DNA of 64,000 nt from Rhodococcus sp. 14-2470-1b (GTDB lineage Bacteria; Actinomycetota; Actinomycetes; Mycobacteriales; Mycobacteriaceae), in the NCBI RefSeq assembly GCF_002259415.1, contig NZ_NPFY01000016.1:62001-126000 (forward strand), in the 5' to 3' direction. Positions 1 to 64,000 of this stretch are shown in pieces; the stretch's first letter is position 1; each line of letters starts with the position of its first letter. Both the position numbers and the translations under genes were made by a program. Under the pieces are notes generated by a model. That model was not told where the DNA came from, made no database searches, and was given only the letters and a program-made list of their open reading frames with translations.

Positions 1-437
1 CGTCCGAGGCGTCCATCGTGCACGGCGACTACCGCATCGACAATGTCATTCTCCAGCGAGAGAATCCAGGTTCCATTGCTGCAGTGGTGGACTGGGAGTT
101 GTCCACCCTCGGTGACCCACTCACCGACATCGCCCTGATGTGTGTGTACCGGCAACCCGTGTTCGACGCGGTACTCGGTACGTCCGCGGCCTGGACCAGT
201 GACCGATACCCGTCCGCGGACGAGCTCGCCCAGATGTACAGCCGAGAAACAGGTTCCGAGCTGCCCGAGTGGAACTTCTATCTGGCCCTCGCGAACTTCA
301 AGCTGGGGGTCATCGGCGAAGGCATCACGCACCGAGCGTTGTCCGGCTCCGACTCCGGACCCGGGGCTTCGTCCGCAGCAGAAGCTACACAGGAATTCAT
401 GGCGTCGGGACTCCGCGCGATCGAGGGGAAGAAATGA
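1..437 (+). CDS. APH/choline-kinase-fold phosphotransferase, C-terminal part (truncated by window edge)
   Basis: The open frame enters from the left edge and ends in a TGA that overlaps the next start. The visible part carries the catalytic-loop signature HGDYRIDN (HGDxxxxN) and, about 25 residues later, the metal-binding DWE of VVDWELSTLGDP. This is the pattern of aminoglycoside-phosphotransferase-fold kinases, close to the ACAD10/11-type phosphotransferases often found beside acyl-CoA dehydrogenases and SDRs in actinobacteria. The substrate is unknown. The N-lobe lies outside the window. The 4-bp ATGA overlap with the SDR at 434 indicates translational coupling. Confidence 0.85.
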   Translation, partial: SEASIVHGDYRIDNVILQRENPGSIAAVVDWELSTLGDPLTDIALMCVYRQPVFDAVLGTSAAWTSDRYPSADELAQMYSRETGSELPEWNFYLALANFKLGVIGEGITHRALSGSDSGPGASSAAEATQEFMASGLRAIEGKK

Positions 438-1165
438 AAACTGCTCTGGTGACGGGTGGCTCGCGCGGAATCGGACTCGGAATCGCCACACGTCTGGCGC
501 GTTCGGGCTACTCGCTCACGATCACGGCGCGCGACGGCGCGGTGCTCGAGAAGGTCGCCGAGGACCTCGTCCAGGCAGGTGCTCCCCGCGTGGTGACCGT
601 GGCCGCCGACCTCGCCGATCGCGAGGCCGCCGACCGAATCGCCGACGCGCACGCCGAGGCGTACGGATCCATGAACGCATTGGTCCTCAATGCAGGCGTC
701 GGGACGGCAGGACGTATCGAGGACTACCCCATGCGCCGCTTCGACAAGACCCTCGACGTCAATCTGAGGTCACCGTTCCATCTACTGCAGAACTCCATCC
801 CACTGATGCGCGTCGCAGTCCAAGCAAACCCGGACAGCGGAGCCAAGGTGATCGCGCTCGCGTCCATGGCGGGCGTGTACTCCGAAGCAGGTCTGGCCGT
901 CTACGGAGCCACCAAGGCCGCCATGCTGTCACTCGTCGAAACCCTGAACGCCGAGGAAAGCGCCAACGGCATCAGCGGAACCTCCATTGCACCCGGATAC
1001 GTGGACACCGACATGAGCGACTGGACCAAGGACAAGATCCCCGGCGACTCCATGATCCGAGTCGACGACATCGTCGAACTCGCAACGAGCGTCCTGTCGC
1101 TCTCTTCCCGCGCAGTCGTACCTCGCCTGGTGGTCACCCGCGCCGGGGCCGGGTTGGGAGCGTAG
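434..1165 (+). CDS. Short-chain dehydrogenase/reductase (SDR)
   Basis: 243-residue classical SDR, presumably an NAD(P)-dependent alcohol/ketone oxidoreductase. Visible signatures are the TGGSRGIG cofactor loop near the N-terminus, an LNAG motif after beta-4, a catalytic Ser in ALASMAG and the YGATK active site (YxxxK). The start ATG at 434 overlaps the stop of the phosphotransferase gene. A longer in-frame ATG at 269 lies entirely inside that gene and is rejected. The substrate cannot be read from sequence; coupling to an ACAD10-type phosphotransferase hints at acyl-CoA or hydroxy-acyl metabolism, which is inference only. Confidence 0.9.
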   Translation: MKTALVTGGSRGIGLGIATRLARSGYSLTITARDGAVLEKVAEDLVQAGAPRVVTVAADLADREAADRIADAHAEAYGSMNALVLNAGVGTAGRIEDYPMRRFDKTLDVNLRSPFHLLQNSIPLMRVAVQANPDSGAKVIALASMAGVYSEAGLAVYGATKAAMLSLVETLNAEESANGISGTSIAPGYVDTDMSDWTKDKIPGDSMIRVDDIVELATSVLSLSSRAVVPRLVVTRAGAGLGA

Positions 1166-1342
1166 CCGAGCCCCGACCGAGCGGGCACCCGATAACAATC
1201 GAATGGATTGGTACGCCCGCTTTCGATTGAAGACTCGCCGGTTTGTCGCTCGGTCTGTGTACGAAGTTGCCCCACAATTGTTTTCGTATGCAAAACTGCC
1301 GGTGGACACGGTCGTCTGGGCCGTCTCGAGCACGGGGGTTTC

Positions 1343-2317
1343 ATGGTTCACGCATGGCGTTTCGTTGTGTTCTGCGCGGTCCTTCTGGTCGGCTGGGTCG
1401 GTATCCCCGCCCTCGCCACTGCGGAACCGTCGGCCCCGAGGATCGACAGCCGAGTCGACGTCAGCACCACCCTCACCCAGCTCGCGGTGTACTCGCCGAG
1501 CATGGATCGGATCATCGACGTCCAGGTGCTGACCCCGGAGACCGAGAGCGGACCTCGTCCGTCGCTGTACATGCTCAGCGGGATCGGTGAGGAGGATCCG
1601 ACCAACAGCATGTGGCTGCGCAAAGGTGGGGCAGCCGAGTTCTTCCGCGACAAGAACGTCAACGTCGTACTCCCACTCGCCGGGCCGGGAAGCTTCTACG
1701 CGGATTGGCAGCGCGACGACCCGAAGCTCGGGCGCTACAAGTGGGAGACTTTCCTGACGCAGGAGCTTCCGCCGCTGATCGATGCCGAGTTCGACGGCAA
1801 CGGGCGCAACGGGATCGCCGGCTTGTCGATGGGTGCGCAGTCGGCGATGATGCTGGCGTCGCGTAATCCGAGTCTCTACTCGGCCGTCGGTGCGTACAGT
1901 GGCTGCTTCGCCTCGGCGGAACTGCTGGGCCAGGGCAGTATGCGCGGGATCGTCACGGCCTTCGGCGGCAACGCGGACAACATGTTCGGTAGTCCGCTCG
2001 ACCCGGCCTGGGCGGCTCACGACGTACTGGTCAACGCCGAAGCGTTGCGCGGCAAATCGATCTACGTCTCCGTCGGAACCGGGCTGCCGGGGCCGCACGA
2101 GAAGTTCGAGACCGCCAAGGACTGGGACGTCGTCGTGGTGGGTGGCCTCATCGAGGTGGGATCGAACTACTGCACCCACAGACTGGACGATCGGTTGCGT
2201 GAGCTCGCCATCCCCGCCACCTTCGATTTCGAGGATGTCGGCACCCACTCGTGGGCGTACTGGGTCGATCAACTGCCCAAGAGCTGGCCTACCCTCGCCG
2301 CCGGCCTCGGGTTGTGA
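1343..2317 (+). CDS. Secreted Ag85/esterase-D-like alpha/beta hydrolase (putative mycolyltransferase-type esterase)
   Basis: 324 residues with a typical signal peptide (hydrophobic stretch at residues 5-25, then ALATAEPSAP), so exported. The fold matches the antigen-85/esterase family: the nucleophile elbow GLSMGAQS supplies the catalytic Ser, and GTHSWAYW near the C-terminus supplies the catalytic His, as in mycolyltransferases. Such enzymes transfer mycolates onto trehalose or arabinogalactan in the cell envelope of Corynebacteriales, supporting a mycolate-containing host. The start at 1343 is chosen because the signal peptide begins there; an upstream in-frame start at 1208 would put about 45 non-hydrophobic residues in front of it. 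Acyl-donor specificity is not determinable. Confidence 0.85.
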   Translation: MVHAWRFVVFCAVLLVGWVGIPALATAEPSAPRIDSRVDVSTTLTQLAVYSPSMDRIIDVQVLTPETESGPRPSLYMLSGIGEEDPTNSMWLRKGGAAEFFRDKNVNVVLPLAGPGSFYADWQRDDPKLGRYKWETFLTQELPPLIDAEFDGNGRNGIAGLSMGAQSAMMLASRNPSLYSAVGAYSGCFASAELLGQGSMRGIVTAFGGNADNMFGSPLDPAWAAHDVLVNAEALRGKSIYVSVGTGLPGPHEKFETAKDWDVVVVGGLIEVGSNYCTHRLDDRLRELAIPATFDFEDVGTHSWAYWVDQLPKSWPTLAAGLGL

Positions 2318-2339
2318 GTTCGAGAACCGAGACCAACGT

Positions 2340-2471
2340 CTCGACGGCGAGGCCGGCGTTGCTCGCGCCGGCCAGCTGCTGGCTCAGATCTTCACGATCA
2401 ACGCCTGGAACCGCATCGGTGTGTCCACCCACCTGGTGCCGGGTGTGACCAATCCGGGTAGCTCCGCCTGA
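2340..2471 (+). pseudogene. Relic of a carboxymuconolactone-decarboxylase/AhpD-family gene (C-terminal fragment)
   Basis: Directly after the esterase stop, the +3 frame reads LLAQIFTINAWNRIGVST followed by HLVPG and a TGA at 2469-2471. This resembles the C-terminal helix of carboxymuconolactone-decarboxylase/AhpD-like proteins, where an INAWNR-type motif is common. No start codon, active-site CxxC region or upstream part of the fold remains; the preceding sequence in this frame is only the shadow of the esterase. I read it as a deletion remnant. The 14 bp before the convergent NUDIX gene stop hold nothing recognisable. Confidence 0.5.
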
Positions 2472-2485
2472 GGGCGGGTGGCGGT

Positions 2486-3175
2486 TCAGCGCAGAATCGG
2501 CGGGTGCAGCGACGAGGCGGGTCCGGGGCGATAGACCTGCGCGTTGCGCCCACGCCGGCCGGTCGAGGCGACGACCCCGTCGACGGGTTCCACGAATCCG
2601 GCCGTGCCCAGGACTTTGCGGCGAAAGTTCGCCCGGTCCAACTCCGTCCCCCACACCGTCTCGTACACCGACTGCAAATCCCTTACGGTGAAGGGGTCGG
2701 AGACGAAGTTCGTGGCCAAAGTGGTGTATTCGAGCTTCGAACGCACGCGTTCGACGGCATCGGCGAGGATCTCGTCGTGGTCGAAAGCGAGAGACCGTGC
2801 ATCCCCGACAGGCAACCATGCGGCAGAAGCGGCGTCCGTTCCCGCCACGGGCTCGGGCAGATCCGGTGCGAACGCGACATAGGCGACCGAGACGACGCGC
2901 ATACGAGGGTCCCGATCGGGCGCACTGTAGGTCCCGAGTTGCTCGACGTAGCCCGGAAAGATGGTCAGGCCTGTCTCCTCGCTCAGTTCACGCGACGCCG
3001 CGGCGGTGGCGGATTCCTCCGGTCGCACGAAACCGCCCGGCAGTGCGAGCTTTCCGGCGAAGGGGTCCTCGCCACGTTCGACGAGAAGGGCGCACAAATC
3101 GGCGTCACGGATCGTCAGAGCAACGAGGTCGACGGTCACGGCAAACCTCGGATACTGGGCGGCGTCGTAATTCAT
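2486..3175 (-). CDS. nrtR: NrtR-family NUDIX-domain transcriptional regulator of NAD metabolism
   Basis: 229 residues. The N-terminal NUDIX domain (about 10-145) has a complete Nudix box matching Gx5Ex7REUxEExGU (from GFVRPEE to REL-SEETGL). The C-terminal winged-helix region (about 155-225) contains TVRDLQSVYETVWG and NFRRKVLGTAGFVEP, the DNA-binding part of NrtR proteins. NrtR regulators repress NAD-salvage genes and release DNA on binding ADP-ribose-type ligands. It is the third gene of the pnuC-nadR-nrtR operon, its ATG overlapping the nadR stop by 4 bp, and the palindrome in front of pnuC is its likely target. Many NrtR proteins lose the Nudix catalytic residues; here they look intact, so residual hydrolase activity is possible. 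Confidence 0.88.
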   Translation of the reverse strand: MNYDAAQYPRFAVTVDLVALTIRDADLCALLVERGEDPFAGKLALPGGFVRPEESATAAASRELSEETGLTIFPGYVEQLGTYSAPDRDPRMRVVSVAYVAFAPDLPEPVAGTDAASAAWLPVGDARSLAFDHDEILADAVERVRSKLEYTTLATNFVSDPFTVRDLQSVYETVWGTELDRANFRRKVLGTAGFVEPVDGVVASTGRRGRNAQVYRPGPASSLHPPILR

Positions 3176-4296
3176 ACCACTCCCAGCGGATCGGTGAAGG
3201 TCATGCGCCTACCCAGCTCCTGTTCTGCAACTCGAACGGCCAGAGCAGTTCTCTCGGTGAGGCTTCCCGTCAGCATGACCCAGGACCGCCCACTACGCGT
3301 GAGCGCGTCGACGAACCATCCTGTCATGTCGGCTCGGATCGACTCACCGTCCCGAATGCCGTCCTGCACGAATGGTACGTCCACGTGATCGGTCAGCAGG
3401 TACAGCGCTCGGCGGCCGTCGACCTCGTTCTCGGCTCGGCGAGATTCCGGGCCGAGGTAGCGGCGCTCCCAGACTGTCGTCGCGAAGGCGTCGGTGTCGC
3501 AGATCAGAATCGGCGAACCAGCGCGGGCGGCGGCGTCTTCCATCGCCTGCTGCGTGCGTGCGATCCGCGCGAAGTCCTCACCCGTCCAGACGATGTCGTC
3601 CATCTCCGCATCCGGGGCGACCTTCTGCGCCGCCGCGAGCTTGTCGATGGTGTCCTGTCGGCCGAACTCGTCCACGAGCCCCGTACGCGCCCACACGCCC
3701 CCGCGTCGTCGAAAGTGCTCTGCCAGAGCGACGCTGATCGTGGTGGTGCCCGTCGATTCCGCGCCGACGACGACGATGCGGGTGGCAAGACCGGCCTGCG
3801 CGGGGGCATCGAGCATGTCCCACGACGATGCCAAGTCGGATCGACAGGCGGTGCCGGATATGGGAACCGCCGATCGAGGCAGGTCGAACGGCACGTGCGT
3901 CGCATCGAACCACTGCGCGAGTTCGTCGCCGTAGGCTTCACTGCTGACGACGGCGTCGACCTCGGTGTCGGTCACGGTGCTCACCGCAGCCCTCATACAG
4001 GCCACCTGCGCAGTCCACACGGCACGGGAGGTGTGGTCGATCGGCGCATCGCACACGATCCCGGTGACGGTCACCCCGGCGTCGCCCGCCTGTGATTCGG
4101 ACACGCTGTGTGATTCGGACACGCTGTGTGATTCGGACATCCAGGCGACTCGGTGTTCCAGGGGGACCGATTCGAACGCCGAGGACATGACCACGACGGT
4201 CACTCGTCGGGCACGGGCTGCGGCGAAGCGAACAAGGGCGTGGTGGCCGGCATGGGGCGGATAGAACTTCCCGATGACCAGCGCGTGGTTCCACAT
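3172..4296 (-). CDS. nadR: NadR-like bifunctional NMN adenylyltransferase / ribosylnicotinamide kinase
   Basis: 374 residues. The N-terminal nucleotidyltransferase domain has GKFYPPHAGHH (residues 9-19, the GxFxPxHxGH signature) and ISGTACRSD (147-155). The C-terminal P-loop kinase domain starts at about 173. Together they convert imported nicotinamide riboside to NMN and then NAD. The P-loop reads GAESTGTT (178-185), so the usual Walker-A lysine is replaced by threonine. An in-frame repeat (SESHSVSESHSVSES, about residues 54-68) interrupts the first domain. The gene lies one base after pnuC and overlaps nrtR by 4 bp, forming a transport-phosphorylation-adenylylation operon. Confidence 0.85.
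   Translation of the reverse strand: MWNHALVIGKFYPPHAGHHALVRFAAARARRVTVVVMSSAFESVPLEHRVAWMSESHSVSESHSVSESQAGDAGVTVTGIVCDAPIDHTSRAVWTAQVACMRAAVSTVTDTEVDAVVSSEAYGDELAQWFDATHVPFDLPRSAVPISGTACRSDLASSWDMLDAPAQAGLATRIVVVGAESTGTTTISVALAEHFRRRGGVWARTGLVDEFGRQDTIDKLAAAQKVAPDAEMDDIVWTGEDFARIARTQQAMEDAAARAGSPILICDTDAFATTVWERRYLGPESRRAENEVDGRRALYLLTDHVDVPFVQDGIRDGESIRADMTGWFVDALTRSGRSWVMLTGSLTERTALAVRVAEQELGRRMTFTDPLGVV
4091..4139. repeat. 18-bp in-frame tandem repeat, about 2.7 copies, inside nadR
   Basis: The unit TGTGATTCGGACACGCTG occurs twice perfectly at 4091-4126 and a third, 13-base partial copy follows to 4139. On the coding (minus) strand it encodes SESHSV repeated. The unit is a multiple of three, so copy-number change would keep the frame. 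Confidence 0.95.
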
Positions 4297-4297
4297 C

Positions 4298-4927
4298 TCA
4301 GGCCTCCACCAGTTCCGCGTCGCGCATCGATGCAGTCCACGCCAGCAGGCCGCCCACGCACAGGGCGATGAAGCCCAGGTAGAGCACGGCCGTCAGGACC
4401 AGATCCTTGTACAGGTACAGCGGCACGTAGATCACGTCGGCGGCGATCCACAGGAACCACGATTCCCGACGCTTGTTGATCTGCCCCCACGTCGCCAGCA
4501 GTGACAGCGTGGTGGTCAGTGTGTCCCAGAACGGCACAACGGATTCCGTTGCCGTGGAGAGCAGCATGGTGATGCCCGCGACGCCTGCGACGCCCGCGAT
4601 GGCCAGCCATGTCCATTCCCGAACCGAGGTCGCGGTGACGATCGTCGTCTTTCGGTGTCCGCCGGACGTCCACGTGATCCAGCCCCAGACGGCAAGCGCG
4701 ATGTAGACGATCTGAAGGGCCGAGTCCGCGTACAACCCGGCACCGACGAACAGGAGAACGAACGCGACGTTGTTCGCGATTCCGATCGGCCAGTTCCACA
4801 CCGACTGTCGCGCGACGAGCAGGACACACAGTGCTCCCGTCGCGAATCCGATGACTTCGACCCAGGATGTCGGGGCGCCGAACGACACGAACGCGATCGA
4901 AGCGAGCCATTCAGTGAACGCGGTCAT
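4298..4927 (-). CDS. pnuC: PnuC nicotinamide riboside/mononucleotide transporter
   Basis: 209-residue integral membrane protein with about seven hydrophobic segments and the PnuC hallmark region NKRRESWFLWIAADVIYVPL near the C-terminal third (aromatic residues lining the substrate channel). PnuC proteins are facilitated-diffusion carriers for nicotinamide riboside driven by intracellular phosphorylation, here supplied by NadR encoded one base downstream. It is the first gene of the operon; the putative NrtR operator ends 10 bp upstream of its ATG. Length is in the normal PnuC range. Confidence 0.92.
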   Translation of the reverse strand: MTAFTEWLASIAFVSFGAPTSWVEVIGFATGALCVLLVARQSVWNWPIGIANNVAFVLLFVGAGLYADSALQIVYIALAVWGWITWTSGGHRKTTIVTATSVREWTWLAIAGVAGVAGITMLLSTATESVVPFWDTLTTTLSLLATWGQINKRRESWFLWIAADVIYVPLYLYKDLVLTAVLYLGFIALCVGGLLAWTASMRDAELVEA

Positions 4928-4936
4928 GTGCTGTTC

Positions 4937-4963
4937 CTTTAGTAGTCGATGTGACTACTAAAG
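4937..4963. promoter_or_regulatory. Putative NrtR operator in front of pnuC
   Basis: Perfect inverted repeat CTTTAGTAGTC - gatgt - GACTACTAAAG (11-bp arms, 5-bp spacer). It is 10 bp upstream of the pnuC start, placed to block the promoter or ribosome loading. NrtR-family boxes in other bacteria are palindromes of similar size, and nrtR lies in this same operon, so autoregulated repression is likely. Assignment to NrtR is inference; the dyad itself is seen directly. Confidence 0.75.
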
Positions 4964-5095
4964 CTAACACGGAGATCGGAAAGGGCAAACCGCACGTGCC
5001 GACGCCGCGGGAGTGGTCGATTCCTCCATAGGCTGAGCGCGCTCCAGCCCATAACGTGTCCCAGGTCACTCTCACCACCGAGAAAGCCGAGACAC

Positions 5096-6451
5096 ATGCC
5101 TGCAGACGCACCGAAACCCGAGATCGAAACGCGGGTGGTCAAGAAGGTCGCCCGACGGATCATTCCGTTCCTGGGTTTGGCCTACTTCGTCAACTACCTC
5201 GACCGAACGAACATCGGGCTCGCGAAACTCACCATGAGCGACGAGCTCGGCCTGACCGAGACGATGTTCGGGTTGGCGTCCGGACTGTTCTTCATCGGTT
5301 ACCTGCTCTTCGAGGTGCCGAGCAACCTGGCGTTGCACAAGTTCGGTGCCAGGCGCTGGATTGCCCGCATCATGCTGACGTGGGGAGTGATCGCCGCGGG
5401 CATGGCCTTCGTGCCCACCGCGGGCTGGCTCTACGGTTTGCGCATTCTGCTGGGTATCGCGGAAGCCGGCTTCTTCCCCGGTGTGCTGCTCTACATGACG
5501 ATGTGGTTCCCGCGTGCGTACCGCGTCCGGCTGATGGGCCTGTTCCTCCTGGCGTTGCCGGTCTCGTCGGCTTTGGGTGCGCCATTGTCCAGCGCGATCA
5601 TCCAGTACTGGGACGGACTGTTCGGGCTGTCGGGTTGGCGTGTGATGTTCCTCGTCGAAGGCCTTCCCGCGGTTCTACTCGCCGTCGTCACCTGGTTCTA
5701 CCTGACCGACCGGCCCTCCCAGGCCACATGGCTCGACGATGACGAAAAGGCATGGCTGACCGCTGAACTGGAGTCCGAGGACTCCGCGAAGGGTGGACAC
5801 GTCAGTGGCTCGGTGACACGAGCGCTTCGCGACGTCCGCGTGTGGATGCTCGGCCTCGTGTACTTCGGCATCACCTATGGGCTGTACTCGCTCAGTTTCT
5901 TCCTGCCCAGCATCGTCGCCGGTTTCAAGCAGACGTTCGATACGGACTTCTCCCTCGTCACAACCGGACTCATCGTCGCCGTTCCGTTCGCCGTCGGTGC
6001 CGTGGCCATGGTGCTGTGGAGCCGGCATTCCGACCGAACCGGTGAACGTACCTGGCACGTCGCGATTCCGACCCTCGTCGGTGCCGTCTCCATCCCGTTC
6101 GCGCTGTACATGGACTCACCGTTCACGACGATGCTTGCGGTGACGGTCAACGCCGTCGGTGTCTTCTGCGCACTGCCGGTGTTCTGGTACCTCCCGAGCA
6201 CGTTCTTGACGGGTGCGGGCGCTGCCGCTGGAATCGCGATCATCAACTCGGTGGGCAACATGTCAGGTTTCGGTGCGCCCTACGTGACGGGGTGGCTGCT
6301 CGACGCCACCGGGAACGCGCGCGCAGGGCTGTGGGTAGTGGGCGCGGTGATGCTGCTGGCCGTCGCGTTGGTCCTGATTCTTCGAGGCCGTGTGGGCGCC
6401 GGGCCGGGACCGGTCGCCCCGCCGCACGAGCAGTCAGTGCGCACAAGGTAA
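5096..6451 (+). CDS. MFS transporter, anion:cation symporter (ACS) type
   Basis: 451 residues with 12 predicted membrane segments. The N-terminal YFVNYLDRTNIGLAKL segment and the LGIAEAGFFPG segment of TM4-5 are typical of the ACS family (phthalate, 4-hydroxyphenylacetate, glucarate and similar organic-anion permeases). Probable role: proton-coupled import of a carboxylate. It is divergent from pnuC and precedes, with a 115-bp gap, the 2-oxoacid dehydrogenase operon, so it may belong functionally to that operon, but the substrate cannot be read. The ATG at 5096 fits; a weak GAGAAAG lies upstream. Confidence 0.85.
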   Translation: MPADAPKPEIETRVVKKVARRIIPFLGLAYFVNYLDRTNIGLAKLTMSDELGLTETMFGLASGLFFIGYLLFEVPSNLALHKFGARRWIARIMLTWGVIAAGMAFVPTAGWLYGLRILLGIAEAGFFPGVLLYMTMWFPRAYRVRLMGLFLLALPVSSALGAPLSSAIIQYWDGLFGLSGWRVMFLVEGLPAVLLAVVTWFYLTDRPSQATWLDDDEKAWLTAELESEDSAKGGHVSGSVTRALRDVRVWMLGLVYFGITYGLYSLSFFLPSIVAGFKQTFDTDFSLVTTGLIVAVPFAVGAVAMVLWSRHSDRTGERTWHVAIPTLVGAVSIPFALYMDSPFTTMLAVTVNAVGVFCALPVFWYLPSTFLTGAGAAAGIAIINSVGNMSGFGAPYVTGWLLDATGNARAGLWVVGAVMLLAVALVLILRGRVGAGPGPVAPPHEQSVRTR

Positions 6452-6566
6452 GCACGTTTTCGTTACCCAGAATCATGCAGAGTGCTCAACTTCTAAGTGA
6501 TGTATTGATCCTTCTGATGATTCTTGGTTGTGTTCCAGGTAACAGTGCAACTGTATGGAGGCCGAG

Positions 6567-7670
6567 ATGGACACCGCAATTTCACGGGCGAGCAATGACG
6601 ACCTCATCCAACTCGTCACACCCGAAGGCACGCGAACCGCGCCTTCCGAATTTTCCGGCCTCGTGGAGGACATCACGACGGAGAAGCTTTGTGATCTCTA
6701 CGAGGACCTCGTTGTCGTGCGGCGTATCGACGCAGAAGCCACCGCACTCCAGCGTCAGGGAGAACTCGGCCTCTGGGCTCCCCTCCTCGGACAGGAAGCC
6801 GCTCAAGTGGGATCCGCACGTGCTCTGCACGCCGACGATTTCGTCTTCGGCAGCTACCGCGAACACGGCGTTGCGTACTGCCGCGGCGTCGACCCGACGG
6901 AAATGCTGCGGTTCTGGCGCGGCTCCACACAATCCGGCTGGAACCCGTACGAGTACAACATGACGACGCCGGCCATCATCGTCGGATCCCAGGCATTGCA
7001 TGCCACGGGATACGGCCTGGGAATGAAGTTCGACGGAGCCGAGGGGGCCGTCATCACCTACTTCGGCGACGGCGCCACGAGCCAAGGCGACATCTCCGAA
7101 GCATTCGGATTCGCGGCAAGTTTCAACGCCCCTGTCGTGTTCTTCTGCCAGAACAACCAGTGGGCAATTTCGGAGCCGGTGACTCTGCAAACACACATCA
7201 CGATCGCCGAACGTGGCCGCGGCTTCGGCGTTCCCGCACTGCGTGTCGACGGCAACGACGTGCTGGCCGTTCTCGCAGCCACCCGGATGGCTCTGACTCG
7301 CGCACGCGAAGGCAGCGGACCCATGCTGATCGAGGCCGTCACCTATCGAATGGGACCGCACACCACCTCCGACGATCCCACCCGCTACCGGTCGGCGGCA
7401 GTCGACGACGAGTGGAAGAAGAAGGACCCCATCGACCGCATCGAGCGACTGCTCGACGCCGAAGGAGCGATGGACGACGCACTCCGCGCACGCGTCGAGG
7501 ATCGGGCCGAGTGGACCGCAGCGGAACTCCGCCGCGGATGCCTCGGCACTGTGGAGCCGAAGGCGATGTCGGTGTTCGACAACGTCTACGCCGACCCGCA
7601 TCCGCTGATCGCCGAGGAGCGAGACGCCTACGCCACCTATCTCGCCGGATTCGAAGGAGCTCAGTCATGA
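6567..7670 (+). CDS. 2-oxoacid dehydrogenase E1 component, alpha subunit (PDH/BCKDH type)
   Basis: 367 residues. It holds the thiamine-diphosphate motif GDGATSQGD...CQNNQWA (GDG-x-NN) and the phosphorylation-loop-like region RMGPHTTSDDPTRYR typical of alpha2-beta2 E1 enzymes. It decarboxylates a 2-oxoacid and, with E1-beta, transfers the acyl group to E2 lipoate. GGAG at 6557-6560 sits 6 nt before ATG 6567; the in-frame ATG at 6555 has no Shine-Dalgarno and is rejected. First of a four-gene operon with ATGA overlaps. Whether the substrate is pyruvate, a branched-chain oxoacid or an acetoin-type compound is not resolved. Confidence 0.88.
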   Translation: MDTAISRASNDDLIQLVTPEGTRTAPSEFSGLVEDITTEKLCDLYEDLVVVRRIDAEATALQRQGELGLWAPLLGQEAAQVGSARALHADDFVFGSYREHGVAYCRGVDPTEMLRFWRGSTQSGWNPYEYNMTTPAIIVGSQALHATGYGLGMKFDGAEGAVITYFGDGATSQGDISEAFGFAASFNAPVVFFCQNNQWAISEPVTLQTHITIAERGRGFGVPALRVDGNDVLAVLAATRMALTRAREGSGPMLIEAVTYRMGPHTTSDDPTRYRSAAVDDEWKKKDPIDRIERLLDAEGAMDDALRARVEDRAEWTAAELRRGCLGTVEPKAMSVFDNVYADPHPLIAEERDAYATYLAGFEGAQS

Positions 7671-8668
7671 CCGCGACCCTTGCCGCCCCGCAGCTTCCGC
7701 TCGGTAAAGCGCTGAACGCAGGCCTGCGTCGGGCGATGGAAGACGACCCCAAAGTAGTGCTGCTCGGCGAAGACATCGGCAAACTCGGCGGGGTCTTCCG
7801 CATCACCGACGGCCTGCAGAAGGACTTCGGACCCAACCGCGTCATCGACACTCCACTGGCCGAGTCCGGAATCATGGGCACCGCAGTCGGACTCGCCTTC
7901 CGCGGATACCGGCCGATCGTCGAGATCCAGTTCGACGGTTTCATCTACCCCGCGTTCGATCAGATCGTCTCGCAGGTCGCGAAGCTGCACTACCGCACCG
8001 GTGGCAACGTCAAGATGCCCCTGACGATCCGCGTGCCGTACGGCGGCGGAATCGGTGCCGTCGAACATCACTCGGAATCCCCGGAAGGGTATTTCGCCCA
8101 GACCGCCGGTCTTCGCGTCGTCAGCTGCAGCAATGCCGCCGACGCCAATGTCATGCTGCGCCAGGCCATCGCGTCGGACGACCCGGTCCTGTTCTTCGAG
8201 CCCAAGCGTCGGTACTGGCAGAAGGGTGAAGTCGACGTCACCCTACCGATCGACGACGCCTATCCGCTCCACAAGGCGCGGGTCGTCCGCGAAGGGACCG
8301 ACGCGACCGTCATCGCCTACGGACCACTCGTCGTCACCGCGTTGCAGGCCGCCGACGTCGCCGCGGGGGAGGGCCGTTCGCTGGAGGTGATCGACCTCCG
8401 TTCGCTCTCGCCACTGGACATGGACACCATCGCGGAATCGGTCCGCAAGACCGGCAGGCTCGTCATCACCCACGAGGCAGCGACGTTCATGGGAATCGGC
8501 GCAGAAATCGCTGCGCGAGTGCAGGATCAGTGCTTCTACAGTCTCGAAGCACCCATCCAGCGCGTCGGCGGATTCTCGACCCCGTATCCGGCGGCGAAGC
8601 TCGAAGAATTCTTCCTCCCCGACGCCGACCGAATTCTCGACGCAGTGGACAGGACGTTCCCGGTATGA
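7667..8668 (+). CDS. 2-oxoacid dehydrogenase E1 component, beta subunit
   Basis: 333 residues, transketolase-fold beta subunit. Visible hallmarks are LLGEDIGKLGGVFRIT near the N-terminus, the DTPLAESGIMGTAVGLA segment and the FDGFIYPAFDQIVSQVAK segment, all conserved in E1-beta of PDH/BCKDH. The C-terminal domain (ATVIAYGPLV onward) binds E2. The start overlaps the E1-alpha stop (ATGA), with GAAGGAG just upstream, so the subunits are translationally coupled for stoichiometric assembly. Confidence 0.9.
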   Translation: MTATLAAPQLPLGKALNAGLRRAMEDDPKVVLLGEDIGKLGGVFRITDGLQKDFGPNRVIDTPLAESGIMGTAVGLAFRGYRPIVEIQFDGFIYPAFDQIVSQVAKLHYRTGGNVKMPLTIRVPYGGGIGAVEHHSESPEGYFAQTAGLRVVSCSNAADANVMLRQAIASDDPVLFFEPKRRYWQKGEVDVTLPIDDAYPLHKARVVREGTDATVIAYGPLVVTALQAADVAAGEGRSLEVIDLRSLSPLDMDTIAESVRKTGRLVITHEAATFMGIGAEIAARVQDQCFYSLEAPIQRVGGFSTPYPAAKLEEFFLPDADRILDAVDRTFPV

Positions 8669-9900
8669 CGAACAGCTTCCGCCTACCCGATCTCGGCGAA
8701 GGACTCACCGAGGCCGAACTGATCAGCTGGTCGGTGAAGGTCGGTGACACCATCGCACTCAACCAGGTGATAGCCGAGGTGGAAACCGCCAAGGCATCGG
8801 TCGAACTGCCGTCGCCGTTCGCCGGTACGGTCACGGCACTGCGCGCCGACGAAGGCTCGACAGTCCAGGTGGGCAGCGTCATCATCGAGGTATCCGACGG
8901 CTCGACCGAGATCGTGACCGAAGAGCCAGCCGAGAAGGAAGAACGTGTCCCGGTTCTCGTCGGATACGGCGTTGCCGGCGAAGGCGTGAGCCGACGCGGC
9001 AACCGTCGCCCGGCGGCCCCCGCGTCGCCGCCGCCGTCGAACGGTAGACCGCTCGCGTCCCCACCGGTCCGATTCGTCGCCAAGCAGCAGGGAATCGACC
9101 TTGCGGACGTATCGGCGACCGGTGCACATGGCGAGGTGACCCGCGATGATCTGGCTGCGTACACCGAGCGCGACACAGCCCCGGTCTCGGGCACGGTGAA
9201 GAACGAAACCCGCACTCCCATCAAGGGAGTTCGCAAGCACACGGCGGCAGCCATGGTGTCGAGCGCATTCACCGCGCCGCACGTCACCGAGTTCATCACC
9301 GTCGACGTGACACCGTCGGTGGAACTGTTGGAAAAACTACGCGGCACCAAGCACTTCCGCGACATCAAACTCACCCCGCTGGCGCTCGTCGCCAAAGCAC
9401 TGCTGGTCGCTCTGCGCTCCAATCCGAGTCTCAACTCCGAGTGGGACGAACAGAATCAGGAAATCGTCACCAAGAACTACGTCAATCTGGGCATCGCTGC
9501 CGCGACACCCAGAGGGCTGATGGTCCCGAACATCAAGGACGCACACACTCTCGGTCTGAAAGACGTCGCGCACGCGTTGACCGAGCTGACCGTGACGGCC
9601 AAGGAAGGCAAGACCGGCCAGGCCGACCTCGCCGACGGCACCATCACGATCACCAACGTCGGTGTCTTCGGTGTGGATTCGGGGACCCCGATCCTCAACC
9701 CAGGGGAGGCAGCGATCCTCTGCTTCGGCGCGATCCGTCGTCAGCCGTGGGAGTTCGAAGGGGAGATCGCTCTGCGCTCGGTCACGACACTCAGCCTGTC
9801 CTTCGATCACCGTCTGGTCGACGGTGAGCAAGGCTCGAGATTCCTGGCCGACATCGCGTCGATCCTCGCCGATCCGATGAACCTGGTGGCGTTGGCATGA
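8665..9900 (+). CDS. 2-oxoacid dehydrogenase E2 component (dihydrolipoyl acyltransferase)
   Basis: 411 residues in three parts: one lipoyl domain (about 4-80; lipoyl lysine K43 in EVETAKASVE), a peripheral-subunit-binding domain (about 130-165; PPVRFVAKQQGIDLADV) and the C-terminal catalytic domain ending with the active-site DHRLVDG. It accepts the acyl group from E1 on lipoate and passes it to CoA. The single lipoyl domain and LPDLGEGLTEAE N-terminus resemble branched-chain-type E2 rather than the multi-lipoyl actinobacterial SucB/PDH E2. Both ends overlap neighbours by 4 bp. Confidence 0.9.
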   Translation: MTNSFRLPDLGEGLTEAELISWSVKVGDTIALNQVIAEVETAKASVELPSPFAGTVTALRADEGSTVQVGSVIIEVSDGSTEIVTEEPAEKEERVPVLVGYGVAGEGVSRRGNRRPAAPASPPPSNGRPLASPPVRFVAKQQGIDLADVSATGAHGEVTRDDLAAYTERDTAPVSGTVKNETRTPIKGVRKHTAAAMVSSAFTAPHVTEFITVDVTPSVELLEKLRGTKHFRDIKLTPLALVAKALLVALRSNPSLNSEWDEQNQEIVTKNYVNLGIAAATPRGLMVPNIKDAHTLGLKDVAHALTELTVTAKEGKTGQADLADGTITITNVGVFGVDSGTPILNPGEAAILCFGAIRRQPWEFEGEIALRSVTTLSLSFDHRLVDGEQGSRFLADIASILADPMNLVALA

Positions 9901-11237
9901 GCGACGTCGTCGTCCTCGGAGGCGGATCGGGCGGGTATGCAGCTGCATTTCGTGCTGCGCAACTGGGACTTTCGGTCACCCTGGTGGAGAAGGACAAGGT
10001 CGGAGGAACCTGCCTGCACCGCGGGTGCATCCCGACCAAAGCCCTCCTCCACGCGGCGGAGGTGGCGGACACCGCCCGGGAGAGCTCGTCGGTGGGGGTT
10101 CGTGCGACCTTCGAGGGTATCGACATCGCCGGCGTCCACGCCTACAAGGACGGCGTGGTCTCCAAGCTGTACAAGGGCTTGCAGGGTCTCGTCAAGGCTC
10201 ACAAGATCGAATTCATCAGCGGTACGGGTAAATACGTCGGAAACAAGACCGTCGACGTGGACGGCCGCAGGATCACCGGATCATCGGTGGTCCTCGCAAC
10301 CGGGTCGTACGCAAAGGTGCTACCGGGAATCGAACTCGGGCCGCGAGTGCTGACCAGCGACCAGGCGTTGACCCTCGACTACGTCCCGAAACGAGCGATC
10401 GTGCTGGGCGGGGGAGTCATCGGCGTCGAATTCGCCAGTGTGTGGGCATCGTTCGGCGTCGAGGTGACCATCGTCGAAGCACTGCCCCGACTGGTTGCAG
10501 CCGAGGACGAGTGGGCGTCCAAACAGCTCACCCGGGCCTTCAAGAAACGAGGCATCGCCGCACGGACATCGTCGCCGTTCACCGGCGTCAAGGAAACCCC
10601 AGACGGTGTGACAGTGACCCTCGACTCCGGGGAGACGCTCGATGCCGATGTTCTGTTGGTCGCGGTCGGGCGTGGGCCCACTACGTCCGACCTCGGCGGC
10701 GTCTCGATGGATTCGGGATTCGTCGGCGTCGATGGAAACTTGATGACCTCGGACGACGGTGTCTACGCCGTCGGCGACATCGTCCGGGGACCACAGTTGG
10801 CGCACAGAGGATTTCAGCACGGAATCTTCGTCGCCGAGCACATCGCGGGTCTGAAGCCCGTCCCGGTCCCCGACGAGAACATCCCCCGGGTCACGTACTC
10901 GAACCCCGAAATCGCGTCCGTCGGACTGACGGAAGCGCAGGCGCTCGAGCGCCACGGCTCCGCGGATTCCGTCGTCTACGACCTCGCCGGCAACGGCAAG
11001 AGTCAGATCCTCGGCGCGTCGGGCGGGGTCAAGCTGGTGCGAGCCGGGGGCGCAGTCGTCGGCATTCACATGGTCGGCGCACGCGTCGGCGAACTGATCG
11101 GTGAAGCGCAGTTGGTCGTCAACTGGGGTGCATATCCCGAGGAAGTCGCGCACCTGATCCACGCGCACCCGACGCAGTCCGAGGCCTTCGGGGAAGCTCA
11201 CCTCGCTCTGGCGGGGAAGCCGCTGCATTCCCACTGA
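9897..11237 (+). CDS. lpdA: Dihydrolipoyl dehydrogenase (E3)
   Basis: 446-residue flavoprotein disulfide reductase that reoxidises dihydrolipoyl-E2 with NAD+. It has the FAD-binding GGGSGGYAAAFRA at residues 8-20, the redox pair in GGTCLHRGCIPTK (C39, C44), an NAD-binding GGGVIGVEFAS and the C-terminal catalytic HAHPTQSE. Last gene of the E1a-E1b-E2-E3 operon, overlapping E2 by 4 bp. A close paralogue lies at 49811-51172 in a second copy of the operon. Confidence 0.92.
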   Translation: MSDVVVLGGGSGGYAAAFRAAQLGLSVTLVEKDKVGGTCLHRGCIPTKALLHAAEVADTARESSSVGVRATFEGIDIAGVHAYKDGVVSKLYKGLQGLVKAHKIEFISGTGKYVGNKTVDVDGRRITGSSVVLATGSYAKVLPGIELGPRVLTSDQALTLDYVPKRAIVLGGGVIGVEFASVWASFGVEVTIVEALPRLVAAEDEWASKQLTRAFKKRGIAARTSSPFTGVKETPDGVTVTLDSGETLDADVLLVAVGRGPTTSDLGGVSMDSGFVGVDGNLMTSDDGVYAVGDIVRGPQLAHRGFQHGIFVAEHIAGLKPVPVPDENIPRVTYSNPEIASVGLTEAQALERHGSADSVVYDLAGNGKSQILGASGGVKLVRAGGAVVGIHMVGARVGELIGEAQLVVNWGAYPEEVAHLIHAHPTQSEAFGEAHLALAGKPLHSH

Positions 11238-11393
11238 GGTGTCTTCTGTTACGCCCGTGAAAACTAATCCTCCCAGCGTCCCGCATACGTAAATCTACGG
11301 ACGTGCCCACTGCCGAGTAGTTCCTACTGTTCAGCCATCGCATCAATCGGATGCGCATCACCGATCTCGGTGAGGCAAGCAGAAGGAGGCATG

Positions 11394-12110
11394 ATGGGAC
11401 GTCTGTCCGGATCAGTGGCCATCGTGACCGGTGCGGCGGGCGGTATCGGGTTGGGTATCGCCGAGCGTTTCGCCTTGGAGGGCGCAACCGTCGTCGCGAC
11501 CGACGTCCAAGGCCTGACCAGGGACAGTGCGGTTGCGATCCGTCAGCACGACGTGACCGACAGAGGCCAGTGGTCGGCACTGTTGGAGGACGTGCTGGCC
11601 GCCCACGGCAAGGTCGACGTACTCGTCAACAATGCGGGCGTCGCCGGCTACCACGACATCGTGGAGACACCCGTCGACGAGTGGCAACGCATCGTCGCTA
11701 TCAACCAGACCGGCGTGCTGTTCGGTATGCAGTCCGTCATTCCGGCGATGCGCGCCAACGGCGCAGGGTCGATCGTGAACGTGTCCTCGATCTGTGGATC
11801 GACAGCTGTGCCCGGTGTCGCGGCCTACCACGCCACCAAGGGCGCGGTGATCACCATGACCAAGAACGCGGCCGTGAGCTACGCCCGCGACGGGATCCGC
11901 GCCAACGTGATTCTTCCCGGCTGGATCAAGACGCCGATGACCGTCGGGCAGACCGACGAACTCAACGCTCGCTACCTCGACGCCACACCGCTCGGACACG
12001 GTGCAGATCCCGAGGATGTCGCCTGGGGCGCCGTCTATCTCGCGTCGCGCGAATCAGCCTTCGTCACCGGCGTCGAACTGCCTATCGACGGCGGATACCT
12101 CGCGCAATGA
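11394..12110 (+). CDS. SDR oxidoreductase (first of a tandem pair)
   Basis: 238-residue classical SDR: TGAAGGIG cofactor loop, NNAG, catalytic Ser in VSSICGS and YHATK. Asp after beta-2 (VVATDV) predicts preference for NAD(H) over NADP(H). ATG 11394 is preferred because AAGGAGG at 11383-11389 is 4 nt away, against 1 nt for the adjacent ATG 11391. It is followed by a clearly paralogous SDR in 4-bp overlap. The pair opens the long co-directional run containing the ABC importer and eutBC. Substrate unknown; an alcohol/ketone or amino-alcohol step is plausible. Confidence 0.88.
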   Translation: MGRLSGSVAIVTGAAGGIGLGIAERFALEGATVVATDVQGLTRDSAVAIRQHDVTDRGQWSALLEDVLAAHGKVDVLVNNAGVAGYHDIVETPVDEWQRIVAINQTGVLFGMQSVIPAMRANGAGSIVNVSSICGSTAVPGVAAYHATKGAVITMTKNAAVSYARDGIRANVILPGWIKTPMTVGQTDELNARYLDATPLGHGADPEDVAWGAVYLASRESAFVTGVELPIDGGYLAQ

Positions 12111-12862
12111 GCGCCCCTACCCGAGAAAGCGAACGCTCCACCATGAACAGGTTGCACGGCAAGGTCGCGCTGGTCACCGGCGCGCAACAGGGAATCGGAC
12201 GCGCGACGGCCGAAGCGTTCGTGGCCGAGGGGGCCACGGTATACGCGGCCGACCTGACCGACAGTTTCGAACGGATCGACGGTGCACACTCCATCGCCCT
12301 CGACGTCTCGCAGGAGGCGGCCTGGCAGTGCGCAGTCGAGGCCATCCTCGCCGAGCACGGCAGCATCGACGTACTGGTCAACAACGCAGGCGTCATCGCA
12401 TACTCCGGCATCGAGGAGATCGATGTCGACGAGTGGGACCGGGTCATCGGCGTCGATCAGACCGGTGTGTGGCTCGGTATGCGCGCGGTCGTTCCGTCCA
12501 TGCTCGCGGCAGGGGCAGGCTCGATCATCAACCTGTCCTCGGCATGGGGGGTTGTCGGTGGCGTCGGCGTCGCGGCGTACCAGGCTGCCAAGGGAGCCGT
12601 ACGGTCCATGACCCGAAATGCGGCAATCACTTATGCGCAGCAGGGAATTCGAGTGAACTCGATCGTGCCCGGGTGGATTCGAACGCCTCTCGCCGAAGCT
12701 CAGGATCCGGAGATCAACGCACGCGTCATCGGTGGAACGCCGATGGGGCGGGGCGCGGAACCGAGCGAAATTGCCTATGGCTGTGTCTATCTCGCCAGCG
12801 ACGAGTCCTCCTACGTCACCGGAACCGATCTGGTCATCGACGGCGGCCTGCTCGCTCGCTAG
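12107..12862 (+). CDS. SDR oxidoreductase (second of a tandem pair)
   Basis: 251 residues from ATG 12107 (ATGA overlap with the preceding SDR); the SDR fold itself begins at an alternative start Met13 (12143, MNRLHGK). Signatures: TGAQQGIG, VNNAG, LSSAWG and YQAAK; Asp after beta-2 (VYAADL) again suggests NAD. It aligns along its whole length with the preceding SDR, so the two arose by tandem duplication and probably act on related substrates or on opposite stereoisomers (inference). Confidence 0.88.
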   Translation: MSAPTRESERSTMNRLHGKVALVTGAQQGIGRATAEAFVAEGATVYAADLTDSFERIDGAHSIALDVSQEAAWQCAVEAILAEHGSIDVLVNNAGVIAYSGIEEIDVDEWDRVIGVDQTGVWLGMRAVVPSMLAAGAGSIINLSSAWGVVGGVGVAAYQAAKGAVRSMTRNAAITYAQQGIRVNSIVPGWIRTPLAEAQDPEINARVIGGTPMGRGAEPSEIAYGCVYLASDESSYVTGTDLVIDGGLLAR

Positions 12863-12887
12863 AGCCCGAACGAGAGAGAGATTCATT

Positions 12888-13766
12888 ATGAGCAGGACAG
12901 TCACCGTTTCCGCGGTGCAATTCGAAATGCGCGAGCTCGACGGTTTCGACGCCTTCGCCGCACAGGTCCGAGGGCTGACAGAGCAGACGGACGGTAGCGA
13001 CATCGTCGTGTTCCCGGAGCTCGTCACCGAGCCGCTGTTCACCGTCAAGCCCGGGTGGCAGTCCGATCCGATCTCCGAACTCGGACGTATCTCGGAGTAC
13101 ACCGACGACTACCGCGCCTTGTTCGCGGACCTCGCCCGCACTCGTGGTCAGAACATCCTCGCCGGCACACATCTCGTGCGCACCGAGGAGGGGCTGCTGA
13201 ACACGGCCTTTCTGTTCACTCCGGACGGCACCGAATACCGGCACGAGAAGACTCATATCTTCCCGACCGAGGCCGACTGGGGAACGGGTGAAGGAGACCG
13301 ACTCGATCCGATCGATCTCGGCAACGTCACCGTCGGAATCGCGGTCTGCTACGAGGCCGAGATACCGGAGGTCAGCACGGTTCTGTCACGGCGCGGAGCC
13401 GAACTTCTGCTGATGCCGTCGTACACGTTCACCGAGGCCGGCTTCTATCGCGTCCGGCACACCGCGGCAGCGAGATGCATCGAGAACCAGGTCTACGCAG
13501 TACACGCACCGATCGCAGGTTTCGCCGGAGCACCACTGTCACCGGGCTGGGCGAGGGCGTCGATCCTGAGCCCGTGTGATCTGGACTTCCGCGCTGACGG
13601 TGTGGTGGCCGAGGCCCGGACGAACGTCGAGGACGTCATCACGGCCACGTTGGACCTGGACCTGCTTGCGGAGAACCGAAAGACGGGAGCGGCGACGACG
13701 TTCTTCGATCGGCAGCGCCGGAACCCGCTGTATCGCACATTTTCCGCAGACCTACTCCCCGAATAG
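12888..13766 (+). CDS. Carbon-nitrogen hydrolase (nitrilase superfamily amidase/carbamoylase)
   Basis: 292 residues with the nitrilase-superfamily catalytic triad: Glu in VFPELVTEPL, Lys in RHEKTHIFP and Cys in GIAVCYEAEIPEV. The CYEAE context is that of amidases and N-carbamoyl-hydrolases rather than true nitrilases (which have CWE). It hydrolyses a C-N bond of an amide or carbamoyl compound in the cytoplasm. ATG 12888 follows GAGAGAGA at suitable spacing. It stands between SDRs and a PgdA/cyclic-imidase-like enzyme in the eut-containing operon; a half-amide or N-acyl-ethanolamine type substrate would fit, but this is inference. Confidence 0.85.
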   Translation: MSRTVTVSAVQFEMRELDGFDAFAAQVRGLTEQTDGSDIVVFPELVTEPLFTVKPGWQSDPISELGRISEYTDDYRALFADLARTRGQNILAGTHLVRTEEGLLNTAFLFTPDGTEYRHEKTHIFPTEADWGTGEGDRLDPIDLGNVTVGIAVCYEAEIPEVSTVLSRRGAELLLMPSYTFTEAGFYRVRHTAAARCIENQVYAVHAPIAGFAGAPLSPGWARASILSPCDLDFRADGVVAEARTNVEDVITATLDLDLLAENRKTGAATTFFDRQRRNPLYRTFSADLLPE

Positions 13767-13782
13767 AAGGAGACCTCGACAA

Positions 13783-14625
13783 ATGCCTCTGAACCTGCCC
13801 GAAGGTAAGAAGATCGCCGTCAACATCGGCTGCGATTTCGACGCACACAGTGTCTGGATGGGAACGTTCGGCAAGACCAGCCCCAGCTACCTCTCCCGCG
13901 GTGAGTTCTGCGCCGAGGTCGGTGTGCCGCGGATGCTCTCACTGTTCGATCGCTACAAGATCGCCGGAACCTGGTGCACCCCCACACATTCCATGGAGAC
14001 GTTTCCCGACGCCTTCCAGAGCATCGTCGACGCAGGACAGGAAGTCGCTGCTCACGGGTGCTACCACGAATCGGTGCCGTCGCTCGATCTCGACACCGAA
14101 CGGCACCTCATGGACAAGACCCTGAAGCTGCACGAGAAGTACGTCGGAAAGCGCCCGCGCGGATACCGTTCGCCGGCTTGGGACTTCACCGAGCACACCA
14201 TGTCGATCCTCGAAGAGCACGGTTTCGAATGGGACTCCTCGCTCATGGGCCGCGATTTCGAGCCGTACCATCCGCGTCCGGTGGAGGTGCGCTGGGAAGA
14301 GGGAAGCGTCCTCGGCGCCCCGTCACCGATTCTCGAGTTCCCCGTGTCCTGGTTCCTCGACGACTTCCCCGCGGCCGAGTACATCCCCGGCGTCAACCAG
14401 GGCTTCGAGTCGACAGCGTCGATGTACGAGCGCTGGAAGGACCACTTCGACTACTGCTACGACAACGTCCCAGGCGGAGTCATGGCCCTGACGGTGCATC
14501 CGCAGACCATTGCTCGCGCGCACCACATCATCATGTTCGAGAAGCTCCTCGACTACATGTCCGGTCACGACGGCGTCTGGTTCGCGTCCCTCAGCGACAT
14601 CTACGACACGTGGACCGAGAACTGA
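13783..14625 (+). CDS. Polysaccharide-deacetylase-fold hydrolase (HpPgdA / cyclic-imidase-like)
   Basis: 280 residues, no signal peptide. NodB-fold metal site visible as Asp in CDFDAH (about residues 17-22) and the His pair in AAHGCYHES; GYRSPAWDFT is the usual RxPxW-like strand. The HpPgdA/PuuE subgroup includes cytoplasmic amide- and imide-ring hydrolases as well as peptidoglycan deacetylases. The lack of an export signal and the position directly after a carbon-nitrogen hydrolase favour a small-molecule imidase or amidase over a cell-wall enzyme (inference). AGAAGGAG precedes ATG 13783. Confidence 0.8.
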   Translation: MPLNLPEGKKIAVNIGCDFDAHSVWMGTFGKTSPSYLSRGEFCAEVGVPRMLSLFDRYKIAGTWCTPTHSMETFPDAFQSIVDAGQEVAAHGCYHESVPSLDLDTERHLMDKTLKLHEKYVGKRPRGYRSPAWDFTEHTMSILEEHGFEWDSSLMGRDFEPYHPRPVEVRWEEGSVLGAPSPILEFPVSWFLDDFPAAEYIPGVNQGFESTASMYERWKDHFDYCYDNVPGGVMALTVHPQTIARAHHIIMFEKLLDYMSGHDGVWFASLSDIYDTWTEN

Positions 14626-14653
14626 ACGCCCCTTCCAAACTCAAAGGACCATC

Positions 14654-15682
14654 ATGAAGCTTCGCACCATGAGCATCGCAGCCGCGGCAGCAGTGCTCAC
14701 CGTATTGCCCGCCTGTTCGGTCGACGCAGTCGCCGACTCCTCCGGCGAAGGGCGCGAGCAGACAGTTCCCACTGTCGACTCGGCATCCGATCTGAAGATC
14801 GCGTACTTCTCCGCCGGAGCGAGCAACGCCTACCTGCAGGCCTCCATCGACGAGGCGAAGAAGACAGCCGACGAACTCGGCGCCGAACTCGATGTCTTCG
14901 ACGGACAGTTCAACGCCCAGACTCAGTTCGATCAGATGCAGAATGCGATCACGAGCGGAAAGTACAACGCGTTCGCTGTCGAGCCGAACGACGGAAACCT
15001 CGTGTGCAACATGCTGACTCAGCAGGCACCCGAAAAGAACATCATCGTCTCGGTGTTCAACCTCCCCATCTGCGGCCGCGCCACCAACAGTGGCGAGGAG
15101 ACTTGGGAGCCCGGCACCGTCAACTACGTAGGCGGGCAGACCCTCGACGTCTACGAAGCATGGGTGGAGAAGGTCAAAGCCGACCATCCCGACGGCGCCA
15201 AGATCGCGCTGATCTCCGGACCCGACCTCAACGCGAACACGCTGTGCTTCTTCGATGCAGCACAGGCGTTCGACGGTGACGGCCGGTACCAGGTCGTCGC
15301 CAAGCAGACCACCGACTACACCACTCCCAAGGGTTTCCAAGCCGCACAGACGATTCTGCAGGCCAACCCTGATCTCGACGTCGTGATGTCGAACTTCTCC
15401 GGCATGACGCGTGGGGTCGTGCAGGCGACCGCAGGCCGCGATGTCTCGGTGTACGACTTCGGTGGCGATCAGTGGGCGCTCGACAACGTCTCTTCCGGTG
15501 CCATCACCAGCAGCGTGATGATGCTTCCGCGTCTCGAGACCCGCATGGCGATCCAGGGACTCGCCGACACCGTCGAGAAGCGCGACACCGCGCGGTTCGT
15601 CGATCTGTCCACGTCGGACTCCCTCCCCGGTACACCGTTCGCCGAGCGCAGCAACGTCGCCGACTTCACGGCCGAGTACTAG
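14654..15682 (+). CDS. ABC transporter substrate-binding lipoprotein (ribose-type, PBP1)
   Basis: 342 residues with an N-terminal lipoprotein signal (hydrophobic stretch, then lipobox LPAC with Cys at residue 20), so anchored outside the membrane. The mature part is a type-1 periplasmic-binding fold (DLKIAYFSAGASNAYLQASI opening, then SGKYNAFAVEPND), the class used by RbsB/XylF systems. It should deliver the ligand to the permease and ATPase encoded next. Being in one run with eutBC, the ligand may be an amino alcohol or a conjugate of it rather than a sugar; not proven. Confidence 0.88.
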   Translation: MKLRTMSIAAAAAVLTVLPACSVDAVADSSGEGREQTVPTVDSASDLKIAYFSAGASNAYLQASIDEAKKTADELGAELDVFDGQFNAQTQFDQMQNAITSGKYNAFAVEPNDGNLVCNMLTQQAPEKNIIVSVFNLPICGRATNSGEETWEPGTVNYVGGQTLDVYEAWVEKVKADHPDGAKIALISGPDLNANTLCFFDAAQAFDGDGRYQVVAKQTTDYTTPKGFQAAQTILQANPDLDVVMSNFSGMTRGVVQATAGRDVSVYDFGGDQWALDNVSSGAITSSVMMLPRLETRMAIQGLADTVEKRDTARFVDLSTSDSLPGTPFAERSNVADFTAEY

Positions 15683-15691
15683 AGGCGCGAG

Positions 15692-17200
15692 ATGACTGTG
15701 AACGAAACGCGGTCGACCGCGATCGACTGCATCGAGGTGAGCAAGACCTACGGCGCCAATCGCGCAGTGAAGTCGGCGACGGTGCAGATCGAAGCAGGCA
15801 GTGTGCACGCTCTGGTGGGGGAGAACGGCGCAGGCAAGTCCACTCTCCTCGGCATGATCAGCGGCCGTGTGGAAGCCAGTTCGGGTTCCATCACGGTGTT
15901 CGGCACCGAACTGCACGGTGGCAACCCCCGGGAAGTACGCCAACTCGGTCTTGCGGCCGTCTACCAGGAACTGACGATGGTGCCCGCGCTCGATGCGGTG
16001 GCCAATGTATTCCTCGGACAGAATCTCACCCGGCGGGGCATTCTCGACGGGAAGGCGATGCGAGCCCGATTCACCGAGATGTGCGTCGACTTCGACGTCG
16101 ACATCCCGGCGGGCGTCCCGGTGCGTGAGTTGTCGGTGTCCACCCAGCAGATTCTCGAGATCATGCGCGGTGTCCAGGCGGACAGCAAGGTGTTGATGCT
16201 CGACGAACCCAGCGCGGCTCTGGCCGAGCACGAGCGGGATACGTTGTACCGGGTGCTCGACCGCCTACGTTCACAGGGCACGACGATCATCTTCGTAAGC
16301 CACAACTTGGAAGAAGTTCTGGCACTTGCGGACCGCATCACCGTGCTGCGAGAAGGAACGATCGTACGCACCGCGGACCGTGCCGAATGGGATCGAAAGC
16401 GTCTCATCCAGGAAATGGTGGGCCGCGACGTCGAGGTCGCTGTGCGTGCCGAACGCCGGCCGCTGGGCGAAACAGTGCTGCAAGCACAGGACGTGTCGCT
16501 GCCGAACGTCCTGCACGGTCTCGACATCACCGTCCGCCAGGGCGAGATAGTCGGGTTGTGGGGACTCGTCGGGTCCGGCCGGACGACGTTCATGCGCTCC
16601 ATCTGCGGTATGGAACCGGCAGCCACAGGTCGGATGACGCTCGACGGTGCCGAGATCGCCTGGCCCAAGAGTCCTCGCGCGGCCATCGACGCAGGGCTGG
16701 TTCTGGTTCCGGAGAGTCGACGTGCCGGCCTCGTACTCAACATGGACGGTGCCAGCAACTACTGGCTCGGCCGCTCGAAACGCACGTTCGGATGGCTCCG
16801 TCCGGGACGAGAGCGTGACGGGGCGTCGGAACCGGTGCGGTACTTCGGATTCGACCCCGGCCGCCTCGGCGAACCGGTGGTCCACCTCTCCGGCGGCAAC
16901 CAGCAGAAGGTGTTGCTCGCCAAGTGGGCTGGGCACACACCGAAGGTCCTGTTCGTCGACGAACCGACGCGCGGTATCGATATCGGTGCCAAGTCCGAGG
17001 TGCTCGCCTCGCTCGTCAACTTGGCCGAGGAAGGCGCATCCGTCGTGGTCACGTCCTCCGAACTCGAGGAAGTTCTCGCAGTCGCCGACCGACTGCTCGT
17101 GTTCGCGCACGGGCGGATCGTCGACGACATTCCAGCAGGTTCACCGACATTCACGGTGGCCGACATCGTCAAGCTCGGCTTTCGAGAGGATGCAGCATGA
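15692..17200 (+). CDS. ABC transporter ATP-binding protein, duplicated (RbsA type)
   Basis: 502 residues with two ABC domains. The first has the canonical Walker A GENGAGKST, signature LSVSTQQ and Walker B VLMLDEPSAAL. The second has the degenerate Walker A GLVGSGRTT typical of the RbsA/MglA family, signature LSGGNQQK and FVDEPTRGID. It energises the importer formed with the lipoprotein upstream and the permease downstream; only one permease gene is present, presumably acting as a homodimer. Gap to the binding protein is 9 bp; overlap with the permease is 4 bp. Confidence 0.92.
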   Translation: MTVNETRSTAIDCIEVSKTYGANRAVKSATVQIEAGSVHALVGENGAGKSTLLGMISGRVEASSGSITVFGTELHGGNPREVRQLGLAAVYQELTMVPALDAVANVFLGQNLTRRGILDGKAMRARFTEMCVDFDVDIPAGVPVRELSVSTQQILEIMRGVQADSKVLMLDEPSAALAEHERDTLYRVLDRLRSQGTTIIFVSHNLEEVLALADRITVLREGTIVRTADRAEWDRKRLIQEMVGRDVEVAVRAERRPLGETVLQAQDVSLPNVLHGLDITVRQGEIVGLWGLVGSGRTTFMRSICGMEPAATGRMTLDGAEIAWPKSPRAAIDAGLVLVPESRRAGLVLNMDGASNYWLGRSKRTFGWLRPGRERDGASEPVRYFGFDPGRLGEPVVHLSGGNQQKVLLAKWAGHTPKVLFVDEPTRGIDIGAKSEVLASLVNLAEEGASVVVTSSELEEVLAVADRLLVFAHGRIVDDIPAGSPTFTVADIVKLGFREDAA

Positions 17201-18198
17201 GTACGTCAATCGACACCAACCCGGTCGCGAGCAGTCCCGCTCCCGACAAGTCTTCGAAGAAGAAGACCAGTCCCAGCACCTTCCTGGTGAAGTACAGCAT
17301 GCTGGTCGTGCTGGTGCTGCTCGTCGTCGTCGCGACGTTCCTGTACGACGGGTTCCTGGCGCCGGCGAACATCCGGGACATCCTGGTCCAGAACGCAGCC
17401 GTCGGAATCATCGCTGTCGGTATGACATTCGTGATCATCTCGGGTGGATTCGACCTGTCCGTGGGCGCAACGTACGCACTCGGTTCGACAGTGTTCGCCG
17501 GCGTCACGATCTCCACCGGTTCGGTGGCATTGGCCGGCGCGGCAGCGTTGGCCGCGGGTCTACTGTGCGGATTGGCCAATGGATTGTTGGTGGCGAAACT
17601 TCACATCAACCCATTCGTCGCGACGCTCGGTTCTGCGTCGGTGATCTCGGGGTTGGCCTACATCTACTCCAACTCCGCACCGTTCATCGTCTCCCAACCC
17701 GGTTTCCAGGCACTATCGAAGTCGCACACGCTCGGTATCCCGACTCCGATCTTCATCCTGATCCTGACGATGGTCGTCGGCGGCATCGTGTTGGCCAAGA
17801 CGACGATCGGACGAAACGTGCAGGCCGTCGGTGGTAACACCGAAGCCGGCTGGTTGTCGGGACTGAGGGTTCCGTCGATCACTGCGAGCGTGTACGTGCT
17901 CACCGGCGCGCTTGCCGCGATCGCGGGGATGATCGACGCGTCGCGGCTAGCCGTCGGGCAGGCGGATGTCGGTGCGAACATCGCGCTCGACGCCATTGCA
18001 ATCGTTGTCGTCGGTGGAACGTCGCTGCGCGGCGGAGAGGGCGCGATGTGGCGCTCCGCGGTCGGTCTGCTGATCCTCGCGACGCTGACCAACGTGTTCT
18101 ACAGCCTCAACGTCAGTCAACATTGGCAGCTCATCGCCAAGGGTCTGATCGTGATCGCCGCTGTCGCTCTCGATTCCGCTGCACGACGCCGATCCTAG
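17197..18198 (+). CDS. ABC transporter permease (RbsC type)
   Basis: 333 residues with 8-10 hydrophobic segments after a short Ser/Lys-rich cytoplasmic N-terminus. Family marks are the GMTFVIISGGFDLSVGA region and the coupling segment VGGTSLRGGEGAMW (BPD_transp_2). It forms the membrane channel of the ribose-type importer. Start ATG 17197 overlaps the ATPase stop; eutB starts 8 bp after its TAG, so import and ammonia-lyase are in one transcription unit. Confidence 0.9.
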   Translation: MSTSIDTNPVASSPAPDKSSKKKTSPSTFLVKYSMLVVLVLLVVVATFLYDGFLAPANIRDILVQNAAVGIIAVGMTFVIISGGFDLSVGATYALGSTVFAGVTISTGSVALAGAAALAAGLLCGLANGLLVAKLHINPFVATLGSASVISGLAYIYSNSAPFIVSQPGFQALSKSHTLGIPTPIFILILTMVVGGIVLAKTTIGRNVQAVGGNTEAGWLSGLRVPSITASVYVLTGALAAIAGMIDASRLAVGQADVGANIALDAIAIVVVGGTSLRGGEGAMWRSAVGLLILATLTNVFYSLNVSQHWQLIAKGLIVIAAVALDSAARRRS

Positions 18199-18206
18199 GG
18201 AGTTCC

Positions 18207-19604
18207 ATGTACAAGGCTCTGGTGGGCGGGGAGCGATTTCGATTCGATTCGCTGAAAGAGGTGTTGGCGAAAGCGAACGAGATCAAATCCGGTGACGAGC
18301 TTGCCGGCATCGCGGCTCGATCCGACAGCGAACGGATAGCAGCCAAGATCGCATTGTCCGAGGAGACCCTGGCGAGGATCCATGGTGAGCCCGTCATCGA
18401 GGACGCGATCACCGACGCCGTCCACGCCGCGCACGACGAAGTGGGCTTCCGTTCCATCTCGGCGTTGACCGTGGGCGAGTTTCGTGAGGTCGTTCTGTCC
18501 GAAAGTTTTCCGACGGAATGGAACGGCGGACTGGCGTCGGCGATCGGTCCTGAAATCGCCGCAGCAACAGCAAAACTGATGAGTGACCTCGATTTGATCG
18601 TCGCAGCATCGAGGCTGCAGGTGGTGACCAAGTGCCGCAACACGCAGGGTGAACGCGGCGTCTTCGGGTGTCGAATTCAACCGAATCATCCGACCGACGA
18701 CGTCACTGGAATCATGTTGTCGGCGCTGGACGGTCTGATGTACGGCTGCGGCGACGCCGTCATCGGTGTGAACCCGGCGACCGAGTCGCCCGATACCGTC
18801 GGCCGGGTACTGCACGCGATTCACGACCTGATCGAACTGACCGGAGCACCGACCCAGTCCTGTGTGTTGTCGCACATCACGACCCAACTCGCAGCGCTGG
18901 AACGCGGCGCCCCCGTCGATCTGCTGTTCCAATCGGTAGCGGGCAGCGAGGCAGCGAATCGGAGCTTCGGGATCTCGCTCGACATGTTGGCCGAAGGGCG
19001 CGACGCCGTGGCGGAATCCCATCGGCGTCGCGCACACGAGTTCGTCGGCGAGCAGTTCATGTACTTCGAGACCGGACAGGGCAGCGCGCTGTCCGCCGAC
19101 GCACACCACGGCGTCGACCAACTGACGTTGGAAGCCCGGGCGCAGTCCGTCGCGCGACTCTACGACCCGTTCCTGGTGAACTCCGTGGTGGGATTCATCG
19201 GCCCCGAGTATCTGGCCAACTCGCGTCAGATCACCCGAGCCGGACTGGAGGATCACTTCGTCGGCAAGCTCATGGGTCTCCCGATGGGGTGCGATGTCTG
19301 CTACACCAACCACGTCGACTCCGACCAGAACGACAACGACAACCTCCTGGCCCTGCTGGGCCTGGCCGGGTGCACGTTCGTGATGGGCGTCCCGGCAGGG
19401 GACGACGTGATGCTCAACTATCAGTCGACCAGCTACCACGACGTCGCGAGCGTCCGGAAGCTGCTCGGGAGCGGCCCCGCTCCGGAGTTCGCGTCGTGGC
19501 TGTCCGAGCAACGTGGCTGGGACCCGGCGCAGGGGATCCTCGAGCTACCGGAGCAGTGGTGGGCGGCAGTCGGTGCGCGCAGCCTTCCAGCGATCGGCGC
19601 GTGA
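18207..19604 (+). CDS. eutB: Ethanolamine ammonia-lyase large subunit
   Basis: 465 residues, near the usual length of EutB (about 450). Conserved stretches of the TIM-barrel active-site subunit are visible: CRNTQGERGVFGCRIQPNHP, TGIMLSALDGLMYGCGDAVI, FMYFETGQGSALSADAHHG and MGCDVCYTNHVDSDQNDNDN. With EutC it uses adenosylcobalamin to convert ethanolamine (or a related 2-amino alcohol) to aldehyde plus ammonia. It follows the ABC permease by 8 bp and overlaps eutC by 1 bp (TGATG). No microcompartment, EutA reactivase, EutH or EutE genes occur in the window. Confidence 0.93.
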   Translation: MYKALVGGERFRFDSLKEVLAKANEIKSGDELAGIAARSDSERIAAKIALSEETLARIHGEPVIEDAITDAVHAAHDEVGFRSISALTVGEFREVVLSESFPTEWNGGLASAIGPEIAAATAKLMSDLDLIVAASRLQVVTKCRNTQGERGVFGCRIQPNHPTDDVTGIMLSALDGLMYGCGDAVIGVNPATESPDTVGRVLHAIHDLIELTGAPTQSCVLSHITTQLAALERGAPVDLLFQSVAGSEAANRSFGISLDMLAEGRDAVAESHRRRAHEFVGEQFMYFETGQGSALSADAHHGVDQLTLEARAQSVARLYDPFLVNSVVGFIGPEYLANSRQITRAGLEDHFVGKLMGLPMGCDVCYTNHVDSDQNDNDNLLALLGLAGCTFVMGVPAGDDVMLNYQSTSYHDVASVRKLLGSGPAPEFASWLSEQRGWDPAQGILELPEQWWAAVGARSLPAIGA

Positions 19605-20434
19605 TGGACGACCTCGTCGAGAACGGTGGGGCGGCGGCTCGGCGCGCCCTGGAAACCGCGACTCCTGCGCGAATCCGAGTGGGACGGGCCGGTACGTCGT
19701 ACCCGACCTCGCTGTTGTTGCAGCTTCGAGCCGACCACGCCAGTGCCCGCGACGCGGTCCATTCCGCGGTCGACTACCGCTCCGGGGAACTCGAGCGGGT
19801 GCTGGCAGGTCGAGATCCCATCCACCTCGTCAGTGCGGCCGGATCCCGCGAGCGATACCTGGTGCGTCCCGATCTCGGACGCGTACTCGACACCGAGTCA
19901 CGGTCCGAACTGCGGCATCGAGGAACGAAAGACGCCGACATCCAGATCGTTCTGGGTGACGGTCTTTCCGGGACTGCCGTCGCCCGCCAGGTCCCACTCG
20001 TTCTGCCCGGTCTGCTGGACGGTGCGAGTGCGCGAGGATGGACGGTCGGGAGGGTGATCACCGTCGAGAACTGCCGGGTCGGGATCATGAACGATATCGG
20101 CGCCACGCTCGGCTCGGGCGTGGTGGTTCTCCTCATCGGTGAGCGACCAGGGCTGCGTGCGGCGGACAGTCTGTCTGCGTACATGGCGTGGCGACCGGGG
20201 CCGGGCAACACCGACGCCGACCGCAACCTCGTCGCGAACATCCATGCACGTGGGGTGGGCCCGGTCGATTCGGTCGCTCGGATCCTCGACTTGGCCGCCC
20301 AGATGCACAGCCGTCGCTACAGCGGAGTGGCGATCAAGGAAAATCTCGCGCTCGCCGCGGAAGATCACACTGCTGGTCGAACGGATTTAACTCGTTCGAC
20401 ACAACTGACGCCGGTTTCCGGATTAGTGTCCTGA
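19604..20434 (+). CDS. eutC: Ethanolamine ammonia-lyase small subunit
   Basis: 276 residues. EutC hallmarks are ARIRVGRAGTSYPTSLLLQL at the N-terminus, QIVLGDGLSG, VTVENCRVG-like segment (VITVENCRVGIMNDIG) and LIGERPGLRAADSLSAYMAW, contributing to the cobalamin site. The N-terminus is short and lacks the long extension that targets enterobacterial EutC into microcompartments, agreeing with the absence of shell genes. The ATG overlaps the eutB stop by one base; a GTG three bases earlier is also possible. Confidence 0.93.
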   Translation: MDDLVENGGAAARRALETATPARIRVGRAGTSYPTSLLLQLRADHASARDAVHSAVDYRSGELERVLAGRDPIHLVSAAGSRERYLVRPDLGRVLDTESRSELRHRGTKDADIQIVLGDGLSGTAVARQVPLVLPGLLDGASARGWTVGRVITVENCRVGIMNDIGATLGSGVVVLLIGERPGLRAADSLSAYMAWRPGPGNTDADRNLVANIHARGVGPVDSVARILDLAAQMHSRRYSGVAIKENLALAAEDHTAGRTDLTRSTQLTPVSGLVS

Positions 20435-20480
20435 CCAGGGCGGGGAAGCTCGAGTTCTAGGTCGGAAAGGCTCTTCGCCA

Positions 20481-22241
20481 GTGAAGCTACATCATCATGC
20501 GGACACCACTGTCGCGGCGAGCTATCTGGTTCGTCCCGACGGCACCGTCGAACATTCCTGGGTGACCGAGCCGGGACCGCTGTCGACGATTCCCGGTGAC
20601 GTCGCGGCCATCGCCGTCGGAGTCATGCGTGACGACCTCCTCGAGGCGCGCTTTCGGTGGATGTCGCCGAAGAAGCAGCTGCTCGCCGTGTGCATCTCCC
20701 TCGTCGATGCCGGTGCGGAGGCACGCGCCGAGGTGTCGATACGCGAGGACGCAGAACTCGTGTGGGGGCTCACCGCACGGGAGGTCGACGTCGTCACCCT
20801 CCTGGCCGGTGGCCTGACGAACCAGGACATCGCCGACCGACTGTGGCTCAGTCCGAGGACGGTCACCACTCACGTCGACCGAGTTCTCGCGAAGCTCGGG
20901 GTCAAGAGTCGAACCGCGGCCGCGACCAAGGCATTGGACGAGGGCATGACGCGGTTGCCCGTGCCTGGCGGGACCGACGGTTTCGAGCATCTCGCTCTCG
21001 TCCGGGCATCCGCCGCGGTGCCGGGCAGAAGGCTGGTCCCTGCATCGCGACGTATCCGTTTGCAGCCACTCGTGATCGGCTCGGCTGTTCCGATCACCGG
21101 AATCGCACGTGCCGACGGCGAGGAAATGGTGCGCGGCACCGAACTGGCACTCGCGGAGATCAACGCCCGTGGTGGTGTCTGCGGTCGACGTGTCGAACTG
21201 GCCACCGCGGACGTGGACATCGTGTCGGAGTCGAGCATCGAGAAGGGCATGCTCGAATTGGCAGGCAAAGGCGTCGACGCCATTACCTCGGGTTATTTCG
21301 CGTGGCAGGAAGTGGCGCACGAAGTCGCAGCCGATTACGGGGCACCCTATCTGCACGCTGCGACGCTCGACGCGATGGTCCAACGTGTCGAGCACGACCC
21401 GTCGCGGTACGGGCGGATCTTCCAGGTCTGCCCGAGTGACACCAACTACGGCCCCGGGTTCGTGGAATTTCTTGCAGGCCTGAAGAGGCGGGGACAGTGG
21501 AACCCGTCGTCCAAGCGGTTGGTGGTGTTGCTCGGAGCATGGAAGGTGTCCAACTTGGGACTCGATCGAGCTGCCGACCTGGCTCAGGAACAGGGGTGGT
21601 CGCTCGACATCGTCCGGGTCGGTCCCAGCACGCAGGACTGGGTCGACGCCGCCAGCCGTGTGCGGTCTCTCGCTCCTGCAGCACTGTTGATCGGCCACTA
21701 CTTCGTCGACGGCACCGTCGCGACCATCCGAGCACTCCTGGACAACATGCCGGATACGTTGATCTACAGCCTCTACGCGCCGTCGATCCCGGAGTTTCGA
21801 GAGCAGTTGGGCGAGCGTGCCAACGGGATCCTGTGGGCGACGGTGACCGGAACGTACTCGGATCCGGTGAGCAAAGGCTTCGCCGAGCGTTACAAGCGCG
21901 CCTACGGAGTGTTCCCCGGACGGTCGCACGCCGGAATTTCCTATGACCGCACGATGATTCTCGCCGACGCGTGGTCTCGGTCGGCATCTCCGCGGGACTA
22001 CGGAAAGGTCTCGCACGAGATACGCAGTCTCGTGCACCGCGGTGTCAACGGCTCGTACTACCTCGGCGGCAAAGGGCAGGCTGCCGTCGCGTACCCGTTG
22101 GCGTCGGCGGATGCCTCGTTGGCCCAGGCGCATCTGGTGTATCAGATCCAGGACGGCAAGCACCGAATCCTCAGTCCGGACCCGCAGGCGGACAGTGCGT
22201 TCCAGCTTCCACCGTGGTTCAGGCAGTCGCCTACCCGGTGA
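20481..22241 (+). CDS. LuxR-type HTH fused to a type-1 periplasmic-binding-protein domain (one-component regulator)
   Basis: 586 residues, GTG start at 20481 behind GGAAAGG. Residues 1-95 form an unassigned N-terminal region. About 97-155 is a GerE/LuxR helix-turn-helix (LTAREVDVVTLLAGGLTNQD, then LSPRTVTTHVDRVLAKLGVK). About 197-575 is a full substrate-binding domain of the amide/urea/branched-chain amino-acid type (AmiC/UrtA-like: AVPITGIARADGEEMVRGTE, YFAWQEVAHEVAADYGAPYL). There is no signal peptide or membrane segment, so ligand sensing is cytoplasmic. Position directly after eutBC suggests it controls the importer/eut run in response to the imported compound or a product. It overlaps the convergent glcD-like gene by 11 bp. 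Confidence 0.8.
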   Translation: MKLHHHADTTVAASYLVRPDGTVEHSWVTEPGPLSTIPGDVAAIAVGVMRDDLLEARFRWMSPKKQLLAVCISLVDAGAEARAEVSIREDAELVWGLTAREVDVVTLLAGGLTNQDIADRLWLSPRTVTTHVDRVLAKLGVKSRTAAATKALDEGMTRLPVPGGTDGFEHLALVRASAAVPGRRLVPASRRIRLQPLVIGSAVPITGIARADGEEMVRGTELALAEINARGGVCGRRVELATADVDIVSESSIEKGMLELAGKGVDAITSGYFAWQEVAHEVAADYGAPYLHAATLDAMVQRVEHDPSRYGRIFQVCPSDTNYGPGFVEFLAGLKRRGQWNPSSKRLVVLLGAWKVSNLGLDRAADLAQEQGWSLDIVRVGPSTQDWVDAASRVRSLAPAALLIGHYFVDGTVATIRALLDNMPDTLIYSLYAPSIPEFREQLGERANGILWATVTGTYSDPVSKGFAERYKRAYGVFPGRSHAGISYDRTMILADAWSRSASPRDYGKVSHEIRSLVHRGVNGSYYLGGKGQAAVAYPLASADASLAQAHLVYQIQDGKHRILSPDPQADSAFQLPPWFRQSPTR

Positions 22242-23604
22242 AAACCTTGCCCGGATTCAAGATGCCGTGTGGGTCGAGGGCGTTCTTCACCGAGCGGTGC
22301 ATGTCGAGGACGATCGGGTCGAGTTCCTGAACCAGCCCGTCCATCTTGAGCAACCCGACGCCGTGTTCACCGGTGACGGTGCCGCCGAGTTCCAGTGCCG
22401 CGTCGATGATCTCGGCGAACGCTGCCTGTGCGCGTTCGCGCGCGGGGAGGTCGTCGTGCGGTGTGATGAGCAGTGGGTGCAGGTTACCGTCGCCTGCGTG
22501 GGCGATATTGGCGATCGTGGTCTCGTGCCGCAGGCCGATCTGCTCGATCCGTGAGAGCATCTCCGGCACATGTCTCTTCGGGACACACACGTCCTCGGTG
22601 AGTACCGGTCCGAGGCGCTCCATCGCGGGGTAGGCCAACCTCCTGGCCGCGAACAGCGCGTCGGCTTCTTCCTGATCGGTGGACACCGCCGACCAGGTTG
22701 CGCCCGCCTCGTCGAAGCAGGACAGCATCTTCTCTGCCTCTTGGTCTCCCACGAGTCCTGGATCGTCGATCCGCCCGAGCAACACGACGTTCGCTTCGAC
22801 CGAGAGCCCCATGTTCTTCCAGGCATCGACGGCGATGAGGCATTGTCTGTCGATCAGTTCCAACGCGGACGGAGTGAGTCCCGCTGCGGCAACCGCGGCC
22901 ACGGCTCGCCCGGCGTCGACGATCGAGTCGAAGTATCCCGCGACCGTGCGCTGCGGATCCTGCAGCGGTCTGAGTTTGACGGTGACCTCGGTGATGATCC
23001 CGAGGGTTCCCTCCGAGCCGACCATGAGGCCTGCGAGATCGTATCCCGCAACACCTTTCGCGGTCTTCCGACCGAGCCGGACCAGCTCACCGGTTCCGGT
23101 GACCACCTGCATGCCCATGACGTAGTCCCGGGTGACGCCGTACTTGACGCAGCACAGGCCGCCGGCATTGGTGGCGACGTTGCCGCCGATGGTCGACCAG
23201 GGTGAGCTGGCGGGGTCCGGTGGGTACCAGAGGCCTTGTTCTGCGCAGGCTGCCCTCAGGTGGTCGTTGACGACGCCAGGCTCGACGACGGCATACCGTT
23301 CGAGCGGATCTATCTCCTTGACGGCGTCCATTCCGTCGAGGGCGAGGACGACGCACCCCTCGGTGGCGTTGGCGCCGCCGGACAGTCCGGTGCCCGCGCC
23401 GCGGGTGACGACGGGGGCGCCGTGTGTCAGACAGGCTCGTACGACGGCCTGGACTTCCTCTGCGGTCCGCGGCCGGACAACCGCTACCGGCACGGAGTAC
23501 GGAGCCCACTCGGCCTCGTCGTGTTGGTAGGACGCGACGACGTCCGGATCGACGACGATGCGGTCCGCGGGGAGAGAATCCAACAGTTGTTCGACGAGCG
23601 TCAT
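22231..23604 (-). CDS. FAD-linked oxidase, GlcD/D-lactate-dehydrogenase family (copy 1)
   Basis: 457 residues. The FAD-binding type-4 domain holds VVTRGAGTGLSGGA and TIGGNVATNAGGLCCVKYGV; the FAD-oxidase C domain ends in TVTGEHGVGLLK with the flavin-proximal GEHG. The family oxidises 2-hydroxyacids (glycolate, D-lactate, D-2-hydroxyglutarate) to 2-oxoacids. No GlcE/GlcF partners are adjacent. It is divergent from a GAF-PucR regulator with only 49 bp between starts, so probably regulated by it. A paralogue at 46678-48069 is also beside a PucR-type regulator. Confidence 0.87.
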   Translation of the reverse strand: MTLVEQLLDSLPADRIVVDPDVVASYQHDEAEWAPYSVPVAVVRPRTAEEVQAVVRACLTHGAPVVTRGAGTGLSGGANATEGCVVLALDGMDAVKEIDPLERYAVVEPGVVNDHLRAACAEQGLWYPPDPASSPWSTIGGNVATNAGGLCCVKYGVTRDYVMGMQVVTGTGELVRLGRKTAKGVAGYDLAGLMVGSEGTLGIITEVTVKLRPLQDPQRTVAGYFDSIVDAGRAVAAVAAAGLTPSALELIDRQCLIAVDAWKNMGLSVEANVVLLGRIDDPGLVGDQEAEKMLSCFDEAGATWSAVSTDQEEADALFAARRLAYPAMERLGPVLTEDVCVPKRHVPEMLSRIEQIGLRHETTIANIAHAGDGNLHPLLITPHDDLPARERAQAAFAEIIDAALELGGTVTGEHGVGLLKMDGLVQELDPIVLDMHRSVKNALDPHGILNPGKVFTG

Positions 23605-23653
23605 GCCCCGAGTTTATCTGTGAGCTGGATCTCTACCAATGTAGGTTCCATCC

Positions 23654-25423
23654 ATGGAGTCGGATAGATCATGGATGGATTTGCTGCTCGACGACGCATC
23701 GATCGACGAGCTCGAAGCGCATCGCCTTGCCTTTCCCGGTCCCGACGCGCACGCCGCCCTGCGGTTGCGCGCGCTGCTGGACCAGCGGCGTCAGCGCAGC
23801 ACCGAACTGGCTGCTCTGAACGACATCGCGGTGCGGTTGACCACGGCACGTGACGACCGTGTCCTGCTTCAGGAGGTCGTCGACCAGGTACGCCGCCTGT
23901 TGGGAGTCGATCTCGCCTACATGGGCTCGGTGTACGACGACGAATTCGTCATCGAAGTCACCAGCGGTGCACTGACGCCGAATCTGATCGGGATCCGGTT
24001 GGCTCAGGACGAAGGGCTGGTGGGCGTCATCGTGCGCGGAGCGGCGCCGTCGTGGACGCCCGACTATCAGAGCGAGCCCGCCTTCCGACACATCACCGGT
24101 GCGGACAGTGCGGCACGGTCGGAGAACATGCGAGGGCTGCTCGGGGTTCCGCTGAAGGTAGGGGATCGGGTGATCGGAGCGCTGTTCGCCTGCAAGCGTC
24201 AGGAGCGTGACTTCGCGGACAGTGAGATCGCGTTGCTGTCTGCTCTCGCCGCGCACGCTGCGCTTGCCATCGAGAACGTCCGTGCCATCGAACGGCTCGA
24301 AGCGGTGAACGCCGAGCTGTCGGCACGGACCGCCGAACTCGAACAGACTCTGCAGTGGGACAGGATGCTGACTCAGGTGGTGCTGCGCGGGGGTGGGGTG
24401 GGTCGTCTCGTTCGGGAGGTGGCAACGCTCTCCGGTCGGCCGGCGTTCTTTCTCACCGACGCCTCATCTGTTCCGGAATCTCTGGAAGAACGGGTCGTTC
24501 CAGTCGAGATTCTGTTCGGACAATGCCGCGACGGCGCCGACATCGTCGCCGACGACGTCGTCGTTGCCCACCGTGTCGCCGCTGCGGGCGAGTTTCTCGG
24601 GGTCCTGATCTCGGTGGGTCCGGACGATCAGCAGACGCGGCTCCTCCTGGACCGCGCGGTGCCCGCCATCGCGTTGTCGCTCGCCGAGGAGCGCGCGGCG
24701 GCGGAAGCTGCCCGACGGGCGCAGGATGCGTTTCTCGTCGATCTGCTCTCTCATCCGGCAGCGTCCACCGACGAAGAGCGACGGCAACTTCGCCTTGCCG
24801 GCCTGTCCCCGGGTGCCTCGTACTGCATCGCCGTCGCACAGGGTCCGGTGTCCCGTGCCGAGATCGGCAGATCGGAATTCCCGGTGGGTACGGTTGTGGC
24901 AGAACATGGTTCGAGGGTGCTGGTCGCGGTGCCCGCGCAGGAATCGGCGGTGGTGCGGCCGATGTTCACGACGGGCGCGACGGTGGGAATCTCGGAGCCG
25001 GCACGCGGAGCGGTCGCGCTAGCGGCTGCCTACCGCGAGGCCCAGCAGACCGTCGATGTGTTGATCACTCTCGGGCGGGACGGTGAGGTGTCGTCGGCGC
25101 GCGGGCTCGGCATCTATCGAATTCTTCTGAGCCACATGGCTCGCGAGCATCTCGACGAGCTCACCGAGGAGCAACTGGGTCCGCTGATGGCCGAGCAGAG
25201 CAAGCGGGGCGTTCCGTTGCTCGAATCGCTGTCCGTGTACCTCGCACACGGGCGTCACCATTCGGCCACCGCCGCAAGTCTTGGAGTGCACGTCAACACG
25301 CTCTACCAACGGCTCGACGCCATAGACCGGCTCATCGGCGTCGAGTGGCGTGACCCGGACAAGGCACTGGACCTGCAAGTGCTGATGCGACTCCGACGAA
25401 GCGCGGATCTATTGGGGAAGTGA
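23654..25423 (+). CDS. GAF-domain PucR-family transcriptional regulator
   Basis: 589 residues. A GAF sensor domain at about 50-200 (LNDIAVRLTTARDDRVLLQE opening, AHAALAIENVRAIERLEAVN closing) is followed by a heptad-rich linker (ELSARTAELEQ), a central region, and a C-terminal PucR-type helix-turn-helix (SATAASLGVHVNTLYQRLDA). Such proteins are activators of catabolic genes sensing small aromatics, purines or similar ligands. Divergent from the glcD-like gene; its 3' end overlaps the convergent alpha/beta-hydrolase gene by 15 bp. Target and ligand not determinable. Confidence 0.83.
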   Translation: MESDRSWMDLLLDDASIDELEAHRLAFPGPDAHAALRLRALLDQRRQRSTELAALNDIAVRLTTARDDRVLLQEVVDQVRRLLGVDLAYMGSVYDDEFVIEVTSGALTPNLIGIRLAQDEGLVGVIVRGAAPSWTPDYQSEPAFRHITGADSAARSENMRGLLGVPLKVGDRVIGALFACKRQERDFADSEIALLSALAAHAALAIENVRAIERLEAVNAELSARTAELEQTLQWDRMLTQVVLRGGGVGRLVREVATLSGRPAFFLTDASSVPESLEERVVPVEILFGQCRDGADIVADDVVVAHRVAAAGEFLGVLISVGPDDQQTRLLLDRAVPAIALSLAEERAAAEAARRAQDAFLVDLLSHPAASTDEERRQLRLAGLSPGASYCIAVAQGPVSRAEIGRSEFPVGTVVAEHGSRVLVAVPAQESAVVRPMFTTGATVGISEPARGAVALAAAYREAQQTVDVLITLGRDGEVSSARGLGIYRILLSHMAREHLDELTEEQLGPLMAEQSKRGVPLLESLSVYLAHGRHHSATAASLGVHVNTLYQRLDAIDRLIGVEWRDPDKALDLQVLMRLRRSADLLGK

Positions 25424-26221
25424 ACCGAGAAAGTCCAGCAGCGCAGCGTTGAAGTCCTGTGGGAGGTCCATGTTGGACGCGTGACCGCAGTTCTCGAGCA
25501 CCACGGAGCGTCCGAGCGGATTGTCGGCAACGGCGTCCGCTGCGTGCGTACACGGCCAGAACTGGCTCTCCCTGCCGGCAACCATCAGCACCGGAACGTC
25601 GACTGTGGCAACGACCTCGCGCCAGTCCGCGACTGCGTGATCGTGCAGAAGCGCTTTCATCGGTGGCGTATCGGGTGAGACCATCTTCGGCATCGCGCGG
25701 AGCTTCGCGACGAGCTTCAGGATCGGCAACGCGGACTTCCACTTCGGCAGGCCCTTGCCCGTGTCCGGTACCCCGTCGGCGAAGAACGTGTCCTTGTTGG
25801 AGTCGGTCAATCCGTAGAAACCGTTGGACCATTCGGCATCGTTGATCATCTTCGGGGTCTGATCCACCGACACGACGGCCTTCACGCGGCCGGTCCCGAA
25901 CTGCGAGACGTACGACCAGATGGTGCTGGCGCCCATGGAGCCACCACACAGCACAGCATCGTCGACGCCCAGCGACGCGAGGACATTCTCGACGTCCTGA
26001 CCGTGCCTGGCCATCGTGGCACCGTGCTCGGGAGTCTCCGAATCTCCATGCCCTCGGCGGTCCAGAGCAAGAACTCGATAACCGGCTTTCACCAGTGCGT
26101 CCTGCTGCATCACCCACGTCGTCGCAGGAGCGCAGAAACCTGCGATCAGAACGATCACGGGCCCGACGCCCTCGTCGATATAGCTCAGGGTCACATTGTC
26201 GTTGGTGACGACGGTGGGCAT
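25409..26221 (-). CDS. Alpha/beta-fold hydrolase
   Basis: 270 residues. Nucleophile elbow GGSMGAS (Ser nucleophile), oxyanion segment LIAGFCAPATTW, catalytic His in the C-terminal CGHASNMDLP, and an Asp/Glu from MVAGRESQF. Classic cytosolic ester/C-C-bond hydrolase of the haloperoxidase/dienelactone-type set; substrate unknown. ATG 26221 has GAAGGAG 5 nt upstream; the longer in-frame start at 26251 is less likely. Flanked by GAF-PucR (convergent) and an AraC gene 172 bp upstream on the same strand. Confidence 0.85.
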   Translation of the reverse strand: MPTVVTNDNVTLSYIDEGVGPVIVLIAGFCAPATTWVMQQDALVKAGYRVLALDRRGHGDSETPEHGATMARHGQDVENVLASLGVDDAVLCGGSMGASTIWSYVSQFGTGRVKAVVSVDQTPKMINDAEWSNGFYGLTDSNKDTFFADGVPDTGKGLPKWKSALPILKLVAKLRAMPKMVSPDTPPMKALLHDHAVADWREVVATVDVPVLMVAGRESQFWPCTHAADAVADNPLGRSVVLENCGHASNMDLPQDFNAALLDFLGSLPQ

Positions 26222-26393
26222 GGGCACTCCTTCGGGTCGCTCCCGATACAACCACGGATCAGGCGCCTACGACATGGAGGATTCCTCTACCGAATGCATC
26301 GCATCGGCGCGGTCAGGTCATCGATCGGGCGTCTGGCCACCCTCGGCAGCATCACCACCAGTGTCGTCTACTCGAGCACCTTGCCCGGTCGTC

Positions 26394-27350
26394 CTATCGC
26401 TCCGGCATAGAGCGCTCGCGGAATTCCCTTGGTGTGCAGCCGAATCGGCTGCGGAACGCACGGGAGAAGTGGGCTGGATCGGTGAATCCCCACGACGCTG
26501 CGAGAGCACCGATGGTCGTGTGAGCGTTCTGAGGTTCGCACAACGCACGCTTGACGCCGTCGAGTCGCTGCATCCAGATCCATTCGCTTGCGGTGCACGG
26601 CTCACCGGCGAAGGCGCGGTGCACTGTGCTGAGCGACAGATGCAGTGCGGCAGCTACTTTGGCCACCGTCAGGTCGGGATCACGCAGACCGGCCGTCATC
26701 GCACGCTTGATCTCGTCGAGACGTTGCGATGCCGCGTACGGCGCGGGCTTCTCGACACCGGTGAGCCCGACGAGACCGGCGACGAGGATGTACTCGACAC
26801 TCTGCGAGACGGCCTCGGCGGAGGCCGCGCTCATGTCGACATCGTCCATGATCGAGGAGATCATGCTGACCAGAAGTTTGCCGGCACCGTGACGACCGGA
26901 CACCGCTCTCGCGGTCAGCTCGTTGGTGTCCCGCACGAGGGTGCGCAGCGTGGCCCCGGGAAGCATGAGGACGTACTGCGCGAACGGGTCGTCGAAGTGC
27001 AGGCTGTAGGGCCGGGTGCTGTCGTAGAGGGCGAAGTCGCCGGGTTCGAGAATCGCCGTCCGATCGTCCTGCGCGATGATCCCCGTTCCCGACGTCTGCA
27101 CGCTCACCAGGAAGTAGTCGGCGCTCGTGCGGGAGATACCGGCTGGGGTACGCAGCACGTTCTGAGCCGTCGCCGCCACTCTGGACAGACCGAGCGTCGC
27201 CAGATCCGTCGACTCGATCTTCCCGGATATCGCCGACGCATCCCGGGGCACAGTGCAGTCCAGGTCGACGTAGGTGCGACTCACCGCCGCCGTCCAGAAA
27301 TCGATGCTGTCTGCCTGGTCGACGGAATCCGTGCGCAGAGCGTCAGCCAT
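26394..27350 (-). CDS. AraC-family transcriptional regulator (aldoxime/nitrile cluster, copy 1)
   Basis: 318 residues from ATG 27350, which has GGAGGT 7 nt upstream; an alternative ATG 27371 overlaps the aldoxime dehydratase stop by 4 bp. The N-terminal AraC-binding-like (cupin-type) ligand domain contains ILEPGDFALYDSTRPYSLHF. The C-terminal double HTH carries LTVAKVAAALHLSLSTVHRA and WGFTDPAHFSRAFRSRFG. Being last in the nitrilase-oxd-araC unit, it is the likely activator of aldoxime/nitrile catabolism. A paralogue is encoded at 32356-33258. Confidence 0.88.
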   Translation of the reverse strand: MADALRTDSVDQADSIDFWTAAVSRTYVDLDCTVPRDASAISGKIESTDLATLGLSRVAATAQNVLRTPAGISRTSADYFLVSVQTSGTGIIAQDDRTAILEPGDFALYDSTRPYSLHFDDPFAQYVLMLPGATLRTLVRDTNELTARAVSGRHGAGKLLVSMISSIMDDVDMSAASAEAVSQSVEYILVAGLVGLTGVEKPAPYAASQRLDEIKRAMTAGLRDPDLTVAKVAAALHLSLSTVHRAFAGEPCTASEWIWMQRLDGVKRALCEPQNAHTTIGALAASWGFTDPAHFSRAFRSRFGCTPREFRERSMPER

Positions 27351-27367
27351 GTGGGGTACCTCCAGTC

Positions 27368-28372
27368 TCATCCCAGCGTAGATCGCGCCGACGCCGTACG
27401 CAGGAGACCGGTGCGATCATGGCAGCCGACGTATTCGAAGAACTGCTCGTCGGCGGACGCGACCGTGACCTCGTGGTAGAGCCGTAGCTGCGCGGCCGGC
27501 CCCATCGTGGACAAGTACTTCAGTGCCGCGCCGAAGATGGCGACGTGCGTCGGATGGGACTCCGCCCAGGCCTCCAACTCGGCCAACGAGCGCCACCAAC
27601 TCATGCCGAACGACTTGTCGAGATCGTATCCGTGCTCGTCGACGACGGTCATGTACCGGTTGGCGAAGCATCCGATGCTCAGGCCGTCGTCGCGCAGGAA
27701 GTCCATTCCGGCCCGCAGGACCGGTTCGACGTCCCGCAGGTACATTTCACGTTCGGTGCCCGCGGTGTCCGCCCAGTCCTGTCCGGACCTGATGAGGCAG
27801 ATGTTGTCGTGCGGAACGATCCGAACCTTGTTGCCGTCGCGGACGATGTCCGGCATACCGGACGGTTTCAGAGCATCGTGCTGCGATCGGGGAATTCGAT
27901 CGCGAACGCCGCCCCAGTATGCATGTTCCTCGATCTGCCCGCTGAGGGAATCAGTGAGCGTAGCAACACCTTCCAAGCGGCTGGTCGACGAGAACAGTGT
28001 CTCGTAGCGGTCGACTGTCGGACGGATGACCTCGACGAACCGTCCTGGCGCCTCGGTCCACGTGATGCCCGTCGACAGATACCACCGGTCGAAGGCCAGG
28101 GTGTCGTCCCAATAGCCGATGAACACCGTCGTGTCGATGCCCTCCTCGTCGACGTACCGTGCACGATCGCTGCGCGGCGGCCCGTCGACTCCCCATGGGC
28201 TGTCATCTGGCATGCCTTGTATACCGAAGTACGCCATGACCACTCGCGTCGTCGAGACCGGGAATCGAGCGACGTACGACGGGAACGGCGGTTGGTAGGA
28301 CTCGGGTGTCCGGCGGGGGCAGGTGCGTTCTCTGGCCAAATGCTCCGGTATTGCGGATTCCAGATCAGACAT
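27368..28372 (-). CDS. oxd: Aldoxime dehydratase (heme lyase, Oxd family)
   Basis: 334 residues, slightly shorter than the usual about 350. The start MSDLESAIPEHLARERTCPR matches the family N-terminus. Further hallmarks are RVVMAYFGIQ, GYWDD, TEREMYLRDVEPVLRAGMDF, IGCFANRYM, ESHPTHVAIF (candidate heme-ligand His) and AQLRLYHEV (candidate catalytic His). Oxd dehydrates aldoximes to nitriles in the cytoplasm using ferrous heme. Start 28372 lies inside the end of the nitrilase gene (8-bp overlap), so its product can be consumed directly by nitrilase. The paa cluster nearby suggests arylacetaldoximes such as phenylacetaldoxime as substrate (inference). Confidence 0.88.
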   Translation of the reverse strand: MSDLESAIPEHLARERTCPRRTPESYQPPFPSYVARFPVSTTRVVMAYFGIQGMPDDSPWGVDGPPRSDRARYVDEEGIDTTVFIGYWDDTLAFDRWYLSTGITWTEAPGRFVEVIRPTVDRYETLFSSTSRLEGVATLTDSLSGQIEEHAYWGGVRDRIPRSQHDALKPSGMPDIVRDGNKVRIVPHDNICLIRSGQDWADTAGTEREMYLRDVEPVLRAGMDFLRDDGLSIGCFANRYMTVVDEHGYDLDKSFGMSWWRSLAELEAWAESHPTHVAIFGAALKYLSTMGPAAQLRLYHEVTVASADEQFFEYVGCHDRTGLLRTASARSTLG

Positions 28373-29432
28373 GTGCCGGGGCCTCGTCACGAGCGAGTTG
28401 CTCGACGATTTCCAGGCGAACTTCAGCGGTGGCGTCTTCGGCATTTGCGACGACGTCGTAGCGGGTGGCGGTGCTCTGCTGAGCGCCGGAGACGACTCGA
28501 TCACCGGGAGTCTTGTTGAGCCACAGTCGAGTAACGTCCGGCCGGGAGTAATGTCCGGCCGGATCGGCCGCTGCCTTGGCGATCGAGATGAGGCTGGTGT
28601 CGATGTCGGCGAAGACGAGTCCCTCTTCGTCGTGTGCGAGAGGTTCGTGCATCAGCTGGCCGTCGGGCGCGAAGATCCTGGCGTGTCCTCCGCCTGCGGT
28701 GAGCATTGCGCGTTTGGCGTCGTCGGTGCACATGATCTCGATCATCTCGGAGGAGACCGTCGCGCACGGGCTGATGACGAAACAACCACCTTCGACGGCG
28801 TAGATGCGGCTCGCCGCGGTGTTGACCTCCGGTCCGAGGGCGTACGCGGCGCCGGTGTACAACGAGAAGCTGGGCCAGGCGCCGACGTGGACCTGCTCGT
28901 TCTGCGCGTACATCGCGTACTTCGACAGTGGCTGCAGGTGCTCCCAGCAGCACAGTGCGCCGACGCGTCCTAGATCGGTGTCGTATACCGAGAGGTCGGA
29001 GCCGTCGCCCTCGCCGTAGACGGTCCGCTCGACGTGGGTCGGCTTGAGCTTGCGACGCATCGCGACGGTCTTGCCCTCGGCGTCGATGATCCATTGCGCG
29101 ATGTAGAGGCTGGCCTTGTAGCGTTCGCTGAGGCCCATCACGACCATGATGTGGTTGTCCTTGGCGGCCTGCGCAATTCGGTCTGCCTGCGGTGTTCCGT
29201 ACTCGAGCGAATTGTCGAAGTAGCGCTGCGTGAACTGGAAGCCCCAGGCGGGGGCGTCGAGCCAGATGTACCAGGGGTAGCCGGGCAGGTAGGTCTCGGG
29301 GAAAGCGACGAGCTCCGCGCCTGCGCGCGCGGCGTCCTCGATGAGTCCGATGGCCTTGTCGATGGAGGCGTCCAGATCGAGGAAAACAGGTGCTGCCTGA
29401 ACGGCTGCGGCGCGGAACTGATGGTGCGTCAT
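28365..29432 (-). CDS. Nitrilase
   Basis: 355 residues. Nitrilase triad at E46 (VAFPETYLPGYPW), K130 (RRKLKPTHVER) and C162 (GALCCWEHLQPLSKYAMYAQ); the CWE context marks a true nitrilase, hydrolysing R-CN to R-COOH plus ammonia. The GYPWYIWL and QNEQVHVGAWPSFSLY regions resemble rhodococcal and Acidovorax enzymes. First gene of a leftward unit with oxd (8-bp overlap) and an AraC regulator. It replaces the nitrile hydratase/amidase pair that accompanies oxd in several rhodococci. Product acid could feed PaaK if aryl-acetic. Confidence 0.92.
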   Translation of the reverse strand: MTHHQFRAAAVQAAPVFLDLDASIDKAIGLIEDAARAGAELVAFPETYLPGYPWYIWLDAPAWGFQFTQRYFDNSLEYGTPQADRIAQAAKDNHIMVVMGLSERYKASLYIAQWIIDAEGKTVAMRRKLKPTHVERTVYGEGDGSDLSVYDTDLGRVGALCCWEHLQPLSKYAMYAQNEQVHVGAWPSFSLYTGAAYALGPEVNTAASRIYAVEGGCFVISPCATVSSEMIEIMCTDDAKRAMLTAGGGHARIFAPDGQLMHEPLAHDEEGLVFADIDTSLISIAKAAADPAGHYSRPDVTRLWLNKTPGDRVVSGAQQSTATRYDVVANAEDATAEVRLEIVEQLARDEAPAHV

Positions 29433-29714
29433 GGTGGGCCTTTCATTGGGAGTGCCCTAGTTTTGCCTGCGGACAGGGTCTCGGATGGCCCGAGAATGTC
29501 GAGAAATTTGACTCTGCGTTGCAGTGGTCCGCGCCGAAACAGGGCGGTAATCGTCGGGGTGGATCCGGGGAAACAATTCGGCTGAGTTGGACAGCTCCGC
29601 CCGATGCATAACCGAGTGCGCATAACGACAACATCTGTGCGCGGAGCGACAAGTCTTTCCGGGGTGTCCGAGACGAAGCTATGACCTAGGACACACTCGG
29701 AAAGAAGGTCAGCA
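29433..29714. promoter_or_regulatory. Divergent control region between nitrilase and alcohol dehydrogenase
   Basis: 282 bp with no gene. It must contain outward promoters for the nitrilase-oxd-araC and adh-aldh units. The direct repeat GCATAAC at 29606-29612 and 29620-29626 (14-bp period, same orientation) is the kind of arrangement AraC-family proteins bind. GAAAGAAGG at 29699-29707 serves the alcohol dehydrogenase start. I could not fix a convincing -35/-10 pair. Confidence 0.4.
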
Positions 29715-30827
29715 ATGACATTGCAAGCAGCAGTTCTCTGGGAAGCCGGTCAGGACTGGAAGATCGAGGACCTGGTTCTCGATGCTCCGAAATACGGCGA
29801 AGTGAAGGTCGAGTTGGCGGCATCGGGGCTGTGCCACTCGGACGAACACGTGCGTGACGGCAGCGTGCCCGTCGGACTGCTTCCGTTCATCGGCGGACAC
29901 GAGGGCGCAGGGATCGTCACCGAAATCGGACCGGGCGTCACCTCGGTCGAGGTAGGAGACCACGTCGCACTCGGCTTCATCCCCGCCTGTGGTCGATGCA
30001 GGGCCTGCGCGAACGGCCAGTCCAGCATCTGCGACCTCGGCGCTCACCTGCTCGAGGGCTACCAGGTCAGCGACGGCACGGCCCGTCATCATGTGCGCGG
30101 CCAGGACGCAGGCATCCAGTGCCTCCTCGGCACGTTCGCGCCGCAGACCGTGGTCAACGAAGCGTCGTGCGTCAAGATCACCAACGACATCCCACTCGAC
30201 AAGGCCGCGCTCGTCGGCTGCGGCGTCACCACCGGCTGGGGTTCCGCTGTCTACGCCGCGGGAGTCTCCGCGGGCGAGACCGTCGTGATCCTGGGTATGG
30301 GTGGCGTCGGCTGTGGCGCTGTTCAGGGTGCAGCTTTGGCGGGCGCACGCCACGTGGTCGTGGTCGACCCGTCACCGTTCAAGCGTGAACAGGCCAAGAT
30401 CTTCGGTGCCACGCATACCGCAGCCAGCATCGACGAGGCGCTGCCTCTCGTGAACGACCTGACCTGGGGAGCGCTCGCGGACAAGGTACTCATCACCATC
30501 GACGTGGCGAGCGGCGCGATCATCGCACCTGCCATGAGCCTCGTGGCCAAGGGTGGAACCTGCGTGAACGTCTCGGTCGGAGACGTAACCCAGACCGAGA
30601 CCTCGCTCAGCCTGTTCGACTTGACGGCCATGCGCAAGACGCTCAAGGGCGCATGGTTCGGTAACGCGAACATCCGCTTCGACATCCCGCACTTGCTGCG
30701 CCTGTACATGGAGGGCCAGCTCAAGCTCGACGAGATGATCACACGCACCTACACACTCGACCAGGTCAACGACGGGTACGAGGCCATGCGCAACGCCGAA
30801 AACGTCCGCGGACTCATCCTGTACTAG
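29715..30827 (+). CDS. NDMA-dependent-type zinc alcohol dehydrogenase
   Basis: 370-residue medium-chain zinc alcohol dehydrogenase. Catalytic zinc ligands in GLCHSDEH and GGHEGAG; structural zinc cysteines in CGRCRACANGQSSIC; Rossmann motif GMGGVGCGAVQGA. The LGAHLLEGYQVSDGTARHH insert resembles actinobacterial nicotinoprotein (NDMA-dependent) alcohol dehydrogenases that keep NAD bound. Probable role: oxidation of an aryl-alkyl alcohol such as 2-phenylethanol to aldehyde, passed to the aldehyde dehydrogenase 13 bp downstream. Confidence 0.87.
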   Translation: MTLQAAVLWEAGQDWKIEDLVLDAPKYGEVKVELAASGLCHSDEHVRDGSVPVGLLPFIGGHEGAGIVTEIGPGVTSVEVGDHVALGFIPACGRCRACANGQSSICDLGAHLLEGYQVSDGTARHHVRGQDAGIQCLLGTFAPQTVVNEASCVKITNDIPLDKAALVGCGVTTGWGSAVYAAGVSAGETVVILGMGGVGCGAVQGAALAGARHVVVVDPSPFKREQAKIFGATHTAASIDEALPLVNDLTWGALADKVLITIDVASGAIIAPAMSLVAKGGTCVNVSVGDVTQTETSLSLFDLTAMRKTLKGAWFGNANIRFDIPHLLRLYMEGQLKLDEMITRTYTLDQVNDGYEAMRNAENVRGLILY

Positions 30828-30840
30828 GAAGGCTCGACAC

Positions 30841-32313
30841 ATGACTGCAGTACTCACGACTCTTCCCGACAACACCGCCACGCAGCTGTTCGTTGCCGGC
30901 AACTGGCACGACGCGTCCGACGGTGGAACCTTCGCGGACCTGAATCCCACTACGGGTCAGCTGCTCGTCGACATTGCCTCCGCAACGGCTCAGGACGTCG
31001 ACGCCGCGGTACGAGCTGCCCGCGCACAGCTCGGCGGAGAATGGGGCTCGACCCCGGGCGTGGTTCGCGGAAAGCTGCTGAACAAGATCGCCGACTTGAT
31101 CGAGCGCGACGGTGACCTGCTCGCCCGGCTCGAAGCCCACGACGTCGGCAAGCCCGTCGGACAGCCCGCGATGCTGGACATCCCCAACGCGGCAGCCACA
31201 TTCCGTCACTTCGCGGGCTGGGCCGACAAGATCCAGGGCACCACGATCCCGACGGCCGGCTACTTCGGACAGCCGACGCATTCCTACACCGTGCGTGAGC
31301 CCGTCGGAGTGATCGGTGCGATCATCCCGTGGAACACCCCACTGATGATCGCGGCCTGGAAGTTGGCTCCTGCGTTGGCGGCCGGCAACACGCTGGTCGT
31401 GAAGCCACCGGAGGACGCACCGCTCTCGATCCTGCACCTGGCGCGACTGATCGACGAGGCAGGAGTGCCTGCGGGCGTCGTGAATGTCGTTCCAGGCCTG
31501 GGCGAGGTGACCGGCGACGCGCTCGTCGGACATCCCGGCGTCGACAAGATCAGCTTCACCGGAAGCCCGCGCGTAGGCCGGATCATCGCCAAGAAGGCCG
31601 CGGACACGTTCAAGCGCACCACTCTCGAGCTCGGCGGAAAGTCGCCGCAGATCATTCTCGAGGACGCCGACCTCGACGCTGCCATCAACGGCACCGCGAT
31701 GGGTCTGTTCTTCAACCAGGGCCAGGTCTGTGCGGCGGGAACCCGAGTGCTGGTGCATCGTTCGCTGTACTCCCAGGTGGTCGACGGTCTGTCTGCCGCG
31801 GCGTCGGCGCAGGTGCTCGGAGACCCGTTCGACCCCGCCACCACGATGGGCGCGCTCGTCAACGCCAAGCAACGCGACTCGGTGATGGGATACATCCAGG
31901 CCGGCCGCGACGGTGGGGCCAGGGTTGCCGCCGGTGGTGGGAGTCCGGAGCGTGACGGATTCTTCGTCGAGCCGACGATTTTCGCGGACGCGAACAATGA
32001 CATGAAGATCGCCCAGGAGGAAATCTTCGGTCCCGTCGGAACGGTGATTCCGTTCGACACCCCCGAGGAGGCCATCAGCATTGCCAATGCGACGGATTAC
32101 GGTCTGGCGGCGTCGATCTGGACTCGCGACGTCTCGCGCGCGCATTCGCTGGCGGCGCAGGTTCGCTCCGGCGCAGTGTGGGTGAACGGTTGGGCTGCAA
32201 TCGATCCCGCGCTCCCCTGGGGCGGCATGAAGAGCAGTGGCACCGGCCGTGAGCTGGGTTGGGCCGGTATCGAAGCCAACACCGAGGAAAAGGTCGTCAC
32301 GATCGTCCTGTGA
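30841..32313 (+). CDS. NAD(P)-dependent aldehyde dehydrogenase
   Basis: 490 residues. ALDH signatures: IIPWNTPLMIAAWKLAPALA, general base Glu in TLELGGKSPQ and catalytic Cys in FFNQGQVCAAGTRV. Oxidises an aldehyde to the acid. Together with the alcohol dehydrogenase it provides an alcohol-aldehyde-acid route parallel to the aldoxime-nitrile-acid route on the opposite strand; phenylacetaldehyde is a sensible substrate given the paa genes (inference). A strong palindromic terminator follows the stop. Confidence 0.9.
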   Translation: MTAVLTTLPDNTATQLFVAGNWHDASDGGTFADLNPTTGQLLVDIASATAQDVDAAVRAARAQLGGEWGSTPGVVRGKLLNKIADLIERDGDLLARLEAHDVGKPVGQPAMLDIPNAAATFRHFAGWADKIQGTTIPTAGYFGQPTHSYTVREPVGVIGAIIPWNTPLMIAAWKLAPALAAGNTLVVKPPEDAPLSILHLARLIDEAGVPAGVVNVVPGLGEVTGDALVGHPGVDKISFTGSPRVGRIIAKKAADTFKRTTLELGGKSPQIILEDADLDAAINGTAMGLFFNQGQVCAAGTRVLVHRSLYSQVVDGLSAAASAQVLGDPFDPATTMGALVNAKQRDSVMGYIQAGRDGGARVAAGGGSPERDGFFVEPTIFADANNDMKIAQEEIFGPVGTVIPFDTPEEAISIANATDYGLAASIWTRDVSRAHSLAAQVRSGAVWVNGWAAIDPALPWGGMKSSGTGRELGWAGIEANTEEKVVTIVL

Positions 32314-32319
32314 CCCGCA

Positions 32320-32359
32320 GTGAGTGGAAATGCGTCCTACAGGGCGCATTTCCACTCAC
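32320..32359. terminator. Bidirectional palindromic terminator
   Basis: Perfect 15-bp stem GTGAGTGGAAATGCG / CGCATTTCCACTCAC with a 10-nt loop, between the convergent aldehyde dehydrogenase (stop 32313) and AraC genes. Its right arm covers the AraC stop codon. No U-tract is present, which is usual for actinobacterial terminators. Confidence 0.75.
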
Positions 32360-33258
32360 AGACTGGCGAGGCGCGCCTGCCGTGGTGACATTCCGTAGGC
32401 CTCTTTGAACACTCTCGAAAAATGAGCCGAGTCCACCAGACCGTACCGTGCACAGATGGTCCCGATGCTGTCGCCGGACAATCTCGGATCCTCCAGGTCT
32501 CGTCGACAACACTCCAGCCGGCGAGACCTGATCCATGCTGCGACTCCGCCGTCCGATTCGAACAGCTTCTGCAGGTAGCGCGGAGAAATGTGCTGCGACG
32601 AGGCCACCATCGCAGTGTTCAACCCCGGGTCGTGCAGGTTGCTCTCGACGAAGGACTGTGCGCCGGCGAGAATCGCGGCGCCCGGGGAGGTGTTCTCGTG
32701 CGGAGCTCGTTCGTCCAGTGCCGCACTGACGAGGTCGAGGACCGCATCCTCGAACATCCGTGACGACGGGGAGAAGCCGTCGGACAGGCCCTTTCGCAAC
32801 CCCGCGAGGAACGGTGAGACGAGTGACCCGACGCCGTCGTTACCCTTGATCCTCAGCGCCGAGACGTGCGCGAGATCGTTGGGCCTGATCTTGAGCGACT
32901 CGCGCGGAAACATCAGCACGAACATGGCGAAGTCGTCCGCGAAGTGCAGGGCGTAGGGCTCGCTGGTGTCGTACACCGCGAAATCGCCCGGTTCCAGCAC
33001 CGCTTCACGATCGCGTTGGACCACGACCCCTCGGCCGCGCAGTTGGACACCGACCTTGACCAGGCCTGGATCGCTGCGTCGGATCACTGCGGGCGTTCTG
33101 CGGACGTCGACGCACCGCCCGGACACCTCGCTGATGTGCAGGGCACCCATCGAGCCGGAGTGCAACCCGCCGTCGAAGCAGCCCTCGGACGCGGAAGAGG
33201 AGGCGTCGAGCGGCACGAACGCCGCCGACACCTCCTCACGCCACCTGTCGAACTGCAC
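32356..33258 (-). CDS. AraC-family transcriptional regulator (copy 2, next to paaK)
   Basis: 300 residues, GTG start at 33258 preceded by GGTGGAG. N-terminal ligand domain with VLEPGDFAVYDTSEPYALHF, C-terminal AraC HTH with MVASSQHISPRYLQKLFES and YGLVDSAHFSRVFKEAYGMS. It is clearly paralogous to the AraC at 26394 (same cupin segment and domain plan). It lies 11 bp after paaK on the same strand, so may be co-transcribed with paaABCDEK, yet stands next to the adh-aldh unit it may control. Confidence 0.87.
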   Translation of the reverse strand: MQFDRWREEVSAAFVPLDASSSASEGCFDGGLHSGSMGALHISEVSGRCVDVRRTPAVIRRSDPGLVKVGVQLRGRGVVVQRDREAVLEPGDFAVYDTSEPYALHFADDFAMFVLMFPRESLKIRPNDLAHVSALRIKGNDGVGSLVSPFLAGLRKGLSDGFSPSSRMFEDAVLDLVSAALDERAPHENTSPGAAILAGAQSFVESNLHDPGLNTAMVASSQHISPRYLQKLFESDGGVAAWIRSRRLECCRRDLEDPRLSGDSIGTICARYGLVDSAHFSRVFKEAYGMSPRQARLASL

Positions 33259-33269
33259 TCACTCCACCT

Positions 33270-34574
33270 CTAGCTGGGCCGGTTGTCGATCAGACGACGA
33301 GCTTTACCGATCGAACGCTCCAGAGCCGCCGGCGCAACCACGTCTACCTGGACGCTGACACCGATTCTGTCCTTCACGAGCTTACGGAGGGTTGCACCCG
33401 CAGTGCCGTGATCTTCCGCGGTGGCACCCGGACGTGACTCGACGAGAACGGTCAGCGAGTCCATGCGACCTGCACGCTCCAACACGCACTGGAACTGCGG
33501 CGCCAGCGCGGGAACCGTCAGGATGAGCTCCTCGATCTGCGTCGGGAACAGGTTCACCCCGCGCAGGATGATCATGTCGTCGGTGCGGCCGGTGACCTTC
33601 TGCATCCGGCGCATGGTGCGGGCGGTGCCCGGCAGCAGGCGCGTCAGGTCGCGGGTGCGGTAGCGGATGATCGGCATCGCTTCCTTGGACAGCGACGTGA
33701 ACACCAACTCACCCTCCTCGCCGTCGGGCAGGACTTCGCCGGTCACCGGGTCGATGACCTCCGGGTAGAAATGATCCTCCCAAATATGGAGTCCGTCCTT
33801 GGTTTCGACACATTCCATCGCAACACCCGGTCCCATGACCTCCGACAGGCCGTAGATGTCGACGGCGTCCATGTCGAGGGTCTTCTCGATCTCCTTGCGC
33901 ATCTCCTCGGTCCACGGCTCGGCGCCGAAGACGCCGGTCTTCAGGGATGTCTTGGCCGGGTCGATGCCCTTCTTGATCATTGCGTCGACGATCGTGAGCA
34001 TGTACGACGGCGTGACCATGATCGCGTCGGGTTCGAAGTCCTCGATGAGCTGGATCTGACGATCGGTCATTCCGCCCGACATCGGAATGACTGTGCAGCC
34101 CAGCCGCTCTGCGCCGTAATGGGCGCCGAGACCTCCGGTGAACAGGCCATAACCGTACGCGACGTGAACCTTGTCCGACGGCTTGACGCCACCCGCACGC
34201 AAGCTACGGGCGATGAGGTCGGCCCAGTTGCTGATGTCGTTTGCGGTGTAGCCGACCACCGTGGCTTTGCCGGTTGTTCCCGATGACGCGTGGATTCGCG
34301 AGACCTTGTCCTGGGGAACCGCGAACATCCCGAACGGGTAGTTCTCACGAAGGTCGTTCTTCGCGGTGAACGGAAACTTCGCAAGATCCGACAGGTCCTT
34401 CAGATCGGTCGGATGAACTCCCGCATCGTCGAAGGCCTTCTTGTAGTGCGCGACGTTGTCGTACGCGTGCTGCAATGACCACCGAAGCCGCTCGAGCTGC
34501 AAGGACTCGATGCGATCGCGCGACGCGAACTCGATGTCGGGGATGTCGGTCGGGGTGGACAATACGCTGGTCAT
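33270..34574 (-). CDS. paaK: Phenylacetate-CoA ligase
   Basis: 434 residues, the normal PaaK size. AMP-binding P-loop SSGTTGKATVVGYT, VTPSYMLTIVDAMIKKGIDP, GLSEVMGPGVAMEC, and C-terminal RSIGKARRLID with the catalytic-domain lysine. Activates phenylacetate to phenylacetyl-CoA with ATP, the entry step to the aerobic hybrid pathway. Last paa gene of the leftward paaABCDE-K unit, 17 bp after paaE. It can receive acid from the nitrilase and aldehyde dehydrogenase routes encoded just downstream. Confidence 0.93.
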   Translation of the reverse strand: MTSVLSTPTDIPDIEFASRDRIESLQLERLRWSLQHAYDNVAHYKKAFDDAGVHPTDLKDLSDLAKFPFTAKNDLRENYPFGMFAVPQDKVSRIHASSGTTGKATVVGYTANDISNWADLIARSLRAGGVKPSDKVHVAYGYGLFTGGLGAHYGAERLGCTVIPMSGGMTDRQIQLIEDFEPDAIMVTPSYMLTIVDAMIKKGIDPAKTSLKTGVFGAEPWTEEMRKEIEKTLDMDAVDIYGLSEVMGPGVAMECVETKDGLHIWEDHFYPEVIDPVTGEVLPDGEEGELVFTSLSKEAMPIIRYRTRDLTRLLPGTARTMRRMQKVTGRTDDMIILRGVNLFPTQIEELILTVPALAPQFQCVLERAGRMDSLTVLVESRPGATAEDHGTAGATLRKLVKDRIGVSVQVDVVAPAALERSIGKARRLIDNRPS

Positions 34575-34591
34575 TGCGGTCTCCGGAGGTA

Positions 34592-35686
34592 TCAGGCGTC
34601 GAAGTCGACGGTCACGGTGTCGCTGAGGGGGAATGTCTGGCAGGTGAGTACGAAGCCGGCGGCGACCTCGTTCTCCTCCAAGGCGTAGTTGCGGCGCATG
34701 TCGACGTCACCGCAGGTCACCTTGGCGCGGCACGTGCCGCATACGCCGCCCTTGCAGGCGAAGGGGAGGTCCGATCGCAGCAGTTCCGCGGAATCGAGGA
34801 TCGACTCGTCCTGCGGGAGAGTGCCCGTGACGCTTCGGCCGTCGAGGGTGATGGTGACCTCGCTGCTGGGTCCGGTCACGCCGGGCTCGCGATGCTTCTC
34901 CTGCGGTGGGGGAACGTCGTCGACGTAGAAGAGTTCGGCGTGCACGTTGGATTTGGCGACGCCGAGTTCACCGAGAACGGCTTGCGCGTCGGTCACCATC
35001 CCGAACGGACCGCACAGCCAGAAATGATCTATCTCGGGTGTCGCGACGACCGAGTCGAGGATGGCGCGGAGTCTGTCGGCGTCGAGCCTGCCGCTGAACA
35101 GTTCGACCTCGCGAGGTTCCCTGGACAGAACATGGATGACGTCGAACCGACTGCCGTACTGATCTTTCAGATCGGCGATCTCCTCGGCGAACATCACCGA
35201 TCTGGTGCGCCGGTTGCCGTACAGCAGAACCACTTCGGCGTCGGGGTTGGCCAGAACGGATGCGGCAATCGACAGCATGGGGGTGATCCCGGAGCCTGCC
35301 GCGATGAGTACGTGCCTGCCACCGGCGGCGGGGTCGGCATGGAAGTTTCCGGTCGGTCCCTGGACCTCGATGCGGTCGCCTGCCTTGACCTCGTGCACGA
35401 GCCACGACGAGAACAGTCCGTCGGTCACCTCACGAACGCCGACGCGGGGGCGTGCGCCCGCCGGAGCGCAGATGGAGTAGGAACGCCGATGTTCGACACC
35501 GTCCACCGTGCGCGAGAGCATCAGGGATTGGCCTGGGCGGAAATCGAATTCGTCGCGCAGGTCTTCTGGTACGTCGAACGTGACGGCAACGGCGTCGTCG
35601 CACAGTGATTCGACGTCGGCAACGGTCAGCGTGTGGAAGGGCCTGTTGCGATTGGGGGTGACGACGGGCTCGGCGGTCACAGTCAT
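34592..35686 (-). CDS. paaE: Phenylacetyl-CoA epoxidase reductase subunit
   Basis: 364 residues. FAD domain with RRSYSICAP (RxYS), NAD domain with IAAGSGITPMLSI and WLCGPFGMV, and a C-terminal plant-type [2Fe-2S] domain with CKGGVCGTCRAKV and the fourth Cys in LTCQTF. Transfers electrons from NAD(P)H to the PaaAC oxygenase. ATG 35686 overlaps the paaD stop by one base (TGATG); the longer frame to 35806 lies inside paaD and is rejected. Confidence 0.93.
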   Translation of the reverse strand: MTVTAEPVVTPNRNRPFHTLTVADVESLCDDAVAVTFDVPEDLRDEFDFRPGQSLMLSRTVDGVEHRRSYSICAPAGARPRVGVREVTDGLFSSWLVHEVKAGDRIEVQGPTGNFHADPAAGGRHVLIAAGSGITPMLSIAASVLANPDAEVVLLYGNRRTRSVMFAEEIADLKDQYGSRFDVIHVLSREPREVELFSGRLDADRLRAILDSVVATPEIDHFWLCGPFGMVTDAQAVLGELGVAKSNVHAELFYVDDVPPPQEKHREPGVTGPSSEVTITLDGRSVTGTLPQDESILDSAELLRSDLPFACKGGVCGTCRAKVTCGDVDMRRNYALEENEVAAGFVLTCQTFPLSDTVTVDFDA

Positions 35687-36192
35687 CAGATCTCCTTCAC
35701 GTGGTCGAAGGGTTCGAGGCAGTCGTCGCATCGGTACTGGGCTTTGCACAGGGTTGCGCCGAACTCGGAGGTCAGCCGCGTGTTCGTCGACCCACACCGA
35801 GGACACGCGAGCTGGCGTGGTTTGACGGTGAGGGTAAGGGGCACCGGACCCGACGTCCGCGCGGGCGCAGGCCCCGGCGTCGAGTAACCGGTCTCGCGGA
35901 GCTTTCGCAGGCCCTCGGCGGAAATCCAGTCCGTGCTCCAGGGCGGGGTCAGGCTGGTGACGATCTCGACGTCGGTGTAGCCGTGATCGACCAACTTGTG
36001 TGTGATGTCGTCACGCATCGTTGCCATCGCTGGGCATCCCGAGTACGTCGGAGTGATGGTGACGAGCACGCTGCCGTTGTCGCGTACCTCGACATCGCGT
36101 AGGACGCCGAGATCGTCGAGGGTCAGAAGCGGCATCTCGGGGTCCAGGACGGTCGCCGCGATGTCGCGAGCAGAAAGTTCCATCGTCGTCAC
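35686..36192 (-). CDS. paaD: Phenylacetyl-CoA epoxidase assembly protein PaaD
   Basis: 168 residues. N-terminal DUF59/MIP18 domain (TPTYSGCPAMATM) and a C-terminal zinc-ribbon-like part with CPRCGSTNTRL and CKAQYRCDDC. PaaD is thought to mature the Fe-S or diiron centre of the epoxidase. GTG 36192 overlaps the paaC stop by 4 bp with GGAGGGAG just upstream; an in-frame ATG lies at 36183. Confidence 0.92.
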   Translation of the reverse strand: MTTMELSARDIAATVLDPEMPLLTLDDLGVLRDVEVRDNGSVLVTITPTYSGCPAMATMRDDITHKLVDHGYTDVEIVTSLTPPWSTDWISAEGLRKLRETGYSTPGPAPARTSGPVPLTLTVKPRQLACPRCGSTNTRLTSEFGATLCKAQYRCDDCLEPFDHVKEI

Positions 36193-37106
36193 CAGACTCC
36201 CTCCGGATGTGCACGGGCGACGACCTGCATCTCCGCGATCAACGGGCCGAATGCCTCGGTGTGGATTCCGCGTCGGCCGCCGCGGCCGCCGATGGTGCCG
36301 ACCGACTTGCCTTCCGGCGCTTCCAACTCTGCCGCGTGCAGGACCTGCGCGATCACGGAGTCGAATTCCTCGCGCACATCTCGCGGATCCACTGCGACGC
36401 CGACCGTCGCCAGGGCGATCTCCTCGTCGGTGGGGACGAACAGCTCGGAGACATACGGCCAGATGCGGGTGATGGCCTCACGGACTCGACGCTTGGATTC
36501 GTCGGTCCCGCACCCGAGGGTCACGACCCAGCGTGCTGCGTAGTCGCGGTGGTAGGTGAGCTCTTTGACGCCCTTCTCGGCGACGGCCGCGAGGACCGGA
36601 TCCCGTGAGTCCTTCAGACGCGAGAACACAGCGAGGCGCCATGTCGAGAACACGAGCAGACGAACGAGGGACTTCGCGAAGTCGCCGTTGTCGAGCTCGG
36701 TGAGCCGGACGTTACGGAAGTCCGCTTCGTCACGGAAGAACGCCAGAGCGTCCTCCGCGGGCGCGGGGGAGCTCTCGGAAATGAACGGGACCACGGCCGA
36801 ATCGGCCTTCGCAGCGCGAGCGAGCAGGAGACGTGCCTGCCCGAGCAAGTCGAGCCCGACGTTGGCCAGCGCCACTTCTTCTTCGAGTTCCGGTGCGCGT
36901 GTGCTCCACTGAGCCAGGCGCTGTGAGCTGATCAGCGCATCGTCCCCGAGCATGAGGCAGTACGCGGCCAGAGCTTCGAGGTCGACGTCGTCCGGAACCG
37001 TGGTGTCGACGCCGGCGAGCGGGTCGTCGAAACTGGTACCGAATGCCCACTGCCCGTGTGAATCCTCGTCGACGAGGCCCTCGTAGGCGTTGTCATGATC
37101 TGTCAT
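36189..37106 (-). CDS. paaC: Phenylacetyl-CoA epoxidase structural subunit PaaC
   Basis: 305 residues, all-helical ferritin-like subunit lacking a functional metal site (AAYCLMLGDDALISSQRLAQ, VALANVGLDLLGQARLL, ELTYHRDYAARWVV). Forms the scaffold for PaaA in the epoxidase. ATG 37106 with GAGG upstream; the ORF runs further upstream only as a shadow of paaB. Confidence 0.92.
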   Translation of the reverse strand: MTDHDNAYEGLVDEDSHGQWAFGTSFDDPLAGVDTTVPDDVDLEALAAYCLMLGDDALISSQRLAQWSTRAPELEEEVALANVGLDLLGQARLLLARAAKADSAVVPFISESSPAPAEDALAFFRDEADFRNVRLTELDNGDFAKSLVRLLVFSTWRLAVFSRLKDSRDPVLAAVAEKGVKELTYHRDYAARWVVTLGCGTDESKRRVREAITRIWPYVSELFVPTDEEIALATVGVAVDPRDVREEFDSVIAQVLHAAELEAPEGKSVGTIGGRGGRRGIHTEAFGPLIAEMQVVARAHPEGVW

Positions 37107-37114
37107 TGCAGGCC

Positions 37115-37477
37115 TCACATGTGGGGAACGTTGTCGGGAATCTCGTAGAACGTCGGGTGCCGGTACACCTTGTCTCCGCTGGGGGCGAAGAACGGATCCT
37201 TCTCCGAAGGAGACGATGCGACGATCGAGTTGGACGGCACCACCCAGATGCTGACGCCTTCGTTGCGACGGGTGTAGACGTCCCGTGCATGACGCAGCGC
37301 CATGTGGTCGTCGGCGGCGTGCAGGGATCCGACGTGCACATGATTGAGCCCCCGCTTGCCACGGAGAAACACTTCGTACAGGGGCCAATCTGCTTTGACC
37401 TGAGATGCTTTCGGCTCTACTGGCACATTCTCCGTCGGGACCGCGCCGTGTCCGCCTTCGGCGGTGAATTCAGTCAT
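37115..37477 (-). CDS. paaB: Phenylacetyl-CoA epoxidase subunit PaaB
   Basis: 120 residues. The PaaB core starts at [20 protein letters not shown] and continues through [20 protein letters not shown] and [17 protein letters not shown]. It is longer than the roughly 95-residue enterobacterial PaaB because of a low-complexity N-terminal extension of about 25 residues. Required for complex formation. The ATG at 37477 overlaps the paaA stop (ATGA). Confidence 0.92.
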
Positions 37478-38418
37478 GATGCATTCCTTGCTGCAAAAGC
37501 CATCGCTGCCTCGCGAACCCAGGCACCGCCGAAGTGGGCTGCGCGACGGTTCGCGATGCGCTCGACGTTGGAAGCGCCGTTGCCCTTGATGACCTGCATG
37601 AACTCGCTCCAGTCGGGTTCGCCGAAATCGTGCGACTGCCGCTCGTCGTTCCACTCCAGGTCCGGGTCCGGGAACGTGACGCCCAGCGCCTCCGCCTGAG
37701 GAATCGACATGTCGACGAAACGCTGACGTAGCTCGTCGTTGGTGTGGCGTTTGATGCCCCACTTCATCGACTGCTCGGTGTTGGGGCTCTCGTCGTCCGG
37801 CGGACCGAACATCATCAGAGCAGGCCACCACCAGCGGTTCACCGACTCCTGAACCATGGCGCGCTGCTCGTCGGTGCCACGCATCATCGTCGCGAGTAGC
37901 TCGTACCCCTGGCGCTGGTGGAAGGATTCCTCCTTGCAGACGCGGATCATCGCGCGCGCATACGGCCCGAAGCTGCTGCGGCACAGAGGAACCTGATTGC
38001 AGATCGCGGCGCCGTCGACGAGCCATCCGATGGTGCCGACGTCCGCGTACGTCAGGGTGGGGTAATTGAAGATCGACGAGTACTTCTGCTTGCCCTCGAT
38101 GAGCTTGACCGTCAGGTCTGCGCGGTCGGCTCCGAGCGTCTCCGCGGCCGAGTACAGGTACAGGCCGTGTCCTGCCTCGTCCTGCACCTTGGCCATCAGG
38201 ATGGCCTTGCGGCGCAGCGACGGCGCGCGGGTGAGCCAGTTGCCCTCCGGCTGCATCCCGATGATCTCGGAGTGCGCGTGCTGGGCGATCTGGCGGATGA
38301 GCGACTTGCGGTAGCCGTCGGGCATCCAATCGCGGGGCTCTACGCGCTGCTCGCGGGCGATGGTCTCGTCGAAACCGCCCTGAAGCGCGTCGGCTTGCAG
38401 GGTCTCTGACGTGGTCAT
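37474..38418 (-). CDS. paaA: Phenylacetyl-CoA epoxidase catalytic subunit PaaA
   Basis: 314 residues, diiron ferritin-like oxygenase. Metal-ligand segments visible: [26 protein letters not shown] and [13 protein letters not shown]. Epoxidises the ring of phenylacetyl-CoA with O2. ATG 38418 is preferred (AGGA 5 nt upstream) over ATG 38433, which would place the start inside the PaaR-like operator. First gene of the unit running to paaK. Confidence 0.94.
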
Positions 38419-38434
38419 AAGTCCTACTTTCATT

Positions 38435-38448
38435 ACCGAATGATCGGT
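38435..38448. promoter_or_regulatory. PaaR-like operator at the paaA promoter
   Basis: ACCGAATGATCGGT, a palindrome with ACCGA/TCGGT half-sites, located 8 bp downstream of the paaA -10 box, so over the transcription start. The same type of site recurs at 42041, 42782 and 48282. Assigned to the TetR regulator at 42110 by inference. Confidence 0.7.
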
Positions 38449-38456
38449 CGAAAACT

Positions 38457-38485
38457 AGTATGCAACGAAGTGGCCTGGATTACAA
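38457..38485 (-). promoter_or_regulatory. Promoter of paaABCDEK
   Basis: On the minus strand, -35 TTGTAA (38480-38485), exact 17-bp spacer, -10 CATACT (38457-38462), followed by the operator at 38435-38448 and the start at 38418. Geometry is right for repression by steric block. Confidence 0.6.
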
Positions 38486-38509
38486 GGCCCGCTCGGTCCG
38501 AAACCCGTA

Positions 38510-39268
38510 TCAGCGGCCCTGAAACACCGGCTTCGCCTTGGCGAGGAACGCGTCCACAGCGGCCTTGTGGTCGACGGTCCGGCCGAGGGCGGTCTGCGCC
38601 CGAGCCTCGCGATCCAGGGCGTCGAACAGGCCGGAAGCAGAGGCACGCACGAGAGATTTAACGTGCCGATATGCCTCGGTGGGCCCTGTCGCCAGCCTGC
38701 CGGCGATCTGCGCGGCCGCGTCCCGCACCTCCTCGTCGGGAACCACGCGGTGCACCAGGCCCCAGTCGAGAGCCTGCTCGGCGGTGATCTTGTCACCGAG
38801 CAGCATCAACGCGCCGGCCCGTGAGCTGCCGAGCGACTCCACCAAGGAATAGCTGAGCCCGGAATCGCTGGCCAACCCGATTCCCGTGAAGGCGGTCGCG
38901 AACGACGATCCTGAGCCGGCAACTCGAACGTCCCCGGCCAACGCGATGCCGAGACCGGCGCCGACGCATGCTCCGGGGATGGCGACGACGACGGGAACGT
39001 CGAGACTCTTCAGCGACCTGATCAGAGGGTTGTAGTGAATTCCGACGGTGTCCATCGCGGTCTTGGGATCTGCCTGCAAGGCTTCGACGTGCTCAGCCAA
39101 GTCCTGGCCGACGCAGAAGTTCTTTCCCTCGGCGGTGACGAGCACGGCGCGAGCGCCCGCCACCCCGTCGACAGCCTGCTGGAACGCTACCTTGGTCTCG
39201 ACGTTCAGCGAGGACCGCTCCAGGGTGATTGTCGCCAACCCGTCGGATATGTCCAGTCGTACGGTCAT
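38510..39268 (-). CDS. paaG: Enoyl-CoA hydratase/isomerase, PaaG type (1,2-epoxyphenylacetyl-CoA isomerase)
   Basis: 252-residue crotonase. VTAEGKNFCVGQDLAEH and IPGACVGAGLGIALAGDVRV form the oxyanion hole; the IGLASDSGLSYSLVESLG segment carries the Asp used by PaaG isomerases in place of the hydratase Glu. Probable role: isomerising ring-epoxide to the oxepin-CoA. Start overlaps the paaH stop (ATGA). Last gene of the paaJ-F-H-G unit; PaaG rather than PaaF is inferred from the SDSG motif and the presence of a second crotonase. Confidence 0.82.
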   Translation of the reverse strand: MTVRLDISDGLATITLERSSLNVETKVAFQQAVDGVAGARAVLVTAEGKNFCVGQDLAEHVEALQADPKTAMDTVGIHYNPLIRSLKSLDVPVVVAIPGACVGAGLGIALAGDVRVAGSGSSFATAFTGIGLASDSGLSYSLVESLGSSRAGALMLLGDKITAEQALDWGLVHRVVPDEEVRDAAAQIAGRLATGPTEAYRHVKSLVRASASGLFDALDREARAQTALGRTVDHKAAVDAFLAKAKPVFQGR

Positions 39269-40116
39269 TTCTTCTCCCAGTCGTGGAATCCCTTACCTGA
39301 CTTACGTCCGAGCTCACCACGCGCCACCTTGTCCCGCAGCAACCGAGGTGGAGTGAAACGGTCGCCCAGAGTCGACGCGAGGTGTTCGGCGATCGCCAGC
39401 CGGACGTCGAGGCCGACGAGGTCCGTCGAACGTAGCGGCCCCATCGGGTGCTTGTATCCGAGTTCCATCGCTCGGTCGATGGACTCGGCATCGGCGACGC
39501 CTTCCTCGAGCATGCGGATCGCTTCGAGTCCCAGGCACACTCCGAGCCGGGACGTCGCGAATCCGGGGGAGTCGTTGACGAGGACCTCGGTCTTGCCGAG
39601 CAACGACACCCATTCGCGGACGTGCTCCACGACGGCCGCCGACGTGGCCGGCGCTCGGACGATCTCCACCAACGTCGACGCCGGAACCGGATTGAAGAAG
39701 TGCATGCCGATGAATCGCGAAGGATCGCTCAGCGCAGCACCGAGCTCGGCGATCGAAATCGAGCTGGTGTTGGAGGCGATCACAGTGCTCGCCGACACCG
39801 TCTTGTCGATCAGCGCAAGTACCTCGACCTTGAGCGACGGGATTTCCGGTACGGCCTCGACGACGAGTTCGAGATCGGCGGGCAGATCGGTCGGGCCCGC
39901 GACGGTGGTAACACGCGCAAGGATCGCGGCGGGATCCTCGTCCAGCTTTCCGCGCTCGTGAGCCCGGGCCAACCCGGTCTCGACGCGGCCGAGCGCCGCT
40001 GCCTGGTCTGCCGCTTCGGCAATGGTCACGGCGGCGCCGAGAGCGGCGAAGACCTGGGCGATTCCCGCGCCCATCCTGCCACCACCGACGACACCGACGC
40101 TTACGGGAACTGTCAT
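39265..40116 (-). CDS. paaH: 3-hydroxyacyl-CoA dehydrogenase
   Basis: 283 residues. Rossmann motif GVVGGGRMGAGIAQ, catalytic His in GMHFFNPVPAST, and the C-terminal helical domain with NDSPGFATSRLGVCLGLEAI. Oxidises 3-hydroxyadipyl-CoA to 3-oxoadipyl-CoA with NAD+. ATG 40116 overlaps the paaF stop by 4 bp; the extra upstream 27 residues of the open frame are shadow. Confidence 0.9.
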   Translation of the reverse strand: MTVPVSVGVVGGGRMGAGIAQVFAALGAAVTIAEAADQAAALGRVETGLARAHERGKLDEDPAAILARVTTVAGPTDLPADLELVVEAVPEIPSLKVEVLALIDKTVSASTVIASNTSSISIAELGAALSDPSRFIGMHFFNPVPASTLVEIVRAPATSAAVVEHVREWVSLLGKTEVLVNDSPGFATSRLGVCLGLEAIRMLEEGVADAESIDRAMELGYKHPMGPLRSTDLVGLDVRLAIAEHLASTLGDRFTPPRLLRDKVARGELGRKSGKGFHDWEKK

Positions 40117-40832
40117 TTCTTCTCCAAAAATGCCGTCATGCGGCGTTGTTTGTCCTCGGTCTCGAACAGAACGGCTTGAGCGATGTCGTCGGCCCACGGG
40201 TGCGAACCGGGTGCATCGAGGATCGTTTTGGTCAGTTTCAGGGCCAATGGTGCTTGCTTGACGATGCGATCGGCGAGCGTGTGTGCCGAAGCCAGCGGAT
40301 CGTCCACGATCTCCATCACCAACCCCGATTTCGAGGCTGCGTCGGCGTCGAGCAAGCGGCCTCCCAGGAGGACCTGTTTGGCGACGGACACCCCCACCAA
40401 CGTCGGCAGCCGGTAGCTCGCTCCCGCGGCCGCCATGATTCCGAGGCCTGGCTCGGGATTGCCGAAAACAGCCGTAGCGGAGGCGATTCTGATGTCGCAG
40501 GCATACGACAGTTCGGCGCCGCCGCCCAAGGCGTAACCGCGGATGGCGGCGATCGTCGGCAGCGGAAGGGAAGCGATGCGGTCGAACAGGTTTCGGTTGA
40601 TGCCGCGCAGAGCGTCGTCGCGCGTGCGTCGACGGAGCTGGTTGATGTCAGCGCCGCCGGCGAAGTGCTCACCGCGCCCGGTCAGGATCAGTACACGAGG
40701 ATCCCGCTCGATCAGCGCGCACACGTCGTGCAGCTCCGAGATCATGTCGGAGTCGATCGCGTTGCGCTGCTTCTCTCGTGCCAGCGTGACGACGACGCGA
40801 TCCGCAGTTTCTTCGACGACGATGGTGTTCAC
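40113..40832 (-). CDS. paaF: Enoyl-CoA hydratase, PaaF type
   Basis: 239-residue crotonase: LTGRGEHFAGGADINQL and IAAIRGYALGGGAELSYACD make the oxyanion hole; NPEPGLGIMAAAGASYRLP supplies the active-site region. Hydrates 2,3-dehydroadipyl-CoA. The start is GTG 40832, overlapping the thiolase TGA as GTGA. The surrounding open frame extends to 42131 only because of high GC and is not coding there. Confidence 0.87.
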   Translation of the reverse strand: MNTIVVEETADRVVVTLAREKQRNAIDSDMISELHDVCALIERDPRVLILTGRGEHFAGGADINQLRRRTRDDALRGINRNLFDRIASLPLPTIAAIRGYALGGGAELSYACDIRIASATAVFGNPEPGLGIMAAAGASYRLPTLVGVSVAKQVLLGGRLLDADAASKSGLVMEIVDDPLASAHTLADRIVKQAPLALKLTKTILDAPGSHPWADDIAQAVLFETEDKQRRMTAFLEKK

Positions 40833-42007
40833 GGCGCCTCGATCAACATCGACACACCCTGCCCGACGCCGACACACAGCGTCGCCAGTCCCCGCGACGC
40901 CTTCTCGCGTTCCATTCGGCCCAGGAGAGTCAACAGGATGCGCGCTCCCGATGCCCCGAGTGGATGTCCGAGTGCGATGGCACCGCCGTCGGCGTTGACG
41001 ATCGTCTCGTCGAGCTTCAACTGCCGGATGACGCCGAGAGATTGCGCGGCGAAGGCCTCGTTGAGTTCGACGGCGCCGAGGTCGTCGATCGACCACCCCG
41101 CACCTGCGAGTGCTTTGTGTGTCGAGGGCACGGGTCCGAGGCCCATGACGTGGGGTGCGACGCCTGCGCTCGCGCTGGTGACGATGCGGCCCCGCACTTC
41201 GAGGCCGTACTTGTTCACTGCCTCTTCGGATGCGACGACCAGCGCTGTGGCGCCGTCGGTGAACGGCGACGAGGTTCCGGCGGTGACGATGCCGTCCTGC
41301 CGAAACACTGTCTTCAGTGCGCCGAGCTTGTCCAGAGTTGTTCCACGCCGTGGTGTTTCGTCCTCGGTGACGTCCCCGGTCTTCGCGGATACCGCCACGA
41401 TCTCGTCGACGAATCGTCCCGCATCCTGCGCGGCGACAGCGCGCTCTTGGCTGCGGAAGGCGAAAGCGTCGGACTCCTCGCGGGTGATGCCCTCCTGGCG
41501 GGCCACCTCCTCCGCGGTCTCGCCCATGGACAACGTCGTCTTGTCGTCGAAGCGAGGATTCGTGAAACGCCACCCGAGGGCCGTGTCGAAGATCTGACCG
41601 GGCTTGGCCCACGGCGTGCCGGGCTTTGCCATCACCCATGGGGCACGAGTCATCGATTCGACACCGCCCGCGACGATGACGTCTGCTTCTCCGCTGCGGA
41701 TGGTGGACGCGGCACTCGCGACCGCGGTGAGCCCGCTCGCGCACAACCGGTTGACGGTGTAGCCGGGCACGGTGTTCGGCAGGCCCGCGAGAAGCACCGC
41801 CATGCGTGCGACGTCGCGGTTGTCCTCGCCGGCCTGGTTGGCTGCGCCGAGGATGACCTCGTCGATGCTGTCCGCGGGGACGCCCGCGCGGCGCACTGCC
41901 TCGGCGACGACGATCCCGGCGAGGTCGTCCGGACGGACCGTCGCGAGCGCACCCCCGTATCGACCATGCGGTGTACGTGCGCCCGCCACGAGAAATACTT
42001 CGCCCAC
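40829..42007 (-). CDS. paaJ: Acetyl-CoA acyltransferase (3-oxoadipyl-CoA thiolase type)
   Basis: 392-residue thiolase, GTG start 42007 with GAGAAGGAG upstream. Nucleophile Cys89 in VNRLCASGL, His in AIALGHPLGASGAR and second Cys in TLCVGVGQG. Cleaves 3-oxoadipyl-CoA to succinyl-CoA and acetyl-CoA; since the same enzyme acts twice in the PAA route (also on 3-oxo-5,6-dehydrosuberyl-CoA), one gene is enough. First gene of the leftward unit with paaF, paaH, paaG. Confidence 0.88.
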   Translation of the reverse strand: MGEVFLVAGARTPHGRYGGALATVRPDDLAGIVVAEAVRRAGVPADSIDEVILGAANQAGEDNRDVARMAVLLAGLPNTVPGYTVNRLCASGLTAVASAASTIRSGEADVIVAGGVESMTRAPWVMAKPGTPWAKPGQIFDTALGWRFTNPRFDDKTTLSMGETAEEVARQEGITREESDAFAFRSQERAVAAQDAGRFVDEIVAVSAKTGDVTEDETPRRGTTLDKLGALKTVFRQDGIVTAGTSSPFTDGATALVVASEEAVNKYGLEVRGRIVTSASAGVAPHVMGLGPVPSTHKALAGAGWSIDDLGAVELNEAFAAQSLGVIRQLKLDETIVNADGGAIALGHPLGASGARILLTLLGRMEREKASRGLATLCVGVGQGVSMLIEAP

Positions 42008-42034
42008 TGTTCGCTCCTTCTCCGGTTCCTCTTA

Positions 42035-42064
42035 TTAATAACCGAACATTCGGTCGACACGCAA
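42035..42064 (-). promoter_or_regulatory. Promoter of paaJFHG with embedded PaaR-like operator
   Basis: Minus strand: -35 TTGCGT (42059-42064), 18-bp spacer, -10 TATTAA (42035-42040). The palindrome ACCGAACATTCGGT (42041-42054, perfect 6-bp arms) fills the spacer. As this is also the paaJ-tetR divergent gap, one site may control both directions. Confidence 0.6.
42041..42054. promoter_or_regulatory. PaaR-like operator between paaJ and the TetR gene
   Basis: ACCGAACATTCGGT, perfect inverted repeat (ACCGAA / TTCGGT). Best-formed of the four sites and nearest to the regulator gene, consistent with autoregulation. Confidence 0.72.
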
Positions 42065-42109
42065 GGGTGGGAGGCCTCGGTGCTGTGAAATGGAGCAGCG
42101 CCTGGGAAG

Positions 42110-42736
42110 ATGTCCGACATGACAACTGCACGGACTCCGCGCCGCACCGGTCTGCCGGGACGCCCGGGTTACGACCTCGACTCGTTGTTGGCCGTCGCAG
42201 TCAAGGTCTTCAACGACAAGGGGTACGACGGCACGTCGATGGAGGTCTTGGCCGGACGGCTCGGTATCACCAAGTCGTCCATCTATCACCACGTGTCCGG
42301 CAAGTCCGAGCTTCTCGAGCTGGCCCTGTCGCGAGCGCTCAACGCCCTGTTCGCCGTCACCACGGAGGAGCGGGCCACTACCGGTCGATACATCGATCGG
42401 CTCGAATACCTGGTCCGGCGTAGCGTCGAGATCCTCGTCGCCGAGTTGCCGTACGTCACGCTGTTGCTGCGGGTGCGCGGGAACACCGAGGTGGAGCGTC
42501 GTGCCCTGGCCAGGCGCCGCGAGTTCGACGCCTTCGTCAGTGGCCTCGTGGTCGCGGCCGCCGAGGAGGGGGACCTGCGCGCCGACATCGATCCCGCTCT
42601 GGTGTCGCGCTTGCTCTTCGGCACGGTCAACTCGCTGATCGAGTGGTACAAGCCCCGGACCGGCGGCTCCGCCGACGCCCTGGCCGACGCCGTCGTCGCC
42701 CTGACCTTCGACGGTTTGCGTCACCGCCCCGAGTGA
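42110..42736 (+). CDS. paaR: TetR-family repressor of the phenylacetate regulon (PaaR-like)
   Basis: 208 residues (or from Met4, 42119, which has GGGAAG at better spacing). N-terminal TetR HTH: VFNDKGYDGTSMEVLAGRLG then ITKSSIYHHVSGKSELL; C-terminal ligand domain of TetR_C type. Divergent from paaJ and followed by paaZ, with ACCGAA palindromes on both sides. Actinobacterial PaaR proteins release DNA on binding phenylacetyl-CoA; this role is inferred from family, position and operators. Confidence 0.85.
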   Translation: MSDMTTARTPRRTGLPGRPGYDLDSLLAVAVKVFNDKGYDGTSMEVLAGRLGITKSSIYHHVSGKSELLELALSRALNALFAVTTEERATTGRYIDRLEYLVRRSVEILVAELPYVTLLLRVRGNTEVERRALARRREFDAFVSGLVVAAAEEGDLRADIDPALVSRLLFGTVNSLIEWYKPRTGGSADALADAVVALTFDGLRHRPE

Positions 42737-42744
42737 GACGTTCC

Positions 42745-42776
42745 TTGACATCTCCGCACCGGAGCGCGATGGTAAT
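42745..42776 (+). promoter_or_regulatory. Promoter of the paaZ unit
   Basis: TTGACA at 42745-42750, 19 bp, then TGGTAAT at 42770-42776 as -10 region, immediately followed by the operator at 42782. The layout is nearly identical to the promoter at 48246-48276. Confidence 0.55.
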
Positions 42777-42781
42777 TACCG

Positions 42782-42795
42782 ACCGAACGTACGGT
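42782..42795. promoter_or_regulatory. PaaR-like operator at the paaZ promoter
   Basis: ACCGAACGTACGGT, palindromic except at positions 5 and 10, fitting ACCGNNCGNNCGGT. It lies over the predicted transcription start, 16 bp before the paaZ GTG. Confidence 0.7.
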
Positions 42796-42811
42796 GAGAC
42801 GGAGAGATGCT

Positions 42812-44839
42812 GTGAGCAGATTGTTGGAAAGCTACGCGCAAGGTCGTTGGTTCGCCGCGAGTGACGAGGGCACTCCGCTGCTCAGCGCGATCGACGGAAC
42901 CGAGGTCGCTCGTATTTCGTCCACCGGCCTCGATGTCGCCGGCATGGTGGACTACGCCCGCACGGTAGGTGGCCCGGCGCTCGCCGCGCTGACGTTCCAC
43001 GAGCGCGCCGGCCTGCTCAAACAGCTCGGTCTGACGTTGATGGCGGGCAAGGACGAGTTCTACGAGGTGTCGACCCTGACGGGCGCCACCCAGCGCGATT
43101 CCGGCGTCGACATCGACGGAGGATTCGGGACCGTGCTGAGTTACGCGAGCAAGGCTCGGCGCGAACTTCCCAACGACACCGTCTACCTCGACGGCGCCGT
43201 CGAGCAGCTCGGCAAGAAGGGCACGTTCCTCGGCCAGCACGTCTACACGTCCCGTCGCGGCGTGGCCGTGCAGATCAACGCGTTCAACTTCCCGGTGTGG
43301 GGGTTCCTCGAGAAATTGGCGCCTGCGTTCATCGCGGGCGTGCCGTCCATCGTGAAGCCGGCGAGCCAGAGCGCCTATCTGACAGAACTCGTCTTCCGAC
43401 GCATCATCGAGAGCGGAATTCTCCCCGAGGGATCGGTACAACTGCTGGCCGGCAGCGCCAGGGGGATCATCGATCATCTGGGCGGGCAGGATTCCGTCGC
43501 GTTCACCGGTTCTGCCGACACAGCGGCACAGCTGCGTGCGCACCCGAACGTTGTCGGCGAGGGTGTGCACTTCACCGCCGAAGCCGATTCGCTCAATGCG
43601 TCGATTCTCGGCACCGATGTGACGCAGCAGGATCCGGAATTCGACCTCTTCGTCAAGGGTGTCTTCACCGAGATGACGGTCAAGGCCGGACAGAAATGCA
43701 CCGCCATTCGGCGCGTCCTGGTCCCACAGGCGCAGGTCGACCCGGTCATCGACGCGCTGGCGGCCAAGCTGGGGAAGGTCGTCGTCGGCGATCCCCGCGA
43801 CGACGGCGTCACGATGGGTGCGCTCGCCAGCATCGATCAGCGCGACGAAGTCCTCAAATCGATTCGTGGCCTGACCAAATCGGCCTCGGTTGTCTTCGGT
43901 GACCCCGAGGCCGTCGACCCGCGCCCGGGCGCATTCATGGCGCCGGTCCTGTTGAAGGCCGCAGACGCGTCTGCACCCGAGCCGCACGAAATCGAAGCAT
44001 TCGGCCCCGTGTCCACGGTGATCGGATACGACGACACCGCGGATCTCCTGGACCTCGTTGCCCGCGGCAAGGGCTCTCTCGTCGCCTCGCTCGTCACCAA
44101 GGATTCGGCACTCGCCCGCGAGATCGTGCTGGGATCAGCGCCGTACCACGGTCGCATCCTGGTGCTCAACAGTGAAGACGCCCGAGAGTCCACCGGCCAC
44201 GGATCCCCCCTGCCGGTTCTGGTGCACGGCGGACCTGGTCGAGCGGGTGGCGGTGAAGAACTCGGCGGCATGCGAGGCGTGCTGCATCACATGCAGCGCA
44301 CAGCGATTCAGGGCACACCGGATGTGTTGACAGCCGTCGGCAACAAGTGGGTGGCTGGTTCGGCTCGGATCACCGGTGACATCCATCCCTTCCGCAAAGA
44401 CCTCGGTGAGCTGCAGCTCGGCGACACCATTGTCGGAGGTCCTCGTCAGGTCACCCGCGCGGACATCGACCATTTCGCCGAGTTCACCGGCGACACGTTC
44501 TATGCCCACACCGATCCCGAAGCGGCAGCAGCCAATCCACTGTTCGGCGGCATCGTCGCGCACGGGTACCTCGTCGTCTCGCTGGCGGCCGGACTGTTCG
44601 TCGACCCCGCGCCCGGCCCCGTTCTCGCGAACTTCGGCGTCGACAACCTGCGCTTCCTGACACCGGTGAAAGCCGAGGACTCGCTCACCGTGACGCTCAC
44701 GGCCAAACTGATAACACCTCGTCAGAGTGCGGACTACGGTGAAGTGCGTTGGGATGCAGTGGTAGTGAATCAGGAAGGTGACCCCGTCGCGACATACGAC
44801 GTGCTCACACTCGTCGCGAAGCCGGAGGGAGACAAGTGA
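42812..44839 (+). CDS. paaZ: Bifunctional oxepin-CoA hydrolase / 3-oxo-5,6-dehydrosuberyl-CoA semialdehyde dehydrogenase
   Basis: 675 residues. N-terminal ALDH domain (about 1-520) with QINAFNFPVWGFLEKLAPAF and catalytic Cys in KAGQKCTAIRR. C-terminal MaoC-type hydratase domain (about 530-675) with the Asp-x4-His dyad in FTGDTFYAHTD and GIVAHGYLVVS. Opens the oxepin ring and oxidises the resulting aldehyde. Start GTG 42812 follows GGAGAG; an in-frame GTG at 42794 would sit in the operator. Full-length fusion, as in E. coli. Overlaps the next gene by 4 bp. Confidence 0.93.
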   Translation: MSRLLESYAQGRWFAASDEGTPLLSAIDGTEVARISSTGLDVAGMVDYARTVGGPALAALTFHERAGLLKQLGLTLMAGKDEFYEVSTLTGATQRDSGVDIDGGFGTVLSYASKARRELPNDTVYLDGAVEQLGKKGTFLGQHVYTSRRGVAVQINAFNFPVWGFLEKLAPAFIAGVPSIVKPASQSAYLTELVFRRIIESGILPEGSVQLLAGSARGIIDHLGGQDSVAFTGSADTAAQLRAHPNVVGEGVHFTAEADSLNASILGTDVTQQDPEFDLFVKGVFTEMTVKAGQKCTAIRRVLVPQAQVDPVIDALAAKLGKVVVGDPRDDGVTMGALASIDQRDEVLKSIRGLTKSASVVFGDPEAVDPRPGAFMAPVLLKAADASAPEPHEIEAFGPVSTVIGYDDTADLLDLVARGKGSLVASLVTKDSALAREIVLGSAPYHGRILVLNSEDARESTGHGSPLPVLVHGGPGRAGGGEELGGMRGVLHHMQRTAIQGTPDVLTAVGNKWVAGSARITGDIHPFRKDLGELQLGDTIVGGPRQVTRADIDHFAEFTGDTFYAHTDPEAAAANPLFGGIVAHGYLVVSLAAGLFVDPAPGPVLANFGVDNLRFLTPVKAEDSLTVTLTAKLITPRQSADYGEVRWDAVVVNQEGDPVATYDVLTLVAKPEGDK

Positions 44840-45159
44840 CTGCCCGTGTAGTCGTGTGTTACGGCACACCAGAAGATCCGGCCGCATTCGACGAGCACTA
44901 CACCTCGGTGCATGTCCCGCTTGCTGCCACGGTGCCGGGATTGGTCGAATTCACTTACGGCAAAGCCAGTTCGATGGACGGATCCGAGCCGCCGTACTAC
45001 ATGATCGCGTACCTGGTCTTCGCGGACGAGGCGTCCCTGAAGGTCGGTCTGGGATCAGCCGAGATGAAGGCCGCAGGCAAGGACGTCCGCAACTTCGCCA
45101 CCGGTGGAGCGACGATGTTCACGCAGGAGGACGTGCGGGTCTCATCGGTGGATCGGTAG
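44836..45159 (+). CDS. EthD-family small protein
   Basis: 107 residues with a ferredoxin-like alpha+beta-barrel pattern: VVCYGTPEDPAAFDEHYTSV then HVPLAATVPGLVEF, typical of EthD/DABB proteins. GTG start overlaps the paaZ stop (GTGA), so translation is coupled. EthD-like proteins have no agreed function; some help ring-cleavage or oxygenase systems. Its place between paaZ and a thioesterase suggests a helper role in the PAA pathway (inference). Confidence 0.8.
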   Translation: MTARVVVCYGTPEDPAAFDEHYTSVHVPLAATVPGLVEFTYGKASSMDGSEPPYYMIAYLVFADEASLKVGLGSAEMKAAGKDVRNFATGGATMFTQEDVRVSSVDR

Positions 45160-45161
45160 TG

Positions 45162-45557
45162 ATGGGACAGAACAGGATCGCTCACGAGATGTTCGCCGCC
45201 GACGCCGCATCCCGCAAACTCGGAATCGAGTTGCTCGAGCTGAGGGACGGCCACGCCAGGATGTCGATGGTCGTCACCGAGGACATGGTCAACGGTCACG
45301 CCATCACGCACGGAGGATACGTGTTCATCCTTGCCGACACGACGTTCGCGATGGCGTGCAACAGTTACGACGATGCCGCAGTGGCGGCGCGTTGCGATAT
45401 TCGCTATCTGCGGCCGACGAAGGCCGGAGACGTTCTCGTCGCCGACGCCGTCGAGCGTGCACGCTTCGGTAAGAACGGCATCTACGACGTCACCGTCACC
45501 AGCGGTGACCGAGTAGTTGCGGAGTTTCGAGGCGACAGTCGTATCGTGAGTCGGTGA
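45162..45557 (+). CDS. paaI: PaaI-type hotdog thioesterase
   Basis: 131 residues, hotdog fold with NGHAITHGGYVFILADTTFA (HGG-x-Asp helix characteristic of PaaI) and ARCDIRYLRPTKAGDVLVAD. PaaI hydrolyses stalled hydroxyphenylacetyl-CoA side products, freeing CoA. ATG 45162; a GTG three bases earlier overlaps the EthD stop. Coupled to the following regulator by GTGA overlap. Confidence 0.92.
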   Translation: MGQNRIAHEMFAADAASRKLGIELLELRDGHARMSMVVTEDMVNGHAITHGGYVFILADTTFAMACNSYDDAAVAARCDIRYLRPTKAGDVLVADAVERARFGKNGIYDVTVTSGDRVVAEFRGDSRIVSR

Positions 45558-46681
45558 ACTCGGGCGATCTGTCGGCTCTCGCCGATGCGACCGCGGCCGC
45601 CACAGGCGGTGCGGTCGCAGTGATGGATCCGCACGGTTATGTCGTCGCATACTCGTCGTTACCGGGTCAACAGACAGACGAAGTGCGGCGTGACGGCATT
45701 CTCGGCAAACGCGTACCGGACAAGTACCTGGTGCATCACCAGGATCCCGCGTTTCGTGCCAGTTCTGCGGTGCATGTCGTCGATCTCGAGGGGACACTTC
45801 CGCGGCTGGCGGTGGCTGTGGGCGATACGTCCGGTCACCTCGGTTCCATCTGGGTGATCGTGGCCAGGCAGTCGATCGACCCACCCGATCGCTCGGCTGT
45901 CGCGGCGATGGCGCGTGCCGCCGCCGCGGCGATGGCGCGTGCCGCCGCCGCGGCGGCACCCCTGCTTCGTGCGCGTGTGTCGCCCCGGCGGGACGGTTCG
46001 GACGAAGTACGGAAACTTCTGACGGACGATACGTTGACGCCGTCGGACCGTGGGTTCGTCGTGGTCGCTGTGGAGAGCGCACACCACACGGTGGAGTCGC
46101 TGATCGGGTTGCTCGACCTGACGATGACTCGCGGTCCTCACTCGGGATGCGCGGTGATCGATGGGGTCGTCTATGTGCTGCGTACTGTCGACGGCCTGCA
46201 CGCGTCCACCGAAGCCCTGGTCGCGGAGGCGGAGGAAGTGCGTCAGCGCGCGTGCGCCACTGTGGGGATCTCGATCGCGATGGGGATAAGCGACGTACGT
46301 TCGCGACCGGTCGACGCACGCGTCCGTGCGAGAAGAGTTCTGGACGTGGTTGCGGGAGAGGGCCGGACGGCGACCTTCGAGCAGGTCGAGGTGAAACTCT
46401 TACTGTCCGATGCACGATCGGCGCTGGTGAACGTACCTCTTGCCATTCCTGCCGTCGAGGAGATGCTCGTGCACGATTCGCGGGAGGGGACCGCCTACGG
46501 GGCGACTGTGCTCGCACTGCTGGAGAACGAGTCAAACGTGGCGGTGGCGTCGGCGTCGTTGTACTTGCACGCCAACACGTTTCGCTACCGAATTCGACGG
46601 ACCAAGGAGCTGTTCGGTCTCGATCTCGACAACGCCGACACCCGACTTCTGGTGTGGATGGCGCTGCGATTCACCGGCTAG
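45554..46681 (+). CDS. PucR-family HTH regulator
   Basis: 375 residues, GTG start overlapping the paaI stop. An N-terminal sensor-like region (ATGGAVAVMDPHGYVVAYSS) resembles the domain of CdaR/PucR regulators; an Ala-rich helix with a duplicated AAMARAAA octapeptide follows at residues 117-132; the C-terminus has the PucR HTH (NVAVASASLYLHANTFRYRI). Last gene of the paaZ unit and convergent with the second glcD-like gene, the stop codons interleaving as CTAG. Regulated target unknown. Confidence 0.82.
   Translation: MNSGDLSALADATAAATGGAVAVMDPHGYVVAYSSLPGQQTDEVRRDGILGKRVPDKYLVHHQDPAFRASSAVHVVDLEGTLPRLAVAVGDTSGHLGSIWVIVARQSIDPPDRSAVAAMARAAAAAMARAAAAAAPLLRARVSPRRDGSDEVRKLLTDDTLTPSDRGFVVVAVESAHHTVESLIGLLDLTMTRGPHSGCAVIDGVVYVLRTVDGLHASTEALVAEAEEVRQRACATVGISIAMGISDVRSRPVDARVRARRVLDVVAGEGRTATFEQVEVKLLLSDARSALVNVPLAIPAVEEMLVHDSREGTAYGATVLALLENESNVAVASASLYLHANTFRYRIRRTKELFGLDLDNADTRLLVWMALRFTG
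45902..45949. repeat. 24-bp perfect tandem duplication in the PucR-type gene
   Basis: Two identical copies of a 24-base unit (each starting GCGGCGATGGCGCGTGCC) encode AAMARAAA twice. It lengthens a linker helix by eight residues, in frame. Confidence 0.95.
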
Positions 46682-48069
46682 CGCGCCCTGAGAACCTTGC
46701 CTGGGTTGAGAAGATACTGCGGGTCGAGCAACTCCTTGATGCCACGCTGAAGAGTGGCCGCGACAGGATCGAGTTCTTTCTCGAGCAGATCGCGCTTGAG
46801 CAGTCCCACACCGTGCTCACCGGTGATGGTGCCACCGAGTCTCAGTGCGACGTCGGCGATTGCGTCGAACGCTCGGTTGGCCGCATCGAGAGAAGCCGGA
46901 TCCTCGGGGTCGACGATGACCGTCGGGTGGAGGTTGCCGTCACCGGCATGCCCGACGACGCCGATGACGATCCCGATACGCTCGGCGATGCGCTCGGACT
47001 CGTCGATCATGGTCGCCAGCGCGGACAGTGGGACCGAGACGTCGTCGACGAGAGGGGCACCGAGGCTTTCCAGCGCCGGGTACGCGAGCCTGCGTGCCTG
47101 CACGAGTTGATCGGATTCGGCGGCGTTCTCGGCGACCACCACCTCGGATGCGCCCGCTGCGGTACAGATCGACGCGATGGCGTCCAACTGAGCCGACGCG
47201 CCGACGCCGGTGTCGGATTGAGCGATCAGTACAGCGGCTGCATCGGAGCCGAATCCCATCTTGGCGTAGGCGTCGATCGCCCGAATCGTGGTGCGGTCCA
47301 GGAGTTCGAAGAGACTCGGCGTGATCCCCTGCGCGAGGGTTCGTGCGACGGCCACACCTGCAGCTGCGGTCGAGGGGAACGTGGCGGCCATGGTCAGCGG
47401 AGCGGAGGCGGGAAAGTCGAGGCCGACGGTGGCTTCGGTGACGACGCCGAGTGTGCCCTCCGAACCGACGAACAGCTCGGCGAGTGACAATCCTGCGACG
47501 CCCTTGACTGTGCGCCTCCCGACGAACATCGCACGCCCGTCGGCGAGAACGACGCGGAGCCCCCTGACGAACCGAGCTGTCACACCGTACTTCACGCAGC
47601 ACAATCCGCCCGCGTTGGTTGCGATGTTTCCCCCGATCGTCGACGACTCCCAGCTCGACGGGTCCGGCAGATAGGTCAGACCTTGTTCGGCTGCGGCAAC
47701 CTTGAGCTGCTTGTTGGTCACCCCCGGCTGGACGACGGCCACCCGATTGGCGACGTCGAGTTCGACTATCGCGTTCATGCGCCTGGTGTTGAGGGCAATG
47801 CACCCCGGTGTTCCGTTCGCTGCCCCGGACAGGCCGGTCAGTGCGCCTTGGGGCACGACGGGCACGAGATGCTTCGCCGAGAATCGCATGATCGCTTGGA
47901 CGTCCGCTTCGGAGCTCGGAAAAACCACTGCGAGAGGTGGAGTGGAATCGCAGAGAGCGGCAGCGTCGTGGGTGAAGCTACGGAGTATGTCGGGGTCGGT
48001 CACGACGGCACCGTCGCCGAGTACTGCGATCAACTCGTCCAGATCGAGAACAGAGTTCGGCGATGTCAT
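46678..48069 (-). CDS. FAD-linked oxidase, GlcD/D-lactate-dehydrogenase family (copy 2)
   Basis: 463 residues. VVPQGALTGLSGAANG and TIGGNIATNAGGLCCVKYGV in the FAD domain, TITGEHGVGLLKRD in the C-terminal domain. Paralogous to the gene at 22231 over its full length. Probable 2-hydroxyacid dehydrogenase passing electrons to the respiratory chain. Convergent with the PucR-type gene and divergent from the MHS transporter. Whether it serves the PAA pathway (for example on mandelate- or phenyllactate-like acids) is unknown. Confidence 0.86.
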   Translation of the reverse strand: MTSPNSVLDLDELIAVLGDGAVVTDPDILRSFTHDAAALCDSTPPLAVVFPSSEADVQAIMRFSAKHLVPVVPQGALTGLSGAANGTPGCIALNTRRMNAIVELDVANRVAVVQPGVTNKQLKVAAAEQGLTYLPDPSSWESSTIGGNIATNAGGLCCVKYGVTARFVRGLRVVLADGRAMFVGRRTVKGVAGLSLAELFVGSEGTLGVVTEATVGLDFPASAPLTMAATFPSTAAAGVAVARTLAQGITPSLFELLDRTTIRAIDAYAKMGFGSDAAAVLIAQSDTGVGASAQLDAIASICTAAGASEVVVAENAAESDQLVQARRLAYPALESLGAPLVDDVSVPLSALATMIDESERIAERIGIVIGVVGHAGDGNLHPTVIVDPEDPASLDAANRAFDAIADVALRLGGTITGEHGVGLLKRDLLEKELDPVAATLQRGIKELLDPQYLLNPGKVLRAR

Positions 48070-48245
48070 GAGAATCGAGTATGGCCGGTCTCACAAGCGA
48101 TGTCTGCGTCGAGAACTACGAAGAAGTCCGGGCCGATCCGTAGTTTCGAACGATTCATGGATGTGTGTTGCTGTTCTGCGTCGCCGCCACAACCGAGTTC
48201 TTTACAGTGCGATGACTGGATGCAGAAGTTTTCGTGGATGAGATC

Positions 48246-48276
48246 TTGACAACATCCCCGGCTCCAGTCATGGTAT
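48246..48276 (+). promoter_or_regulatory. Promoter of the MHS transporter
   Basis: TTGACA at 48246-48251, 19-bp spacer, TGGTAT at 48271-48276. Same hexamer, spacing and following ATTACCGACCGAACG block as the paaZ promoter. Confidence 0.55.
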
Positions 48277-48281
48277 TACCG

Positions 48282-48295
48282 ACCGAACGGACGGT
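48282..48295. promoter_or_regulatory. PaaR-like operator upstream of the MHS transporter
   Basis: ACCGAACGGACGGT, fitting ACCGNNCGNNCGGT and preceded by ATTACCG as at paaZ. It links the transporter to the paa regulon although it stands outside the paa genes. Confidence 0.65.
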
Positions 48296-48432
48296 GGTGT
48301 GGGTCCGTCGGACTCCGGCTGTCGATCTCGACCGCTGCGGTAGGACATCGGATCCGAGTCCGCCCTCCGAGAAGACTTCTGCCGCGACGAACCCCCGTCG
48401 CGGTGAGGAACCGAAACGAAACGAGACAGTCG

Positions 48433-49734
48433 ATGGCAACACAGACCTCGTCGCGCACCGTGGCGACACGGGAACATCGTCGCGCTGCACTGGCGAGCAT
48501 GGTCGGTACGACGGTGGAGTGGTACGACTTCTTCATCTACGCCCAGGCAGCGTCGTTGATCTTCGCCAGTTTGTTCTTTGCGCCCATGGGTTCGTCGGGA
48601 CAGTTGGTGGCCTACGTGACCATCGGCATCAGTTTCGTCTTCCGGCCCCTCGGCGCCGTGGTGGCCGGTTACTTCGGCGACAAGATCGGCCGTAAGAAGG
48701 TCCTGATTCTGACGCTGACTCTCATGGGGGCCGCGACAGTCGGGATGGGTTTGTTGCCGACCTACGCGACGATCGGCATCTGGGCGCCGATCATTCTGAT
48801 CGTTCTGCGGATCCTGCAGGGCTTCTCGACGGGTGGTGAGTGGGGCGGCGCGGCGTTGATGGCCGTCGAACACGCCCCCAAGGGCAAGCGCGGAATCTAC
48901 GGCGCCGCGACACAGATGGGTGTTCCGCTGGGCATGCTCATCGCCGTCGGCACGTTGGCGCTGTGCACCGGTCTGCTGACCGAGGAGCAGTTCGAATCCT
49001 GGGGTTGGCGGATCCCGTTCCTCATCAGCTTCGTGTTGATCCTCGTCGGCTTCTACATTCGACGCCGTGTCGAGGAAACTCCGGTGTTCAAGGAGCTCTC
49101 GGAGCGCAAGGAGCGCAACCACACTCCGGTGCGGTCGCTGTGGAAGACCAACAAGAAGCAGGTCATGCTGGCCGCTCTGTCGTTCATCGGAACGAACGGC
49201 AACGGATACATCATCGTCGGCGGGTTCATCGTCGCCTACTCGACGCGCGAGCACGGACTTGCTCGCGTCGACGTACTGGTCGCGAGTCTCGTCAGCGCCA
49301 TGGTGTGGGGACTGTTCACGCTCGTCGGTGCCTACGCCTCCGATCGAATGCCGCGGACCACGGTCATGAACATCGGAAACGCGGCCATGATGTTGTGTGC
49401 CGTTCCGTTCTTCCTCCTGGTCGACACCGGCGAGTTGAAGTGGGTCTATCTGGCGCTGGTTCTGTTCGCCGTCGGTCTCGGTCTGTCGTACGGCCCACAG
49501 CCGGCTCTGTACGCAGAAATGTTTCCCGCCGCAGTACGATTCAGCGGTGCGTCCATCGGTTACGCGATCGGCACCGTTCTGGGCGGCGCTTTCGTACCGA
49601 CCATTTCCGAGGCGCTGTTCAAGGGAACAGGAACATCGATGTCGATCTCGATCTACCTGATGCTGTTGGCCGCGATCTCGTTCATCGCGACCTCTCGTAT
49701 CAAGAACCGCCGCGATCAGGATCTGAACGTCTGA
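48433..49734 (+). CDS. MFS transporter, metabolite:H+ symporter (MHS) family; probable phenylacetate importer
   Basis: 433 residues, 12 membrane segments. MHS marks: TTVEWYDFFIYAQAASLIFA in TM1, FVFRPLGAVVAGYFGDKIGR in the TM2-3 loop and RILQGFSTGGEWGGA in TM4-5. The family imports organic acids (shikimate, 2-oxoglutarate, proline, aromatic acids) with protons. The upstream promoter and PaaR-like operator match those of paaZ, so phenylacetate or a related aryl acid is the best substrate guess. ATG 48433 chosen for the family-typical N-terminus. Confidence 0.87.
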   Translation: MATQTSSRTVATREHRRAALASMVGTTVEWYDFFIYAQAASLIFASLFFAPMGSSGQLVAYVTIGISFVFRPLGAVVAGYFGDKIGRKKVLILTLTLMGAATVGMGLLPTYATIGIWAPIILIVLRILQGFSTGGEWGGAALMAVEHAPKGKRGIYGAATQMGVPLGMLIAVGTLALCTGLLTEEQFESWGWRIPFLISFVLILVGFYIRRRVEETPVFKELSERKERNHTPVRSLWKTNKKQVMLAALSFIGTNGNGYIIVGGFIVAYSTREHGLARVDVLVASLVSAMVWGLFTLVGAYASDRMPRTTVMNIGNAAMMLCAVPFFLLVDTGELKWVYLALVLFAVGLGLSYGPQPALYAEMFPAAVRFSGASIGYAIGTVLGGAFVPTISEALFKGTGTSMSISIYLMLLAAISFIATSRIKNRRDQDLNV

Positions 49735-49746
49735 CGCAGCGGAGAA

Positions 49747-49775
49747 GGCCCCCGAAGCAAGGAGCTTCGGGGGCC
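49747..49775. terminator. Bidirectional intrinsic terminator
   Basis: Perfect 12-bp stem GGCCCCCGAAGC / GCTTCGGGGGCC with loop AAGGA, between the convergent MHS transporter and lpdA genes. Very GC-rich, no U-tract. Confidence 0.85.
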
Positions 49776-49810
49776 CCGTCGTGGGGTTCGTCCGTCGTGG
49801 GGTCGGTTGC

Positions 49811-51172
49811 TCAGCTGTGTGCATGCAACGGCCGGCCGGACAATGCCATCATCGCCTCACCGAGAGCTTCGTTCTGAGTGGGGTGAGCATGAACGAACGC
49901 CCCCACCTCCGACGGCAGTGCCTCCCACGCCACGGCGAGTTGCGCCTCACCGATGAGCTCGCCCGCCCGATCCCCGACGATGTGCACGCCGACCACCGGT
50001 CCATCCTCCCGAGCGCGAATCACCTTGACTCCGCCTGCGGTGCCCAGGATCCGGCTCTTTCCGTTGCCGCCCAGGTCGTACACCGCTGAGGTTGCGGTAC
50101 CGAACTCGTCGCGAGCGGCGTTCTCGGTCTTTCCGACCGATGCGACCTCGGGATGCGAGTACGTCACCCGCGGAACGATGTCGCCGTCGACTCGAGCCGG
50201 TTCCATGCCGGCGACGTGCTCGGCGACGAACATCCCGTGCTGAAACCCACGGTGTGCCAATTGGTATCCGGGAACGATGTCGCCGACGGCGTAGACGCCC
50301 GGTACCGATGTCGTCAGATTGTCGTCGACAGTGACGAATCCCCGTTCGGTGGCGATGCCGATCTCGGCGAGACCGAGCCCATCGGTGCGCGGACCCCTTC
50401 CGACGGCGACGAGCACTACGTCGGCGTCGATGGTGTCGCCGCTGGAGAGCGTCACCGTCACGTCTTTCTCGGTCTCCTGCACTGCGTCGACCTTGGTGCC
50501 GACGCGAATGTCCATGCCGCGCTTCCTCAGAGCGCGCAGCATTTGTTTCGAGGACCACTCGTCCTCGCCGGGAAGGATGCGATCGAGCGCCTCCACCACG
50601 GTCACCTTCGATCCGAACGACGCCCAGATGCTGGCGAATTCGATTCCGATGACACCGCCGCCGAGGACGACCACGGATTCGGGCACCCGATCGAGGGTCA
50701 GTGCCTGCTCGCTCGTCATCACGCGGTCACCGACCTCGATGCCAGGGATGGTGCGTGAGTAGGAACCGGTGGCGAGCACAACCGACTTCCCCGTGATGCG
50801 ACGCCCGTCGACCTCCACGGTGTTCTTGTCGACGAGACGTCCTCTACCGAAGACGATCTCGATGTTCGGGCGCTTCAGCAGCCCCTGCAGGCCGGTGTAC
50901 AACGCTGCGACCACACTCTGCTGATACTTCACTGCAGCACCGGCGTCGACGCCTCCGAGAGAGGCCGTCACACCGACGTGCCCGGCACCGCGAACCGCAT
51001 CCGCGATCTCGGCCGTGTGCAGTAAGGCTTTGGTAGGAATGCATCCGCGGTGCAGGCACGTTCCGCCGAGTTTGTCTTCCTCGATCAGGACGACGGACAG
51101 ACCGAGTTGCTCGGCGCGGATGGCACACGAGTAACCGCCTGAGCCGCCGCCGAGGATCACGATGTCGGTCAT
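49811..51172 (-). CDS. lpdA: Dihydrolipoyl dehydrogenase (E3), second copy
   Basis: 453 residues. FAD motif GGGSGGYSCAIRA, redox cysteines C39/C44 in GGTCLHRGCIPTK, NAD motif GGGVIGIEFAS, catalytic HAHPTQNE at the C-terminus. Paralogue of the E3 at 9897, sharing the same unusual CLHRGC spacing residues. Start overlaps the E2 stop (ATGA). Terminal gene of the second 2-oxoacid dehydrogenase operon. Confidence 0.92.
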   Translation of the reverse strand: MTDIVILGGGSGGYSCAIRAEQLGLSVVLIEEDKLGGTCLHRGCIPTKALLHTAEIADAVRGAGHVGVTASLGGVDAGAAVKYQQSVVAALYTGLQGLLKRPNIEIVFGRGRLVDKNTVEVDGRRITGKSVVLATGSYSRTIPGIEVGDRVMTSEQALTLDRVPESVVVLGGGVIGIEFASIWASFGSKVTVVEALDRILPGEDEWSSKQMLRALRKRGMDIRVGTKVDAVQETEKDVTVTLSSGDTIDADVVLVAVGRGPRTDGLGLAEIGIATERGFVTVDDNLTTSVPGVYAVGDIVPGYQLAHRGFQHGMFVAEHVAGMEPARVDGDIVPRVTYSHPEVASVGKTENAARDEFGTATSAVYDLGGNGKSRILGTAGGVKVIRAREDGPVVGVHIVGDRAGELIGEAQLAVAWEALPSEVGAFVHAHPTQNEALGEAMMALSGRPLHAHS

Positions 51173-52416
51173 CGCACTCCCGCCAGTGCCACCACGGGGT
51201 TCTCGATGTAGTCGGCGATCGTACGAAGAAACCCTCCCGCCACACCGCCGTCGCACACGCGGTGATCGAACGCGAGCGAAAGCTGAGCGACCTTGCGCGC
51301 TGTGACCACCCCATCGACGACCCAGGGGCGATCGATGATGCGCCCGATTCCCAGGATCGCGGCTTCGGGATGGTTGATGATCGCTGCGGAACCATCGACT
51401 CCGAAAACACCGTAGTTGTTGAGCGTGAACGTCCCACCCGACAGTCGTGCCGGCGGAATGGATCCCGTGCGTGCCATCTCCGTCGTCTCGGCGAGCCGCT
51501 CGGAGAGCTCGCGTAGATCAGCTCGGTTCGCCTGCGACAGAACGGGAACGATGAGTCCACGGTCGGTCTGAGCGGCAATGCCGAGGTGGACGTCCTCGTA
51601 CCGATGAATTTCTTCCGCGGCCGTATCGACAGTGCTGTTGAGTTCCGGGTACTTCGACAACGCGATCACCGTCAGCTTGGCCAGCACTGCGAGCAGGGTC
51701 ACCTTGACTCCGTCGACGGAGGCGTCGAGGTCCCGTCGGGCTTGCAGAAGCGCCGTGGCATCGACGTCGACCCATACGGTTGCCTCGGGAATTTCTGCCC
51801 GACTGCGCGAGAGCTTGTCGGCGATGACCTTGCGCATGCCCGTGATCGGGATGCGGGTGACGCCGCTCGCCGGTGACGCGGACTTGACGTCGAGCGCACG
51901 CTCGACGTCGGCGCGGGTGATCACCCCGTGGCTACCTTCGGCGGGAATGGTGTCGAGTTCCAGTCCAGCGGACAATGCGAGTTGTCGGACTATCGGGGAC
52001 AGGACCTTCGGGCCGGCCGACCGATGAGGTGCCGCCGTGGGGCGGGATGCGGGCTGCACTCGACGCCTGCGCCCGGTCGGACCGTGGCCCGTCCCGTAGC
52101 CGATCAGCACATTTCCCGAACCTGCGCGTTCCTCCTGGCGGTATTGCTCGTGGGCGGTGGACACGTCGGCCACGGCGCCGCCGCTGACGGTGATCAACGG
52201 CGTTCCCACCGCAAGCACATCACCTTCCGCGCCGTGCAGTTCGGCGATGACGCCTTCGAACGGGCACGGGACCTCGACCGAGGCCTTCGCGGTTTCGACC
52301 TCGACGACGACCTGGTCAATGGTCACGGTGTCGCCCGGCTTCACTTTCCACTCGAGCACGACTGCGTCGGTGAGACCTTCGCCGAGGTCCGGGAGCATGA
52401 ACACCTGTGCAGTCAT
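51169..52416 (-). CDS. 2-oxoacid dehydrogenase E2 component, second copy (BkdC type)
   Basis: 415 residues: one lipoyl domain (K44 in VEVETAKASVE), Arg/Pro-rich linker, subunit-binding domain (GPKVLSPIVRQLALSAGLEL) and catalytic domain ending with DHRVCDG. Transfers the acyl group to CoA. ATG 52416 overlaps the E1-beta stop. Single lipoyl domain and Lrp-type regulator suggest the branched-chain complex. Confidence 0.9.
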   Translation of the reverse strand: MTAQVFMLPDLGEGLTDAVVLEWKVKPGDTVTIDQVVVEVETAKASVEVPCPFEGVIAELHGAEGDVLAVGTPLITVSGGAVADVSTAHEQYRQEERAGSGNVLIGYGTGHGPTGRRRRVQPASRPTAAPHRSAGPKVLSPIVRQLALSAGLELDTIPAEGSHGVITRADVERALDVKSASPASGVTRIPITGMRKVIADKLSRSRAEIPEATVWVDVDATALLQARRDLDASVDGVKVTLLAVLAKLTVIALSKYPELNSTVDTAAEEIHRYEDVHLGIAAQTDRGLIVPVLSQANRADLRELSERLAETTEMARTGSIPPARLSGGTFTLNNYGVFGVDGSAAIINHPEAAILGIGRIIDRPWVVDGVVTARKVAQLSLAFDHRVCDGGVAGGFLRTIADYIENPVVALAGVR

Positions 52417-53417
52417 ACCGACACCGCCTTGCTCAGATCCGGGACGTCGTTCCACTGAAGACGGTCGATCGCGTCGAGCACCCGGTCGGCGGAGGGAAGG
52501 TGAAAGTGCTCCAATTTCGGTGCAGGATAGGGGATATCGAGGCCGCTGACACGAAGGACAGGTGCGTGCAGGTGGTGGAAGCACCGCTCGGACACGCGGG
52601 ATGCGATTTCGGCACCGACGCCTGCGAATGCCTGTGCTTCCTGCACGACGACGCAGCGGCCGGTCTTGCGGACCGATGCCGCGACAGTCTGGTCGTCGAA
52701 AGGATTGAGCGAACGCAGGTCGACCACCTCGACGCTGCGGCCGTCCTCGGCGGCGAACTCGGCGGCCTCCATGGCCACCGACACCGTCGGCCCGTAGGCG
52801 AGCAAGGTGACATCGGTGCCCGGGCGACGAACCACGGCGGTGCCGATGGGTTCGGTCCGTGTCAATTCGATGTCGTCCTTGGAGAAGTACAGCCGCTTCG
52901 GCTCGAGGAAGATCACCGGATCCGGATCGGCGATGGCGTCGCGCATCAGCGAGTACGCGTCGGCGACGGTGGACGGCGAGACCACTTTCAGGCCAGGGGT
53001 GTGCGCGTAGTAGGCCTCTGACGAATCGCAGTGGTGTTCGACGCCACCGATACCTCCCGCGAACGGAATTCGGATCACCATCGGTGCCGTCAAGGAACCA
53101 CGAGTGCGGTTCCGGAGTTTTGCGACGTGCGAGACGATCTGCTCGAAGGCCGGGTAGGCGAAGGCGTCGAACTGCATTTCGACGACGGGCTTGTAGCCGG
53201 ACATCGCCATTCCGATCGCGAAGCCGACGATGCCCGACTCGGCGAGCGGGGTGTCGAAGCATCGGTCCTCGCCGAAGTCTCTAGTCAAGCCGTCGGTGAC
53301 ACGGAAGACGCCACCGAGGGTTCCAACGTCCTCGCCGAACACGACGACTTTCTCGTCCTCGGTGAGCGAGTCACGCAGTGCTGCGTTGAGAGCTCCTGCC
53401 ATGGTCAACGTGGGCAT
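52413..53417 (-). CDS. 2-oxoacid dehydrogenase E1 beta subunit, second copy
   Basis: 334 residues. VVFGEDVGTLGGVFRVTDGL, FDTPLAESGIVGFAIGMAMS, QFDAFAYPAFEQIVSHVAKL and the C-terminal VTLLAYGPTVSVAMEAAEF are E1-beta hallmarks; FAGGIGGVEHHCDSSEAYY lies near the active site. One base separates it from the E1-alpha stop. Partner of the upstream alpha subunit. Confidence 0.92.
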   Translation of the reverse strand: MPTLTMAGALNAALRDSLTEDEKVVVFGEDVGTLGGVFRVTDGLTRDFGEDRCFDTPLAESGIVGFAIGMAMSGYKPVVEMQFDAFAYPAFEQIVSHVAKLRNRTRGSLTAPMVIRIPFAGGIGGVEHHCDSSEAYYAHTPGLKVVSPSTVADAYSLMRDAIADPDPVIFLEPKRLYFSKDDIELTRTEPIGTAVVRRPGTDVTLLAYGPTVSVAMEAAEFAAEDGRSVEVVDLRSLNPFDDQTVAASVRKTGRCVVVQEAQAFAGVGAEIASRVSERCFHHLHAPVLRVSGLDIPYPAPKLEHFHLPSADRVLDAIDRLQWNDVPDLSKAVSV

Positions 53418-53418
53418 A

Positions 53419-54579
53419 TCAGTTCTCCTGTGCTGCTGCGGTTTCGGCGGTCACCTGGTCGCGTTGCTCGATCAAGGACGGGGTGGGCACCGCGTAGACG
53501 AACTCGAACAGATCATGGGGATCGACATCCCGATCGGTGTTCATACCTGCGCGAAGTGCTGCGGCATCCGCGTCGGCGGACACAGTGATCTCCTCGCGCA
53601 CCTCGTCGGTCAGGATCCCGGCCGCGCCGAGGTAGGCATCCAATCGCGTGAGCGGATCGCGAGCGAGCCATCCCTCGACTTCGTCGGCCTTGCGGTACCG
53701 AGTGGCGTCGTCCGCGTTGGTGTGCGCATCCATTCGGTAGGTGTGTGCCTCGACGACGACGGGCCCTTTGCCGGACCGAACATGTTCGACGGCTGCATCC
53801 ATGACGGCCATCATCGCCACCGGGTCGTTGCCGTCGACCTGCTCGCTGCCGACGCCGTAGCCGACACCTTTGTGCGCCAACGACGGTGCCGCGCTCTGGC
53901 GTGCCAGTGGAACGCTGATCGCGAAGCCGTTGTTCTGCACCAGAAAGATGACCGGCGCCCGGAACACGGCAGCGAAGTTGAGTGCCTCGTGGAAGTCGCC
54001 TTCACTGGTCGCACCGTCGCCACAGAACGCGAGGGCGACGGTGTCGCGTCCCTGCTTCGCCTCGGCGTACGCGAATCCGGTCGCGTGCAGCAATTGTGTT
54101 GCCAGCGGCGTGCATTGAGGCGCCACGCGGTACTGCGTCGGGTCGTAGCCACAATGCCAGTAACCGGCAAGCATCCCCAACAGTTCGACCTGGTCGACAC
54201 CGCGCGCAGCCAGAGACATGGAGTCGCGGTACGTGGGGAACATCCAGTCCTGCTCGCCGAGACACATGGCGGCCGCGATCTGACATGCGTCCTGGCCTCG
54301 CGAGGACGGGTACACCGCAAGGCGGCCTTGCTTGGTCAATGCGGTTGCCTGCTGATCGAACCGACGTCCGTGCACCATGGACCGATACATGTCCAGAAGA
54401 CGCGCGTTCGACGGCCGTGCATACCTGGCGGCGCTGTCGACGCTCGTACCGTCCGGAGCGAGGTATTGCACCGGATGGTCGGCAGGCATGAATTGCTGAT
54501 AGGACGAAGCCGAAGCATCTGCCGGATGGGTCGACTGCGGTTGTGTTGACGGTTGTGTTGACGTCACGGGGGTTGTCAC
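53419..54579 (-). CDS. 2-oxoacid dehydrogenase E1 alpha subunit, second copy
   Basis: 386 residues, GTG start 54579 with AAAGAGG 5 nt upstream. ThDP motif CGDGATSEGDFHEALN...VQNNGFA; phosphorylation-loop-like YRMDAHTNADDATRYRK. A Ser/Thr/Gln-rich N-terminal tail of about 25 residues includes a duplicated STQP element (12-bp DNA repeat at 54539-54562). The DHPVQYLAPDG segment is typical of branched-chain E1-alpha. First gene of the operon, divergent from the Lrp regulator. Confidence 0.9.
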   Translation of the reverse strand: MTTPVTSTQPSTQPQSTHPADASASSYQQFMPADHPVQYLAPDGTSVDSAARYARPSNARLLDMYRSMVHGRRFDQQATALTKQGRLAVYPSSRGQDACQIAAAMCLGEQDWMFPTYRDSMSLAARGVDQVELLGMLAGYWHCGYDPTQYRVAPQCTPLATQLLHATGFAYAEAKQGRDTVALAFCGDGATSEGDFHEALNFAAVFRAPVIFLVQNNGFAISVPLARQSAAPSLAHKGVGYGVGSEQVDGNDPVAMMAVMDAAVEHVRSGKGPVVVEAHTYRMDAHTNADDATRYRKADEVEGWLARDPLTRLDAYLGAAGILTDEVREEITVSADADAAALRAGMNTDRDVDPHDLFEFVYAVPTPSLIEQRDQVTAETAAAQEN

Positions 54580-54737
54580 GGGCACCTCTTTCGAGCTCGA
54601 CTTGTAAGGTGATTGTGGCCCTCGATGCTCAGTCTTTCGCTGGGATGCCGCAGATCGGAGACATATGGTCGGCAGGCGGGCGAAATCTCGGCATAATGTC
54701 CAATCGACGTCGTGGTGGATCGAAGGATGGTGGACGG

Positions 54738-55202
54738 ATGGCAGACGCTCGCGGACGGGTCGAATTGGACGATGTCGATCGCGGCATCCTGCGTGAACTG
54801 ACAGCCGACAGCAGAATGTCGATGCGCGTCCTCGCGGACCGTGTCCATATCTCACGCGCGCACGCCTACACACGGGTCGAGCGACTGGTAAGCGCAGGCG
54901 TCGTGGAGCAGTTCACCGTTCGCGTGGATCCGACCGCGGCCGGCCTGGCCACGTCGGCGTTCATTGCACTGTCGATCCGCCAGGATTCATGGCGGAGCGT
55001 CGCGGCAGAGCTGAAGACGATGTCCTTCGTCGACCATTTCAGTCTTCTGGGTGGCGACTTCGACGTGCTGGTCCTCGTTCGGACACCGGACAACGAGACG
55101 CTCCGTCACGTGGTGCTGGAGGGTCTGCAAAGTCTCGACGGGGTTCGGTCGACGAGGACGTGGCTGATCTTCGACGAAGCTCGCGGCGGATTGCACGGTT
55201 AG
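54738..55202 (+). CDS. Lrp/AsnC-family regulator (BkdR-like)
   Basis: 154 residues. AsnC HTH at about 10-55 (LDDVDRGILRELTADSRMSM, VHISRAHAYTRVERL), then the RAM ligand domain ending in GVRSTRTWLIFDEARG. Divergent from the E1-alpha gene with 158 bp between; Lrp-type BkdR proteins activate branched-chain oxoacid dehydrogenase operons in response to branched-chain amino acids. Start chosen by family alignment; CATAAT at 54692-54697 could be its -10 box (weak). Confidence 0.88.
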   Translation: MADARGRVELDDVDRGILRELTADSRMSMRVLADRVHISRAHAYTRVERLVSAGVVEQFTVRVDPTAAGLATSAFIALSIRQDSWRSVAAELKTMSFVDHFSLLGGDFDVLVLVRTPDNETLRHVVLEGLQSLDGVRSTRTWLIFDEARGGLHG

Positions 55203-55251
55203 CGGACACTCGCGTCGGCCGGCGTGGGCGTGACGAGTCCTCCGACTGTCG

Positions 55252-55860
55252 TCAGCTCCCAGCTGCTCGCCGCCACATCGAGGTCATCACAGCGCCCGAC
55301 GCCAACGCGAACGTCCCCGTGACCTCGAACCCGAATTTCTCGTAGAAAGTGACGTTGTCGGTCGACGTGCAGACGAGAGAGGCGTCGGCGCCGCCCACGT
55401 CGCAGCGCGCGAGCCGGTCGTGCAGGAGCGTCGAGACGAAACCCCGGCCCCGAGCCGACTGGGTACTACCCAGATTCGCCAGATACCACGCCGGTTCGGA
55501 AGGGTGGTGGGCATCGAGCGTCGACCTGACTCGTACCGCTGCGCCGACGCGGGTCCGCAGTGCCGGAAGCAGCGACGGCAGCGCCCGCGCGGTGCGCAGC
55601 AGCGACGAGTGCTGACGACCGGGCGGATCCCACACCTCGACGGCAACGGCTGCCCCGTTCTCCTCGACGAACCGCACCCCGCCTCCGGCGATGTGAAAGT
55701 GCCGCAGTGACGCAGTGAAGTAGCCGGTCAGAGCCGCGTGCCGTCGCGCGCGGCCGGGCCAGATGGACGCCATCAGCGGATCGTGGCGGAAGGCGTCGGC
55801 CAGAACCGAGGCGCAGGTGGTGGCGTCGGCGATGGTTGCGGTGACGATTCGGCCAGTCAA
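55252..55860 (-). CDS. GNAT-family N-acetyltransferase
   Basis: 202 residues, TTG start at 55860 behind a GGGGGG stretch. The acetyl-CoA loop appears as LGSTQSARGRGFVSTLLHDR (Q/RxxGxG/A), followed by LVCTSTDNVTFYEKFGFEVT, the usual GNAT C-terminal motif B. Substrate unknown; the Trp/His-rich centre resembles actinobacterial small-molecule acetyltransferases. Divergent, with 52 bp between, from the following gene. Confidence 0.85.
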   Translation of the reverse strand: MTGRIVTATIADATTCASVLADAFRHDPLMASIWPGRARRHAALTGYFTASLRHFHIAGGGVRFVEENGAAVAVEVWDPPGRQHSSLLRTARALPSLLPALRTRVGAAVRVRSTLDAHHPSEPAWYLANLGSTQSARGRGFVSTLLHDRLARCDVGGADASLVCTSTDNVTFYEKFGFEVTGTFALASGAVMTSMWRRAAGS

Positions 55861-55912
55861 GAGCCCCCCGGAGAAATCATTCGGAACAGTCGGTTCGCAC
55901 TAGGGTGGCTGT

Positions 55913-57034
55913 GTGAAATCGAAACCGGATGCCGCGGCGCCGCAGCGCAACGTCGACGCGGGGGCACAGCCATGGATGCTGGTGGAGACGCTACATCAGG
56001 ACAGGGCGACTCTGGTCTCCCTCGGCGGACGGCTACGCGAGATGTCGTCCCTGCCGCGCGCAGTCAGATCCATGGTCGGCGGACGATCCTCTGCACAGGT
56101 CTGGGCGGAGGTCGCTCGGTCGATCGACGTCGTCCGCGAACACGCAACCTCCCGCGACGTCACGATCCCGACCGGTAACGGACGCACCCGCGTCGTCCTG
56201 CATCCGGTCGTGGGTCCGTCAGGTCCCGTCCACGGCATCGCGTTGTGGGTCGGCGACGCAGATTCCGCCGTCCCCGAGCGACCCGACGACGCGCTCGCCG
56301 TGACCTTCGACTCCGAGCGGCGCGCGTTCGTCGTCGACGCGGACTGCCTCCGCGAGATCGCCGCGGACCTTCCCCCCGACATCCGAACCAGATTCACCTC
56401 ACCCGAAGTGTTCCGAAAGATCGACGTCGACGACGCTGTCGGCGCCATCGGCGCGCTCCTGCAACCCTCTCCCGAGGACGGGGCCACGTGGACCGGCCTG
56501 GCCTCGACACCGCACCTTCCCGGCGTTTCCCGCCTCGGAATCGTGTTCACTGCCGTCGACGACGGATCGACGTGGAGAGGTGTGGTCCACGCCGTCGAAT
56601 CCGAGTCGGTGGTGACGCCGAGGCTCGAGACGGCGGCGTTCGCGGCGTTGGGTCAGGTGTCTCCGCAGATGGCGCTGGTCCTGATGGACGTCACGCACAA
56701 TCGGCTGATTCGGTGGCTGACCGATCCGGTGCCGGAGATTCAGTGGAAGGGCATCGTCGACGACAGGGATACTCCGCACCCGGACGACGTCACACGCATC
56801 TTCGCCGCCGCGTCGGGGATGTACGCGGGCACGGAAACCAGTACCTCCGTCGACGGCATCCGCCTCCGGCGCATCGGCGGCGGATGGACCGTCGTCGACG
56901 CGCGCGCCGCGCTGTTGCCGCGAGAGAAGGGTGGGCCGCGATTGATGCTGGTGCAGATGACCGTCGTCGGGCACACCGACGACCCCGATCCCGTCCCCGT
57001 CGACGACACCGGGCATCCCAGCCTGCTCGACTGA
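55913..57034 (+). CDS. Conserved actinobacterial protein, PAS/GAF-like (DUF5593 type?)
   Basis: 373 residues, GTG start. No membrane segment or signal peptide. Two alpha/beta sensory-like segments are visible, VVLHPVVGPSGPVHGIALWV (about residues 94-113) and GVSRLGIVFTAVDDGSTWRG, followed by a PAS-like C-terminal region (VSPQMALVLMDVTHNRLIRW). I recognise the general pattern of actinobacterial GAF/PAS-related DUF proteins but not a function. It precedes the gamma-carbonic-anhydrase gene by 64 bp on the same strand. Confidence 0.6.
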   Translation: MKSKPDAAAPQRNVDAGAQPWMLVETLHQDRATLVSLGGRLREMSSLPRAVRSMVGGRSSAQVWAEVARSIDVVREHATSRDVTIPTGNGRTRVVLHPVVGPSGPVHGIALWVGDADSAVPERPDDALAVTFDSERRAFVVDADCLREIAADLPPDIRTRFTSPEVFRKIDVDDAVGAIGALLQPSPEDGATWTGLASTPHLPGVSRLGIVFTAVDDGSTWRGVVHAVESESVVTPRLETAAFAALGQVSPQMALVLMDVTHNRLIRWLTDPVPEIQWKGIVDDRDTPHPDDVTRIFAAASGMYAGTETSTSVDGIRLRRIGGGWTVVDARAALLPREKGGPRLMLVQMTVVGHTDDPDPVPVDDTGHPSLLD

Positions 57035-57098
57035 ACCCGAGGGAATGGTCATGGTGCAGAGTGGTCGACACAACGGTGTACGAGAGAAGGATGTGACG

Positions 57099-57626
57099 AT
57101 GGCAGGACAGCTGTGGGCACTCGACGGGGGAAGCCCGGACATCGACCAGGAAGCGTGGATCGCACCGACGGCTACCGTGGTAGGCCGCGTGAAGGTCGGC
57201 CCGACGTCGGGAATCTGGTACGGCGCGGTACTGCGCGCCGAGTTCGAGGACATCACCATCGGCGCGGGCAGCAACCTGCAGGACGGCGTCGCCGCGCACG
57301 TCGACCCCGGTTTTCCCCTCACGGTCGGTGAGAATGTCAGCGTCGGACACAACGCGGTGCTCCACGGATGCACCATCGGCGACGGCAGCCTCGTCGGAAT
57401 GGGTGCGATCGTCATGAACGGCGCCGTCATCGGCGAAGGCAGCCTGGTGGCAGCCGGTGCGCTGGTGCTCGAAGGAACTCAGGTTCCGCCGCGTTCGCTC
57501 GTCGCAGGCGTCCCGGCGAAAATCCGGCGCGAACTTTCCGACGACGAAGTCAACCACAACGGACTCAACGCCGCCGTCTACCGCGAATTACTGAAACAGC
57601 ACCGCGCAGCCCGTCCACTCACCTGA
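57099..57626 (+). CDS. Gamma-carbonic-anhydrase-family hexapeptide protein
   Basis: 175 residues forming a left-handed beta-helix of hexapeptide repeats (TVVGRVKVGPTSGIWYGAVL onward). Three metal-ligand His are present: AAHVDPG and VGHNAVLHG. Family members are carbonic anhydrases or, in PaaY, thioesterases for ring-hydroxylated phenylacetyl-CoA. Distance from the paa genes makes PaaY only a possibility. ATG 57099 with AGAAGG; overlaps the convergent IclR gene by 8 bp. Confidence 0.85.
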   Translation: MAGQLWALDGGSPDIDQEAWIAPTATVVGRVKVGPTSGIWYGAVLRAEFEDITIGAGSNLQDGVAAHVDPGFPLTVGENVSVGHNAVLHGCTIGDGSLVGMGAIVMNGAVIGEGSLVAAGALVLEGTQVPPRSLVAGVPAKIRRELSDDEVNHNGLNAAVYRELLKQHRAARPLT

Positions 57627-58368
57627 GGCGCCCGGTCAGTGCGTGGGCATGTTCCAGCAGGAGGGTGCCCAGTTCGTGGTGCCGATCCGCGCGAAAGCGG
57701 GTCTCGACTCCGGTGAGACTCAGGGCCCATGCGGGCTTTCCCGATCGGTCGAACACCGCGGCACCGATGCCCCAGCTGCCTTCGACGAGCAGCGCGGGGT
57801 TGACTGCATAACCCGTCGTTCGTGTCGCGACGATTCGCCGCCGGATTTCGGTAGTCGCGTGTTGCGGGCCCCACGTCGGCTCCAGGTCGGCGCCGGCCAG
57901 GTACTGATCGATCTCTCGATCCGGTAGATGCGACAGGATCACCAGGCCCGCCGACGCCACTCCGAGCGGCAGCCGAATCCCCTCGTACAACACGTGTGAC
58001 CGCAGGGGGAAGCTACCGTCCTCGCGCAGAAGGCAGACCGTCTCGTCGCCACGCCGAGCAGACAGGAATGCACTCTCACCGCTGGCCGCAGCCAGAGCAT
58101 GAACGACGCCGCGCGCTGGGTCGGTGATGTCGTATCTGCTCGCGGCCGCAGCGCCGAGGAGGTACATCTCTGGTCCGAGGGTCCACGAACCGGTGGCGGA
58201 GTCGCGGTCGAGAAACCCCTCGTGGGCGAGCGAGGTGAGCAACCTGTGCGCAGTCGGTCGGGCGAGGTCGGTCGCGCGTGCCAGTTCCGTGGTCGACGCC
58301 CCAGTCGGTTCCGCAGCGCCGGCGGCTCTGAGAAGCGCAGCCGAGCGAGCGACGACGTTGGGTTGCAT
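57619..58368 (-). CDS. IclR-family transcriptional regulator
   Basis: 249 residues. N-terminal winged helix (STTELARATDLARPTAHRLL, ASRYDITDPARGVVH following) and C-terminal IclR effector domain (LPLGVASAGLVILSHLPDRE, GYAVNPALLVEGSWGIGAAV). Divergent from the CoA-transferase genes; probable regulator of their expression in response to the acid or its CoA ester. ATG 58368 by family alignment; longer frame to 58407 would cover the dyad at 58387. Confidence 0.88.
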   Translation of the reverse strand: MQPNVVARSAALLRAAGAAEPTGASTTELARATDLARPTAHRLLTSLAHEGFLDRDSATGSWTLGPEMYLLGAAAASRYDITDPARGVVHALAAASGESAFLSARRGDETVCLLREDGSFPLRSHVLYEGIRLPLGVASAGLVILSHLPDREIDQYLAGADLEPTWGPQHATTEIRRRIVATRTTGYAVNPALLVEGSWGIGAAVFDRSGKPAWALSLTGVETRFRADRHHELGTLLLEHAHALTGRLR

Positions 58369-58386
58369 AGGGGCAACTCTACCCGG

Positions 58387-58405
58387 GCGTTCGCTCAGTG
58401 AACGC
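58387..58405. promoter_or_regulatory. Putative IclR operator
   Basis: Inverted repeat GCGTTC - gctcagt - GAACGC, in the IclR/CoA-transferase divergent gap. A related TTCGCTGAACG segment follows about 25 bp later. IclR proteins often bind GTTC-N-GAAC type dyads, so the assignment is reasonable but inferred. Confidence 0.5.
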
Positions 58406-58518
58406 AAATAGCAGCGTTTTTCGCTGAACGAGCAGTGTTTGCCGACTTCTATGCAGAATCACCACGTCAGGGTCTACTGGAGGTGCGTTTACTGAATGAA
58501 CACGTGAGGAGTTTGTCC

Positions 58519-59280
58519 ATGGCAGGGAAGGTGTATCGGTCGGCCGCGGCTGCCGTGGCCGACATCGGCACAGGCGCGCGGATCGCGGTCGGAGGATTCG
58601 GCTTGTGCGGCATCCCGGACGCTCTGATCGAAGCGATCGCCGAGACGGACGCCTCGGAGCTCGAGGTCTTCTCCAACAACTGCGGCGTCGACGATCACGG
58701 CCTGGGAATTCTGTTGTCGAAGGGGCGCATCGCCCGGGTGACTGCGTCGTATGTCGGCGAGAACAAGGAGTTCGCGCGGCAGTACCTCGCGGGTGAGCTC
58801 GAAGTCGAACTGACTCCCCAGGGCACTCTTGCGGAGCGGCTGCGCGCCGGAGGCACGGGTATCCCGGCATTCTTCACACCTGCGGGCGTCGGAACCCCCA
58901 TCGCCGACGGCGGTATGCCGTGGCGCTACGACGCGGACGGCGGTATTGCCGTGGCGTCGACACCGAAGGAAACCAGGGTCTTCGGGAACAAGCGTTACGT
59001 TCTCGAAGAGGCCATCGATGCGGACTACGCACTCGTGCACGCCGAGATCGGCGACACCGAAGGCAATCTCGTGTTCGACAAGACGGCCATGAACTTCAAC
59101 CCGCTCGCCGCGATGGCGGGAAAGATCACCATCGCCCAGGTGGAGACACTCGTCGAACCCGGTGACATCGACCCGGGCGCAGTGCATCTGCCCGGCGTGT
59201 TCGTCCAGCGCATCGTCCACACGGGACCGCAGAACAAACGCATCGAGAAGCGCACCGTCAGTGCAGGAGGACAGGCATGA
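58519..59280 (+). CDS. 3-oxoacid CoA-transferase subunit A
   Basis: 253 residues. Type-I CoA-transferase alpha subunit: [40 protein letters not shown] and [13 protein letters not shown]. Moves CoA from succinyl-CoA to a 3-oxoacid (acetoacetate or 3-oxoadipate). ATG 58519 has GAGGAG 8 nt upstream. Overlaps subunit B by 4 bp. Could be scoA or pcaI; context (IclR regulator) does not decide. Confidence 0.88.
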
Positions 59281-59906
59281 GCTGGACACGGAATCAGATG
59301 GCCGAACGCGCGGCAGCAGAGATGGTCGACGGCGAATACGTCAACCTCGGAATCGGCCTGCCCACCTTGATTCCCGCGTACCTGACCGACGGAGTCAAGG
59401 TGGTCCTGCACTCGGAGAACGGCATTCTCGGCACCGGCCCCTACCCGACCGAGGAGAACATCGACGCCAACCTCATCAACGCGGGCAAGGAGACCGTGAC
59501 GGTCAACCCTGGTGCCGCATACTTCGATTCGTCGTTGTCCTTCGGCATGATCCGCGGCGGTCACATCGATACAGCCGTTCTCGGGGGCATGCAGGTTTCC
59601 CGCACCGGCGATCTCGCCAACTGGATGGTGCCCGGAAAAATGGTCAAGGGTATGGGCGGCGCCATGGACCTGGTGCACGGTGCGCGCCGGGTCATCGTCG
59701 TGATGGAACACACCGACCGCGAGGGCAACCCCAAGATTGTCGACACCTGCACTCTCCCGCTGACCGGGCAAGCCGTCGTGAACCGCATCATCACCGACCT
59801 CGCAGTCCTCGACGTCGTGGGCGACGGAACACTGTCACTCGTCGAGTTGGCGCCCGACGTCACGCGTACTCAGGTGGAGGACGCCACGGGAGTGCCGCTC
59901 GCATGA
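59277..59906 (+). CDS. 3-oxoacid CoA-transferase subunit B
   Basis: 209 residues. [16 protein letters not shown] and the catalytic-Glu motif [11 protein letters not shown] of the beta subunit; [20 protein letters not shown] and [14 protein letters not shown] are standard. Partner of the overlapping alpha subunit. Substrate acetoacetate or 3-oxoadipate. Confidence 0.9.
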
Positions 59907-59916
59907 TGTCGTGCTA

Positions 59917-59934
59917 AGGTTGAACCTTCAACCT
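59917..59934. promoter_or_regulatory. Putative MarR-type operator before the extradiol dioxygenase
   Basis: AGGTTGAA - cc - TTCAACCT, perfect 8-bp arms, 21 bp upstream of the dioxygenase ATG and 10 bp after the CoA-transferase stop. TTGAA/TTCAA dyads of this kind are typical of MarR-family (quinone-sensing) regulators. No MarR gene is in the window. Confidence 0.55.
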
Positions 59935-59954
59935 AAGTAGTCGAAGGAAAGCCC

Positions 59955-60830
59955 ATGACGTCTGTGATGAATCCGCCGGTCGCCGGCGGCGCGTTCGATG
60001 CGTTTTTCGCCGACGCGGCCCCTGCGAGTCGCGGCCAGAAGCTGTGGACAGCCGCCGACGGACCGCTGCCCGCCCTGTACATCAGCCACGGTGCACCGCC
60101 GGTGTTCGACGACCCGCTGTGGATCGACCAGCTCTTCACCTGGTCGCAGTCCATGCCGAAACCCAGGGCCATTCTCATCGTCAGCGCGCACTGGGAAGAG
60201 GCGCCGCTGAGCCTGTCCGCCATCGACGCACCGCTGGTGTACGACTTCGGCGGATTCGCGGAGCGGTACTTCTCGATGACCTACGCAACGCCCGACGCCA
60301 CCGCGCTGGCCGACCGAGTGGCCGCGATGATTCCGGCCTCGGCCAACCTGCATCGGCATTCGTCGCGCGGACTCGACCACGGTGCGTGGGTTCCACTGAA
60401 GGTCATGTACCCGTACGGCGACGTGCCGGTCCTCCAGCTGAGCCTGCCCACGGATTCGCCCGACGCCCTGCTGGACATCGGGCGACGGCTGAAAGCGCTT
60501 CGCGCCGAAGGCGTACTCGTGGTCGGCTCCGGATTCATGACCCACGGGTTGCCGTTCCTCTCGCGCGAGAACTTCTTCACCAACACCGTTCCGACCTGGT
60601 CACGTGACTTCGATCAGTGGTCGGCCGAAGCGCTGGGCAGAGGTGACGTCGATGCGTTGGCGAATTTCCGTACCCGCGCGCCAGGAATGCCGTACGCGCA
60701 CCCCACCGTCGAGCACTTCACTCCGCTCTTCGTCACGCTCGGAGCGGCATCGGACCCGGAAGCGCCTGTGCACACCGAGATCACCGGTTTCCAATTCGGT
60801 TTGGCGAAACGCTCCTTCGCGGTCTCCTGA
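59955..60830 (+). CDS. Class III extradiol ring-cleavage dioxygenase (DODA/YgiD type)
   Basis: 291 residues. Conserved His-bearing segments of the LigB-like family: LYISHGAPPVF, VSAHWEEAP, SRGLDHGAWVPL and GSGFMTHGL. Non-heme enzymes of this group open catechol-type rings such as DOPA; the natural substrate is often unclear. ATG 59955 preceded by GAAGGAAAG. Probably controlled by the MarR-type dyad just upstream. Confidence 0.86.
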   Translation: MTSVMNPPVAGGAFDAFFADAAPASRGQKLWTAADGPLPALYISHGAPPVFDDPLWIDQLFTWSQSMPKPRAILIVSAHWEEAPLSLSAIDAPLVYDFGGFAERYFSMTYATPDATALADRVAAMIPASANLHRHSSRGLDHGAWVPLKVMYPYGDVPVLQLSLPTDSPDALLDIGRRLKALRAEGVLVVGSGFMTHGLPFLSRENFFTNTVPTWSRDFDQWSAEALGRGDVDALANFRTRAPGMPYAHPTVEHFTPLFVTLGAASDPEAPVHTEITGFQFGLAKRSFAVS

Positions 60831-60850
60831 CGGATCGTTAGGGTGGAGGA

Positions 60851-62512
60851 ATGTTCGTCAACTCCGCCCGAACGTTCGTCGCCGACGCCATCCGAGGGCT
60901 CGTCGCTTCCACCGCAGACATCTCCTGGCATCCCGATCCAGGCTTCCTGACCCGCGAAGAACCACTCGCAGCGGGACAGGTCGCCCTCCTGTCCGGTGGC
61001 GGTAGCGGCCACGAACCGATGCACGCCGGATTCATCGGAGCCGGCATGCTCACCGGTGTCTGCCCCGGCTTGGTGTTCACCTCACCCAACGCACTCCAAG
61101 TGCACGAGGCATCGAAGGCCGTGAGCGTCGGAGGCGGCGTGGTGCACATCGTCAAGAACTACACCGGCGACGTCATGAACTTCTCGATCGCCCGAGAGCT
61201 GTTGCGCGAGGACGACATCGAATCCGACTACGTACTGATCGACGACGATGTCGCGACCGAGAGGGCCGATGGCGACGGTCCGGGCAGACGCGGAACCGCA
61301 GCGACGGTGATCGTGGAGAAGATCTGCGGCGCGGCGGCGGAACGCGGAGACGCCCTCGCTGACGTCGTGGCACTCGGACGCCGAGTCGCGGCCAATTCAC
61401 GAAGCATGGCGGTGGCGCTTCGGGCGTGCACAGCGCCCGGCTCGAACGAACCCTCCTTCGACCTGCCCGACGGCGAAATCGAACTCGGCATCGGAATCCA
61501 CGGCGAACGGGGCACCTCACGCGTACCCGACATGCCGGCTCAGGACATCGTTGCTGCCTTGACGCAACCGGTGATCGATTCGTTGGGCTTGGAACGCGGC
61601 GAATCCGTCATCGCCTTCGTCAACGGGCTCGGGGCAACCCACCCGATGGAGCTGCACCTTCTCTACGGCGAACTGGCGGAGTACCTGTCCGACAAAGGAA
61701 TCAAGGTGGCGCGTCCACTCGTCGGTAGCCTGGTCACCGCCTTGAACATGGCCGGCGCATCGATCACACTCGTCCGCGTCGACGACTCCGTTCTCGAACT
61801 TTTCGACGCCCCGACCGACGCCCCGGCATGGCCCACTCCGGTGCAGAACACAGTGCTGGGGGAGCGAACGGGATTCGGCCCGACCTTCACCCCGAGCGAA
61901 AACGATTCGCCGCGAAGCGAGTGGGTGTCGGACTGGATGGCGTCCTGGGTGCAGCGAGTGCTCACCGAAGAACCCGCACTGACCGATCTCGACCGCCGCG
62001 CGGGTGACGGAGACTTCGGGACCAACATGGTGTCCGCGCTCGAACAGGTGGATCTGGCGCAGATCCGCGAAACCTATTCTGCGCAGACAATCTTCGAAGC
62101 CGTGTCCGCTGCTTACCTCGGCCATGCGGGCGGTACCTCCGGAGCGCTGTTCGGTATCTGGTTCCGTCAGTTCTACCTGGCACTGCACGCGGAAGACCTC
62201 GCCGCGATCACCACCGCCGCACGCAGCGGACTGGAGAGAATCACCGAACTCGGGGGCGCCCGTGTCGGCGACAAGACGATGGTCGATGCCATTGCCCCCG
62301 CAGTCGACGCCCTCGACAATGCGACGGAATTGCGCGCCGGTCTGACCGACGCAGCTCGCGCGGCGGCCGATGGCGCGCAGTCGACCGAGGACTTCACCGC
62401 CAACAGGGGGCGAGCGTCCTACGTGGGTGACGCCGCCCGAGGCGTCGTAGACCCGGGTGCGCTGGTCATTGCGTGGTTCTTCGAAGCGGCCGCGGACGCT
62501 GTTCGGGCGTAG
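60851..62512 (+). CDS. Dihydroxyacetone kinase, fused DhaK-DhaL domains
   Basis: 553 residues. The DhaK domain (about 1-325) shows LLSGGGSGHEPMHAGFIGAG and the substrate-binding His in ELGIGIHGERG. The DhaL domain (about 365-553) has the Mg-ATP motif RRAGDGDFGTNM and GGTSGALFGI. Phosphorylates dihydroxyacetone (or a related short ketose/aldose) with ATP, without PTS partners. No glycerol genes are nearby. Ends at the start of a 13-bp tandem repeat. Confidence 0.9.
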   Translation: MFVNSARTFVADAIRGLVASTADISWHPDPGFLTREEPLAAGQVALLSGGGSGHEPMHAGFIGAGMLTGVCPGLVFTSPNALQVHEASKAVSVGGGVVHIVKNYTGDVMNFSIARELLREDDIESDYVLIDDDVATERADGDGPGRRGTAATVIVEKICGAAAERGDALADVVALGRRVAANSRSMAVALRACTAPGSNEPSFDLPDGEIELGIGIHGERGTSRVPDMPAQDIVAALTQPVIDSLGLERGESVIAFVNGLGATHPMELHLLYGELAEYLSDKGIKVARPLVGSLVTALNMAGASITLVRVDDSVLELFDAPTDAPAWPTPVQNTVLGERTGFGPTFTPSENDSPRSEWVSDWMASWVQRVLTEEPALTDLDRRAGDGDFGTNMVSALEQVDLAQIRETYSAQTIFEAVSAAYLGHAGGTSGALFGIWFRQFYLALHAEDLAAITTAARSGLERITELGGARVGDKTMVDAIAPAVDALDNATELRAGLTDAARAAADGAQSTEDFTANRGRASYVGDAARGVVDPGALVIAWFFEAAADAVRA

Positions 62513-62535
62513 CGATTGGGTGTAGCGATTGGGTG
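62510..62535. repeat. 13-bp tandem duplication at the DHA-kinase stop
   Basis: TAGCGATTGGGTG occurs twice head to tail, the first copy starting with the stop codon. It leads directly into the long inverted repeat. Confidence 0.9.
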
Positions 62536-62604
62536 TGGCGTAACAGTTGCGCATTCCACAGGCGGGATCCCGCCTGTCAGAGGCGCGATTGTCACACCAC
62601 GCCC
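62531..62604. terminator. Nested 74-nt dyad, probable bidirectional terminator
   Basis: Core ACAGGCGGGATCCCGCCTGT (62558-62577) is a perfect 20-bp palindrome. Outside it, 22-nt arms at 62531-62552 and 62583-62604 pair imperfectly; several of the mismatches are G-U wobbles in RNA. It fills the gap between convergent genes and could fold into one long hairpin. Confidence 0.7.
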
Positions 62605-62606
62605 GG

Positions 62607-63092
62607 TCAGGCGAGGGATCCGACGAAGACCGCGGCGATCTGTTCGAGACCGGCCTGGTCGTCGGCGTCGAAGCGGGCGAGCAGGGGACTGTCCAGGTCG
62701 AACACTCCGACGAGTGTGTCCCCGTCGTACAGCGGCACCACCAGTTCGGATCGGGTGGCACCGTCGCACGCGATGTGACCGGGGAAAGCGTGGACATCCT
62801 CGACACGCTGGGTCTCCCGCGAGGACGCCGCAGTACCGCACACTCCCTTGCCGAGCGCGATGCGCACACACGCAGGCAGACCCTGGAACGGTCCGACGAC
62901 CAGTTCGGTGCCGTCGAACAGGTAGAACCCGACCCAATTGACATCCGGGATGGAGTTGAAAACCAGGGCTGAAATGTTGGCGGCGTTGGCAATCCGATTC
63001 GACTCGCCGTCGACCAGTGCGCGCGCCTGCTGCGTCAGCTGTGCGTACTGCTCGGATTTCGTACCCTCGAGTGCGGTTGCGGTGAACGACAT
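62607..63092 (-). CDS. msrC: Free methionine-(R)-sulfoxide reductase (GAF-type fRMsr)
   Basis: 161-residue GAF protein with the three catalytic cysteines C75, C85 and C109 (PACVRIALGKGVCGTAA, HIACDGATRSELVVPL); their spacing of 10 and 24 residues equals that of E. coli fRMsr (C84, C94, C118). Repairs oxidised free methionine in the cytosol using thioredoxin. Lies 9 bp after the membrane-protein gene on the same strand, so probably co-transcribed. Confidence 0.9.
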   Translation of the reverse strand: MSFTATALEGTKSEQYAQLTQQARALVDGESNRIANAANISALVFNSIPDVNWVGFYLFDGTELVVGPFQGLPACVRIALGKGVCGTAASSRETQRVEDVHAFPGHIACDGATRSELVVPLYDGDTLVGVFDLDSPLLARFDADDQAGLEQIAAVFVGSLA

Positions 63093-63101
63093 GGCCCGAT
63101 T

Positions 63102-63764
63102 CTAGGTTTCGACGCCCCGGAGCTTCGCGCGGAGTGCGAAACCGAGCGCAACCAGGTAGAGCGACATACCGGTTACCTGCAGCCGCTGGGCGATACCGAG
63201 GCCGTACGAGCCCGGAAGATTGTCGGCGATCATCAACCACGCTGTCGCGAGCGACGTCACGATCAGCAAGACGAGTCCAACCGTGCGCAGCAGCGGAAGA
63301 GTGCGGTACCGGAACGCTGCAACAGTGAACGCAACCATGGCAGTGAACACCGCGAACACTGCAACGGTGCTCGTCAACGCGTGGATGTGATGCAACTGAG
63401 GAAACAATCCACTCGGTTCCACCGGGCAGGACGGATCGTTCTCCGCAACACACTCGATCGGCAACTGTGAATCGGCAATCGTCGCTGCACCGAAAACGAC
63501 CAGCGCACTCCACCCGACATTCGTCAACCGACGACGCGGCAACGTCAACCCCGCCGCACCCGCCACGATCAGCAGAACCCCGGTAACCAGATCCGCCGTG
63601 CTGAAGAAATGTCGATACGGCTGATCAGCCGCATCGAGTTCACTGAGAAACGAATGCGCAGGGTCCAAGCCCGTATCGAGAAAGAACTCCGCCACCCACG
63701 CCGAATACAACACCCCCGCCAGCACCAGTAACACCGTCAGCGCAGCGATCCTTCGTCGTTCCAC
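63102..63764 (-). CDS. DUF998-like integral membrane protein
   Basis: 220 residues, about six membrane segments, GTG start at 63764. Motifs AHSFLSELDAADQPYRHFFS and HHIHALTSTVAVFAVFTAMV are of the DUF998 family; a CVAENDPSC pair between segments suggests an outside disulfide. No function is known for the family. An Arg-rich N-terminus fits the cytoplasmic side. Confidence 0.75.
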   Translation of the reverse strand: MERRRIAALTVLLVLAGVLYSAWVAEFFLDTGLDPAHSFLSELDAADQPYRHFFSTADLVTGVLLIVAGAAGLTLPRRRLTNVGWSALVVFGAATIADSQLPIECVAENDPSCPVEPSGLFPQLHHIHALTSTVAVFAVFTAMVAFTVAAFRYRTLPLLRTVGLVLLIVTSLATAWLMIADNLPGSYGLGIAQRLQVTGMSLYLVALGFALRAKLRGVET

Positions 63765-63816
63765 TCGATCGACAGTAGTTCCAGGCTCACCCGTTGTGGT
63801 GGGTGCACCTTTTCCC

Positions 63817-63869
63817 GGAGCGAACGTCGCGTTCGGTCAGTCAGACTGACCGAACGCGACGTTCGCTCC
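63817..63869. terminator. 53-bp near-perfect palindrome, probable terminator
   Basis: Two perfect 26-bp arms around a single central A. The left arm starts GGAGCGAACGTCGCGTTCGG, and each arm contains the smaller dyad CGAACG-tcg-CGTTCG. The right arm covers the end of the coding sequence of the minus-strand gene entering from the right edge. Confidence 0.75.
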
Positions 63870-64000
63870 CGAAGAGGGCGAGGATTCGAGGGCGTGCAGG
63901 ACGAGTGCTGCGGCGTCGCTGACGGGTTCGTGCTCCCAGATTCGGACGACGGTCCACCCTTCGGTCTGAAGGCGGTCGTCGGTGTCGCGGTCACGGGCGA
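63837..64000 (-). CDS. Very-short-patch-repair (Vsr)-type endonuclease, C-terminal end (truncated by window edge)
   Basis: Reading the minus strand from 63998, the frame gives ARDRDTDDRLQTEGWTVVRI then WEHEPVSDAA and ends FGQSD at the TGA on 63839-63837. The RDxxTDxxLxxxGWxVxRxWEHE pattern is the C-terminal part of Vsr/DUF559-like DNA endonucleases, which nick at mismatches. Only 53 codons are visible, with no start in the window, so integrity cannot be judged. Confidence 0.65.
   Translation of the reverse strand, partial: ARDRDTDDRLQTEGWTVVRIWEHEPVSDAAALVLHALESSPSSGANVAFGQSD

Follow-up and report, generated by a model that had tools for sequence, protein, structure and literature searches.

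A GerE-family regulator fused to an AmiC-like binding domain in Rhodococcus, its recurrent gene cluster and a candidate operator

The window, a stretch of 64,000 nucleotides of contig NZ_NPFY01000016.1 from Rhodococcus sp. 14-2470-1b, encodes a GerE-family protein with a non-terminal helix-turn-helix (HTH). A single open reading frame joins an N-terminal domain, predicted to be PAS-like, the GerE HTH and a type I binding domain of the AmiC/LIV class. The fusion forms a single clade and recurs in a common gene neighbourhood, and a conserved site lies at a near-fixed distance from the first gene. We give a probability of about 70% to the reading that the protein is a cytosolic one-component activator, which senses an imported imide or amide and drives its own catabolic operon. 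The cytoplasmic place, the ligand class, DNA binding, activation, transcription of the cluster as an operon, the direction of domain capture and the pathway are what we infer from these observations. The features of the window are listed in Table 1.

Table 1. Coordinates of the fusion regulator, its domains, the neighbouring genes and the candidate control elements in the window
Feature	Coordinates	Strand	Basis or remark
Candidate operator TACGTAAATCTACGGA	11286..11301	.	Inside a 21-base block identical in three species
Proposed -10 element TACTGT	11325..11330	+	Author's reading, from conservation
SDR dehydrogenase 1	11394..12110	+	Pfam adh_short_C2 9e-61; ATG 11391 or 11394
SDR dehydrogenase 2	12161..12862	+	Pfam 5.9e-60; Pfam match to stop, ORF 11351-12862
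CN-hydrolase (nitrilase superfamily)	12885..13766	+	Pfam 7.7e-19
Polysaccharide-deacetylase-family protein	13783..14625	+	Closest PDB H. pylori HP0310
Importer binding protein, Peripla_BP_4	14510..15682	+	Pfam 3e-30; ORF limits, start over-long
Importer ATPase	15692..17200	+	Monosaccharide type by best NCBIfam matches, all below cut-off
Importer permease	17371..18162	+	Pfam domain match in ORF 16924-18198
Ethanolamine ammonia-lyase large subunit EutB	18237..19511	+	Pfam 2e-184, domain match
Ethanolamine ammonia-lyase small subunit EutC	19643..20338	+	Pfam 3e-75, domain match; frame ends 20434
Fusion regulator: PAS-like domain, GerE HTH, AmiC/LIV-class binding domain	20481..22241	+	586 aa, GTG start
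N-terminal PAS-like domain, residues 11-89	20511..20747	+	AlphaFold2 models, Foldseek and VIA-align matches
GerE/LuxR helix-turn-helix, residues 97-150	20769..20930	+	Pfam; VIA-align
Type I binding domain, residues 195-580	21063..22220	+	Pfam; structural superposition

The regulator frame is open over its full length and encodes one protein. Pfam places GerE at residues 97–150 (E 4e-17, 62 bits against a curated cut-off of 23.5) and Peripla_BP_6 (PF13458) at residues 197–543 (E 1.2e-21, 78.3 bits against a cut-off of 31.7); a PF13433 match stays below its cut-off. In a PDB sequence search the closest solved chain is 3h5l of Silicibacter pomeroyi, putatively an importer protein for branched-chain amino acids, aligned over residues 193–581 (E 2.4e-53), and GerE-type chains match around residues 94–161. 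The AlphaFold2 model, built on an alignment of 21 family members, has a mean pLDDT of 85.7, with values below 50 limited to residues 1–8, 181–192 and 583–586. It contains three folded parts in the order N-terminal domain, HTH, binding domain. Pfam, the PDB matches and the model agree with the order given in a first-pass annotation (N-terminal region, GerE HTH, AmiC/UrtA-type binding domain), which had also remarked correctly that the HTH is internal, unlike the usual C-terminal placement in LuxR/GerE proteins. The binding domain itself is where that annotation had put it, but its limits, given there as about 197–575, are wider in the model, about 195–580.

Both the Peripla_BP_6/5 domain and the fold of the AmiC/LIV class are present. 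The modelled binding domain superposes on 3h5l with Z of 45.4 and rmsd of 3.3 over 383 aligned residues (30% identity) and on AmiC (1qo0/1pea) with Z of about 34.6 over some 340 aligned residues, at an identity of only 15–16%. Many proteins of the same fold superpose on it, with Z of 32–45 among the matches listed, so the fold by itself does not name the ligand.

The frame had also been considered as two genes, with the HTH part untranslated. Relative to Rhodococcoides kyotonense (L052; L and G numbers denote loci and genomes) and a Rhodococcus MAG (L053), the HTH shows 0 and 1 amino-acid changes in 60 codons, against 27 and 26 third-codon-position differences, and the linker and binding domain share this codon-position bias; such selection at the protein level across HTH and linker speaks against an untranslated HTH part. 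Seven internal ATG, GTG or TTG codons lie between residues 152 and 198 and do not by themselves mark a second gene. GerE and Peripla_BP_6 share one ORF in 20 of the 22 long-match loci described below, with frame breaks in L061 and L072, which are the one point in favour of two separate genes or of a sequencing or annotation artefact. With the continuous bias, the single ORFs and the single clade of fusion binding domains against it, we give that explanation a negligible chance, and both two separate genes and an artefact were rejected.

In the model the first 90 residues form two strands, a helix and three strands, and residues 1–165 modelled alone reach a pLDDT of 88.3. The ten best Foldseek matches of this shorter model, HTH included, are chains of VqmA and EL222, which we take to be PAS-LuxR proteins. 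VIA-align superposes VqmA over residues 9–162 with Z of 11.6 but an rmsd of 7.0 (145 aligned residues, including the HTH), and DegU, LiaR and RhlR chains match the HTH region with Z of about 12. No Pfam PAS domain is matched at E up to 0.1, and the N-terminal domain is termed PAS-like from matches over the two-domain model. PAS-LuxR regulators (VqmA, EL222 and PteF of Streptomyces) have a PAS domain followed by a GerE HTH, an order that the predicted PAS-like topology of the fusion's N-terminal domain would match. They end with the HTH, whereas the fusion continues for about 430 residues, mostly binding domain.

The resemblance of the N-terminal domain to the ligand- or light-binding proteins VqmA and EL222 would suit a protein in which the PAS-like domain is the sensor and the binding domain, having lost ligand binding, serves dimerisation or protein contact. 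We find this very improbable, since in the comparison with the two sister species the N-terminal domain is the most variable part (26 changes in 96 codons and 29 in 95), whereas the binding domain has 33 and 28 changes in 390 codons and keeps many residues invariant across 21 family sequences. Should the ligand of the binding domain be found, the protein could provide a one-protein biosensor for amides or imides.

By a simple test the window protein has no hydrophobic segment (19-residue hydropathy maximum of 1.25 before the binding domain and 1.28 overall), and by a simple pattern test no Tat motif or lipobox; the export signal expected of ABC-importer solute-binding proteins is thus absent on these measures. 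This accords with the earlier remark that a signal or membrane segment is lacking and suggests, as had been proposed, a soluble cytoplasmic one-component sensor. Ahead of the binding domain, 10 of 11 unfused relatives match a Tat motif or a lipobox in a loose pattern test, where the fusions carry the HTH instead. The contrast is only suggestive: the loose pattern also appears in 6 of 24 fusions, inside the N-terminal domain or HTH or in over-long ORF starts, and hydropathy maxima overlap (0.52–1.6 in fusions, 1.37–3.16 in unfused proteins).

The family is recurrent yet sparse, being found in 4 of 37 genomes of the genus, the own genome included. In wider samples, where the best 3–6 candidates per genome were scored, matches at E up to 1e-30 occur in 8 of 401 genomes of the family, full matches in the own genome and G794 among 200 genomes of the order, and full-length matches, among 296 genomes of the phylum, in the own genome and in three others, MAG-type and all from one family. 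The cluster proteins of G794 are identical to those of Nakamurella leprariae. The three MAG-type genomes are the source of the contigs of L060, L062 and L063, and the same three were positive in a 17-genome sample of their family. When a six-row alignment was used to scan a collection of species genomes, 51 loci came back, 22 of which (L051–L072) match over most of the protein; the scan relied on two exact peptide patterns, and more distant members were missed. The actinobacterial hosts of the 22 loci are Rhodococcoides, Streptosporangiaceae, Pseudonocardia, Nakamurella, Leucobacter, Streptomyces, Actinomycetospora and Microbacterium, the Pseudomonadota are represented by Kaistia (two copies) and Lichenifustis, and further hosts are Sediminivirga and three little-named MAGs. 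GerE and Peripla_BP_6 exceed their cut-offs in all six further members tested and also in the Kaistia paralogue. No paralogue was found in the own genome, whose other 24 matches are mainly to the HTH; one of the 24 lies over a portion of the binding domain (27% identity), another over residues 133–248. L119 (genome G680, among the 8 positive genomes of the family sample) has kept the binding part and lost the N-terminal and HTH parts: homology to a second SDR gene runs to about 10035, binding-domain homology starts at about 10029, and no HTH part was found by tblastn over 20 kb.

In a tree of 38 binding domains, rooted at the midpoint and with L071 as a long branch, 24 fusions and the truncated L119 make up one clade (100/100), separate from 11 unfused relatives and two outgroup rows. 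L061 and L072, with their frame breaks, were left out of the alignment and tree and kept in the tally and site scans; L051, a copy of the window, was left out of both tally and tree. The closest relatives of the fusion binding domain are 3h5l and the unfused proteins of L060, L062, L063 and L118 (33–35% identity to the sensor domain), which adjoin LIV-type importer genes in the same clusters.

Recurrence across loci and the single clade indicate that the fusion is not a chance join. Together with the unfused relatives beside LIV-type importer genes, the single clade fits one capture of an importer protein by a regulator: an AmiC-like binding domain, whose most likely source is the exported binding protein of an ABC importer, would have been joined once behind a PAS-LuxR regulator. 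On this reading, a nutrient receptor that was once exported would have turned into a gene switch of the cytoplasm, with a DNA-binding partner new to it. The fuller proposal, that these once-captured proteins are an undescribed family of cytoplasmic sensors and control an undescribed imide/half-amide pathway with three unrelated hydrolase forms while sensor, imidase-like enzyme and operator stay constant, is tentative, and we rate it just under an even chance.

The first-pass annotation had left room for a common, well-described architecture; the fusion is recurrent but sparse, and no description of this domain build or of the gene cluster was found in open-licence PMC literature. PMC6055005, the one paper found with both Pfam names, has them in separate rows of an E. 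coli table, not as a fusion. Excerpts of two further papers describe PteF as a Streptomyces PAS-LuxR regulator (PMC9394381) and MSMEI_1050 of Mycobacterium smegmatis as a LuxR-type regulator of an amidase gene (PMC10199920).

Neighbouring genes were sorted by clustering the ORFs of 24 loci, with names taken from Pfam matches of representatives. Presence of neighbours within the flanks examined was tallied in 26 fusion loci (L119 included) and in 28 control loci of the same scan with an unrelated GerE gene only; L086, which has the binding protein only, was left out of the controls, and L092, grouped with the fusion loci at clustering, has an unrelated LuxR gene and was counted as a control. 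The counts are partly circular, as the reference proteins were drawn from the same loci, so that 22 of the 26 loci are matched by their own proteins; the author chose the bit cut-offs. An SDR dehydrogenase is present in 22/26 fusion loci and 3/28 controls. Each of the other neighbours is absent from all 28 controls: the polysaccharide-deacetylase-family (imidase-like) gene (21/26 fusion loci), the ABC ATPase (19/26), the Rbs-type permease and Peripla_BP_4 (16/26 each), penicillin amidase (13/26), CN-hydrolase (8/26), EutB (6/26, the other 20 being without it within the stretch examined), aldehyde dehydrogenase (5/26), AAT (4/26) and GlnA-like (3/26). At least one of three unrelated amide hydrolases (penicillin amidase, CN-hydrolase or AAT) occurs in 24/26 fusion loci and 0/28 controls, with the same partial circularity; the two without are L055, where the contig ends inside the cluster, and the degenerate L119. 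Among the four loci independent of the query set (L116–L119), three have an amide hydrolase and two the deacetylase-family gene.

In the window the regulator is the last co-directional gene, 46 bases after the EutC frame. Pfam assigns the binding protein of the adjacent importer to Peripla_BP_4, not Peripla_BP_6, which bears out the earlier statement that the importer has its own, different binding protein. The accompanying idea that sensor and importer may see the same or a related metabolite receives indirect support, since unfused proteins most like the sensor domain adjoin LIV-type ATPase or permease genes in three MAGs and genome G632.

The closest PDB entries to the CN-hydrolase are nitrilase/beta-ureidopropionase and nitrilase homolog 2. 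The deacetylase-family protein of the window matches HP0310 with 206 bits, compared with 129 for the uncharacterised deacetylase 3rxz and 59–60 for PuuE-type allantoinases. The penicillin-amidase member of L054, the sole one tested, is closest to D-succinylase (615 bits versus 174 for the next kind). According to excerpts of PMC9304392, HxnW, HxnM and HxnN carry out steps of nicotinate breakdown in Aspergillus nidulans, and HxnM is a cyclic imidase, with HP0310 as its closest structural relative, acting before the amide hydrolase HxnN. This series of dehydrogenase, HP0310-related cyclic imidase and amide hydrolase resembles the enzyme set of the cluster, although it belongs to a fungal pathway, unlike the bacterial cluster, and the likeness concerns the enzymes. 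The relatedness to HP0310 and HxnM and the likeness to D-succinylase suggest that an imide-like ring is opened and the resulting half-amide cleaved. Since EutB and EutC follow in the window, ethanolamine may be the freed amine there; with EutB in only 6 of 26 loci, it cannot be the product everywhere within the stretches examined.

A different pathway under the same regulatory logic, acting for example on N-acyl amines, ureides or peptidoglycan-derived compounds, is a serious competitor to imide breakdown, though we lean somewhat against it. Penicillin amidase, AAT and CN-hydrolase families have a broad substrate range, and the GlnA-like and aldehyde dehydrogenase genes in three and five loci would suit other chemistry. 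PMC3084791 reports that HP0310 showed no activity on the compounds assayed and that PuuE-type allantoinases are its closest structural relatives. On the other side, the imidase-like enzyme occurs together with an amide hydrolase of one of three kinds, of which one is D-succinylase-like, and ring opening followed by half-amide cleavage would fit this pairing, as with HxnM and HxnN (excerpts of PMC9304392). If the ligand is found, it would lead into an uncharacterised nitrogen-compound pathway spread across many actinobacteria.

Of the two target regions proposed earlier, the one upstream of 11394 holds the candidate operator. The other, 20435–20480 directly before the regulator, was rejected, as it is not among the four best matches of the 26.5 kb scanned. 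From the end of the 18-base operator site to the SDR1 ATG at 11394 there are 92 bases. The centre of the site precedes TACTGT by 31.5 bases in all three species, and most bases between differ; a consensus scan found no sigma-70 promoter at 11200–11420. The form TMCGTA-N4-TACGGA is unique in the genome, but simple arithmetic predicts some 1.4 copies by chance, so this uniqueness is uninformative.

A listing of palindromes for 14 loci shows no common motif, and a plain search for dyads with 5-base arms gave weak counts, 4 of 21 stretches upstream (shuffled maximum 3 in 30 shuffles) and 3 of 20 downstream (shuffled 4). The motif emerged by following TCCGT-N6-ACGGA. Eight exact copies are spread over 6 of 27 loci (L123 and the 26 fusion loci), against none in the 28 controls; when the sequences of the 26 fusion loci are Markov-shuffled, 1.15 copies arise on average and 3 at most. 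With one mismatch, 33 dyads in 15/27 loci compare with 8 in 7/28 controls, many of the 33 being intragenic. Six of the eight exact dyads lie in gaps before a regulator, importer protein, luciferase-like or imidase-like gene. The dyad at L060 10558 falls within a small ORF that joined no cluster, and imidase-like homology starts 76 bases further on; the one at L072 9712 is in the over-long start of a luciferase-like ORF, 22 bases before homology to L065.

A site matrix was built from five groups, and each locus was scored with its own group left out. The window site ranks first in the window, with 24.7 against 11.0 for the next; since the training sites had been selected by their agreement with the dyad, a high rank in a training locus is partly circular. 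Among 15 held-out loci, 7 have their best match at most 350 bases from the regulator and 11 have at least one of their top two there, whereas 40 column-permuted matrices give means of 0.95 (maximum 6, reached by one matrix) and 1.9 (maximum 7). Held-out flank matches score 1.7–17.4 and overlap the best control-locus matches (up to 15.2), so the test rests on place, not score. In 10 of the 15 held-out loci (L054–L059, L061, L066, L067 and L070) the best match, or in L054 and L056 the second-best, ends 72–94 bases before the start of SDR1 homology. The distance is 92 bases in the window, 93 in L052, 96 in L053 and 76 in L119. In all, 14 loci have a palindrome of the ATCCGTCA-TGACGGAT type 72–96 bases upstream of their first SDR gene, and 10 of these loci played no part in building the motif. 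L117 has no site near its regulator, and in L064, L068 and L071 no SDR, luciferase or imidase-like start is within reach of the matches. The conserved palindrome near operon heads is a candidate binding site of the regulator and offers, with a defined set of target genes, a testable operator in culturable species.

Two known systems suggest how the protein may work. In Pseudomonas aeruginosa AmiC restrains AmiR and acts through it. AmiC has, like the fusion, a type I binding domain of the same fold, and the entry titles of 1pea and 1qo0 name it as the amide receptor in amidase-gene control, a role likened to the one proposed here; AmiC is a separate protein, whereas here the receptor is covalently joined to a GerE domain with a DNA palindrome as its proposed target. 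LacI/GalR proteins, like the fusion, combine an HTH and a cytoplasmic type I binding domain in one chain. The fusion differs from them in having GerE in place of the LacI HTH, a PAS-like domain in front and a binding domain of the AmiC/LIV class (Peripla_BP_6), not the sugar class; no LacI HTH model is among its Pfam matches at E up to 0.1, which sets it outside that family. By analogy, the fusion would receive amides as AmiC does and pass the signal from binding domain to HTH as LacI/GalR proteins do.

In the proposed mechanism the importer would bring a small amide or imide into the cell, where the AmiC-like domain would sense it, or a half-amide made from the imide. Closure of the two lobes on the ligand would alter the engagement of DNA by the GerE HTH of the regulator, which probably dimerises by way of its HTH and PAS-like parts, at the ATCCGTCA-TGACGGAT-type palindrome at the operon head (11286–11301 in the window). 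The promoter before 11391 would be activated and the SDR-SDR-amidase-imidase-importer-EutBC-regulator genes expressed, the regulator, included in its own operon, raising its own level. The substrate would be oxidised by an SDR, its ring opened by the imidase-like enzyme, the half-amide cut by one of three interchangeable amide hydrolases and the freed amine used, in the window as ethanolamine through EutBC.

The same regulator and operator could instead act by repression released by ligand, as do most LacI/GalR proteins, whose logic of an HTH plus a type I binding domain the fusion shares; sites of the MAG clusters also lie very close to the regulator start (L062 4724, ORF start 4739). We nevertheless consider repression unlikely. 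LuxR/GerE proteins are mostly activators, and class II activators sit about where the centre of this site lies in the three Rhodococcoides-group loci, 31.5 bases before TACTGT and thus some 43 before the likely start. Activation is preferred because of this place of the site.

Sites also precede genes other than the SDR. In L060, L062 and L118 they lie 51–76 bases before the imidase-like gene, the best match of L071 stands 41 bases upstream of an unlabelled ORF, after which come genes for an importer ATPase and permease, and the best match of L116 is 90 bases before a luciferase-like gene.

Two short inverted repeats can be read from the sequence between the proposed -10 element and the first SDR gene (Table). 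In the Rhodococcoides kyotonense locus, the counterpart of the first repeat reads CACATC/GATGTG, which is a paired change.

The Kaistia hirudinis cluster is flanked by a fusion regulator on either side. In genome G680 (locus L119), the regulator no longer has the PAS-like and HTH parts, and its binding domain now directly adjoins a second SDR gene; the candidate site is still present at 8738, 76 bases upstream of the first SDR gene. Two of the MAG clusters, L060 and L062, have PAS-containing sensor-kinase genes adjoining the imidase-like gene. Three loci (L057, L065 and L066) carry a glutamine-synthetase-like gene close to the regulator, named from Pfam in L057, which hints at an alternative use of the freed amine.

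Downstream of the window cluster, a GlcD-like flavin oxidase is followed by a regulator with GAF and PucR-type HTH domains, relatives of which are carried by the copy of the window (L051) and the Rhodococcus MAG locus L053.

Table. Positions of the additional features
Feature	Position	Detail
Inverted repeat 1	within window 11339-11372	CGCATC-AATCG-GATGCG
Inverted repeat 2	within window 11339-11372	CACCGA-TC-TCGGTG
GAF/PucR-type HTH regulator	window 23654-25423	
Sensor-kinase gene	L060 10995-13469	
Sensor-kinase gene	L062 11226-14570	
Kaistia fusion regulator	L064 3225-4943	
Kaistia fusion regulator	L064 12044-13819	
Region of the truncated regulator	L119 8831-11033
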